From: a virus
Length of the DNA stretch: 41,103 nt
Strand: one strand, 5' to 3'
Virus record (IMG/VR): IMGVR_UViG_3300008117_000361
Coordinates: 1-41,103 of that record
The number at the start of each line of letters is the position of its first letter. The first letter of the stretch is position 1. The notes beneath the pieces are model-generated. The model did no database searches. It was not told the origin of the DNA and saw only the letters and a program-made list of their open reading frames with translations. This document shows positions 1 through 41,103 of this stretch, piece by piece. A program made the translations under genes and the position numbers.

Positions 1-5
1 AATAT

Positions 6-170
6 TTTGACTGACCCATTCCTTGGCCTTGCATGCCTAACCTAGGGGGTAGGCCCAAGCCTCGCCAAGTCATAGGGGGTCAAATCTTATCACCTCCCCA
101 AAATCACACACATGTAACTTTTAGGTAGGGGTATCATCCAAAAGTTCATCAATCCAACCAAGTGGGGGAG
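6..170 (+). ncRNA. Candidate structured RNA (may extend left of the window)
   Basis: This gene-free stretch is far richer in G and C than its surroundings and folds well on paper. A first arm nests TTTGAC (6-11) with GTCAAA (79-84), or GACCC (13-17) with GGGTC (77-81); then CTTGGC (22-27) with GCCAAG (64-69), CTTG (28-31) with CAAG (56-59), and GCCTA (35-39) with TAGGC (50-54). A second arm pairs CTCCCC (94-99) with GGGGAG (165-170) around AACTTTT (116-122) with AAAAGTT (140-146). No open reading frame was found here. It could be the 3' part of a larger RNA, or a leader or terminator complex. The strand is inferred from the downstream genes. Pairing was judged by eye, not by energy calculation. 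Confidence 0.45.
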
Positions 171-192
171 AAAAAAATTTTACGAAAAAAAA

Positions 193-224
193 TTTTTCAC
201 AATTAAGATTAATTTGTATATTTG
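193..224 (+). promoter_or_regulatory. Promoter for 238-1375
   Basis: TTTT (193-196) lies 20 nt before TATATTTG (217-224), which matches the Bacteroidota -7 consensus TAnnTTTG. The -33 half is weaker than in the other copies of this promoter family. The start codon follows 13 nt after the -7 box, so the leader would be very short. A-tracts lie just upstream (171-196). Confidence 0.6.
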
Positions 225-237
225 TGAAAATTTTATT

Positions 238-999
238 ATGAAGAATATAAATGTTACACTTGGGCTAGCTTTGGCCATACTTGTCATGTTTTTCTTTTTA
301 CTTAGATCTTGTGATAATGATGAGATTAACGATCTGAATACTAAACTTAGTTTATTGCAGGGTACTAACGACAGTTTGTATACTTTGACGAATAAGCTGG
401 GACAAAAGGTAACTTCACAGGAAGCTGAGATTGTACAATCAAAAGAGGAACTAAGTAGATATGCTGATAGTATATTTAAGTTGAAACGTAAACATGAGAA
501 GCAGATAGCTGCTACTATAGCGTATTGGAAATCAAGAGTTGAGGTAGAGGTACATGATGTACCAGTACCATATTTAGATACACCAGGAATGAAGAAATTC
601 TCGGATAGTATAATGTTATTATGTAAGGATGTGTTATTATATATGAGGGATAGTACAATTAGTGTACCTAGAACTGCTAAGTTGGATAGTCTTGGATTAG
701 ATGCTACATTTACTATAGGTAGAAATCAACTAACTATTGATACACTTAAGATAGTAGACACCATGCATACTAGAGTTGTAGAGGTAAAAGGTGGATTCTT
801 TAAACGTAGAGAGATTGGATCTAAAAAGATTCAATTCTATAAAAAGAAGAGTTATGAAGTACAAACCATGCATAGTTCCCCATTATTTAATACAACGTGG
901 CAAAAGTCATACATTTATGTACCTCCAAAGAAATATATGTTACCTAAGATACTTATAGCAGTAGGCGCAGGAATACTAATATCAAAAATACTATTATAA
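238..999 (+). CDS. Two-transmembrane coiled-coil protein, possible unispanin
   Basis: The predicted protein has 253 residues from ATG 238; a TTG eight codons upstream overlaps the -7 box and is unlikely. It has an N-terminal hydrophobic segment (about residues 6-22) ending in LLRSC followed by DND. A long charged helical region (about 28-110) with coiled-coil character follows. The C-terminal hydrophobic helix (about 234-253) runs to the last residue. A lipobox-like Cys at one end and a terminal membrane helix at the other is the layout of unispanins, which link outer and inner membranes at lysis. Arg at -2 of the Cys is unusual for a lipobox, so it may instead be a double-anchored membrane protein. 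No endolysin gene is visible in this window. Confidence 0.4.
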   Translation: MKNINVTLGLALAILVMFFFLLRSCDNDEINDLNTKLSLLQGTNDSLYTLTNKLGQKVTSQEAEIVQSKEELSRYADSIFKLKRKHEKQIAATIAYWKSRVEVEVHDVPVPYLDTPGMKKFSDSIMLLCKDVLLYMRDSTISVPRTAKLDSLGLDATFTIGRNQLTIDTLKIVDTMHTRVVEVKGGFFKRREIGSKKIQFYKKKSYEVQTMHSSPLFNTTWQKSYIYVPPKKYMLPKILIAVGAGILISKILL

Positions 1000-1000
1000 C

Positions 1001-1375
1001 ATGTGGTTAGATATAATGAAGATGATATTTGAGTTTATCTCAAAATCAGACGATATGAAGGCTGAGAAGAAACTTAGAATATCTGAGGTATTCCAGGATA
1101 TAAGTGATCTTCTAGAGGAAACGGTAGATGATCTTAGAAATGATATATATCCACATGGTAAGTGTATGTCAATGGCCAATCTAGCAGAAAACATGACAGA
1201 TCTGATGAAAGACTATGTAGAGAAGGATAAACTAGAAAAACTTACATTTATGTTAAAAGATGCATGTAGGTTAGAAAAAGAGTTTGCAACTAGATCAAAT
1301 CCTGGTTCTATACTTGAAATACAGACTACAGCTGGTATGTTTAACTCATTTGCTATAATGTATAAAATTATCTAA
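1001..1375 (+). CDS. Small helical protein of unknown function
   Basis: This 124-residue, mostly helical and charged protein starts one base after the stop of the membrane protein upstream, so the two are almost certainly co-transcribed. ATG 1016 is a possible alternative start. There is no signal peptide, membrane segment or recognisable motif. A role alongside the upstream membrane protein is only suggested by adjacency. Confidence 0.6.
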   Translation: MWLDIMKMIFEFISKSDDMKAEKKLRISEVFQDISDLLEETVDDLRNDIYPHGKCMSMANLAENMTDLMKDYVEKDKLEKLTFMLKDACRLEKEFATRSNPGSILEIQTTAGMFNSFAIMYKII

Positions 1376-1382
1376 AAATAAT

Positions 1383-1414
1383 TTTGGAAATTAAATTTAA
1401 TATCTATATATTTG
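1383..1414 (+). promoter_or_regulatory. Promoter for 1419-3404, almost leaderless
   Basis: TTTG (1383-1386), 20 nt spacer beginning GAAATTAA, then TATATTTG (1407-1414), a perfect TAnnTTTG -7 box. The ATG of the next gene is at 1419, only four bases after the box, so the transcript would begin at or next to the start codon. Confidence 0.75.
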
Positions 1415-1418
1415 TAAT

Positions 1419-1883
1419 ATGACAAAAGAACTATTCAAATTTCCCATTATCCTCATTGATGGTAGTGTGGAGGACAGAAAAATTAAGGACAGTGAAATGT
1501 TAGGATTAACACTTGAAAATGAAGATCCTGATATTATATATGCAGAAGCAGAATGTCCATATTATGATTTCTTATCAGTATCTGATAGATGGCTACCAAC
1601 GGATAGCTCATTTGAGAATGCTAAAAAAGGGATCTTTGATGCATGTAATGTATTATTCTTAAACTCTGGTGCATTTATTGTACCAATGCCTAAAGAGGAA
1701 TTTAGAGAATCTCTAGAGACCTTTATGGAGAATTATCATGCAGATGAAGAGATAGCAACAAAGAAGAAAAAGAAATCAGGTAGCAAAGCTGGAGTACAAA
1801 TATTAAAGTTATCTGAGAAGGATGTTTTAGATATGTTAAGAAAGAAACTAGAAGAAGGTGAAAAAAATCAAGATGGAGAATAA
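1419..1883 (+). CDS. Unknown protein, 154 residues
   Basis: First gene of a five-gene overlapping run. The N-terminal two thirds look globular, with a hydrophobic strand near residues 6-15 (FKFPIILIDG) and another near 79-89 (VLFLNSGAFIV). A Lys-rich linker (about 114-120) and a charged C-terminal helix follow. I do not recognise the family. The start ATG 1419 is fixed by the -7 box four bases upstream. Its 3' end overlaps the next gene, suggesting translational coupling. Confidence 0.7.
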   Translation: MTKELFKFPIILIDGSVEDRKIKDSEMLGLTLENEDPDIIYAEAECPYYDFLSVSDRWLPTDSSFENAKKGIFDACNVLFLNSGAFIVPMPKEEFRESLETFMENYHADEEIATKKKKKSGSKAGVQILKLSEKDVLDMLRKKLEEGEKNQDGE

Positions 1884-2418
1884 GTACTTTTTCATATCCT
1901 ATAAAAAAGAAATCTCTGATATACAAAAATTGTGCAATCAGATAAAAGAATCTAATTGGATAGATAAAGATACATATATAGTAAACTGTTCTCCAGATTA
2001 TACATCAACTCTTTCTGTGCATCTAAATCATAAGTTATCATATCTAAATGATAATCAACTATATGATAGATTAGATTTAGAAATGCCTTATCCAATAATG
2101 AATCAGATTTATAACTATGATCAAAAAAAGTATCAGACTTATGATCAATATTTAAAATATTGGGCAGAAAAAAATATAGAATCAGGATCAAAGTACTTGT
2201 TTCTAGATTCAGGAACTATAAGAGGTTTTAACTTTGAAAAACTAAGACTCTCTATTAGAGGTCTTATGGAACCTGATCAATACAGATTTGGAACACTCTA
2301 TAGAGAAAAAAACAGTATTTTTAAACCTGACTTCTTTGTAGAAGAGTATGATTTTAAAAATCAAGGAGGTTTACTATTTGAATGGGAAAATTCAGATAAT
2401 CCAAATTGGAACTATTGA
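1873..2418 (+). CDS. Phosphoribosyltransferase-like protein (divergent)
   Basis: The protein has 181 residues from ATG 1873; an upstream in-frame GTG (1858) is less likely. The C-terminal half follows the order of purine-type phosphoribosyltransferases: a hydrophobic strand and loop YLFLDSGTIRG (108-118) where a PRPP-binding loop is expected, then a strand with LYREKN (142-147), KPDFFVEEY (151-159) and LLFEWEN (167-173), like the PD...FPWE ending of the family. The usual paired acidic residues and TG of the PRPP loop are not intact, so it may bind a nucleotide or have lost catalysis. This assignment is from motif order only. It overlaps the genes on both sides. Confidence 0.45.
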   Translation: MENKYFFISYKKEISDIQKLCNQIKESNWIDKDTYIVNCSPDYTSTLSVHLNHKLSYLNDNQLYDRLDLEMPYPIMNQIYNYDQKKYQTYDQYLKYWAEKNIESGSKYLFLDSGTIRGFNFEKLRLSIRGLMEPDQYRFGTLYREKNSIFKPDFFVEEYDFKNQGGLLFEWENSDNPNWNY

Positions 2419-2762
2419 TGGAAGTGAAATTATTTAAAAAGATAAAAGATATGCTTGCCTCAGATGATGAAGAGCTTATAAGGTTAGCGTATGAAATACT
2501 CTGTCATCATGAAGAAGATAAGGATAGAGTGGAGATGATAGTTTTAGCATATATAAATAAGAAGTATATTCCAGACTTTATGAATAATGACTTAGAACTA
2601 CATATGAATAGATTTCCATATGATACTAAAAATAAGAATATAAATAGTACAAATAGTTTATCAAAACATCCTTTTGATTTTAATCATAGTTATAACCCAA
2701 TAGCAATAAGCCCTAAGAATTATAAGGTAATAAATTTAAAAAACAAAAATCAACAAAAATGA
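2418..2762 (+). CDS. Unknown protein, 114 residues
   Basis: The start ATG 2418 overlaps the upstream stop (TGATG), which points to coupled translation; a TTG twelve bases earlier is possible but unlikely. The first 60 residues are helical and acidic, with a short HHEED stretch; the rest is Asn/Lys-rich and probably disordered. No family recognised. Confidence 0.65.
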   Translation: MEVKLFKKIKDMLASDDEELIRLAYEILCHHEEDKDRVEMIVLAYINKKYIPDFMNNDLELHMNRFPYDTKNKNINSTNSLSKHPFDFNHSYNPIAISPKNYKVINLKNKNQQK

Positions 2763-3052
2763 AACAGAAAACAAACGGAGCTGTCTCCAAAATGACAGAG
2801 GAACAAGAAATGATGAGACTTCAAGTAGTAGATCTAGAACTTAAAGCTAGATACTGGAAAGCTCAACATGACATTAGATACTTCACACTTGCTGCAGAAA
2901 GTTTACAGGAAGAATATGAAAAGTATCTCCAAGAACAAGAAGTTAAGAGAAATGAAGCAATGGAGAATCTACAGAAAGAATTAGAGAGATTAAATGCTGA
3001 AGAGCAATCTAAATTAGATGAAATTAAAAATGTAGAGGAAAATGTCAACTGA
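2759..3052 (+). CDS. Small coiled-coil protein
   Basis: This 97-residue protein is almost entirely charged helix, with strong heptad character from about residue 13 to the end. It starts inside the upstream stop (ATGA) and its own end overlaps the next gene. It lacks Cys and membrane segments. A structural or scaffolding role is plausible, but nothing in the sequence proves it. Confidence 0.65.
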   Translation: MKQKTNGAVSKMTEEQEMMRLQVVDLELKARYWKAQHDIRYFTLAAESLQEEYEKYLQEQEVKRNEAMENLQKELERLNAEEQSKLDEIKNVEENVN

Positions 3053-3404
3053 TAAACTTTCAAGTCACTATACATCTGCAGAAGCATATACTGATCTTGA
3101 TGGTCAGTCTAGACAGTTTACTTTTATTGATCATGATAAAAAGTCAAAGATCAGTGCATTAAAGCAAACTGAAGAAGAAATACAAGAAATAAAAAATAGT
3201 CTTAATAACTATAGATCAGATCTTGTAAAAAGAATTCTAGAAATACCTGCTTCTCTTTGTCCATATGAATTTGTAGACTTTACTATAAGAGGTGAAGCTA
3301 TGGATAAAATAGAATGGAATAAGAAGATGTTAGAGGATGAAGGATTTCCTTTAAACAATCTTAGATTTCTCTGTACTATAGTTGAGAATAAATTTGGTGT
3401 ATAA
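3042..3404 (+). CDS. Unknown protein, 120 residues
   Basis: Last gene of the 1419-3404 unit. The start ATG 3042 overlaps the upstream stop by eleven bases. The protein has a polar N-terminus, a central helix (about 40-67) and a C-terminal region with mixed hydrophobic residues. I see no motif that identifies it. No U-tailed hairpin follows it; an AT-rich gap leads to the next promoter. Confidence 0.65.
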   Translation: MSTDKLSSHYTSAEAYTDLDGQSRQFTFIDHDKKSKISALKQTEEEIQEIKNSLNNYRSDLVKRILEIPASLCPYEFVDFTIRGEAMDKIEWNKKMLEDEGFPLNNLRFLCTIVENKFGV

Positions 3405-3449
3405 CTTATTATGTTATAATAACTGTATATATTAATTATTCAAAATAAA

Positions 3450-3481
3450 TTTGGAAAATTAATTTATTTTCAGTATATTAT
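3450..3481 (+). promoter_or_regulatory. Promoter for the packaging operon
   Basis: TTTG (3450-3453) starts the block TTTGGAAAATTAA. A 20 nt spacer precedes TATATTAT (3474-3481). The start codon of the first gene is at 3498, preceded by AAAACCAAC, a leader also seen before 11289 and 14356. Confidence 0.7.
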
Positions 3482-3497
3482 AGTAAAGAAAACCAAC

Positions 3498-3866
3498 ATG
3501 AAAATAAAGTCTTTTTCAGATAAGGTTCTTTTAACGAAGAAAAGGGACGTTTTAAAATATCACCTGTATTTGAAGTTTTTACAGAATAATATCAAATCAT
3601 CTGAGAATGATATAGATATTATTATAGAACTTTTCTTATTTGGTGGATATAACAATAGTGAAGAACAGTCAAGGTTTATAAAGCTTTGTATTGATAAAAA
3701 CTATAAAAAAACTGATCAGAGTGTAAGAAATGCCTTATCAAAGTATACAAATATCGGAATCTTTGAGAAACCAAAGAATACAATTCTAAAAGTAAGTGAT
3801 GTGTTTATACCATCTACAGACTTTGATAAACTAATTATAAATCATGTAGTTAGTCATGCAGAGTAA
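3498..3866 (+). CDS. Small protein, winged-helix-like
   Basis: First gene of the packaging operon, 122 residues. The region from about 74 to 109 reads like the recognition helix and wing of a winged helix (QSVRNALSKYTNIGIFEK), a pattern common in phage replication or regulatory proteins, but this is weak. The N-terminal half is helical and basic. It overlaps the next gene by eleven bases. In crAss-like phages small conserved genes of this kind commonly precede the packaging block. Confidence 0.5.
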   Translation: MKIKSFSDKVLLTKKRDVLKYHLYLKFLQNNIKSSENDIDIIIELFLFGGYNNSEEQSRFIKLCIDKNYKKTDQSVRNALSKYTNIGIFEKPKNTILKVSDVFIPSTDFDKLIINHVVSHAE

Positions 3867-4257
3867 CCCAAATGAACTATATAAACTTACTTCTCAAAGA
3901 ACAGGTAAATCTGAACAGACTTACAAGGATATTGGTAACTTTATTTTCTCAGAGTTATATAAAGAACAAAAAAGACCCTCAAAATTAATTATAAAGATTA
4001 AAGGAATAGGTTCTTTCTTTTTAAGAAGAAAAAGAGTTAAAGAAATACTAAACTATTATCCAGAGGGTTTTTCAAGAACAAAAGAGGATTTTACATCAGA
4101 AAGACAGTTTCTCAAGTATGAGAATAAAAGAGAGATATATGAATTGTTTACAGAGAGATTGAAGGATTATGAGGAATATTTAGAAGAAAGAAACCAAATA
4201 AGAAAAAAAAGATATGAAACTCAAGTATTATTGGAACCTACTGACGGGGAAGACTAA
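3856..4257 (+). CDS. HU/IHF-like DNA-binding protein
   Basis: The protein has 133 residues. It shows the HU/IHF order: an N-terminal helical pair with a Thr-Gly-Lys turn (TSQRTGKSEQTYKDIG, about 12-27), a second helix, then beta strands with LIIKIKGIGSFFLRRKRV (about 44-61), matching the conserved 'G-G-F' stretch of HU proteins. The C-terminal 60 residues are an extra charged helical tail. HU/IHF-like subunits are a known conserved component of crAss-like phages. It may bend DNA during packaging or late transcription. I am fairly sure of the fold, not of the role. Confidence 0.55.
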   Translation: MQSNPNELYKLTSQRTGKSEQTYKDIGNFIFSELYKEQKRPSKLIIKIKGIGSFFLRRKRVKEILNYYPEGFSRTKEDFTSERQFLKYENKREIYELFTERLKDYEEYLEERNQIRKKRYETQVLLEPTDGED

Positions 4258-4570
4258 AGCTCTAAACCCTGCAAAATTAACTCCAAGAAACATTTATGCT
4301 GTAATACAATCAATGTTTAGGAGAAGTATTCAAGGATTTTCTGTTCAGCAACATATATATGAACAAGCTATATGGAGAAGAACAGAGGTTATTAAAAAAT
4401 CTCCCCAATGCTGGGAAGAAGGTCATTGTATCCACTGTGGATGTGAAATGCTAGGTAAAACAATTGAAGATAGAGGTTGTGAAAATGAACCTAGATGCTA
4501 TCCTGATATGATGAACAAAGAAGAATGGAAGCAATTCAAATTATCTAATAACATTAAAATTTTCGAGTAA
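4214..4570 (+). CDS. Cys-rich, possible zinc-binding protein
   Basis: This 118-residue protein starts 44 bases inside the upstream gene. Its N-terminal half is basic and helical. Residues about 72-98 carry Cys and His residues in a tight group (CWEEGHCIHCGC, then CENEPRC), as in small zinc-binding modules. Its stop overlaps the next start (TAATG). The exact zinc fold is not one I can name. Position in the packaging operon suggests a DNA- or protein-binding helper. Confidence 0.6.
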   Translation: MKLKYYWNLLTGKTKALNPAKLTPRNIYAVIQSMFRRSIQGFSVQQHIYEQAIWRRTEVIKKSPQCWEEGHCIHCGCEMLGKTIEDRGCENEPRCYPDMMNKEEWKQFKLSNNIKIFE

Positions 4571-4872
4571 TGCTAGAACCAAACCAACATGTGATCTCAT
4601 TAGGAGATCTTAAGTATGGACAACCATACAGTTTTAAGTATTCTATAAAGAATACATCTGATAATCCAATAACTATCAACAGAGTAATGGTAGGTTGTGG
4701 ATCATGTACAAATGCAAGTTTACAAAAGTCATTAATCTCTCCAGGTGAGGAGGCTGACTTAGATGTAATTTTTACCCCAGGTTCAACAGGTTTGCAGCAA
4801 AAAGCTGTCACAATTCAGTATAATGATACTGAATCTGTTATGTTGAAATTCACCGCAACTGTAAATGAGTAA
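4570..4872 (+). CDS. DUF1573 / ASH-like beta-sandwich protein
   Basis: One immunoglobulin-like domain fills the whole 100 residues. Features of the DUF1573 family are present: G-x-x-Y-x-F-x-Y-S-I-K-N-T-S, then VMVGCGSCT (about 37-45), then SPGEEADLDVIFTPGSTG. Such domains are abundant in Bacteroidota, usually in exported proteins, but this copy has no signal peptide and lies between packaging genes. It overlaps the nuclease gene downstream. It may be a virion or assembly component. Confidence 0.7.
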   Translation: MLEPNQHVISLGDLKYGQPYSFKYSIKNTSDNPITINRVMVGCGSCTNASLQKSLISPGEEADLDVIFTPGSTGLQQKAVTIQYNDTESVMLKFTATVNE

Positions 4873-5683
4873 GGTAAAATTCATTCAAGATTCACATAGA
4901 TATATTTCAGATGAAGAGTTAGAATTAATATCTGTATCTAAATTTACAGAAAAGTTTAAAGAAAAGACTGACTGGAAAAAAGTTGCAAAAAAAATTGCAG
5001 CAAAAGAGACAGGTAATGGAAATCCAACAACTACAGATGATATATTGAAAAAGTGGGAGATCAAGAGAGATATATCAGCAAAAGTAGGTACAATATATCA
5101 TAACATTAGAGAACAGGAGCTCCTAGATTTGAAGGAGTGTCCTGTTTTCTATAATCAGAAGTGTGATGTAATAAACCATCAATCTGATGGCAACTATAAA
5201 TATTCTTTAGATATATCACTTTTAGAGAATAATAAAGTATACCCAGAATTAATGATATATGACTTTGAGAATATGATATGTGGACAATCTGATAAAGTTA
5301 TTATAGTTGATAATAAAATACATATTTGGGACTATAAAACTGATGCAGACATAAAATTTAGTTCTTTCTCATCAAAGTGGGTAAAACCTAAAAAGTTACT
5401 TGGGCCACTTTCTCATCTAGATGATTGTAATGGAAATGTATATTCTATAAAGATGTCAATATACATGTATCTTTTGTGGAAAGCTAATAAGGGTAAACTT
5501 AGACCTGGAGATATTATAATAGAACACATTCATCTCAAAAGAGATCCTGATAACGATAATATACCAGTTCTTGTAGATGATAAACCAATTGTTGAAAAAA
5601 TTGAAACTATAACACTTCCTTACAGAAGAAAAGAAGTAGTTGAAATGTTAAAATTACTAAGTAATGATTCCAAAGATACTTGA
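4865..5683 (+). CDS. PD-(D/E)XK nuclease, RecB-like
   Basis: The 272-residue protein holds the motif set of Cas4/RecB-type nucleases: GTIYHN with His 79, PELMI with Glu 128, GQSDKV with Asp 143, and the catalytic D-Y-K at 156-158. All key residues are present, so it should be an active metal-dependent DNase. A nuclease of this fold next to the packaging genes is a recurring feature of crAss-like phages, where it may trim or process replicated DNA. The start ATG 4865 overlaps the upstream stop. Confidence 0.8.
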   Translation: MSKVKFIQDSHRYISDEELELISVSKFTEKFKEKTDWKKVAKKIAAKETGNGNPTTTDDILKKWEIKRDISAKVGTIYHNIREQELLDLKECPVFYNQKCDVINHQSDGNYKYSLDISLLENNKVYPELMIYDFENMICGQSDKVIIVDNKIHIWDYKTDADIKFSSFSSKWVKPKKLLGPLSHLDDCNGNVYSIKMSIYMYLLWKANKGKLRPGDIIIEHIHLKRDPDNDNIPVLVDDKPIVEKIETITLPYRRKEVVEMLKLLSNDSKDT

Positions 5684-6176
5684 ATATGAAGATGATAGAG
5701 TAAGTATTACAGCTCAGTCATATGGCATACCTGAGATAAAAGATATAATTGACAAGTATAAAGACATTTCTGATAGATACCTTTTATTTGTACATGCAAT
5801 GTCTGCTGTAGATTCTCCTTACATAAATATTCCAGAAGAGGAGAAGATTGAGACTATAGTCTATGATATTAACTCTACAATGGGAGAGATTGATTATGAA
5901 GATGAAATTCTATATACTGCAATAGAGAGATTAAAATCTTTATACTCATCACCTATAGTACTTTTAGCAAATGAACTAGAACAAGAGTTGCATAGACTTA
6001 GAAAGTACTTAAGAGATACACCAGTAGTTGGTGGGTCAGAAGGTAATTTTAGAGAAAGAATGTCTCTTATGGAAAAGATTGATAAGATAGCAAATTCTTA
6101 TCAAAAAGTAAGAAAGCAGGCAGATGAAGAACTAAAAGTTGCCACTAAAGGTGATCATGAAATAGGAGAGTATTAA
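5664..6176 (+). CDS. Helical protein upstream of terminase
   Basis: The protein has 170 residues, overlaps the nuclease gene by 20 bases and ends two bases before TerL. It is strongly helical, with a likely coiled coil from about 108 to 160 interrupted by a flexible stretch (VVGGSEGN). Small terminase subunits are helical oligomers that often precede TerL, so this is a candidate, but no DNA-binding motif is evident. The alternative is a conserved crAss-like protein of unknown role. Confidence 0.55.
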   Translation: MIPKILEYEDDRVSITAQSYGIPEIKDIIDKYKDISDRYLLFVHAMSAVDSPYINIPEEEKIETIVYDINSTMGEIDYEDEILYTAIERLKSLYSSPIVLLANELEQELHRLRKYLRDTPVVGGSEGNFRERMSLMEKIDKIANSYQKVRKQADEELKVATKGDHEIGEY

Positions 6177-6178
6177 TT

Positions 6179-8410
6179 ATGTTAAATAAAATCTGGGAAT
6201 TTCCTTTAAAGATACAAAAGATAGATACTTCAAAAGAAGGTATTGACTATCAAGTATTTGAAAAGGAAGAGGATTTTGAAAAATATATAAGATCACAATT
6301 TAAACTTCCTGGAAAATATAATTTAAAAAATACAAGAAGATGGCAAGATGCAGGAATGCAATATGCAAATAGTGTAAATAAGCCAAATTTTGAAGGGGGC
6401 CAATATACAAGAGCAATCAAGGGTACTCATAAATATAAACAGTTTTGGGCAAACGAGAAAGAAAAAGTAAAGAATGGAGTTATTATAGACAATATCTATA
6501 TACCTCCATTTTATTATTGGTACCTAAACTTCTGTCCTATATACAATGATGTTGTAGGTAAAAAAATGTTTGGAAATGTATGGGATAGTGATCTTTGGTT
6601 CTTTCATTATATAACATTATGCATGGTAACTGGAAAACATGCATGTATAGTAAAAACTAGACAAAGAGGTTACTCTTTTAAAATAATGGCTCTTTTATAC
6701 TGGAGTTATTCTTGGTTTGAAAGTTCTGTAAATACAATTGGTGCATATAAAGAAGAATATACCGTAAAGTCCTGGAGATTCTTAGAGTTCTATAGAAAAC
6801 ATTTAAACTCAGGAGCAACTGCATGGAAGAGAGGTCCAATTGTACCAAAATCTTTAGAGTGGTATGAAAGAACTCCTCTTGTAGATGGTGGATATGTAGG
6901 ACTTGATAGTAAGTTATCTGCAACTACATTTAAAGTTTCACCTGAAAATGGTGTAGGTGGATCTCAAACAATATTCTTTTATGAAGAGGCAGGTGTTGCA
7001 CCTACATTATTACAAACAGTTGGTTACATTAGACCTGCACTTGAAAAAGGTAATAAAACTACAGGATTAATTATATGTTCTGGATCAGTTGGTGACTTAG
7101 ATGATGCAGAAGATATTAAAGAAGTATTTTATGATCCTGAATCTCATAATTTCTTAGGAATAGAAAATATATGGGATGATAATGAAATGAGAGGTAAACC
7201 ATGTGGACTTTTTGTTTCAGAAGCATATAATCTTGAAGGTTTTATAGATGAAGAGGGAAATTCTGATGTTGAGAAAGCAACAGAATTTGTATCTAAAAAT
7301 AATGAAGCTATAAGATCTAAGAAAAGAAAAGATCTTGCTCAACTTGATATATCTCAAAAACCACTTAGTCCAAAAGAAGCATTTGCACAAAGAAAAAGTT
7401 CTGAGTTCCCAATTGATGAACTTCTTGCACAACAAGAAAGAATAAAAATAAAGGATAAAGAGAATAAATGGAAATTTAAACCGATAAAGTGTGTTCTTGA
7501 GGAAGATGAATCAGGTAAGGTTAAATTAAAAACCAACAACCTTCCTGAAGAACATAGATATCCAATTGTACCAGATTGGGAAGATAAAAGAGGTGTTGTT
7601 ACAATTTATGAAATGCCCGAGGAAAATCCAAAATGGTTAACTAACTTTGCAGGAGTAGATACAGTTGAGGTAGATGTTACAACAACATCACATTCAGTTA
7701 TGTCTGTAGATATCTATAGGAGAATGGTAAGAGTTAAGTATAAGGATACAGATGGTAAGATAAAAACAAGAGTTGAGGGAGGGAAGATTGTAGCTACATA
7801 TAGAGGAAGATATAATCCAGTAGAAAAATCAAATGAACAAGCATGGTTACTTATAAAAATGTACAATGCGTTCAGTTATGTAGAAAGATCTAAACCAAAC
7901 TTCATAAACTATATGAAGAGAAATGGTAGAGCTGAAAGATATCTAGCAAAAGAGTCTGATGTACCAGTATTTAAAGATCTTAATGTTAACGCTGGATTAT
8001 CTGCATCAAACTATGGATTTATTATATCACCACAGAATAACATGTGGAAGATACTTAAGAGTAACATAAAAGAATATTTCCAGACAGAGTTTGATAGGAG
8101 AGAAAAAGCAGATGGAGAAGTTCTTAAAATATATAATGGAATAGACAGAACTGATGATTATTGGTTGATAGAGGAGTATATCAGATATAATGAGAAAGAT
8201 AACTTTGATAGAATTGTATCACATACTGCTGCAGTAACAATAGGTAAAGTCTATGAAAGTGAGTTTGGAATACCTACTATAAATGAGGTAAAAGAGGAAC
8301 CAAAAGAACAAATTTACATTCCTCCAAAAAAGATTTCAATGCTAGGAGGAGGGTCATATAAAAATTTAAACACAAACAGAAGATTTAAAAAATCTCATTC
8401 AATACTATAA
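6179..8410 (+). CDS. terL: Terminase large subunit (TerL)
   Basis: The 743-residue packaging motor has both expected domains. In the ATPase domain, the Walker A-type stretch KTRQRGYSFK is at 159-168 and the Walker B-type strand TIFFYEE at 264-270, with the catalytic acidic pair at its end. In the nuclease domain, an RNase H-like strand with FAGVDTVEVD near 488-498 supplies metal-binding Asp residues. The length fits crAss-like TerL proteins. The portal gene follows two bases after the stop. It pumps DNA into the empty head and cuts the concatemer. Confidence 0.9.
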   Translation: MLNKIWEFPLKIQKIDTSKEGIDYQVFEKEEDFEKYIRSQFKLPGKYNLKNTRRWQDAGMQYANSVNKPNFEGGQYTRAIKGTHKYKQFWANEKEKVKNGVIIDNIYIPPFYYWYLNFCPIYNDVVGKKMFGNVWDSDLWFFHYITLCMVTGKHACIVKTRQRGYSFKIMALLYWSYSWFESSVNTIGAYKEEYTVKSWRFLEFYRKHLNSGATAWKRGPIVPKSLEWYERTPLVDGGYVGLDSKLSATTFKVSPENGVGGSQTIFFYEEAGVAPTLLQTVGYIRPALEKGNKTTGLIICSGSVGDLDDAEDIKEVFYDPESHNFLGIENIWDDNEMRGKPCGLFVSEAYNLEGFIDEEGNSDVEKATEFVSKNNEAIRSKKRKDLAQLDISQKPLSPKEAFAQRKSSEFPIDELLAQQERIKIKDKENKWKFKPIKCVLEEDESGKVKLKTNNLPEEHRYPIVPDWEDKRGVVTIYEMPEENPKWLTNFAGVDTVEVDVTTTSHSVMSVDIYRRMVRVKYKDTDGKIKTRVEGGKIVATYRGRYNPVEKSNEQAWLLIKMYNAFSYVERSKPNFINYMKRNGRAERYLAKESDVPVFKDLNVNAGLSASNYGFIISPQNNMWKILKSNIKEYFQTEFDRREKADGEVLKIYNGIDRTDDYWLIEEYIRYNEKDNFDRIVSHTAAVTIGKVYESEFGIPTINEVKEEPKEQIYIPPKKISMLGGGSYKNLNTNRRFKKSHSIL

Positions 8411-8412
8411 CT

Positions 8413-11187
8413 ATGGCAAAAAAATTAATTTGGGGACAAGATCTATATAAAGGTTTCAAATTAGATAGTAATACATTACTTGGAGGAAATATTGATGACT
8501 TACTTCCATTTCAGATGCTTACAATGGAAGAAAAGACTAATGATTGGGTAAGAGCTGTAGCAGATTACTATGAAATGGCAGGGTGGTTAAATGTAGAGAG
8601 AAGAGCAGGTAGAATCCAAAAGAACTATTGGATGAGATATGGAAAACTTAATCAGTCAGATTATATAATCAATCCTGATATAAATGAATACTCTCAAGCT
8701 ATAGGAATGATTGTTCCTCAAGAATCACAATCTCCACTTGAGCAGTTTTATCCGCTTGTTCCAAACTTCATAGATGTTTTGAGAGGTGAATTTATTAAAA
8801 GAGATAATCAGTGGACTGTACAAGCAATTGATCAATATTCTGTAGATGAGGCTTTTAAGTTTAAACAAGATGAGTTTAGAAATATAATTACACAGTTTGC
8901 AGAAGTTGAGAAAAAGAAATCATTAGCTATGATGGGATTCTCTGAAGAAGAAAATCCTGAAGAATACCAGCAAGAGTATGAAAAGGCAATGGCTAAGTTT
9001 AATGAACTTGAAATAAAAGCTAGAAATTATAGAACTACTGGAACAAAATGGGCAGAGAAGGTAGTAAGGATACAAGAGAAAAGATATAATCTATATGAAC
9101 TTGAACCAGATGCATTTGAGTCAATGCTTATATCTGATAGTGAGTTTTGGCATATTGATTTACTTGATGATGACTTTAAATTAGAATTATTAAATCCTAA
9201 GTTCTGTGATTATCATAAAGGTCCTAATGTTAAGTATGTAAGTGATGGAGATTATTTTTTATGGTTTGAGTTTATGTCTTCTGGAGATATTGTAAATAGA
9301 TATGGAAGAAGGATGAAGGAAGAAGATTTAGTAAAACTAAAAGAAATATATGTAAAAACTGCAAATATAATTGTACCAGATTATTTAAAGAGTCACCAGG
9401 GTGCACACTATGATTTATCTAAAGACTGGGCAACTGCAACTAATATGGATCCTGTAATGAATGATGCACTACTTGGAAAAGAACTTGCATATAACTTTAT
9501 GAGATCACCTAACTTTGATCATAATCAAGAAGTAGATTTACTTAATCCTGTTTGGGGAAGAAGAGTTACCGGACAACCTCAAATGTTTAGAGTAATGAGA
9601 TTATACTGGAGGGCTATGAAAAGAATTGGTTGGTTAACAAAAATAAACAGAGATGGAAGCTATGAGGAGTCACAATGGATAGATGAAAATTTTAAAGTTA
9701 CTATTGAGCCAAAATATGATAACTCAATTACAAAGGAAAATACAAAAGATAATCTTATATACGGAGAACATGTTGACTGGACTTGGGTACCTGAGTGGAG
9801 ACATGTAATTAAAATATCTCCAAACCAGAAACATACATTCTGGATGAATTCCCAGAATACTCTTCATTCAATATATGTTGATGGAGATCCAGTGCAGTTC
9901 CAATTTAAAGGAAGAAATAACCCATTTGATTCTTTACCACCTGTAGAAGGATGTATATTTAGTCACATAAATACATCTACACATTCTCTAGTAGATAGAT
10001 TAAAACCATTCCAGATTCTCTATAATATTGCAATGAATAGAGTTCCTAAAAAGATTTTAAAAGACTATGGAACAAAAATAGCTATTGATAGAAGGATTAT
10101 GTCAACAAACAATCTATCTAATTCTACAAATACAGTAGATCCAATGGAGGCATACGATGAAAAACTTAGAGAGTCTGATATATTTGATTATACATTATCT
10201 AGAGAAGCACTAGATGGTGTAGGTCAACCAGCTCTTCCACAAATACTTAGTTTAACAACAGTACAAGAAGCACAATTCTATATGCAGCTTGCACAAATGC
10301 TTAAAATGGAAGCAGGTGAGGTTATAGGTATCACAAGAGAGAGAATGGGTCAAATTAAACCTACTGAAACAGCATATGGAATACAACAAGGTATACAGCT
10401 CTCAGAAACTCAAACTGAGAAGTATTTTGAGCAACATGGAAATTTAATGCAAAGAGTTAGACAAAGAATGTTGGATGCTGCACAATATTATAGTACATTT
10501 GTAGAGAAATCTAGAGATATATACATGAATGATAAAGAACAGAACGTATTTCTAGAGATAGAAGGTATGGATAATTTATTGCCACATTATAATATATTCT
10601 TACAAACAAGAGCAAATGTAAGAGGTGCATTACAAATGATAAGTCAGTTCTTATTAGGTGAAAATACACTTCCAATACAACCTTCTGCAAAAATAGAGGC
10701 TATAGTACAAAGCTCTATACCATCTATTATTGATCTTGTTAAGAAAGGTGAACTTGAACAAGTTGAAAGAGAAGAAAGACAAAGAGCTCACGAACAAGAA
10801 ATGGCAGATAAACAAGCTCAAAGTAATGAGAAAATGCAACAAGAGAAACTTGCTTATGAAGCTGAACAAGCTGAACTTGATAGACAAAAAGATCTTGAAG
10901 TTGCTACAATTAGAGCATTGGGTGGATTACAATCTGATAATAATCAAAATGATGTTGTTGATGCAAGTGAGAATCTTAATGCTTACTATAAACAAAAAGA
11001 ATTTGAAGCAAAAACAGCAGGAATTGCAGAGCAAAGTAATCTTAAGAGACAAAGTGAGGCTAATAAAATGATTATAGAGAAAGAGAAAGCAAATTCTCAA
11101 ATTCAAAAAGAAAAGATAAAAGGTGAGTATGCACTTAAAGTTGCAAAAGAAAATAAGACTAATGCTGAGATAGGAAAGAAAAAATAA
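8413..11187 (+). CDS. Portal protein
   Basis: The 924-residue protein directly follows TerL, the usual portal position. The first 650 or so residues are a globular portal-like core rich in Trp, Tyr and Asp. From about residue 770 to the end it becomes a very long Lys/Glu/Gln-rich helix typical of the portal crown or an internal coiled coil. It is longer than most portals, and the extra length is mainly this tail. It forms the ring through which DNA enters and leaves. Identity comes from position, size and architecture. Confidence 0.85.
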   Translation: MAKKLIWGQDLYKGFKLDSNTLLGGNIDDLLPFQMLTMEEKTNDWVRAVADYYEMAGWLNVERRAGRIQKNYWMRYGKLNQSDYIINPDINEYSQAIGMIVPQESQSPLEQFYPLVPNFIDVLRGEFIKRDNQWTVQAIDQYSVDEAFKFKQDEFRNIITQFAEVEKKKSLAMMGFSEEENPEEYQQEYEKAMAKFNELEIKARNYRTTGTKWAEKVVRIQEKRYNLYELEPDAFESMLISDSEFWHIDLLDDDFKLELLNPKFCDYHKGPNVKYVSDGDYFLWFEFMSSGDIVNRYGRRMKEEDLVKLKEIYVKTANIIVPDYLKSHQGAHYDLSKDWATATNMDPVMNDALLGKELAYNFMRSPNFDHNQEVDLLNPVWGRRVTGQPQMFRVMRLYWRAMKRIGWLTKINRDGSYEESQWIDENFKVTIEPKYDNSITKENTKDNLIYGEHVDWTWVPEWRHVIKISPNQKHTFWMNSQNTLHSIYVDGDPVQFQFKGRNNPFDSLPPVEGCIFSHINTSTHSLVDRLKPFQILYNIAMNRVPKKILKDYGTKIAIDRRIMSTNNLSNSTNTVDPMEAYDEKLRESDIFDYTLSREALDGVGQPALPQILSLTTVQEAQFYMQLAQMLKMEAGEVIGITRERMGQIKPTETAYGIQQGIQLSETQTEKYFEQHGNLMQRVRQRMLDAAQYYSTFVEKSRDIYMNDKEQNVFLEIEGMDNLLPHYNIFLQTRANVRGALQMISQFLLGENTLPIQPSAKIEAIVQSSIPSIIDLVKKGELEQVEREERQRAHEQEMADKQAQSNEKMQQEKLAYEAEQAELDRQKDLEVATIRALGGLQSDNNQNDVVDASENLNAYYKQKEFEAKTAGIAEQSNLKRQSEANKMIIEKEKANSQIQKEKIKGEYALKVAKENKTNAEIGKKK

Positions 11188-11235
11188 ATAATTTAGTATA
11201 TATTGTAAAATAGACATATTTTAAATAACAATATA

Positions 11236-11267
11236 TTTGGAAAATTAACTTAAAATGTTTATTATAA
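11236..11267 (+). promoter_or_regulatory. Promoter for the capsid genes
   Basis: TTTG (11236-11239) begins TTTGGAAAATTAA. After a 20 nt spacer the -7 position reads TATTATAA (11260-11267), a weaker match than in the other copies. AAAAACCAACAT leads into ATG 11289. Confidence 0.6.
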
Positions 11268-11288
11268 AATTGTATAAAAAACCAACAT

Positions 11289-12518
11289 ATGAATATTCAA
11301 GATCTTAATCCACAGCAATATGTGGACCTTTTCGGTGGTGACGATGTACAAAAACAACCCCAAGCAAATTTTGGTTCTGAAATTGTTGATGTAGATCTCC
11401 TAGGAGGAGGACAAAAAAAAGATGATAGTTCTTTAAATGATAAGGTTGCTTTAGCTACAAGTTCTACAGAACAAACTACAGTTGATCCAAATTTACCAAA
11501 AGAAGGTGATGAAATAAAAGATGTAGATCTTTTAGGATCAGATGACAATCAAAGTCAAAAAGCTACACCTGGTAGAAAACCTAAATATGATTTTAGTGAT
11601 ATATCAGGTTACTTTGAGGATAGATTAAAATCCGGTAAGTTTGTTCCAATTGAACAAGAATCTGAGAATGGAGAAAAGACATACTTTGTTCCACAAACTC
11701 CTGAAGACTTTGATCAAGTAATTGATCTACAGGTAGATTGGAAAGTTCAACAGATCCAAAATCAAATTGAACAAGGATGGTATCAAACAAAATCTCCGGC
11801 TTGGCAAGTAGTAGCACAGTATGCAGAAATGGTAGATACCCCTGAAGAACTAATACCATTTATTCAAGGTGTTCAAAATATGCAGAGTATAGGTACAATT
11901 GATGAAAAAACCTTGGAAGGTGCAGAAGCAATTGTTAGATATAGATTACAAAGTAGAGGTGAAACAGAAGATTTGATTAATGATCAAATAGAAGCTCTTA
12001 AAACAAATGATAAGTTAGTTAGTACTGCAGAGAAGTATAAGCCAATGTTGGTTCAAGAACAAGAGCAATACTTATCTCAAATGCAACAACAGAAACAACA
12101 AGAAGTTGAGTACTATCAACAAATGGTTCATCAAATTAGAAATACTGCAATTCAATCAATTGAAACTCCATTGTTTGGAAAGAAACTTAGAAACGAAGAA
12201 AAAGCAGTAATATATGATCTAATTGCAGAACCTTCTCCACAAACAGGAGGTTATCAAATCTACAATGCAATAGATCATCTCTTTGAATCAGGAGATTTTG
12301 AAACACTTAAGCAAATAGCTCTTTTAGTATCCAAAAAAGATTCATTCTTAAATTACGTAAGTGATGGAGCTGCAAGAAAAACTGCAGCATCTTTACAGTC
12401 TAAATTAAGAGTTGCTACAGAAAGAAATAATCCTAGAGATAATTCTGTAGAAGAACAAAGAGTTGCAATTTCCAGAAATCAATTTAATGGAAAACCTAAA
12501 TTCGGAAGATCAAATTAA
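11289..12518 (+). CDS. Probable scaffolding protein
   Basis: This 409-residue acidic, Gln-rich protein lies between portal and capsid genes, the usual scaffold position. The N-terminal 100 residues look disordered and contain three copies of a short motif: VDLFGGDD (about 12-19), VDLLGGG (about 35-41) and VDLLGSDD (about 79-86). A long helical Gln/Glu-rich section (about 230-290) follows. The basic C-terminal tail is typical of scaffolds that dock on capsid protein. No protease motif was seen. Function is inferred from place and composition. Confidence 0.6.
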   Translation: MNIQDLNPQQYVDLFGGDDVQKQPQANFGSEIVDVDLLGGGQKKDDSSLNDKVALATSSTEQTTVDPNLPKEGDEIKDVDLLGSDDNQSQKATPGRKPKYDFSDISGYFEDRLKSGKFVPIEQESENGEKTYFVPQTPEDFDQVIDLQVDWKVQQIQNQIEQGWYQTKSPAWQVVAQYAEMVDTPEELIPFIQGVQNMQSIGTIDEKTLEGAEAIVRYRLQSRGETEDLINDQIEALKTNDKLVSTAEKYKPMLVQEQEQYLSQMQQQKQQEVEYYQQMVHQIRNTAIQSIETPLFGKKLRNEEKAVIYDLIAEPSPQTGGYQIYNAIDHLFESGDFETLKQIALLVSKKDSFLNYVSDGAARKTAASLQSKLRVATERNNPRDNSVEEQRVAISRNQFNGKPKFGRSN

Positions 12519-12537
12519 AATAAAACAAAAATAAACT

Positions 12538-14229
12538 ATGATACAAACTTCACTACAAGGACTAGGTACTTTGGGACATCCTGGTATCTTTATTGGACAA
12601 ACAAGGTCACTTGGTATTAAAAACCATGTAGACATTCCCTATGTAACAGCTATTGCACCTGAAAAGCCATTGGACTTTGGCGTATTAGATCTTTGGGCTC
12701 TAAAACAAAGAACTGATTCTCCATTGTTGACATTAGCTATTGATAATGCTCAGGTTGTATATACTGGTGCTGATCACTATACTTTTGAACTTCCTTCTGC
12801 TGCAGATGCTACAACTCGTCTTGTTAGTGGTGGATTAGACAAAGATAAAATTGGTCTTGATGGAGAAGAGATTCCTTTTGTTGTTACAAGAAGAGATCTT
12901 GCTCCTGGTTCAATTTTTAAATTTGATCTGACTTCAAGAGTATCTTTTACAGTTGTTGATAGACCTATCGAGCAACTTGGTGAACATTACAAATTGTGGG
13001 CAGTATTGAATACTAACGCTCAAGTTAAATATGTAACTAAGGCTGAGTTCCAACCTCAAAGACAAATTATCAAATTAGCTGATATTAGAGGTCTGGACTT
13101 CTCTTCTTATAAATCTACTTGGAGTGTAAGTGGTGTTCCTTCTCTTGCTAAATACAAGAACTATTTATCAAATGCTCTTTTACAACAGTCTTACAGAGTT
13201 TCTTCTGGTGCTGTTGAGTATTTGAATACTAATACAAGATTTGATCAAAAGCAAGTTTCTCTGATGGAGCAAATGACTCTTCAGTTCTATCAAGTAAGAG
13301 GTATTGCTGATAACAAAGTTATCAACATGACTAACCCTGAAAACTATAAAGCTTACTGGGATAGACTTCAAGAGGAAAAAGCTAAAGGTAATGGTGAAGC
13401 TGCTTTTGTAAACTTACTGGATAGTATTGCTATCAACATGTTGTTGAAACAAAACAATGACTTGATGATTTGGTCTGACCAAGTTAATCTCTTGAGAGAT
13501 GGTTATGATACAACTCGTCTGGTACCTGGTGTTTGGTTCCAACTTGATCTTGCTGGTTACAAGCATACTTACTCTATCGAAAGCTTTACTCTGGATACAA
13601 TCACAGATGCAATTAAAGATTTTGAATTTGGTAAAGTTCCTCTCCGTGAATCTATCTCTGATAATACTTATGTTATTAAAACTGGTAGAGGTGGATCTGA
13701 ATTGTTCTATCAAGCATTCATGAAAAAAGGATTCCAAATTCCTGCACAGGTTCATAACATGGATCATGGATTTATTACAGGTCAGGCTAGTAACCTTACT
13801 TACAATGCTCCAAGATTTACTAGATATCAAATTCCTAACATTGGTTACTTAGAAGTACAATGGGAACCTGGATTTGATCCTGTAAAAGCTGATGAGTTTG
13901 TAAACCCTGTACTTGCTTCTGGTTATAGACTTTCTTCTTATACAATGTTGATTGAAGATTATAATACATCTAGAGACAATATTGCAATTATCAGAAAACA
14001 AGGTAATAAACTGAGAATGATGGTTGAAGCTGGTGAAGATACCCATCCTCTGTTGAGAACAAGTACTTCAATCAATGGTCAGAATATCCAAGTTACCAAT
14101 TCAAGTGATGAACTTTCTGGATATCAAGTTAAGTTTGTAGGAAGAGCAGATACTGCTGTAGTAAAAGATCCTACTAAACTGTTAAAACTTGTTCCTAAGA
14201 ACCCTAGAACTGGTATTGCAGCTCTCTAA
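12538..14229 (+). CDS. Major capsid protein
   Basis: This 563-residue protein in the canonical place after the scaffold candidate is the best candidate for the HK97-fold shell protein of the crAss-like type. Codon use differs from neighbouring genes: CTG, GCT, AAC and other C/G-richer codons are frequent, as expected for the most highly made protein. The leader carries AAAACAAAAA ahead of the ATG. It is somewhat longer than the roughly 500 residues of described crAss-like capsid proteins, so an inserted surface domain is possible. No fold-defining motif can be read by eye; confidence rests on context and codon use. Confidence 0.8.
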   Translation: MIQTSLQGLGTLGHPGIFIGQTRSLGIKNHVDIPYVTAIAPEKPLDFGVLDLWALKQRTDSPLLTLAIDNAQVVYTGADHYTFELPSAADATTRLVSGGLDKDKIGLDGEEIPFVVTRRDLAPGSIFKFDLTSRVSFTVVDRPIEQLGEHYKLWAVLNTNAQVKYVTKAEFQPQRQIIKLADIRGLDFSSYKSTWSVSGVPSLAKYKNYLSNALLQQSYRVSSGAVEYLNTNTRFDQKQVSLMEQMTLQFYQVRGIADNKVINMTNPENYKAYWDRLQEEKAKGNGEAAFVNLLDSIAINMLLKQNNDLMIWSDQVNLLRDGYDTTRLVPGVWFQLDLAGYKHTYSIESFTLDTITDAIKDFEFGKVPLRESISDNTYVIKTGRGGSELFYQAFMKKGFQIPAQVHNMDHGFITGQASNLTYNAPRFTRYQIPNIGYLEVQWEPGFDPVKADEFVNPVLASGYRLSSYTMLIEDYNTSRDNIAIIRKQGNKLRMMVEAGEDTHPLLRTSTSINGQNIQVTNSSDELSGYQVKFVGRADTAVVKDPTKLLKLVPKNPRTGIAAL

Positions 14230-14237
14230 GAAATCAA

Positions 14238-14320
14238 GGTAGTTATCTACCGTCAAAGTGGGAGGTTTCCCGTAAGAAGCCTCCTTGGAACCAGTAAGTG
14301 CCTCCACGTGGCGGTTCTGG
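14238..14320 (+). ncRNA. Structured intergenic element after the capsid gene
   Basis: Three hairpins lie in a row in an unusually GC-rich gap. The first is GGTAG (14238-14242) with CTACC (14247-14251). The second is a 10-bp stem of 14260-14269 with 14276-14285, which contains two G-T pairs and a six-base loop. The third is GAACC (14288-14292) with GGTTC (14313-14317), enclosing GCC/GGC. There is no U-tract, so it is not a plain intrinsic terminator. It could protect the capsid mRNA, tune readthrough or act as an RNA element. Confidence 0.5.
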
Positions 14321-14355
14321 ATACTCAACTAAACTTACAACTAAAAAACCAACAT

Positions 14356-15240
14356 ATGAATATTAAATTTGCAATTAAAAACACTGCTGGTAAAGCAGAG
14401 AAAGAAGGAGATGTAATAGTTAGATATACTGGTGTCTCCGAACCATTTAAAAGAGTCTCTGATAGAGAATGTAAAAAAGTAGGTGTTGATGGAAAAGGTG
14501 AAGCTAGACTAGTATTTAATACTGGGATGGATGATAAAAAAGTAAAGTTCTTTAAATGGTTTAGTGATCAGGAAAAAGAGATCTTTGAAAAAACAATAAA
14601 CAATCTTAAACCTCTTATTATAGATTTCTATGGAGGTGACGATGTTGTTAGTGAAACTAATACATTTTTCTGGAAAGAGAATAGAATTGATCTAGTTGCA
14701 CCAACAAGAGAGTGGGCTGAAAGATTTCAAATTCCACATTATCTTGCTCTAGAAACAGATGAAACATTTGATGATGAAGATAACATCACAAGAAGTGATG
14801 CTCACTCAGCACTTTCTGAGTTAAGAAAAGAAGAAAATCCAGAAGCTCTTTTCATACTTGCTTGGTGTATTCAATATGATACAAATGCATTTGGTGCTTA
14901 TACAAAAGCAACACCTTTCAAAGACTTATTAAACTATCATATAAAATATATTGATGGTAAGATAGTTACAAAGAAAAAGAAAAACTGTCCAAAAGTATTC
15001 TTAGATTACTTTGAAAAATGGAAAAGTTCTCAAACTAAAGCCCAATTATATACTGAAGCTTATATTAAATCAGGAGAATATTATGGTCTGATAAATATGA
15101 AAGAAAAGAAGTATGTAACAGAAGATGGCACAGTTCTTGGAAATACAATATTAGAAGCAATAGAAACACTCAATAAACCTAAGTTCCGTAGTGATTTTGA
15201 GAAACTTAGAGATCAAGTTGAGAAAAAATGGAATGAGTAA
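14356..15240 (+). CDS. Conserved virion-module protein of unknown function
   Basis: The protein has 294 residues. I chose ATG 14356 because AAAAAACCAACAT precedes it, the same leader as before 11289; an in-frame GTG at 14308 falls inside the third hairpin. The protein is mixed alpha/beta and charged, with no signal peptide. The gene lies between the capsid protein and a connector candidate and its stop overlaps the next start (TAATG). crAss-like genomes usually hold a conserved uncharacterised gene here. It may be a capsid- or neck-associated protein. Confidence 0.65.
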   Translation: MNIKFAIKNTAGKAEKEGDVIVRYTGVSEPFKRVSDRECKKVGVDGKGEARLVFNTGMDDKKVKFFKWFSDQEKEIFEKTINNLKPLIIDFYGGDDVVSETNTFFWKENRIDLVAPTREWAERFQIPHYLALETDETFDDEDNITRSDAHSALSELRKEENPEALFILAWCIQYDTNAFGAYTKATPFKDLLNYHIKYIDGKIVTKKKKNCPKVFLDYFEKWKSSQTKAQLYTEAYIKSGEYYGLINMKEKKYVTEDGTVLGNTILEAIETLNKPKFRSDFEKLRDQVEKKWNE

Positions 15241-15893
15241 TGACAATTAGAGAAGCATCAGCTAAAATTGATATAAGACTTAATAAAGGTGCCAGTGGAG
15301 ATTATGATAATCTCTGGGATTACCAAAAGAAAGAAGCTTTCAATAAAGCAGTTCTTGAGTGGGTAAGAAGACAAAAAAGAGGAAAAAATGCAACTCAAGA
15401 AGGTGATGAAGAAACTGATACAAGAGTTGATGATCTACAAGTTCTTTTAAAAAAGGAAAGGTTAATAATAAGACAAAAGGATAATTTTGTAGAAACAGAA
15501 AGAATTCCTGAAGACTATTTATTCTACAAAAGATTAGATGTAACTGCAGAAAAAGATAACTGTCAATTACCACTAACGTCTTATTTAAGAGAGGAGGCAA
15601 ATGTAAATATGCTTAGACATATACCTTCTTTTAAATTTGAAGAAACTTTTCATACTATATCTACAAATAAGATAAAAGCATATCATTTTAAACAATTTGA
15701 TATAAAAAAGGTAGATCTTATATATTATAGATTGCCTAAAAAGTATGACTTTAGAAAATTAGATCAAGTTATAGAATTTAAAGATGATGTCTGTGAACTT
15801 ATAGTTGATGAAGCTTGTAAAATCATAGCATCAGATATAGAATCTGTAAATCAAAAAATACTGGCTCAAGAGAGAGCAGAGTTCAATAATTAA
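15240..15893 (+). CDS. Head-tail connector / ring protein candidate
   Basis: The 217-residue protein has an N-terminal helical part starting MTIREA, a central beta-rich section (about 75-175) and a closing helix pair (CELIVDEACKIIASDIES, about 186-203). This helix-beta-helix order resembles adaptor proteins of short-tailed phages and the ring proteins below the portal in crAss-like virions. The gene at 27011 begins similarly (MTVREI) and shares the layout, which supports the class. Direct similarity is weak, so the exact ring is unknown. Confidence 0.5.
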   Translation: MTIREASAKIDIRLNKGASGDYDNLWDYQKKEAFNKAVLEWVRRQKRGKNATQEGDEETDTRVDDLQVLLKKERLIIRQKDNFVETERIPEDYLFYKRLDVTAEKDNCQLPLTSYLREEANVNMLRHIPSFKFEETFHTISTNKIKAYHFKQFDIKKVDLIYYRLPKKYDFRKLDQVIEFKDDVCELIVDEACKIIASDIESVNQKILAQERAEFNN

Positions 15894-15917
15894 ATAACAT
15901 AAAACAAAAAAACGATT

Positions 15918-17651
15918 ATGGAAAATTTTAGCTATCACGTGCCATTTTATGTGGTAACTGGTGGAATTGACACAGCTGGTCATTCGTCTGAATTAACTGC
16001 TGGTCAAGTAGGTCTGTTTGACAGACAAACTTTCAGTGTTGCAACTGGAAGCGGTAATGGTAAAGAGTTCTTCTTTGCTCAAGGTTCAATTGGAGGAAAA
16101 GACTGGTATGGTCGTCCTGTAACTGAAAGTCACAAATCTCCTTTCTTCTATGGAAAAGATGTAGAGAATATCTACGTATCTCATCCTAAAGAAGTAAAGA
16201 ATGAGGAGTGGGTTATTGGTTATAATGGCTCTGCTTCTTCTGTAGGTCTCTCTTATGAAAAAGGAAAGTCTATTAGAATTAAGTTCTACTTCCATGGTCA
16301 GCCCATTTATAGATTCTTCAATGGTCCTAAAGAGTATGTAGTTTCTTATACTCCGAAAGAAGATTGTGTTTCTCCTTGTGAAGGTTCTGACTGTCCTGAA
16401 GCAATTACTGACTGTCTTGATCATACAAAAGCATTGATTAACAAAATCAATGAGCATGTTGAACTTCAAAAATTTGGAGTAAAAGCTCAACTGGTAGTTG
16501 ATCCTTTCTCTGCAACTCCAACTAATATGACTAAGTATCAGTTGAAAGTTTGTGATAATGGAGATTCAGTATCTCTGCAAGCTGTTCAAGCTACAGTTCC
16601 TGGTCATGTAGTTACTAGAGTAAAAAGAGAAGGTTCTATCTCTACTTATGAAATCTGTGTTCAAAGTGGTGAAGGTTCTCAACCTGCTGACTTTGAACAA
16701 AAAGGTAGAGTTGCTGCAGGAACTGCTGTAACTGCTCTGGTTGCTGATATTGTTGAGTTCTCTCATAGTGAGCCTGCAGTTTGTACTTTTGAAGATGCTG
16801 ATCCTATTTCTTGGGTTGAATCTGGTACAGGTGTAAGAGGTAAAAGAACTTTGAAACTGAAATCAATTAACAGACCTGATTGTGATGCAGAAGGCGATAG
16901 ACTGGCTGATATTCAAACTGCAATTGCTGGTGTTGATGGCATTGATCTTCAAACACTTACTCTGATTGCAGGTACAAGTTGTGCTGATGACTATACTGTA
17001 CAGCAGTGGTCTAATGATTGTTTCAGTGAAGAAGATTGTGCTAGCAATGTAGTTACTTTTAACTATACTTTGGTTCCTGCTTTTGAAAACAGAGCTTGGG
17101 AAGTAGTTCATACTCCTAGCCAAGAGAACGAGAATAGAAAGTGTGGTATTAGAGTAACTGCTGGTTATATTGATCCTAAATTTGGAGATTGCTCTTTTGA
17201 TCCTTTGGATTACTACGAAACTGAGCCAATTAAGCTTGAACTTTCTCTTCTGAATGAAGATGAAGACAGATGTGATGTAGCTTACTGGCCTACAGTTCTC
17301 CAAACTAGAGTTGGTCAAATTGGTAGACAATCTGGTGAATATGTTGTAAGAGAGGTGATTATGAAAACTGATGCTTATGTTAAACATATTGATCAGTTCT
17401 CAATGAAGCCTAGAATGAGAGAAGCTTTTGATCAGAATTTGTTGAGTATGGTTGATAGAAATGCTATGTACACTCTTTACTATGTTACTTATAAAGCTTC
17501 TTATGGTAAGAGCTATAGAAAGAACGAGCAAGAGAAGTTTACTACAGTATTTGCTTTCAAAAATGGTGACGCTGCACAACAAACATTCAAAACATCAATT
17601 GTAGATGTTCTGACTGCTAAGTCTGGTGTATCACTTGAGGTAAACGCTTAA
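15918..17651 (+). CDS. Abundant Cys-rich structural protein
   Basis: This 577-residue beta-rich protein has about 14 Cys, several in close pairs (CVSPC, CFSEEDC). Like the capsid gene, and unlike most of the window, it uses many CTG, GCT and other C/G-richer codons, a sign of very high expression. Its leader is AAAACAAAAA and a strong terminator follows. These traits fit a multicopy virion component such as an auxiliary capsid or tail-barrel protein. I cannot assign it to a named crAss-like subunit. The antisense frame over 16863-17387 is an artefact of this codon bias. Confidence 0.65.
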   Translation: MENFSYHVPFYVVTGGIDTAGHSSELTAGQVGLFDRQTFSVATGSGNGKEFFFAQGSIGGKDWYGRPVTESHKSPFFYGKDVENIYVSHPKEVKNEEWVIGYNGSASSVGLSYEKGKSIRIKFYFHGQPIYRFFNGPKEYVVSYTPKEDCVSPCEGSDCPEAITDCLDHTKALINKINEHVELQKFGVKAQLVVDPFSATPTNMTKYQLKVCDNGDSVSLQAVQATVPGHVVTRVKREGSISTYEICVQSGEGSQPADFEQKGRVAAGTAVTALVADIVEFSHSEPAVCTFEDADPISWVESGTGVRGKRTLKLKSINRPDCDAEGDRLADIQTAIAGVDGIDLQTLTLIAGTSCADDYTVQQWSNDCFSEEDCASNVVTFNYTLVPAFENRAWEVVHTPSQENENRKCGIRVTAGYIDPKFGDCSFDPLDYYETEPIKLELSLLNEDEDRCDVAYWPTVLQTRVGQIGRQSGEYVVREVIMKTDAYVKHIDQFSMKPRMREAFDQNLLSMVDRNAMYTLYYVTYKASYGKSYRKNEQEKFTTVFAFKNGDAAQQTFKTSIVDVLTAKSGVSLEVNA

Positions 17652-17669
17652 TCCTCTGAAAATAAACCT

Positions 17670-17707
17670 AAAAAGGGTGGTAGGGCAGTGACTCTGCTAC
17701 CCTTTTT
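17670..17707 (+). terminator. Intrinsic terminator after the capsid unit
   Basis: AAAAAGGG (17670-17677) pairs with CCCTTTTT (17700-17707); GTAG/CTAC and CAG/CTG extend the stem inward. The T-run is part of the stem, and the A-run on the other arm could let it work from both sides. Confidence 0.8.
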
Positions 17708-17726
17708 AATTTAAAGAATTATTTTA

Positions 17727-17758
17727 ATTTATCACATTTTTTAATTATCTTATATTGT
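17727..17758 (+). promoter_or_regulatory. Possible promoter before the fibre unit (weak)
   Basis: TATATTGT (17751-17758) resembles the -7 box, but the base block 20 nt upstream is AT-rich without a clear TTTG, and the box overlaps the GTG start of the next gene. Some promoter is expected here because a strong terminator lies just upstream. Confidence 0.3.
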
Positions 17759-18305
17759 GAATAGCACCGATCTATTATTAGAAGTATCTTCCAGTAATGA
17801 AGCAAAAGTAATGAGACTTGTTGATACTTCTCATTATTTCACTGATGATAAATTAGAGAACTATATAATAGAAGTTCTTCCTGTAAATAGTTTAAAGTGG
17901 ATTACTTTTCATGTAGAAAAGAATTTTTCACTTGTACTTAACTCTTCAAATTTACAATATAAGAAAGCTTCTTATAAACAAGAACTTATTGATCTTCAAG
18001 ATGGTATATATGAAATAAAACAATCATATAAACCAAATATACATACTGTATCACATTTCTTACATTTAAGAGTTACATTATTATTAAATGATTTAAAGTC
18101 TCAAATGTGTGATTTAATCTCAAATAAATGTGATTTATCAAAAGAAGACTTTATTAAAAATAGAGAAAAACTTAGAGAAATTGAAGAGTATATACTTGCT
18201 GCTAAATGGATGGTAGAAGAGTGTTCAGATAAAGCAAAGGGAAAAGAAATATACGAGTATGCTAAAAAATTATTAGAAGATTATAAAGGTGAGTGTTGCT
18301 GTTAA
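17757..18305 (+). CDS. Structural-module protein of unknown function
   Basis: The ORF has 182 residues from GTG 17757; ATG 17811 would give a product 18 residues shorter but would cut the first predicted beta strand (DLLLEVSS). Residues 1-95 look like a small beta domain and the rest is helical, ending in Cys-Cys-Cys. It overlaps no upstream gene and is the first gene after a terminator. The start is uncertain because the GTG overlaps the -7-like sequence. No family recognised. Confidence 0.6.
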   Translation: MNSTDLLLEVSSSNEAKVMRLVDTSHYFTDDKLENYIIEVLPVNSLKWITFHVEKNFSLVLNSSNLQYKKASYKQELIDLQDGIYEIKQSYKPNIHTVSHFLHLRVTLLLNDLKSQMCDLISNKCDLSKEDFIKNREKLREIEEYILAAKWMVEECSDKAKGKEIYEYAKKLLEDYKGECCC

Positions 18306-18309
18306 TGAT

Positions 18310-18477
18310 ATGAAATGTGCATTTGCTAATCTAAAGTATGAAAAATTACTTTCAGAAAAATATTTTATTGAAACATGTTTTTCTAGAAAAGACAGTTCAT
18401 ATTCTTCAAAGAATAAATTAAAAGACCTAGCATTAAAAATTAAATGCAATGAAGAAACTAAACAACTGTGTAGTTGA
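18310..18477 (+). CDS. Small Cys-containing protein, 55 residues
   Basis: The start ATG 18310 lies four bases after the upstream stop; a GTG at 18289 is possible. The product is a Lys-rich helical peptide with four Cys. The 3' end overlaps the next gene by 29 bases. No domain is recognised. Tight packing between two structural genes supports it being real. Confidence 0.5.
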   Translation: MKCAFANLKYEKLLSEKYFIETCFSRKDSSYSSKNKLKDLALKIKCNEETKQLCS

Positions 18478-19729
18478 TAACTGTATACCTACTTCATCTT
18501 CCTGTGTTGAATGGAATGGTGGAGATTTACCTTTTTTAGGTATATGTAATGGTGATTCACTTAATAATATAATTATTGAGATAATCAGTAAATTAAAAGA
18601 ACTTGCAGGTGAAGATATATCTGGTTTTGATATAGATGAGTTACTTAATATATGTAATCAGAAAAGACCTGCAGAGATAACTCTTATATCTATTCTTAAT
18701 CTTGTAAAAATAAATCAAGTATGTTTAAAAGATTTTATAGATGTACTAAATGAAAAACTTAGTGAATTACTAATAGAGAGAGGTGTTGTAGTAAACTTAA
18801 AATGTTACGCTGAATTTGATAATTTAGGTAATAGTCTATCTATAACAAGACAGCAATTAGATCAACTTATAATTGATAATCTTTGTGCATATAAACTTAA
18901 AATAGAATTTATTGAAGGAAAGATAATAGATTTACAGTCTCAAATAAATATAATAAATGATAGATTAAATACTCAGTCTGTTCCTTTCAAAATATGCTTA
19001 AACGATAAAGAAAAAACTGCTCAGGATAATATTACTGATATAGCTACTGTATTATGTCAGTATGAAGCTGCACTATGTAAACCAGGTGATATAAATGGAG
19101 CAATAGGGGTATTTGGTCTAAATGAAGATGATCAATGGTTATTATTAGATGGAGATCTTATAAATAGTATTAATACTAAATTTGATAATCAATGGGAAAA
19201 TAATCCAGCATGTCTTGCAACTAGTTATAATAACTCGCTATTATTAATTGCAAATCTTTTGACAAGAATAAAATATATTGAAACTACATGCTGTAGAAGT
19301 AGTTGTGAAGATATTACTATTGACTTTGATATTAAATATCTTGATTGTCAAACTGTACTTTTATTCTTTGGATCAAAAAGTTTCTTACCAGATGGATTTA
19401 AAGACTATAAACCTATTGGTACAAAATGGGAAATTATTGATGGTCTTGGAAATAAAGCAGTTAAGTATATTAAATTATATCAAGAAGTATTCAGTCAACC
19501 TGATATACTTGTAGATGGTTATGAATTAGATCTATCTACAACTCCTATAAATACTCAAAGTGGATTTGTAATGAGTGCAGATGTAGCTCTTTATAATGAA
19601 AAAACTGGACAGTTATGTATTAAGTGTGTATCTGTTCAAGGTGCAGCTTGTCCTGCTGATTGTTGTAAAGTTTGCTTTACTTCAACTACTCCGAATTCAG
19701 AATTAATCATAACTTATACTTCATTATAA
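18449..19729 (+). CDS. Cys-rich fibre or decoration protein
   Basis: The 426-residue protein has about 22 Cys. The N-terminal part carries LGICNGDSLNNIIIEIISKL (about 30-49), a pattern that resembles anchor regions of fibre proteins in crAss-like phages as I remember them. A long helical stretch (about 60-215) may trimerise. The C-terminal part is beta-rich and ends with a Cys cluster (CPADCCKVC). The next gene starts three bases after the stop. Head fibre or tail fibre cannot be told apart from the sequence. Confidence 0.5.
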   Translation: MKKLNNCVVDNCIPTSSSCVEWNGGDLPFLGICNGDSLNNIIIEIISKLKELAGEDISGFDIDELLNICNQKRPAEITLISILNLVKINQVCLKDFIDVLNEKLSELLIERGVVVNLKCYAEFDNLGNSLSITRQQLDQLIIDNLCAYKLKIEFIEGKIIDLQSQINIINDRLNTQSVPFKICLNDKEKTAQDNITDIATVLCQYEAALCKPGDINGAIGVFGLNEDDQWLLLDGDLINSINTKFDNQWENNPACLATSYNNSLLLIANLLTRIKYIETTCCRSSCEDITIDFDIKYLDCQTVLLFFGSKSFLPDGFKDYKPIGTKWEIIDGLGNKAVKYIKLYQEVFSQPDILVDGYELDLSTTPINTQSGFVMSADVALYNEKTGQLCIKCVSVQGAACPADCCKVCFTSTTPNSELIITYTSL

Positions 19730-19732
19730 TTT

Positions 19733-19771
19733 ATGACAACTACCACTACTAGTACAACCAGCACTACTACT
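19733..19771 (+). repeat. Thr/Ser codon repeat at gene start
   Basis: After the ATG come twelve ACN, AGT or AGC codons in a row, a short triplet-like tract at the N-terminal coding end. Confidence 0.8.
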
Positions 19772-20851
19772 AAACCAGTATCATGTGGTGATATTTTAGT
19801 TGGATTAATACTAGAGACTATTTATATCGGTGATTCAAAAGATGCTACTTTTTTAGGGACAGGATATGAAATGCCACAATGTTTTGTAAATGGTGGACTT
19901 GGGCAACATAATGGGTGCAATGGTGCATTATTTGGGATATTTGGAAATGGTGAATTTCTTGATCATGGTAAATTGAATAATAGGGATGGTTCAGGAGGAC
20001 CTTTATATTATGGAATTCCAACTTGTGAGGATTTTAAAAATATATACCCTGGCTGGAGTTCTAGTACGTTTTCTAGATATAATAAAAAAGTATTATCAAA
20101 AATAGATGCTCAGAAAATAGTAGCAAAAGCTCCTAACAATTGCTTTCTTAGAGTTACATTTGAAACTGCAATAAAAAGTGGTCAAACTTTATGTGGTAGA
20201 ACTGGTCCACATTCAGAAGCAGCTTGGTTTAGACTAACAAATATTGATGGTGATATTTTATATAATGGATGTTTTTCTGCCAGTCTACCTGTTCCAGATC
20301 TTTATATATTTCCTCTTTGTATTCAAATGGAATTTATAACAAGAATTGGACCACCTAGAAAAACTGAAACAAGAAGTGTATCAGCTGTTCCAAAAGGTAG
20401 ATTCAATGATAAAACATTCTACGGAATATTTGATGTTGATAATAATTATAAGAATATTGGATATATAATGTGGCATCAGAATAGATGGGAATACTGGGAA
20501 AGTTTTAATAAACAAGGAAATACAAGAGTACCAGGCGGAAATTTTTATGGATATAATAATAGTCCTTTAAGCCCAAATTTTCCTATAGAGGCAGGTGTTT
20601 GGAATACAAATACCACACTCAGTCCAACAAATAAAATAAAAAAAATCTTAGGAGGATATTGTGGTTGTCTTTGTCCTCTACCACCTGAAGAACCACCATG
20701 TGATTGTGCAGGAAGGATAGTTTCAAGAGAATATGATATAACAGGAAAAGATAATCCATATACAGCTAAACTTAAAGAAATAAGAAAAGAAAAATGTTGC
20801 CCTGATGAACTTCCTCCACTAGAAATAAAAAGTCAACCACCAAAATGTTAA
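19733..20851 (+). CDS. Thr-tract, Cys/Gly-rich surface protein
   Basis: The 372-residue protein opens with a Thr/Ser tract (residues 2-13) coded by ACN repeats. The body is Gly/Asn/Trp-rich and beta-like, with about 16 Cys, and ends in a Pro/Cys-rich tail (PLPPEEPPCDC, then CCPDELPP). The N-terminal tract resembles the linker that ends the gene at 21478. It may be an adhesion tip or decoration displayed on a Thr-rich stalk. There is no signal peptide. I do not recognise a catalytic domain. Confidence 0.6.
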   Translation: MTTTTTSTTSTTTKPVSCGDILVGLILETIYIGDSKDATFLGTGYEMPQCFVNGGLGQHNGCNGALFGIFGNGEFLDHGKLNNRDGSGGPLYYGIPTCEDFKNIYPGWSSSTFSRYNKKVLSKIDAQKIVAKAPNNCFLRVTFETAIKSGQTLCGRTGPHSEAAWFRLTNIDGDILYNGCFSASLPVPDLYIFPLCIQMEFITRIGPPRKTETRSVSAVPKGRFNDKTFYGIFDVDNNYKNIGYIMWHQNRWEYWESFNKQGNTRVPGGNFYGYNNSPLSPNFPIEAGVWNTNTTLSPTNKIKKILGGYCGCLCPLPPEEPPCDCAGRIVSREYDITGKDNPYTAKLKEIRKEKCCPDELPPLEIKSQPPKC

Positions 20852-20868
20852 AACAAAAAAATTAAGTT

Positions 20869-21447
20869 ATGTCTACACCAAAAGCGACAACAATTGTGGT
20901 AAAAAATGGAGAGTGTGTAATACTGCCTTCAAATGCAGTAATAGTTTCCGCATATACATTAGGTATAGATCCTGCAGTTGATAGTGCAGACTGTCCTCAA
21001 CTTGCAGATGAAATTGAAAAAAAGTTTGAAAAACCACTTGCAGCTAGAGTTAAAATACAGGAAGCAAGTAAGATAGATCCTGCAAGAGATCTAATTAATA
21101 TTATTGATTCAGGAAATAAATCTCCAACAGTAAACTATGATACTGTCACATTACTTGGATTTAGAGTAAACGGTAAGTATTATGATATTGATGATATAGA
21201 CTTCTTCTCTTTAAGTAAGGCAGGTTTACAAGCAGCAATAGATGCTACACCTTTAAGAGGACTAATTTTAATAACAAATGTTTTCAGAGTAGGTGGTAAA
21301 GAAAGAGGTTACCAAACTAAAATTAATATTACTACAGTTCCATCAATTCTAAATGATTTTACATTTGTATGCTGGGGAGAAAGTCAAGCTGATGGTTCTG
21401 ATGGAGGAATTCAACTTGAATTTAGAGTTGAAGGAGGTTCTTACTAA
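20869..21447 (+). CDS. Small virion-type protein, unknown
   Basis: The 192-residue beta-rich protein has no membrane segment. It begins with a hydrophobic strand pair (TTIVVKNGECVILPSNAVIV) typical of fibre- or capsid-associated domains and ends FRVEGGSY. The leader has AAAACAAAAA before the ATG, as in the capsid gene, which suggests good translation. It lies between two Thr-tract proteins. Role not known; a decoration or fibre adaptor is the simplest guess. Confidence 0.6.
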   Translation: MSTPKATTIVVKNGECVILPSNAVIVSAYTLGIDPAVDSADCPQLADEIEKKFEKPLAARVKIQEASKIDPARDLINIIDSGNKSPTVNYDTVTLLGFRVNGKYYDIDDIDFFSLSKAGLQAAIDATPLRGLILITNVFRVGGKERGYQTKINITTVPSILNDFTFVCWGESQADGSDGGIQLEFRVEGGSY

Positions 21448-21477
21448 TTAAATAATTAATAATAAAAATAAAAAATT

Positions 21478-22314
21478 ATGTCATCTTGTGCAATTAATAT
21501 TACTGGGACAATTGGTTCAGTTACAATCAATTATAAACTGGACGGAGTAAGTAACTCAATGACTGGAGCAGCTGGACAAACACTATATATAAATAGTGAT
21601 GCTACAGATGTTACTTATACTAACTTAAATCATTTAACTACGGATGCATCTGCAGAATCAAATTGTATTGATTTAGAACCTTTGCATACTGGTTACTATG
21701 TATTTTCTTGGGAAACTAGTCATCTTAGTAATTTATTTATAGATAAACTTATAGTTGGAGATACTGAGTATAGTTTTGTAACTCCTGTATCTTTTAATAC
21801 AAAAAATCCTCATGATCTTTGTGATGCAGTAGAAGCATTAGATTTAGGAGTTTCTATTGTTCCTACTTCTTGGTATATTTTTAAAACAAAGAAAAGTACT
21901 TATATTAATAGGTTTATTCTTAAAGTAGATGGACCAAAAGATATATTTTTAAGGGCAAAAAATACAGTTGCTCAAGGATTAGTAACATACTTATTTATAA
22001 AAGGATTTGATACATTAGATCCTGTTCCAGATAAGTATACTGTATGTTCTAACTATATTCAATACCTTGAAAATATAATTATCTATACAACTACTACAAC
22101 AAGTACTTCTACAAGTACAACATCTACAACTACTTTAGAACCTAGTACAACTAGTACTACTACAGAGGAAATTATAGAAACTACTACAACTACTACAACA
22201 ATAGAAGATAGTACAACTACTACTACAACTGAGGAGATTATAGAAAGTACAACTACTACCACTACTGAAGAAATTGTAGAAGAAACAACTACAACAACTA
22301 CAACCGAGATCTAA
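21478..22314 (+). CDS. Surface protein with C-terminal Thr-rich stalk
   Basis: Of 278 residues, about 200 form a beta-rich globular domain. The last 75 are nearly all Thr with Ser and spaced acidic blocks (EEIIE, EDS, EEIVEE). The Thr blocks and acidic spacers alternate in a near-regular pattern. Such tracts act as extended stalks or linkers and are common in gut phage proteins. The neighbouring gene at 19733 has the same type of tract at its other end. It probably belongs to head or tail decoration. Confidence 0.6.
   Translation: MSSCAINITGTIGSVTINYKLDGVSNSMTGAAGQTLYINSDATDVTYTNLNHLTTDASAESNCIDLEPLHTGYYVFSWETSHLSNLFIDKLIVGDTEYSFVTPVSFNTKNPHDLCDAVEALDLGVSIVPTSWYIFKTKKSTYINRFILKVDGPKDIFLRAKNTVAQGLVTYLFIKGFDTLDPVPDKYTVCSNYIQYLENIIIYTTTTTSTSTSTTSTTTLEPSTTSTTTEEIIETTTTTTTIEDSTTTTTTEEIIESTTTTTTEEIVEETTTTTTTEI
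22087..22305 (+). repeat. ACN triplet-like tract coding the Thr stalk
   Basis: ACA, ACT and ACC codons repeat in blocks separated by short GAA/ATA-containing units. Such tracts can shift in length by slippage or recombination without breaking the frame when units are multiples of three. Confidence 0.8.
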
Positions 22315-22336
22315 TAACTAAATAAAACAAAAATAT

Positions 22337-23434
22337 ATGTCTTGTAATCATAATGATGAATGTAAAGATCCTTGTAACTCAGATCCTTGCTATGATAATT
22401 GTGGATGTCTAAATCCTACAACATTTGAGTGTGTTACAAAACCTGGAAATCACCATGATATTAAGGTTAGTAATGACATGAATGGTAAACAAGTTATTTC
22501 TGCAATAAATAATAAAATTGCAGAATTAACAGATCTATTAGGTAAAGTTGGAATAGATCATGAAGATTTTTGTCCTGGCAATCTTATAAATAAAATTCAA
22601 CCTGGACAGAATGTTGCTATTACACAAGTTGGTGATGGATGTGATAAAAAACTTTTAATTACTGCAGGCACAGGTATCGGACCAGCTGGAGTAGATGTAA
22701 ATGTAAAAGTAAGTCCTAATGATACTACATCTAGTTTCTTAAATAATAAAGTAGAAGTTGGACCACTTTTATCTAAGTCAGTTGTTGGAGGAATAGGTAA
22801 TCAAAGACTTAGAATAGAAACTGCACCTCTAATAAATTATATATCTTCTGATCCTGGAAATGCACTTACCCTTGGTCCAGATGGTAAACTTAAAACTACT
22901 TATGTTGCACCTAATGGGTCAGAAACAAAAATTCAACAAGCTCCTAATGGAGTAGTGCAAGTAACTGGAAGTGGTACAAATTCAGATCCATATGTTATTT
23001 TTACAAATCCTTCTGTATTTCCTATAAGAAAATCTTTTGATGGAGTTTGGAAACCTTTACCAATAATTGGTTCTGGTTCTGTTACAATTCCTAGTTCAAA
23101 TGCTTTTTATAGATTTAGATTTGATGGAACAATAGAATTTAAAGGTAGGGCTTCAGCAAGTATTGTTTTTCCTGCTAATACATCATCTGTTGATGCATCA
23201 TCTCTATTTACTTTTCCTGTAGGTAGTTCAGATCCAATATCTCCTGCAGAAGTATCTAGACAATCTGTTTTAAAATCTATTTATAACTATTCTGGTAGTG
23301 CATTTACTGGATATAATATTTATGTTTCCTCTGGTAAGTTAGGAATAAAATTTACTTATACCGGAACTGTTGGTACAACACCTATTATATATTTAATAGA
23401 TTTTGATTCTGCTACATATCACTTAGATATTTAA
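22337..23434 (+). CDS. Fibre protein, probable receptor-binding or head fibre
   Basis: The 365-residue protein has seven Cys in its first 32 residues. A helical anchor (about 50-70) follows, then low-complexity beta repeats. A fibre-type stretch VTGSGTNSDPYVIF lies near 214-227, and the last 125 residues form a compact beta domain of the kind found at fibre tips. The AAAACAAAAA leader and a terminator right after the stop frame it. Assignment as fibre is from these motifs; head or tail is open. Confidence 0.6.
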   Translation: MSCNHNDECKDPCNSDPCYDNCGCLNPTTFECVTKPGNHHDIKVSNDMNGKQVISAINNKIAELTDLLGKVGIDHEDFCPGNLINKIQPGQNVAITQVGDGCDKKLLITAGTGIGPAGVDVNVKVSPNDTTSSFLNNKVEVGPLLSKSVVGGIGNQRLRIETAPLINYISSDPGNALTLGPDGKLKTTYVAPNGSETKIQQAPNGVVQVTGSGTNSDPYVIFTNPSVFPIRKSFDGVWKPLPIIGSGSVTIPSSNAFYRFRFDGTIEFKGRASASIVFPANTSSVDASSLFTFPVGSSDPISPAEVSRQSVLKSIYNYSGSAFTGYNIYVSSGKLGIKFTYTGTVGTTPIIYLIDFDSATYHLDI

Positions 23435-23446
23435 TAAATAAAAACA

Positions 23447-23468
23447 CTGTAGTTGTTGGTTTCTACAG
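23447..23468 (+). other. Hairpin between fibre gene and terminator
   Basis: CTGTAG (23447-23452) pairs with CTACAG (23463-23468) around a ten-base loop, directly ahead of the U-tailed terminator. It may protect the 3' end. Confidence 0.4.
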
Positions 23469-23479
23469 AAAAGTTTATA

Positions 23480-23503
23480 CCCCTATTTCTATAGGGGTTT
23501 TTT
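23480..23503 (+). terminator. Intrinsic terminator after the fibre unit
   Basis: CCCCTAT (23480-23486) pairs with ATAGGGG (23491-23497) around TTCT, followed by six T. A textbook intrinsic terminator. Confidence 0.85.
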
Positions 23504-23515
23504 ATTAAAAAAAGA

Positions 23516-23547
23516 TTTGGTAAATTAAAATAAATTTCTTATATTAA
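23516..23547 (+). promoter_or_regulatory. Promoter for the mini-gene at 23555
   Basis: TTTG (23516-23519) within TTTGGTAAATTAA, a 20 nt spacer, then TATATTAA (23540-23547). The ATG is seven bases after the box, another near-leaderless start. Confidence 0.65.
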
Positions 23548-23554
23548 TATTATA

Positions 23555-23638
23555 ATGGTTATGAATCAAAACAAATATCAACCCTGTTGTACTCAATGTC
23601 CAATTGAGGGTGGTTGTATTATATGTATTAAAAAATAA
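23555..23638 (+). CDS. Cys-rich mini-peptide, 27 residues
   Basis: ATG 23555 gives 27 residues; a second ATG two codons later also fits. Six Cys fall in the patterns CCTQC and CIIC, like a tiny metal-binding knuckle. It has its own promoter upstream and a U-tailed hairpin downstream, so it looks like a monocistronic mini-gene rather than chance. No known family. It could equally be a small RNA with an incidental frame. Confidence 0.45.
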   Translation: MVMNQNKYQPCCTQCPIEGGCIICIKK

Positions 23639-23666
23639 CCCGGCCTAACTAACATATAAAACACCA

Positions 23667-23695
23667 CCCTTAATTCTCTGAGTTAAGGGTTTTTT
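23667..23695 (+). terminator. Intrinsic terminator between mini-gene and tRNA
   Basis: CCCTTAA (23667-23673) pairs with TTAAGGG (23683-23689), followed by six T. It ends only three bases before the tRNA. Confidence 0.8.
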
Positions 23696-23698
23696 ATT

Positions 23699-23769
23699 GG
23701 AAGTATAGCCAAGCGGTAAGGCAGAGCTCTGCAAAAGCTTCATCATAGGTTCGATTCCTATTACTTCCT
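23699..23769 (+). tRNA. tRNA-Cys (anticodon GCA)
   Basis: A full cloverleaf of 71 nt: acceptor GGAAGTA with TACTTCC, a 3-bp D stem GCC/GGC, anticodon stem GAGCT/AGCTT with loop CTGCAAA and anticodon GCA at 23731-23733, and T stem ATAGG/CCTAT with loop TTCGATT. The discriminator base is T, as expected for tRNA-Cys. CCA is not encoded. It reads both Cys codons; the phage has many Cys-rich virion proteins. Confidence 0.92.
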
Positions 23770-23777
23770 CAAATAAA

Positions 23778-23809
23778 TTTTGAAATTAGACAATAATTTT
23801 GTATATTTA
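23778..23809 (+). promoter_or_regulatory. Promoter for the genes from 23830
   Basis: TTTT (23778-23781), then GAAATTAG and the rest of a 20 nt spacer, then TATATTTA (23802-23809). The first ATG follows 20 nt later. Confidence 0.6.
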
Positions 23810-23829
23810 CAGTGTAAATAATCTTTTTT

Positions 23830-23922
23830 ATGAAAAAAAATGATGCACTCTTTGGTTGTGGTTGTGGAAAACCTAGACCAGCAACACCTCCTACAAGGCC
23901 AATAAAACCATTAAAACCTTAA
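23830..23922 (+). CDS. Mini-peptide with Cys-Gly and Pro-rich halves, 30 residues
   Basis: The sequence has a basic start, FGCGCGK in the middle and a Pro/Lys/Arg-rich tail. A promoter precedes it and the next ATG comes three bases after its stop. The function is unknown. It is too short for most gene finders, but spacing and promoter support it. Confidence 0.45.
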   Translation: MKKNDALFGCGCGKPRPATPPTRPIKPLKP

Positions 23923-23925
23923 TAT

Positions 23926-24171
23926 ATGGCAAGTTTAATTGATAAAGTAAAAATTAAAGCAGGAAGACTAGTAAGAGTCTGGAATACAGAAAAGAAAAAG
24001 TTTTCGAATGCTAAACCCTGGTATATTTCTGTATGGGTGGAAGATGCTGATGGAAAGAATGAAAGATGTCTTCTGTTTACAGATAAAGAAATTGCAGCAG
24101 CAGAAAAAAGAGCAGCAGCTAATAAAGAAGATCTTACATCTAAAGGATTTTTTACAGATATAATAGATTAA
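23926..24171 (+). CDS. Small basic protein, 81 residues
   Basis: An 81-residue protein with a beta-rich first half (KAGRLVRVWNTEKKKF, then WYISVWVED) followed by an Ala/Glu-rich helix. Placed three bases after the preceding mini-gene. There is no signal peptide. Its fold might be a small barrel, but I cannot name a family. Likely part of the short accessory unit 23830-24765. Confidence 0.65.
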   Translation: MASLIDKVKIKAGRLVRVWNTEKKKFSNAKPWYISVWVEDADGKNERCLLFTDKEIAAAEKRAAANKEDLTSKGFFTDIID

Positions 24172-24186
24172 AAAACAAATATAAAT

Positions 24187-24321
24187 ATGAAAAAAACAGT
24201 ATTTTTATTGATTCTAATTGTAACTTTAATTTCCTGTGGATCAGGAGAAGTAAATGTATCTGAACCAGTTGATACAACTATAGTTGATTCAGTAGCTATT
24301 GATACAGCTATAGTAAAATAA
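24187..24321 (+). CDS. Small lipoprotein, 44 residues
   Basis: MKK, a hydrophobic core (residues 4-15) and the lipobox LISC with Cys 17 form a standard lipoprotein signal. The mature part is only 28 residues, acidic and Thr/Val-rich (VDTTIVDSVAIDTAIV), with a repeated Val/Ile-Asp-Ser/Thr pattern. Leader AAAAAACAAATATAAAT precedes the ATG. It would sit in the host cell envelope. Small phage lipoproteins often block superinfection by masking receptors (as in T5); that role here is inference. Confidence 0.6.
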   Translation: MKKTVFLLILIVTLISCGSGEVNVSEPVDTTIVDSVAIDTAIVK

Positions 24322-24339
24322 TTTAACATTTCCAAATTA

Positions 24340-24765
24340 ATGTGGAAAAAAATTAAAAATATTATTTTTGGTTATATTCTATGTTTAGTTTGGATTCTCA
24401 TTGTAGATTATTTTTTTTCACAAATAGGTTATCATCAAGTAGAAGGAGAGTCGGAGGAATCTGACTCTTTTTACTATATTGCCTTTATACTTTGTATATG
24501 GGCCCCTTTATGGGAAGAAGCTCTTTATAGATATGGTCCTATTACAATAGCAAAAAGTATTGGTAATCAATATGTTATACCAGTAATTATAATGTCTTCA
24601 TGTATCTTTGGGTGGGGACATGGTGAATCACATGATGGAGTTTTAATACAAGGAGTACTTGGTCTAATTTTTTCTATGGTATATATAAAAAATAATTACT
24701 CTTATATATCCTCAGTATTATTACATTCTGGATATAATCTTACATTACTTTTAATAAATTTATAA
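24340..24765 (+). CDS. CPBP-family intramembrane protease (Abi/CAAX-like)
   Basis: The 141-residue membrane protein has all three family motifs: EEALYR (59-64), FGWGH (90-94) and HSGYN (129-133), so the presumed catalytic Glu pair and His residues are intact. About four hydrophobic segments surround them. The protein is shorter than most bacterial members and may be a minimal catalytic core. Family members in bacteria cut membrane substrates and serve in bacteriocin immunity. A copy in a phage, right after a lipoprotein gene, suggests host-envelope or immunity tampering; the substrate is unknown. Confidence 0.8.
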   Translation: MWKKIKNIIFGYILCLVWILIVDYFFSQIGYHQVEGESEESDSFYYIAFILCIWAPLWEEALYRYGPITIAKSIGNQYVIPVIIMSSCIFGWGHGESHDGVLIQGVLGLIFSMVYIKNNYSYISSVLLHSGYNLTLLLINL

Positions 24766-24771
24766 AAAAAA

Positions 24772-24803
24772 TTTGGAGAATTAATTTTCTTCGCTTATCT
24801 TCG
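24772..24803 (+). promoter_or_regulatory. Promoter for the HTH gene
   Basis: TTTG (24772-24775) begins TTTGGAGAATTAA; after a 20 nt spacer comes TATCTTCG (24796-24803), one base off TAnnTTTG. The leader to ATG 24840 is longer than for other copies. Confidence 0.65.
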
Positions 24804-24839
24804 TGGTGTTATTGATTCATAACTTTAAAAATTAAAAAA

Positions 24840-25019
24840 ATGAAAAAAATGTCCATGACACAAACGATCACAAACCATTTGCTTAACAACAATTCTTATT
24901 TCAAATGGGGTAAAGAAAGATTAGCTGAGAAGTTTGGTTGTTCAGTTAAAACAGTTACAACAGTAATGAATGCTTTAAAAGCTGAAAGAACAAATTATCT
25001 GAGAAGCTTACAAAACTAA
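24840..25019 (+). CDS. Small helix-turn-helix protein, 59 residues
   Basis: The core RLAEKFGCSVKTVTTVMNAL (about 27-46) is a clear helix-turn-helix: a first helix, a turn after Gly-Cys, and a recognition helix. The whole protein is little more than this domain. It has its own promoter and a strong terminator, so it is expressed alone. The N-terminus of the next gene contains a similar helical segment (KLSKRWNCTKDDIYKAKEEA). It is a candidate transcription factor for phage promoters. Confidence 0.65.
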   Translation: MKKMSMTQTITNHLLNNNSYFKWGKERLAEKFGCSVKTVTTVMNALKAERTNYLRSLQN

Positions 25020-25039
25020 AAGTTTCGATGATCTAAGGT

Positions 25040-25073
25040 AAGGGAGGAATAAAAATCCTCCCTTCCTATTTTT
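25040..25073 (+). terminator. Intrinsic terminator after the HTH gene
   Basis: AAGGGAGGA (25040-25048) pairs with TCCTCCCTT (25056-25064), a 9-bp stem, with TATTTTT just after. Confidence 0.8.
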
Positions 25074-25087
25074 AAAAAAACATAAAT

Positions 25088-26371
25088 ATGAATATAGAAA
25101 AAATAGTTGATACATTTATCCAAAAACCTAACTACCTAGATATGGGTGCAGGTAAACTTAGTAAAAGATGGAACTGTACAAAAGATGATATTTATAAAGC
25201 AAAGGAAGAAGCGAGAGCTTTTATAAATTCATCTAAACTTACTGAATTACAAAATATAATATCTGAACAAGAAGATGTAATTGCAAAATATATTGGATCT
25301 GAAACATCAGATGGTGCTACACTTAAAAAGTTTGAGTCAGCAAGACCTTTATCTCCAGAAGAAATAAAAGAGCTTGCTCAGGTAGACGGTATAAATACTA
25401 GAGTTGCTAGAGTTTGGGATAAACTATTACCTACTGGAAAATGGATATATAGTATTGATATAAGATACAATATAGATGAATTCTACTCTAGACAGGAACT
25501 TGAAGAAAAACTAAAAGAAATATTTCCAAGTATTCCTTCTGCTTCTTTACCTATTGTAAAAGAATTTTCAGAAAAAGCTCTTGTAATATTAATTTCGGAT
25601 GATCATGCAGGAGCAGTTATCCAGAATAGTATGTTTGGTAATGAATGGAATGAAGAAATATATACGGAGAGATTACTAAAAATTAGTAATGAAGCTAAAA
25701 AGTTAGGAACAAAATTTGAGGAGGTCCATATCATATCTCTTGGAGATCAAATGAACGGATGGAATAGTCAAACTACAAGAGGTGGCCATGAAGTCAAATC
25801 TCTCTCAAATAGAGAACAATTTGATATCTATACAAGGGCTAGAGTTGCATTTTATGATGATATACTTTGTTCCGGATTAGCTAAGAATTATATTATACAC
25901 GATGTAGAAAATTCCAATCATGCAGGTAAAGATTTCTCCTATATTGCAAATAGGTTTTTAGATATGTATCTAGAAAATAAATATCCTACAGTAGAGAGAA
26001 AATCATACTTGCTACCTGTAGATTCTTTTGACTATGGTATTCATACTATTGGTTTTACTCATGGAAAAGATGAGAAACTTATGACTAGACCAATGCCTTT
26101 AAAACTTGATCCCAAAACAGATTTATTTCTATTCCAGTACTTTGATAAAAAGGGTATATCTCCATCTGAAAGAAGAATTACCCTATATAAGGGTGATCTT
26201 CATCAATATGCTTTAGATAAAGGTAAATTTGGAAGATATGTAAATATTCCATCAATGATGGGGTCTACAGATTGGACAGAGATAAACTTTGGAAATACAG
26301 AAGGTGGAGCAATTCTTGAGATCTTTGATAAGCATTCAAGATCTGTCCAACATGTTCCAGTCTGGTTCTAA
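25088..26371 (+). CDS. HTH plus metallophosphoesterase
   Basis: The protein has 427 residues. Residues about 20-45 form an HTH-like segment. From about 165 a calcineurin-type phosphoesterase domain shows its metal-binding motifs in order: ISDDHAG (Asp 171/172, His 173), LGDQMNG (Asp 220), NSNHAG (Asn 276, His 278), FTHGKDE (His 325) and KGDLHQY (Asp 370, His 372). All are intact, so it should be active on a phosphodiester. A metallophosphatase in this region is a familiar part of crAss-like genomes. Target (nucleic acid, nucleotide signal) is not shown. Confidence 0.8.
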   Translation: MNIEKIVDTFIQKPNYLDMGAGKLSKRWNCTKDDIYKAKEEARAFINSSKLTELQNIISEQEDVIAKYIGSETSDGATLKKFESARPLSPEEIKELAQVDGINTRVARVWDKLLPTGKWIYSIDIRYNIDEFYSRQELEEKLKEIFPSIPSASLPIVKEFSEKALVILISDDHAGAVIQNSMFGNEWNEEIYTERLLKISNEAKKLGTKFEEVHIISLGDQMNGWNSQTTRGGHEVKSLSNREQFDIYTRARVAFYDDILCSGLAKNYIIHDVENSNHAGKDFSYIANRFLDMYLENKYPTVERKSYLLPVDSFDYGIHTIGFTHGKDEKLMTRPMPLKLDPKTDLFLFQYFDKKGISPSERRITLYKGDLHQYALDKGKFGRYVNIPSMMGSTDWTEINFGNTEGGAILEIFDKHSRSVQHVPVWF

Positions 26372-26382
26372 ATTATAACTTA

Positions 26383-26404
26383 CCCCTCTTCTGAGGGGTT
26401 TTTT
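26383..26404 (+). terminator. Intrinsic terminator after the phosphoesterase gene
   Basis: CCCCTC (26383-26388) pairs with GAGGGG (26393-26398) around TTCT, then six T. Confidence 0.85.
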
Positions 26405-26419
26405 AATAATAGAAGTTAA

Positions 26420-26451
26420 TTTTTTTATATTGTTGTTTTTTGGTATATTGT
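26420..26451 (+). promoter_or_regulatory. Possible promoter for the tail operon
   Basis: TATATTGT (26444-26451) lies 20 nt after TTTT (26420-26423). The -33 block lacks the GAAAATTAA extension. Location after a terminator and before a long operon supports it. Confidence 0.45.
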
Positions 26452-26481
26452 AGTAGGGGTGCTATATAAATAATATTTTAA

Positions 26482-27021
26482 ATGAAACCAACTTATAGTA
26501 ACGATAGGTCTGCTCCTAGAATGAGGAAGGCAAAATACTCTATAAATCTAGTAAGCAAGGATAGTTTTAAAAAATTTAAAGATTCCTTTCCTGAACATAA
26601 AGACATGAAATGGGAAGACTTTTCTAATAATTGGTTAGATATAGCTGAGACAATTAGAAAGGAAATTATAGAAAATCCTTTAGGTATTAAGTTAGGATCT
26701 TATACAGGTGAATTAAAACTGCAATATTTACCTTATAAACAGAAAGCTGTAGATATTGATTTATCAAATAAGTTAGGAGAGAAAATAGATCACTTAAATA
26801 TAACAACTAAAGGCAAGGTTGCAATTATAAAGTGGGAAAGAAGATGGGCTGTAAAATTCAATAGAATGTTACAGTTTTTTGCTTTTCAGGCTACTAGAAA
26901 GTTAAATGTAGATGCAAAAAAATATATAGATTCTCATCCAGAAAAACTAAGAGTTTCTAGAGCCATAACAGGTGGAGTTAATGTCTGGAAAAAATTAAAA
27001 CCTAGGAAAAATGACAGTTAG
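26482..27021 (+). CDS. Conserved tail-module protein, unknown
   Basis: First gene of the tail operon, 179 residues, basic. A helical segment leads to IRKEIIENPLGIKLGSYTGE (about 56-75) and strand KLQYLP. This helix-then-Gly-turn-then-strand order faintly recalls HU/IHF-like subunits, which crAss-like phages carry, but I am not confident. The C-terminal half is Lys/Arg-rich and could bind nucleic acid. It ends in TAG, overlapping the next gene by 11 bases. Confidence 0.5.
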   Translation: MKPTYSNDRSAPRMRKAKYSINLVSKDSFKKFKDSFPEHKDMKWEDFSNNWLDIAETIRKEIIENPLGIKLGSYTGELKLQYLPYKQKAVDIDLSNKLGEKIDHLNITTKGKVAIIKWERRWAVKFNRMLQFFAFQATRKLNVDAKKYIDSHPEKLRVSRAITGGVNVWKKLKPRKNDS

Positions 27022-27706
27022 AGAAATAATAGACTCTTTTAGAAGTAAGATCAAAGAAAGATCAATTGATACTATTTATACTAATGGTCAACTATTTCAA
27101 TTTCTAAAAGAGCAATTTGAATGGATAATGGCAAGAGAGGCCAGTGCAGGAAGGGTATGGACAAGTACTTATATGTTTCAAGTAATTAGAGGTCTTGAAG
27201 TTATTGAGGTGTCTAAAATAGATGGAACATGTCCTATAAAAAACTGCTGCAAAATATATAGAACTAAAGACAAACTTCCTCCAATATGGAGAGATAAAAG
27301 TGGAACAATTATAAGACTTGTTACATCTATTGATGGATCAACTAGTTTTTTTGTTACAAGTTCCTGGGCATATAGTAATAAGAAAAATGATCCATATAAA
27401 AAATTTAGTAGTGAAAAATATGTATTTTATCAGGATGGACATCTTTGGTTTCCTGAACATAATCCTAATAGGATTAATGTAGATGCCTTTTTTGAAGAAG
27501 ATCTAAGTTATATTAATTCTAAAAGAAATGACTGTGAAGGATGTTTTGAGAAAGAAGACTGTGTAAGATATATGGATACAGATATGAGACTTCCAGACTG
27601 GGTACTTGCAGAATCAATAAGTAAAGCTGCTGAATTACTATTGGGCACTGCAGGTAGATTACAACAAGATAATAATATAGATAAAAACGATACTAGAAGA
27701 AATTAA
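27011..27706 (+). CDS. Tail ring / adaptor protein candidate
   Basis: The 231-residue protein begins MTVREI, like the connector candidate at 15240. It has N-terminal helices (about 1-48), a beta-rich middle with several Cys, and closing helices (AESISKAAELLLGTAG, about 203-218). This is the adaptor layout of short-tailed phages. The stop of the preceding gene is inside it and the next gene follows two bases later, so the order is adaptor, ring, SPFH, muzzle. Exact ring number is not known. Confidence 0.5.
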   Translation: MTVREIIDSFRSKIKERSIDTIYTNGQLFQFLKEQFEWIMAREASAGRVWTSTYMFQVIRGLEVIEVSKIDGTCPIKNCCKIYRTKDKLPPIWRDKSGTIIRLVTSIDGSTSFFVTSSWAYSNKKNDPYKKFSSEKYVFYQDGHLWFPEHNPNRINVDAFFEEDLSYINSKRNDCEGCFEKEDCVRYMDTDMRLPDWVLAESISKAAELLLGTAGRLQQDNNIDKNDTRRN

Positions 27707-27708
27707 AA

Positions 27709-28557
27709 ATGATAAATAATAAAACCTTTGAACATAGACCTATATCTGAGTTAATGTCAATTGTAAAAAATGACTTAGCTAAGTTTGATATAGAAGGCCT
27801 TATTGATGAAGGTCACTATATAAAAACTATACTAAAATGTAATGATAAATTAGGTATTCCTATAAGAGAGATAAAAGAAGTTGCAGTTCCAGTAAATGAG
27901 TATAAAGCAAAATTACCTGTTGACTTTGATAAAATGTATTATATATGCGCTTTAAATGCTACTAATACAATGGTGCATAATAATGTAAATCCATTTTATA
28001 ATAATTTTGATTCAGATGTTGTTTATGAAGCAAAATTAGATAGAGACTCTCTAGGATGTGTAGATAATTATAAAGTAATTATACAGAGAGCTACTAGTCC
28101 AGAAGTATATAGTTTTGGTTCTTGGTCACAATTACAAATTGATAAATCATCTATAAAAAAGTGTCATAATAATTGTCCCAATTTAACCAAACCAGGAAAG
28201 TATACTGTTACTATAACAGACGATGATATTAATACACCATTTAGATCTGGGACACTTTATTTAATGTATTTAGGTAATATGAGAAATGAAGATGGGGAAC
28301 TTCTATTTCCTTTTCATCCTATGATTACTCCTTGGTATGAGTGGTCAATAAAATATGAGATAATATTAAATGCTATATTTAACTCAAATCTAGGAAATGA
28401 AGCATCAAATCTTCTAGCAATTGCTTCAAAAGAAAGGTCAGGTGCGTGGTTAGATGCATTTAATTTTACTACAGATAAAGGTTTTGGTGAATATTTAGAT
28501 CTTCAGAAAAAGAAAGAGCTTGCTTGGTACAACCAATATTTTAAATACTTTCAATAA
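27709..28557 (+). CDS. Tail ring protein candidate
   Basis: The 282-residue protein has N-terminal helices, a beta section starting near 58 (EVAVPVNEYKAKLPVDFDKM), a Cys-containing loop (KCHNNCPN) and two C-terminal helices (EIILNAIFNSNLGNEASNLL). This pattern matches proteins encoded just before the muzzle in crAss-like phages, which form rings between portal and tail barrel. Its stop overlaps the next start (TAATG). Assignment is by order and layout. Confidence 0.55.
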   Translation: MINNKTFEHRPISELMSIVKNDLAKFDIEGLIDEGHYIKTILKCNDKLGIPIREIKEVAVPVNEYKAKLPVDFDKMYYICALNATNTMVHNNVNPFYNNFDSDVVYEAKLDRDSLGCVDNYKVIIQRATSPEVYSFGSWSQLQIDKSSIKKCHNNCPNLTKPGKYTVTITDDDINTPFRSGTLYLMYLGNMRNEDGELLFPFHPMITPWYEWSIKYEIILNAIFNSNLGNEASNLLAIASKERSGAWLDAFNFTTDKGFGEYLDLQKKKELAWYNQYFKYFQ

Positions 28558-29081
28558 TGTTAGATTCACTAATACAATGGTTAACATCAATCATTGAACA
28601 TATATCTCCATTTGTTATTGTTAAACAGTATGAGAATGGAATACAATTAAGATTTGGTAAATACTTAAGAAGTCTTGAACCAGGTCTTTATATAAAGATA
28701 CCTTTTGTAGATGAGATATTAACACAACATGTAGTATTAACAACTTTAAGTCTACCTGCACAATCTTTAGTTACAAGTGATAATAAGAATATTGTAGTAG
28801 AGGCAATGGTAAAATATAAGATTACAGATGCTCAAATATTCTTACTAGAAGTATATGATTCTGTAGATGCAGTAAGTGATATATCTCAAGGTATAATAAA
28901 AGAGTTAATAATGTCTTCTACATGGGAACAGTGTAGAGATAATGAACTAGATAATGCTATAACAAAGAAAGTTAGGAATGAACTTAAGAAATTTGGGGTA
29001 TATGTAGATAAAGTTACATTAACTTCTATATCAGAAATAAGAACATTCCGCTTAATAAATCATTCAATTTTTACTCCTTAA
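28557..29081 (+). CDS. SPFH / stomatin-like protein
   Basis: The protein has 174 residues. A short hydrophobic N-terminus (about 4-22) leads straight into an SPFH domain: VKQYENGIQLRFGKYLRSLE (about 22-41), PGLYIKIPFVDE, then LPAQSLVTSDNKNIVVEAMV (about 63-82), and an alpha section with KKVRNELKKFGVYVDKVTL (about 141-159). These are the standard elements of stomatin/HflK-type proteins, which form membrane-bound rings. The long C-terminal coiled coil of the family is missing. The gene overlaps the ring gene before and the muzzle gene after it. Confidence 0.8.
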   Translation: MLDSLIQWLTSIIEHISPFVIVKQYENGIQLRFGKYLRSLEPGLYIKIPFVDEILTQHVVLTTLSLPAQSLVTSDNKNIVVEAMVKYKITDAQIFLLEVYDSVDAVSDISQGIIKELIMSSTWEQCRDNELDNAITKKVRNELKKFGVYVDKVTLTSISEIRTFRLINHSIFTP

Positions 29082-32000
29082 TGGCTGAAAATTTACAAAA
29101 TACTTCAAAGGTTGATCCAAATTCTCTTTCTAAACCAGCCTTACTAACAGATTTAAATTCTTCTTTTGTATCAAAAGAGCAATATTCTTTTGCTAGAAAT
29201 GCTGTGCGTAATTCTAAAGACGGAGATATAGGTACAATTGGAAATGAGCCATCTAACTTAAAGTGTTTTTCTGCACCCTATACTATATGTGGTGCAGTAT
29301 CATTACCTGATGATACAATAATGATATTTTCAGGAGATGGTAAAAATTCTGAGATAGGAATTGGTAATGAACTTGATTGCTCATATAAAAAATTATTATC
29401 TCTACCATGTTTAAACTTTAATCCTAAAAATCCCCCAGTTATTGGAGTTGCAAAAACAATGTTTCAAAAAGGAACAATTGTAACATTTACTGACAAAGTA
29501 AATCCTGTAAGAAGAATTGAAATAGATAGAGTTAGTGAAATAGATAGTTGTGATGATATTTTATTGTTTAGAAAAGTAAAACATCCATGCATAGAAATAA
29601 AAAAGTCTGAAAATGGAACTATGCCAAATGGAACTTATTCGGTTGCAATTGCATATTCTCTTGATAATCAAGTATTTACAGATTGGATGTCTCTAACTCA
29701 AAGAATTCAGTTATTTTCTGAGACAGAACAAAATGCACTTGATATAGTAATAAAAGATTTAGATACAAGTTTTGAATTCTATTCAATTGCTGTAGTTGGA
29801 TCATATATTGATCCTGCAACAAAAGGAACAACTAAAGCAGCAAAGATAATTGGTACATATTCTTCAGAGGCAAGAAGTTTAACAGTAACAGAATTTAAAG
29901 CTAGTACTGGTATTGCTATTGATATAAATTCATTAGTTGCTAAAAAAACAACATGGCAAAAAGCAGGTTTAATTTCATCTAATTCAAATTATCTTTTATT
30001 AGGAGATTTAGTATCTAGAGATGAAGAGGATTACCAGTTAAAAGCAATGTCAATTGAATCAGAGTATATAATTGAACAAGTTCCTTTAGAGTATTATGAA
30101 GATGGTGGAAATGATATAGGTTATTATGCTGATGAAAACTATGATTTTTATATTCAAGGAGTATATAATACAGGTGAGCTAACTCAAAGATATCATATAC
30201 CAGGACCTGTTCCTGATGATAATGCACTTACAATTGTATCAGGTGCAGATATTTATGAAAAGGACAAAAGATTTAAAGATTGTGAAGATAATAGACTATA
30301 TGCTAAATGGGAAATAGAAAATACTGCAGGTATACTTGAAAAAAAAGGAAACAGAGGATTTGTATGTGATAGAAGAATTTTAGGAACTGGTAAAATGGGT
30401 GTTTTTCTATCAACTGAATTATACCCCAATAATCCTAAAATGTTTGGTCAGTTTGCGAATACCCCTATAAGATATCATAAGTTTCCAGACGAAGCAATTG
30501 TACCAAGATACTCTGTAGTAAATGGAAAATATTATATAAATATAAAAGGAGTAAAATTTAAAAAAATACCAAAGTTTGATAATCCTGAAATAGTAGGTTA
30601 TAAGATAACTAGATCAGATAGAAAAAATGGTAATGGAACAGTTATTGCTAGAGGATTAATGACAAACGTAAGAAGTTACTTTGATCCTGGATATAAGCAA
30701 AATGTAATGTATTCAAACTATACAGTAAATGATTTAAATCCAGATGTTTATCTTTCCTCAAAACGTGTAAGTTTTAGAAATAAAAGTGAAAAAGGATATA
30801 CTCCTTTATCAACATTTCATTTAGATAGATTTAACTTTTATTCACCTCATACATCATTTGATCCTAAATATAGTCTTGGTCAAGAAATAAAAATAGAATG
30901 TGAAGAAATAGCAGATGTAACAGGGAACTTTGAAAAAGTACATAATCATCCTAGATTAAAATTATTAAATCAAATAGCATACTGGATAGCTGCTGTAGTA
31001 GGAATTATTGAAATGACTCTTGTTTTGTTTGGAAAAAATAAGGAAAAAGTAGCAGCAGATTCAGGAGAAATTACAGGTGGTACAAATAGTGGAAGAACAG
31101 GTAATTCAAGAGTAGAAAGTGAATTTAGTCTTACTGGGATTGAAGATCTTATAGGATTTGATATTGCAGGATATATTCAAGCACAAGCAGCTTCTACTGC
31201 TAGTATTTCTGGTGCAGCTAATGGTGCATCTAGATTATCAAGAGTAATAAAGAAAATCAAAACAATACTTGTTGTAATAGCTGCAGCAACTGTAAAAACA
31301 GGATTTGCATTTGTGAGAGGTGTTGCTGAAGCAAATAAAGTGATAGATACAATATATAATTTTTGTACGTTTACAGATTATGTATATCAATATAATGCAA
31401 AAGCTGTATTTAATAAAACTAAAAGAGTTAGAAAAGGAAATAGAAGAAGAAGATTACTTAGACCATTTGTTTATTTGCCATCTGATACTATTGGTATAGG
31501 AAATGATATATTTAATAATTTTCTAAGAGAGAAGAGTGTATATATTCAACTAAATAAAGAAATACCTCCAGCAACTACTGTAGATAATACAAGAAATACA
31601 ATATCAGGATTTGGATTATGCAATAATGTTGGATCTGCTGTTAGTTCGGTTGGATCTGCTTTTTATGTTACATCTAAAGCAAAAAATCCAAATCAGTATG
31701 GGTCACTTGGTAGTAGTAAAACAGTATCTATACACTCTTGTGTATTAAAGTTTGATGAAGAAGAAGACTTAACTAACTCGCCAATTTTATATGGTGGAGA
31801 TTGTATTATTACAAGATTTTATTTCATGAAAAAAATGCAGTTCTTTACTCAAAATCTTTCAAATGCAAATTTTCCAGATGGAGTAGAATATAATTATCAA
31901 ATGTACAGAAATATTGGATTTCCTAGATATTGGCTTGATTCAAATAGATTTGAAATAGCAGGATTTGTTGTACCACAGAATGTAATAACTGAACAAAGAT

Positions 32001-33733
32001 TTCTAGGATCTACTGATACAAAATATAATTTAGATTGTAGAAGATCTGATGATTGGTCAACTATTGGAAGAGTTAGTAACTCTTACATGTATTTATCAAA
32101 CAATTGTGCAGTTGAACTTATTGTAGAGTGTGACTATAATATAAATTTTAGAGATATTAAAACAAAAGAACCATTTTACTCAAAAGATAATAAAAATCTA
32201 TCTAATATTTTTAGATCTGATAGATTAAAAGTAGACGAAGAATTTAAAATAAGTAATGCTTATTTTGATATATATCCTACAGAGGTTGGATCTTTGCAAC
32301 AAAGACCTGATTTTGATCCAGAAAATAGAGTTCCATCAAAACAACCAAACTCTGTAATTTATTCACTTCCTTCATTTAATCTTCAAGAAGTTGATAACTG
32401 GCAATATTTTTTACCATTAAATTTCTTTTCATTTAATACAAGTGATTTTGGAAAACTTACTTCAATTAATAAAATTGATCAAGATAGATTACTTTTCTTA
32501 TTTTCCAAATCTTCTCCATATATTTCTATGGGAAGAGATTTCTTACAATTAGATAATACAGGAAGAAAGATTACAATTGGTGATGGGGGTCTATTTGCCC
32601 AAGATCCAAGAGAAATAATGCCAACTGATGATAACTTTGGATTATCTACTTCTAGATTTGCATTCTCAAATACCCACATGGGAAGATTTTATGTCTCTGA
32701 GAATCCGGGTAGAATTATGTCATTTGACCAAGCATTAAATGACATATCAATGTCTGGAATAGCTTTCTGGTGTCAAAATTACATGCCTATATTTTTATAT
32801 AAGTATTTTCCAAGTTATCCCAGGATTGAAAATCCAATATCTGGAGTGGGTTATCAAATGGTTATTGATAGTAAAGCTGAAACATTATATATTTGTAAAA
32901 GAGACTTTTCACCGGTAAAAGAGTTTGCAAAAGATATTGTATGGAGTGACAAATTGAATAGTTTTACTTATAAATCATTAAAAATAGAACTTTCAGATAA
33001 AAATTACTTTAATGATGTTTCTTGGACTATCTCTTATTCTTTAATGGATAAATCATTTGTGGGCTGGCATGACTGGCATCCAAATTGGGTTATACAAAGA
33101 GATAATAATTTTCTTACAGTAAAAGGAAAAAGTGTTTGGAAACATAATCATAGCTACGATAGTTATTGTAATTTTTATGGAAAAGATTATCCATTTGAAA
33201 TAGAATTTGTTTCATCTTCTGGACAACAAGTTGAGACAATTAGAAGTATAGAATATCTTTTAGAGGTATATAAATATAAAAATTTTGGAAGAGATAGGTT
33301 TCATGTATTTGGAGAAAACTTTGATAGATTAATTGTACATAATACTGAACAAATATCACCTCTATTAAATATTAATAAATCCTCACAAAACCCTGAAGAT
33401 AATCTAGAATTTCCTAGGAAAAGTAGTAAAAATTCCGTATCTTATGATATATTGTCATTCAAAGAGGAAAATAAATACAGGATAAATCATTTTTGGGATA
33501 CAGTAAAAGATAGAGGTGAATTTAATAATTCTGAGTTCCATTTATATCCTACAGATGAGAGTGGATATAAAAATGTAATTAATCCTTTAGCTATAGATAT
33601 AGATAAACCTGAAGAAGAAAGAAAGAAATTTAGACACTATTATAATAAATTCCGTTTTATAAAAACTGCATCTGGTCCAAATAAGTTTTTAGTAAAACTT
33701 GCTAACATTAAAAAACAAGTATCATTACGATGA
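29081..33733 (+). CDS. Tail tip protein, muzzle-like (giant)
   Basis: At 1550 residues this is the largest protein here. Its start overlaps the SPFH stop (TAATG). The N-terminal few hundred residues are beta-rich with repeated strand-turn units, as in tail barrels. Near 630-652 and 722-750 there are hydrophobic stretches (WIAAVVGIIEMTLVLFG, then ILVVIAAATVKTG) with a Gly/Ser/Ala-rich linker between. The rest is again beta-rich with many aromatic residues. Size, order after the ring genes and before the cargo genes fit the muzzle protein of crAss-like phages. The hydrophobic segments might insert in the host membrane at ejection. Confidence 0.7.
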   Translation: MAENLQNTSKVDPNSLSKPALLTDLNSSFVSKEQYSFARNAVRNSKDGDIGTIGNEPSNLKCFSAPYTICGAVSLPDDTIMIFSGDGKNSEIGIGNELDCSYKKLLSLPCLNFNPKNPPVIGVAKTMFQKGTIVTFTDKVNPVRRIEIDRVSEIDSCDDILLFRKVKHPCIEIKKSENGTMPNGTYSVAIAYSLDNQVFTDWMSLTQRIQLFSETEQNALDIVIKDLDTSFEFYSIAVVGSYIDPATKGTTKAAKIIGTYSSEARSLTVTEFKASTGIAIDINSLVAKKTTWQKAGLISSNSNYLLLGDLVSRDEEDYQLKAMSIESEYIIEQVPLEYYEDGGNDIGYYADENYDFYIQGVYNTGELTQRYHIPGPVPDDNALTIVSGADIYEKDKRFKDCEDNRLYAKWEIENTAGILEKKGNRGFVCDRRILGTGKMGVFLSTELYPNNPKMFGQFANTPIRYHKFPDEAIVPRYSVVNGKYYINIKGVKFKKIPKFDNPEIVGYKITRSDRKNGNGTVIARGLMTNVRSYFDPGYKQNVMYSNYTVNDLNPDVYLSSKRVSFRNKSEKGYTPLSTFHLDRFNFYSPHTSFDPKYSLGQEIKIECEEIADVTGNFEKVHNHPRLKLLNQIAYWIAAVVGIIEMTLVLFGKNKEKVAADSGEITGGTNSGRTGNSRVESEFSLTGIEDLIGFDIAGYIQAQAASTASISGAANGASRLSRVIKKIKTILVVIAAATVKTGFAFVRGVAEANKVIDTIYNFCTFTDYVYQYNAKAVFNKTKRVRKGNRRRRLLRPFVYLPSDTIGIGNDIFNNFLREKSVYIQLNKEIPPATTVDNTRNTISGFGLCNNVGSAVSSVGSAFYVTSKAKNPNQYGSLGSSKTVSIHSCVLKFDEEEDLTNSPILYGGDCIITRFYFMKKMQFFTQNLSNANFPDGVEYNYQMYRNIGFPRYWLDSNRFEIAGFVVPQNVITEQRFLGSTDTKYNLDCRRSDDWSTIGRVSNSYMYLSNNCAVELIVECDYNINFRDIKTKEPFYSKDNKNLSNIFRSDRLKVDEEFKISNAYFDIYPTEVGSLQQRPDFDPENRVPSKQPNSVIYSLPSFNLQEVDNWQYFLPLNFFSFNTSDFGKLTSINKIDQDRLLFLFSKSSPYISMGRDFLQLDNTGRKITIGDGGLFAQDPREIMPTDDNFGLSTSRFAFSNTHMGRFYVSENPGRIMSFDQALNDISMSGIAFWCQNYMPIFLYKYFPSYPRIENPISGVGYQMVIDSKAETLYICKRDFSPVKEFAKDIVWSDKLNSFTYKSLKIELSDKNYFNDVSWTISYSLMDKSFVGWHDWHPNWVIQRDNNFLTVKGKSVWKHNHSYDSYCNFYGKDYPFEIEFVSSSGQQVETIRSIEYLLEVYKYKNFGRDRFHVFGENFDRLIVHNTEQISPLLNINKSSQNPEDNLEFPRKSSKNSVSYDILSFKEENKYRINHFWDTVKDRGEFNNSEFHLYPTDESGYKNVINPLAIDIDKPEEERKKFRHYYNKFRFIKTASGPNKFLVKLANIKKQVSLR

Positions 33734-35874
33734 AAATGAGAAATGGAAAACCATGCATGAAGTGTGGTGGAAAAGTCAAATATGGAAAAGGTGGAAAATT
33801 ACCCATAATGCAAACAGCAGGGGGTGTACCTCCTAATTGTGAATCTGGATATATTCCAGTAGGAGATAAATGTATTCCTGCAAAAATAACAATACCAGAG
33901 AATGACTATTCGTTATATAATAAAAAAGATCCATTTACAGTAACTGGAGAAAACAAAAACCCATTTGGTATAAATAAAGATGGATTTTTTGCTCAAACAA
34001 AATGTGATGATCCTACATATAAATATGACTTTACATTAGGTAAATGTGTTCCAGATCCAGATAAAACAATGACTCTCCAAAATACTAAGATTGAAAATGG
34101 TAATTTGGTAAATAATGGAACCTTTACAATTCCTAAACCAGGCTCTGCGTTTAAGCAATCAATAGGAGGTTGTCCAGATGGTCAACAAAAAAATCTACTT
34201 ACAGGAAAATGTGAACCTATAGAAAAACCTAAAAATCCAGTATGTGAAGCAGGATATATATATGATGCAAAACAACGTAAATGTATAAAAGACAAAAAGA
34301 TTCCTGGAAATGTAGTATTAGAAAAATGGAATAGTCTTATTAACAATGTATCAAAATTATGGGCTAGTCATAGAGATTTTAATAATTATTACAATCAGCA
34401 GATAGATAGAATGAATCTTAGACAACCAATTCCTGATTGGGCAACTAATGAACAAAAACAAGTACCTCCTTATAACCCATATGTAAAAAAAGGAGGAATT
34501 ATAAATTTTAAAGAAGGGGGAACAAATATGAAACAGTCAATTACAAATCAGACAACAAAACCACCATATATAGGTGATTCAGTACAACTTCAATCACTTA
34601 GACAAAATATGCAGGGAAGGTTAATGGAATCCTTTTTAAAGGAAAGACTTCATGAAATACAAAATCCACATTGGATGTATGATGAAAAAACAGGAAATCT
34701 TATAAGACAAAGTTCTGCAATACCTTTCTATGATCCAAATAGGATCTACAAAGAAGCAAGTAGGCCACCATCTCGGTTTAGTCCTTTTCTGTCAAGACCT
34801 GATATAGAAGAAATGCAAAGACAGTCCTTTTTAAAGGAAAGACTTCGTGATCTACAAAATCCAAATATACCAAGTGGATATATGATACAAACTCAAGATG
34901 GACAAATGCCATATATTAAAAAGGTAGGTGGATTAACTAATAATAAAACAAATAACATGATAAAGATTAAAAAAGAGAACAAAGGAAAATTCACTGCTCA
35001 AGCACGAAGAGCAGGAATGGGAGTTCAGGAATTTGCAGATTATGTGCTAGGTAATCCAGATAGATTTACTGCATCTACAGTTAAAAGAGCTAACTTTGCA
35101 AAAAATTCTGCAGGTTGGAAAAAAGAATTTGGTGGTATGACACAAAACAATCCATATTATAGTTTCTATGCAGATGATAATTATCAAGATGGTGGACCAA
35201 TGCCAATGCAAGGTGGTGAACAACCTATGATGGGAGGTGAAGGTCAAGGTGGTCAGGATCAACTTCAGCAAATTATTATGATGATAGTTGAAGCACTTAA
35301 AGAAGGAATGTCTCCAGAAGACATCCTCGCAGCTCTTGTAAAAATGGGAATACCTGAAGAGCAAGCTGCTCAACTACTTCAAGCTGTAATTGAAAAACTA
35401 CAAGGTGGAGGAGGACAAGGACAAATGCAAGGTCAAGAAATGGAACAAGAAGGAGAATATGAAGAAGATGATGATGAAAATGAAGGAATGGGACAACAAG
35501 CAGCTCCTATGATGGCATATGGTGGACAAAAAATGCCAATTGGAATTGCACGTGCTAGATTTTCAGCAGCTGGAAATCTTGATAAACTTGATGATTATGG
35601 ATATGCTCAAGGAGGTGGACAAATGAAAGATGAAATGAACATGACTATTAAAGCTTATGCTCAGATGAAAAGAATTTCTCCAGAGGAAGTTATGCAAATG
35701 ATACAGCAACAGTTGCAATCAGTAAGTCCTCAACAGCAAGATCAGGCACTTCAAAGTATTATGCAGAGTATGCAAATGGAAATCAAACAAGGACAAAAAG
35801 GTGCAGAAGCAGGACAAATGCAACAAGAACAAGGAATGATGAGAATAGGAGGAATGAAAAACTACTATAGATAA
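33730..35874 (+). CDS. Large Gly-Gly-motif probable cargo protein
   Basis: The protein has 714 residues. It opens with CMKCGGKVKYGKGGK (9-23) and has four disulfide-like units, each from Cys to a Gly/Arg-Lys-Cys or Asp-Lys-Cys (Cys 37 to 48 is the first). Two copies of SFLKERL...QNP are 65 residues apart. Residues about 418-468 hold KGKFTAQARRAGMGVQEF followed by STVKRANFAKNS. Gln/Met/Gly-rich low-complexity helices fill the last 250. It ends MRIGGMKNYYR. Its start overlaps the muzzle stop (ATGA). In crAss-like phages proteins coded here are packaged in the head; that is assumed, not shown. Confidence 0.6.
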   Translation: MKMRNGKPCMKCGGKVKYGKGGKLPIMQTAGGVPPNCESGYIPVGDKCIPAKITIPENDYSLYNKKDPFTVTGENKNPFGINKDGFFAQTKCDDPTYKYDFTLGKCVPDPDKTMTLQNTKIENGNLVNNGTFTIPKPGSAFKQSIGGCPDGQQKNLLTGKCEPIEKPKNPVCEAGYIYDAKQRKCIKDKKIPGNVVLEKWNSLINNVSKLWASHRDFNNYYNQQIDRMNLRQPIPDWATNEQKQVPPYNPYVKKGGIINFKEGGTNMKQSITNQTTKPPYIGDSVQLQSLRQNMQGRLMESFLKERLHEIQNPHWMYDEKTGNLIRQSSAIPFYDPNRIYKEASRPPSRFSPFLSRPDIEEMQRQSFLKERLRDLQNPNIPSGYMIQTQDGQMPYIKKVGGLTNNKTNNMIKIKKENKGKFTAQARRAGMGVQEFADYVLGNPDRFTASTVKRANFAKNSAGWKKEFGGMTQNNPYYSFYADDNYQDGGPMPMQGGEQPMMGGEGQGGQDQLQQIIMMIVEALKEGMSPEDILAALVKMGIPEEQAAQLLQAVIEKLQGGGGQGQMQGQEMEQEGEYEEDDDENEGMGQQAAPMMAYGGQKMPIGIARARFSAAGNLDKLDDYGYAQGGGQMKDEMNMTIKAYAQMKRISPEEVMQMIQQQLQSVSPQQQDQALQSIMQSMQMEIKQGQKGAEAGQMQQEQGMMRIGGMKNYYR
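34630..34846 (+). repeat. 22-bp direct repeat inside the cargo gene
   Basis: TCCTTTTTAAAGGAAAGACT plus TC occurs at 34630-34651 and again at 34825-34846, exactly 195 bases (65 codons) apart and in the same frame. It codes the SFLKERL segment in both places; flanking bases are less alike. Confidence 0.85.
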
Positions 35875-37484
35875 TGAGTTTAATTTCAAAATTAGGGTAC
35901 TCTAGATTTTCACCATATCGAAATAGTCCATTTTTAGATATTAAATCTCCTAATGGACTTATTGATATGAATAATACTGATGTACCCTTACTTGGAATAG
36001 GACTAAATACTAAAAAGATAAAACTCTTGGAACCTAGATCAGGCATCCATTCTTTTCCTGGAGATGAAACTATAAGAGAAATTCCACTTACTCAAAATAG
36101 TATTAATTTAAATCTTCCTAAATTTAAAAATAAAGAAAGTAAAATTGTAAGTGTTAAACCATACATGTCTGGGTTTAATCCTCAACCTGGTATAAATATT
36201 CATGGACTTGGAGCAGAAACTTATTTAAATATTCTTAATGATAAAAAAAATAAATTAGGACTAACAGGAAATATTGAAACAACTTCTGTTGGTTATCCTG
36301 GTGGTGTGCAATTATTTGGCAAGCCACAATTTTCTGGCGGGTTTAGATTTACGCATACATTTAGAGATGGTGGAAAATATTTTCAACCTGGTGGATCTAT
36401 AACACTTACTACAACTTTACCACCGTATCTACAAAACAAATATCCTGTTACAAGTGATATTGCAGGAAGAGGAATGTCAGCTGGAACAAAAGCTGCTCTT
36501 CAACCTCAAATTAAAGAGGAACAAGCTGTTAAAGAAACAATGCAAAAAACAGGAGCAAGTAGACCTGTTGCTCAACAAATACGTCAACAACAAACACAGA
36601 GAAAATCAAATGTAACAGTTAGTCAAGATAATAGAACAGATTATGAAAAAAAAGTAGCTCAGGAAAAAGTAGATAATGTTAATAGATATAGAACAGAAGT
36701 ACTAGGTATTCCTGAAGGAACTACACAAAGAGATTTAGATGAAGCAAATAAGTATAAAGAAAGATTAGGTAGAATATTAAATGTTGGTTTGACAGCAGCA
36801 CCATTATTAGAAGGTGTACTTTCTTTAGGAGCTAGAGCAATACCAATGGCAGGTAGAGCTGCTAGTAGACTTGTAGCACCAACTGCTACATCAACAAGAC
36901 AAGCTACAATACAAGTATTTAATAGAAATACTAATATGTATGAAACTAGACTTGTTGATGTACCAGAACAGATTATACCAGGAAGATCATATGGAGATAT
37001 TGTACATAAAATGAAAAATCTTAGAAAAGATTTAAATATTAGTCTCCCTGAACACTATCTTAAAAAATGGTTTGGAGCAAGACCTATTTCTTTAGAAAGA
37101 GATAAAGGTTTAATAATAAGTCCAGAAGGAAGAATATGGGATTCAAATACAAGATATTGGTTAAATAGAGAATATGGAAATACACCTGATCCATTATCAC
37201 TTATTGGACCAAATGCTACTCAATATGCTAGAAGTTTTGGTAAAGTAATAAGTCAAAGTCCAGTTCAAACAATGCCAACAGGAAAACTTATATTTAATAG
37301 TACAATAGAAAATCAAGGAAAAACATTACAATCTGGAATATTTAATACAAAAGATCTTGGACAAATGATTCGTAACCCAAAACAATATTTTACTAAACCT
37401 GGAGGACCTCAAAAATTTGAAGTAAACTTTGATGAAATTTCTAGAATGAATAGAGGTGAAATAGATTTTACTTTTAGGAAATAA
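35874..37484 (+). CDS. Large Gly-Gly-motif protein, second in cargo run
   Basis: The 536-residue protein starts on the stop of the preceding gene (TAATG). Residues 1-170 are beta-rich, ending FRDGGKYFQPGGSITLTTTL (about 163-182), the shared Gly-Gly motif plus Thr run. A Gln/Lys-rich helical section follows (about 205-280). A hydrophobic Ala/Gly segment is near 303-333 (LTAAPLLEGVLSLGARAI) and a globular C-terminus closes it. The hydrophobic segment resembles one in the last gene of the window. Not recognised as a known enzyme. Confidence 0.6.
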   Translation: MSLISKLGYSRFSPYRNSPFLDIKSPNGLIDMNNTDVPLLGIGLNTKKIKLLEPRSGIHSFPGDETIREIPLTQNSINLNLPKFKNKESKIVSVKPYMSGFNPQPGINIHGLGAETYLNILNDKKNKLGLTGNIETTSVGYPGGVQLFGKPQFSGGFRFTHTFRDGGKYFQPGGSITLTTTLPPYLQNKYPVTSDIAGRGMSAGTKAALQPQIKEEQAVKETMQKTGASRPVAQQIRQQQTQRKSNVTVSQDNRTDYEKKVAQEKVDNVNRYRTEVLGIPEGTTQRDLDEANKYKERLGRILNVGLTAAPLLEGVLSLGARAIPMAGRAASRLVAPTATSTRQATIQVFNRNTNMYETRLVDVPEQIIPGRSYGDIVHKMKNLRKDLNISLPEHYLKKWFGARPISLERDKGLIISPEGRIWDSNTRYWLNREYGNTPDPLSLIGPNATQYARSFGKVISQSPVQTMPTGKLIFNSTIENQGKTLQSGIFNTKDLGQMIRNPKQYFTKPGGPQKFEVNFDEISRMNRGEIDFTFRK

Positions 37485-37499
37485 ACTAAAGAGAGATTA

Positions 37500-38657
37500 A
37501 TGAATTATAATAGTAATTTATATAAACTTTTTAGAAATATAAAACTTCAAGGGGGTGGAGGTGGTTCTTCATTGACTACAACAACAACAATAGTTCCTTT
37601 ACAACAAAATATAATTTGGCATACTCCAGGTACAGGTGGTTTAAATTACTTAGCCAGAAGAACAAATCTAACAGGAGATATAAGTAATAGATCTATAAAA
37701 GAAAATACTCCAATCCCTACTTCATTTAAAGACATAGACTTTTTAAATAATTATGCTGAATTTAAAAAGGCATTTAAAAATGTACCAGATGATTATAGTC
37801 CAACATTTGTACCAATAGAAGGTGATAAACACTGGAATATAAAAAGATTTGCTATACAGCCTCATTTAAGTACAGAAATGGGAGACTTAAATGTACAAGG
37901 TTCTACACCTGAGCAACTTAAAGCAAATGTTCTATCTGATATGTACGAATATTATCTTCTACAAAATCAGGGAAATAGAAATAAATCATTTAGACAAGCA
38001 AAAAGATTTTTACGTGGAAATATTAATCCAATATTAAGTGGTCCATTTTTGAATGAGTTTATAAATGCTGATAATACACCAAACTTTGGTCTAATGGATC
38101 CTGTAAATACATTTGCTGATCAAAATCCTATAAAAGTTTTAGAGTCATATAATAAAGCTTTCAAAGAATCTGAAGGAATGAAATTGTATAGACCTGGTTA
38201 TAATCCAGATATGTGGAATCTTGAAAAGCTTAAAGGTATAACAATGGACTATTTGAAAAATTATAGAAATATGTCAAATAGAGAGTCAAAAAAACTATGG
38301 AAAAAATGGGAGAATGAAACAAAAGATCAAGTAAATAGTAAAGTAGGTAGTCCAAAAACAGGTCTTTCATATGATATAAGTTCAGAGGAAGCTTTTTATA
38401 ACTCACCTATTTTTCAAAATCCTACAATATTTGCAAAACCAAGAACTAATCAAAAAATATTATCTGGAGCAAATAGAATGGTAGAATGGATAGGAGAAGA
38501 TAAGCTTCCTCATAGAAGATTATTTCCAAATATGGCAGAGGCAGATTATTTTATGCAATATTTAACAGACGAAAAAAAGTCATTTGGTACTAGTATTTCA
38601 AATAGAGGAATTCTAAATCAAGACGATAGAAAAGAATTTAAATTTGGAGGGTATTAA
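37500..38657 (+). CDS. Gly-Gly-motif protein, third in cargo run
   Basis: The 385-residue protein has a short basic start and then KLQGGGGGSSLTTTTTIVP (about 15-33), which resembles the GGSITLTTTLPP region of the preceding protein. The remainder is mixed helix with many Asn and Tyr, no membrane segment and no catalytic motif that I can see. The final residues are KFGGY, placing a Gly-Gly motif at the extreme C-terminus. The gene begins 15 bases after the upstream stop and ends 11 bases before the next start. Confidence 0.6.
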   Translation: MNYNSNLYKLFRNIKLQGGGGGSSLTTTTTIVPLQQNIIWHTPGTGGLNYLARRTNLTGDISNRSIKENTPIPTSFKDIDFLNNYAEFKKAFKNVPDDYSPTFVPIEGDKHWNIKRFAIQPHLSTEMGDLNVQGSTPEQLKANVLSDMYEYYLLQNQGNRNKSFRQAKRFLRGNINPILSGPFLNEFINADNTPNFGLMDPVNTFADQNPIKVLESYNKAFKESEGMKLYRPGYNPDMWNLEKLKGITMDYLKNYRNMSNRESKKLWKKWENETKDQVNSKVGSPKTGLSYDISSEEAFYNSPIFQNPTIFAKPRTNQKILSGANRMVEWIGEDKLPHRRLFPNMAEADYFMQYLTDEKKSFGTSISNRGILNQDDRKEFKFGGY

Positions 38658-38668
38658 ATTATATATTT

Positions 38669-40285
38669 ATGGTATATAGAAATACATCATTAACAAACAT
38701 TACTACTAAAAATCCTAAAGTAAATTATATCTTTACTGAACACAGCGATGGACCTTTTCTTGATGAGGCTAATGATCTGAAAACATTTTTAGCAAAATAC
38801 TATCCAGAAGAGCAAGTACAAGTAGTAGGTGGATATGGTAAAGATTTTTTTAATAAACAGGTTACACCTATCTTAAAAAATCAAATTGATAGCAATGATA
38901 GATTTTTTCTATTTGGACATCATGGATCTATGTATGCTGGTACTCCAAATAACAGATGGGGAGAACTACTTGAACTTGCACAAAAAAGAGCTGGACCTTT
39001 TAATTGTTATTTAGGTAGTTGTTTTTCAGAAGACTTATTTTTAAATCCAGAAAATCGAAAAAGAAATGAGAAGTATGGTGAACCTCCTGTGTTTGATAAA
39101 GTTGGAAATTTTTATTACAGGCCAACAAATGCATGGTTAGGTGTAAATCCTAATGCACCTAAAGGTAAAAATTCTGATGAAGGTATATTAGGAGCTATGT
39201 TTAGTACTACTTCTGGTAGTCCTGAAATTAATATAGAGGAAATTTTTGAATCAATGACTGATCTACGTTCTAAAATACGTAATGATTTTAGAGAAAAAAA
39301 TAAAAAAATATTTGAAGAGTTTGAAAATTTTAAACCTGAAGGCAAAACACGAGAAGAAGTAAATGCACATCTTAGAAAAAGAAATGAACTTTTTAAGGAA
39401 GAAGAAAAAATTATTAATTCAAATAAACAATATAATAAATTGAGAACTGCATATCAAAAATTTCATAATCCTTATATACAAGGATCTTTAAGAGAGGGAT
39501 ATGACTACTCGTCTAGTACTAGCCTTCCAAAATTTACAACTCCAACTATTGGAGATAGACAAGCAGTCTATTACCAAAAAGGTGGGTTTTTTAGAAATCT
39601 ATTTGAAGGTGTTGGAGATTTCTTTAAAGGTATATTTAGTGGAAAAGGAGGCAGAGGAAGTTTTGCTTGTCCTGGAGATGTATGTAGTCCTGGAAAAATA
39701 AGATTTGAAAAAACTGGAAGAAGTAAATTTAGAGAGTCTATATCAAATTTATTTAAAGCTAATGAAAACTCTACGTCACCAACTCCTGTTAAAGAAACTA
39801 CATCATCAAACATTGTCAAAGAACCCAAATCATCAGGTAGTACAGGTATTGATAGAAGTGTTCCTGAGTGGGAAAGAGTAGTACCTTTCAATGATCCTGA
39901 AAAATATCCAGTAGCTGGACATCGTGCATGCTATGATGATTTCGGAAATCCTTTACCTTTCTGGTATGATGAAAATGGAGTACTTGTACCATGTGAGACA
40001 TCTCCTTTTCCTAGAATTTCAATTACTAATTATTATAATACACCAAATAATAATATACCAAATAATCCATACCAAAACATCACTGTACCTACAGATAATA
40101 ATCAAGACATATTTATTCCACAAAAAACAAGTACTGTCTATGAGGATGCAATAGTTCAAAGTCCTGAAGCAAGAGGTGCTGGATCATTTGATATGCAAGG
40201 TAACTTTAGTTCTTTTCAAGGAAATCTTGCTAGATATGGTGGAATAAGAACTCCTAATAAAAGAAAAAAATTTAGAAGTTACTAG
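38669..40285 (+). CDS. Gly-Gly-motif protein with caspase-like N-terminal domain
   Basis: The 538-residue protein has clan CD cysteine peptidase features at its N-terminus: a first strand (VNYIFTEHSDG), a helix, then FFLFGHHG with His 85-Gly 86 and FNCYLGSC with Cys 118. A hydrophobic strand ending in His-Gly and another ending in Cys is the signature of caspases, gingipains and CHAT domains; the His-Cys spacing of 33 resembles gingipain. Residues about 185-255 form a charged helix. Near 303 comes YYQKGGFFRNLFEGVGDFF. It ends RYGGIRTPN plus a basic tail. Protease activity is inferred. Confidence 0.5.
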   Translation: MVYRNTSLTNITTKNPKVNYIFTEHSDGPFLDEANDLKTFLAKYYPEEQVQVVGGYGKDFFNKQVTPILKNQIDSNDRFFLFGHHGSMYAGTPNNRWGELLELAQKRAGPFNCYLGSCFSEDLFLNPENRKRNEKYGEPPVFDKVGNFYYRPTNAWLGVNPNAPKGKNSDEGILGAMFSTTSGSPEINIEEIFESMTDLRSKIRNDFREKNKKIFEEFENFKPEGKTREEVNAHLRKRNELFKEEEKIINSNKQYNKLRTAYQKFHNPYIQGSLREGYDYSSSTSLPKFTTPTIGDRQAVYYQKGGFFRNLFEGVGDFFKGIFSGKGGRGSFACPGDVCSPGKIRFEKTGRSKFRESISNLFKANENSTSPTPVKETTSSNIVKEPKSSGSTGIDRSVPEWERVVPFNDPEKYPVAGHRACYDDFGNPLPFWYDENGVLVPCETSPFPRISITNYYNTPNNNIPNNPYQNITVPTDNNQDIFIPQKTSTVYEDAIVQSPEARGAGSFDMQGNFSSFQGNLARYGGIRTPNKRKKFRSY

Positions 40286-41103
40286 TGCGTAATAGAAAAA
40301 ATATAATACAAAGATTCAAACCTGGCGGTAAAAAAAATGACTGCGAAGAAGGATTTTTTAAAAATTCAGAAGGTCAATGTGTACCAATAGTACCTGATTT
40401 TACTGAAACAAAAGATGGAATGATTTACTATAGTGGTAAACCATATAAAAAAGGTAGACAAGATAAAAAAGGTCAATGGACACTAATTGATCCTAAAACA
40501 AATCAAGAATTTACTACTTTAAATGAGGTTACTGTATATGCTGATCCAACAGAAAGAAAATATGCTGAATTTATAAATTCAATGCGTGATCAGTATGAAA
40601 GTGGACTTTACCCAAATATTACTTATAATTATCTTACAGGCGATATTGATAATGATAATGTTGAATGGAGAAATTATGGAAGAGCTCAAAAATCTCCTTA
40701 TGCAACGTGGGCTGAATTTGAACGAGCTGCAGCAAGAAGAATGAAAAGAGAAAATGAAGGTCAGCAAGAACAGAGACGTGAAGAAATAATACAAAATGCA
40801 CCTACAATATCTCAAGCTGGACCAAAACGTCCTACATGGGAAAAAGGACTTGCAATTGCTACTCATCCACTTACTGCTTTTGGATATAGTGTTAGAGGAC
40901 AATGGGATCAGATGCCAGATTATTTTGAAAAGGGAGATGTAAATCCTTTTGATAGAGCAATTCAAGCTACAGCTGCACTTGCAGGATTGCGCGGAGTAGC
41001 TCCATATTTAAGTGCACCTGCTGTTATAGGATCTAGAACTATTCCTTGGCTTACAGGTAGTAATTTATTATGGGGAACAGGTGCTTACTTAAGTGGGGAT
41101 CAA
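40285..41103 (+). CDS. Partial Gly-Gly-motif protein, fifth in cargo run
   Basis: The frame is open from GTG 40285, which overlaps the upstream TAG, to the end of the window: 273 codons, and the gene continues beyond. It begins RFKPGGKKNDCEEGFF with a second Cys and CVP soon after, copying the Gly-Gly plus Cys-unit start of the gene at 33730. A charged middle follows. The last 60 residues shown are hydrophobic and Ala/Gly-rich (IQATAALAGLRGVAPYL). It is probably another packaged protein. No ATG start is near; GTG is assumed. Confidence 0.55.
   Translation, partial: MRNRKNIIQRFKPGGKKNDCEEGFFKNSEGQCVPIVPDFTETKDGMIYYSGKPYKKGRQDKKGQWTLIDPKTNQEFTTLNEVTVYADPTERKYAEFINSMRDQYESGLYPNITYNYLTGDIDNDNVEWRNYGRAQKSPYATWAEFERAAARRMKRENEGQQEQRREEIIQNAPTISQAGPKRPTWEKGLAIATHPLTAFGYSVRGQWDQMPDYFEKGDVNPFDRAIQATAALAGLRGVAPYLSAPAVIGSRTIPWLTGSNLLWGTGAYLSGDQ

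Follow-up and report, generated by a model that had tools for sequence, protein, structure and literature searches.

A Short Gly-Gly Tag Marks the Edges of Injected-Cargo Modules in a Crassvirus-like Phage and Its Relatives

Results

Gene Order and Features of the Locus

The window, that is, the whole stretch of 41,103 nt analysed here, belongs to a crassvirus-like phage and is a 41 kb contig from an IMG/VR virus record. Crassviruses rank with the most abundant viruses of the human gut. Their tail-tip gatekeeper is the muzzle protein. In the window, a terminase gene (at 6179), a portal gene (8413) and a major capsid protein gene (12538) precede the muzzle gene, which matched two PHROG families of virion structural proteins, 37948 (E 6e-40) and 15100 (E 4e-27). 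Gene 33730 immediately follows the muzzle gene, and the window stops short of any polymerase gene. Five relatives were retrieved by a muzzle search. The muzzle gene adjoined the tagged genes on their upstream side in all relatives fetched with it and anchored the position of the cargo block. The order was muzzle, tagged genes and giant genes in the longer relatives G002, G003 and G005. The genes that separate the muzzle gene from the giant RNA-polymerase genes were shown to encode modular ejection-cargo proteins of the C1 (gp45) type. Those of the window are listed here with their features.

29081-33733, + strand: muzzle protein gene
33730-35874, + strand: cargo gene 1, 714 aa, C1/gp45-like, 16 Gly-Gly and about 8 good tags, C-terminal end MMRIGGMKNYYR
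33781-33795, + strand: tag YGKGG, cargo gene 1
34483-34497, + strand: tag VKKGG, cargo gene 1
34507-34521, + strand: tag FKEGG, cargo gene 1
34954-35118, + strand: small domain in cargo gene 1 (aa 409-463, phrog_20603, IKIKKENKGKFTAQA...KRANFAKN..W), common to gp45 aa about 374-424
35122-35136, + strand: tag KEFGG, closing the small domain (WKKEFGGMTQNNPYY), kept in L012 as WKKEYGGMTMNNPYY
35182-35196, + strand: tag YQDGG, cargo gene 1, conserved in a relative
35512-35526, + strand: tag MAYGG, cargo gene 1
35602-35616, + strand: tag YAQGG(G), cargo gene 1
35839-35853, + strand: C-terminal tag MRIGG, cargo gene 1, conserved in a relative (MRAGG)
35874-37484, + strand: cargo gene 2, 536 aa, variable payload behind a conserved leader module
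35874-36089, + strand: leader module of cargo gene 2 (aa 1-72), LGYSxxSPYxNxPFLDIxxPxGLIDMxNT...
36360-36395, + strand: double tag FRDGGKYFQPGG, cargo gene 2, then SITLTTTLPP (junction signature, recurring in cargo gene 3 and G001)
37392-37406, + strand: tag TKPGG (FTKPGG), cargo gene 2, with the C-terminus 27 aa downstream
37500-38657, + strand: cargo gene 3, 385 aa, terminating exactly at a tag (EFKFGGY, then stop)
37542-37556, + strand: N-terminal tag-like KLQGG(GGG) and SSLTTTTTIVP, cargo gene 3
38637-38651, + strand: C-terminal tag FKFGG, cargo gene 3
38669-40285, + strand: cargo gene 4, 538 aa, GHHGS...LGSCFS in an alpha/beta region at the N-terminus, followed by a tagged, probably disordered region
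39572-39586, + strand: tag YQKGG, cargo gene 4
40229-40243, + strand: near-C-terminal tag ARYGG, cargo gene 4
40285-41103, + strand: cargo gene 5, GTG start, runs off the contig end
40315-40329, + strand: N-terminal tag FKPGG, cargo gene 5

Several Gly-Gly pairs at positions 495-561 of the first cargo protein lie inside a Gln/Met/Gly-rich stretch and are poor tags. TonB-box-like stretches (TLNEVTVYADP and LPEVIVKARS) occurred in two cargo proteins only (40285-41103 and L012:15079-16896), and this motif was rejected as a systematic feature. The right half of the window had no DNA-level match to a GenBank phage. The structural region of the window also holds a tRNA-Cys gene (23699-23770). Relative G002 (L013-L014, L018) carries TerC-, TerD- and TerF-like genes of the tellurite resistance type, PvcA/DIT1-like genes and a subtilase gene (G002:103614-104294).

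Enrichment of the Tag in the Cargo Genes

The sequence-only reading had described a repeated motif, an aromatic or basic residue, one or two further residues and Gly-Gly, in five neighboring proteins. All motifs that it listed were found in the ORFs of cargo genes 1 to 5. This loose pattern matched 20 times in the five proteins compared to 7.3 times in shuffles, in which residues were permuted within each protein and the composition was kept; none of 2000 shuffles reached 20. Elsewhere in the window, 13 matches were found and 13.5 were expected. For the tighter form [FYKMLH][KQR]xGG, the window had 10 matches in the cargo (0.9 expected) and 1 elsewhere (1.4 expected). The five proteins were unlike one another, as had been proposed, but they contained modules in common with relatives.

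The informative position was the one two residues before the first Gly. In six genomes, this position was Lys or Gln in 54% of the Gly-Gly pairs of the cargo and in 7% of those elsewhere (Lys: 29% versus 5%, p 5e-13; Gln: 25% versus 2%, p 2e-15). Tyr, Phe, Met or Lys tended to occupy the residue before this Lys or Gln. Post-muzzle genes of the same six genomes contained 5.8-11.7 Gly-Gly per 1000 residues compared to 3.3-4.0 elsewhere. Since bare Gly-Gly occurred at normal density outside the cargo (35 in 10,547 aa), the specificity resides in the context of the Gly-Gly.

The refined motif derived from the relatives was [Tyr/Phe/Met/Lys/His/Leu]-[Lys/Gln]-x-Gly-Gly. The six deriving genomes had 44 matches to [FYMKHL][KQ]xGG in 11,768 cargo residues and 7 in 180,489 others; 44 of the 51 matches were thus inside the post-muzzle block, which makes up 6% of the coding sequence. 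Because these genomes had suggested the pattern, the count was repeated in six other genomes. There, 50 matches in 15,218 cargo residues stood against 22 in 212,845 others (32-fold, binomial p 7e-42), with ORFs called mechanically, most genomes metagenomic and related genomes not being fully independent counts. The cargo block of these genomes was defined by its position after the muzzle gene, for which the large gene upstream was taken in G008 and G009. The motif was not equally frequent in shuffled sequences or in non-cargo proteins; it was enriched in the cargo in both tests.

The cargo proteins are richer in Gly than the others (8.9% versus 5.6%), which would fit an origin by chance, composition or an assembly artefact. 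This explanation was excluded by the shuffles, the out-of-sample genomes and the conservation, and we consider its probability negligible. The Gly codon pairs of the tags matched background codon use, and a DNA-level element behind the tags was therefore rejected. Such ordinary codons indicate that selection acts on the protein and that the signal is a protein-level one.

The proposed placement of tags close to the C-terminus was confirmed. Gly-Gly was present in the last 20 residues of 10 of 20 cargo proteins and of 43 of 501 others (p 4e-6). The same bias was seen in the independent genomes (7/17 versus 35/650, p 3e-5).

Position of the Tags at Module Boundaries

Of 26 distinct copies of the small domain, 20 had a Gly-Gly at most 5 residues upstream and 21 had one at most 7 residues downstream; 16 had both. 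Cargo gene 3 (385 aa) shared 77% identity with residues 1-378 of a G001 protein. At the same tag, the window protein stops with EFKFGGY and the G001 protein runs on as EFQIGGSVTITTT... into a further module. The 72-residue leader of cargo gene 2 was N-terminal in four phages; it was internal in G002, between KKQMGG and PYQMGG. In the protein family of L016:5798-7834, "QxxKxGGxxxNPY" and the C-terminal Gly-Gly were invariant, while the linker of well over 100 residues after the first tag was almost without an invariant column. These data showed that a selected short linear motif, placed at variable junctions and at C-termini, bounds the modules of the post-muzzle proteins. A short tag of approximately Tyr/Phe-Lys/Gln-x-Gly-Gly marks the edges of injected-cargo modules in the window and eleven related genomes and is almost absent from other proteins.

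In two predicted models, both of them weak, the tags were in low-confidence segments, and the tag-bearing junctions are probably disordered. This would fit flexible hinges without a recognizing partner, in which Gly-Gly with polar or aromatic neighbors is simply the favored linker for unfolding and threading via the portal, and ejection needs partial unfolding (PMC10172136). However, Lys/Gln at -2 and an aromatic residue or Met at -3 were specific and recurrent across 12 genomes, the giant RNA-polymerase proteins also must thread, yet lack the motif, and C-terminal tags join nothing. Pure hinges are insufficient to explain the conserved Lys/Gln and aromatic residues, and we regard this reading as rather improbable.

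Two longer elements were observed next to tags. The junction signature GGS[SVI]x(1-2)TTTT[IR]VP follows tags in the window and G001 and opens several different modules (L012:16889-19429; window 36381-36420 and 37554-37600). An acidic helix-like element, GGxSxxDxxxFLFDDE, recurs after some tags in G002, G005, G006 and G010 (L016:4326-5789, L048:9986-12742, L121:5902-9969 and L021:1165-3975).

Relation to Crassvirus C1 and Tag Dialects

A search with the small domain yielded 49 loci. Its alignment was similar to that of crassvirus C1 (gp45 of ΦcrAss001 and relatives) in a profile-profile comparison (hhalign E 9e-12). This is the independent test: the finding that alignment A2 matched gp45 in the PDB was discarded as circular, since A2 contains gp45. 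The domain was also present in annotated crassviruses including DAC15 and Rudgehvirus jaberico, where it is in the gene after the muzzle. Cargo gene 1 and C1 (PDB 7qog, 7qol, 8ckb) thus have the phrog_20603 domain, many Gly-Gly tags near it and the place next to the muzzle gene in common. In contrast to C1, the window has further tagged genes with extra payload modules downstream and prefers Lys/Gln over Ala at -2, and the match to gp45 comprises the small domain only; gp45 outside this domain was not matched by the window proteins. The idea, by eye, that the L016:5798-7834 family (679 aa, G002) corresponds to the second half of gp45 was supported neither by profile comparison nor by fold search. 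The leader module was not found in bacterial genomes.

ΦcrAss001 gp45 has 20 Gly-Gly. Among 33 carriers of the leader or the small domain, counted without redundancy, Gly-Gly occurred at 12.6 versus 3.1 per 1000 residues. The preferred tag form had Ala, but also Lys or Gln, at -2, preceded by an aromatic residue or His at -3. Judged from these sequences, there seem to be two tag dialects, [FYH]AxGG ([FYH]-[AKQ]-x-G-G) in gut crassviruses and [YFMK][KQ]xGG in the group of the window.

The annotated virion structural protein gp41 of the marine Cellulophaga phage phi17:2 contained FQAGG, YQNGG, FQIGG and FQSGG. A signal acting after ejection, for example a tag recognized by a host envelope or periplasmic protein during cell entry, would need a general partner to account for this related motif, and no host partner is known. 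The genes are of the ejection-cargo kind, and one G002 payload module resembles an M15-type peptidoglycan peptidase/endolysin domain, which is in line with such a role; nevertheless, we give it very little weight.

Cargo Proteins with and without Tags

Giant RNA-polymerase proteins are virion cargo in ΦcrAss001 (PMC10172136). Those of the surveyed genomes were essentially without tags. The proteins gp45 and gp46 (C2) are both present in ΦcrAss001 virions (PMC10172136); the virus of the window is uncultured. In gp46, there is a single Gly-Gly and no good tag, so an ejection protein can do without the tag. Together with the essentially untagged polymerase proteins, this means that the tag is a mark of C1-type ejection cargo and payload genes and not of all cargo. 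The shared signal suggested by the sequence-only reading is supported as a selected signal in cargo genes, in view of its occurrence in 12 genomes including the window, its conservation around hypervariable linkers, the bracketing of modules and the ordinary codons. It is not supported as a general signal for packaging into the capsid, since the polymerase proteins are essentially untagged.

Evidence for and against Proteolytic Processing

The adenovirus protease cuts (M/I/L)XGG before the next residue X, and P4 can also be Gln or Asn (PMC4246237). The tags have the same register: Gly-Gly is in virion core proteins, and the specificity residue is at equal distance. A protease that cuts after Gly-Gly and converts modular cargo ORFs into separate proteins, as in adenovirus, is a serious rival, although on balance we find it somewhat unlikely. 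It would fit with a module whose ORF is free-standing and closes with a tag in the window, while in G001 a tag joins it to the rest of a longer ORF, with the common occurrence of closely spaced double tags and with the caspase-like Cys/His pattern of cargo gene 4. The P4 preference is strong but different, with Lys/Gln (also Ala) in the tags instead of Met/Ile/Leu.

No common Gly-Gly protease family was found among those sought in 17 genomes. Peptidase C39 gave no match, while its positive control was detected; C48 gave no match either, but its control was also silent, which makes this result uninformative; subtilase (S8) was present in 1 of the 17. The gp45 model of residues 425-552 spans the Gly-Gly at 427-428 and 434-435, as judged from the published residue range, and one site is apparently uncut. 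The authors treat gp45 as a single chain linking tail and capsid (PMC10172136). Moreover, cuts at tags with just 1-3 residues beyond (EFKFGGY, LYKYGGKSK) would be pointless, and the caspase-like gene was not found in relatives. The processing proposed before is thus possible but weakened.

In cargo gene 4 (38669-39590), GHHGS and LGSCFS are about 35 residues apart, like the His/Cys dyad of caspase/CHAT-type (clan CD) proteases. A caspase-like protease is unproven: model confidence was low (pLDDT 44), and we found no significant fold match, no relatives and no PDB sequence match.

Discussion

Like processing, docking on the portal or tail is a possible role of the tag. We infer, tentatively and at somewhat under an even chance, that the tags work as repeated docking and spacing peptides, by which extended ejection proteins are held within the portal and tail lumen; this is the reading we favor. 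With its aromatic/basic part, the tag would attach to a site that recurs along the inner wall of the virion, on the portal wing, a tail-barrel ring or a capsid protein; the Gly-Gly would be a flexible joint. The cargo chain would be loaded during assembly and kept stretched from the capsid to the tail barrel; at infection, its modules would thread out one after another. The RNA-polymerase cargo would take some other loading route.

Two segments of gp45 are placed in ΦcrAss001: residues 425-552 at the portal wing, to which they bind, and residues 214-245 as a lining of the tail barrel. The whole chain is considered to span some 420 A between capsid and tail (PMC10172136). The gp45 tags at 209, 427 and 562 are at the edges of these segments, flanking or adjoining them, which supports docking and spacing. 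So do the post-muzzle enrichment in deriving and independent genomes, the near absence of the motif from the giant RNA-polymerase-type proteins, the bracketing of the small C1 domain and the joining or ending of modules exactly at tags (gene 3 versus G001; G002 leader). The invariant tags around hypervariable linkers in the L016:5798-7834 family, the low-confidence segments of the two models and the background codon use are also consistent with it. On the other hand, the polymerase proteins are packaged without tags, one or two tags would be enough for docking, yet some proteins have at least 10, gp46 has no good tag, and both supporting models are of low confidence.

As a possible but doubtful extension, the tags could form a generic peptide code, in which any domain between Tyr/Phe-Lys/Gln-x-Gly-Gly tags would be loaded into the particle and kept in the portal/tail lumen until it is delivered, or cut free, as one unit, with payloads freely swappable between crass-like phages. 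If the code is generic, chosen proteins could be loaded into laboratory phage particles.

We file the tag among the targeting, docking or processing peptides of virion cargo. Encapsulin cargo-loading peptides are short, usually C-terminal and mark proteins stored in an HK97-type shell (PMC8346489). The tags are also short, and the C-terminal bias described above agrees with the terminal position. They differ from encapsulin peptides in sequence, in their many copies and in their internal positions, and binding of the tags to a shell is hypothetical. Unlike cargo-loading peptides, they are not on all stored cargo, as the giant RNA-polymerase-type proteins are untagged. The tape-measure protein gpH of phage lambda, a tail-lumen protein, has two similar motifs (FATGG/YATGG) near its C-terminus, but homology is unsupported. 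The tag motif was absent from the tape-measure proteins of 80alpha, TP901-1 and P2 and from the T7 internal core proteins. The idea of a general tape-measure-protein motif was rejected, as it was found in lambda gpH only.

Searches of the open-licence literature, including the ΦcrAss001 structure paper and a Crassvirales review, turned up no mention of such a motif, although absence there is no proof. Our results point to a signal, not described before, by which injected cargo would be loaded, held or processed. The tag bears on the question of how crassviruses choose several megadaltons of cargo protein, keep it in place and eject it. With a motif that marks ejection cargo, the cargo set becomes predictable from sequence. 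The motif also indicates which contacts to seek in existing cryo-EM maps, and the choice between protease and docking is directly testable.

Parts of the system occur more widely. The small C1 domain occurs as a small protein without tags in Synechococcus phage S-EIVl and in a virus assigned to Methanofastidiosa (L108:11947-12165 and L109:11947-12285). Near free-standing copies of the domain, minus-strand proteins of 138-283 aa with 5-10 Gly-Gly were observed (L086:6717-7133, L091:60-845, L103:5373-6224, L104:5455-6234), several of these Gly-Gly in tag context (FKAGG, KHQxGG). In Leptolyngbya phage Lbo-JY46 (L046:32845-37809), a muzzle gene of the crassvirus type (26% identity over 83%) precedes genes in a similar order. 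Based on this muzzle gene, a crassvirus-type lineage may reach into cyanobacteria.
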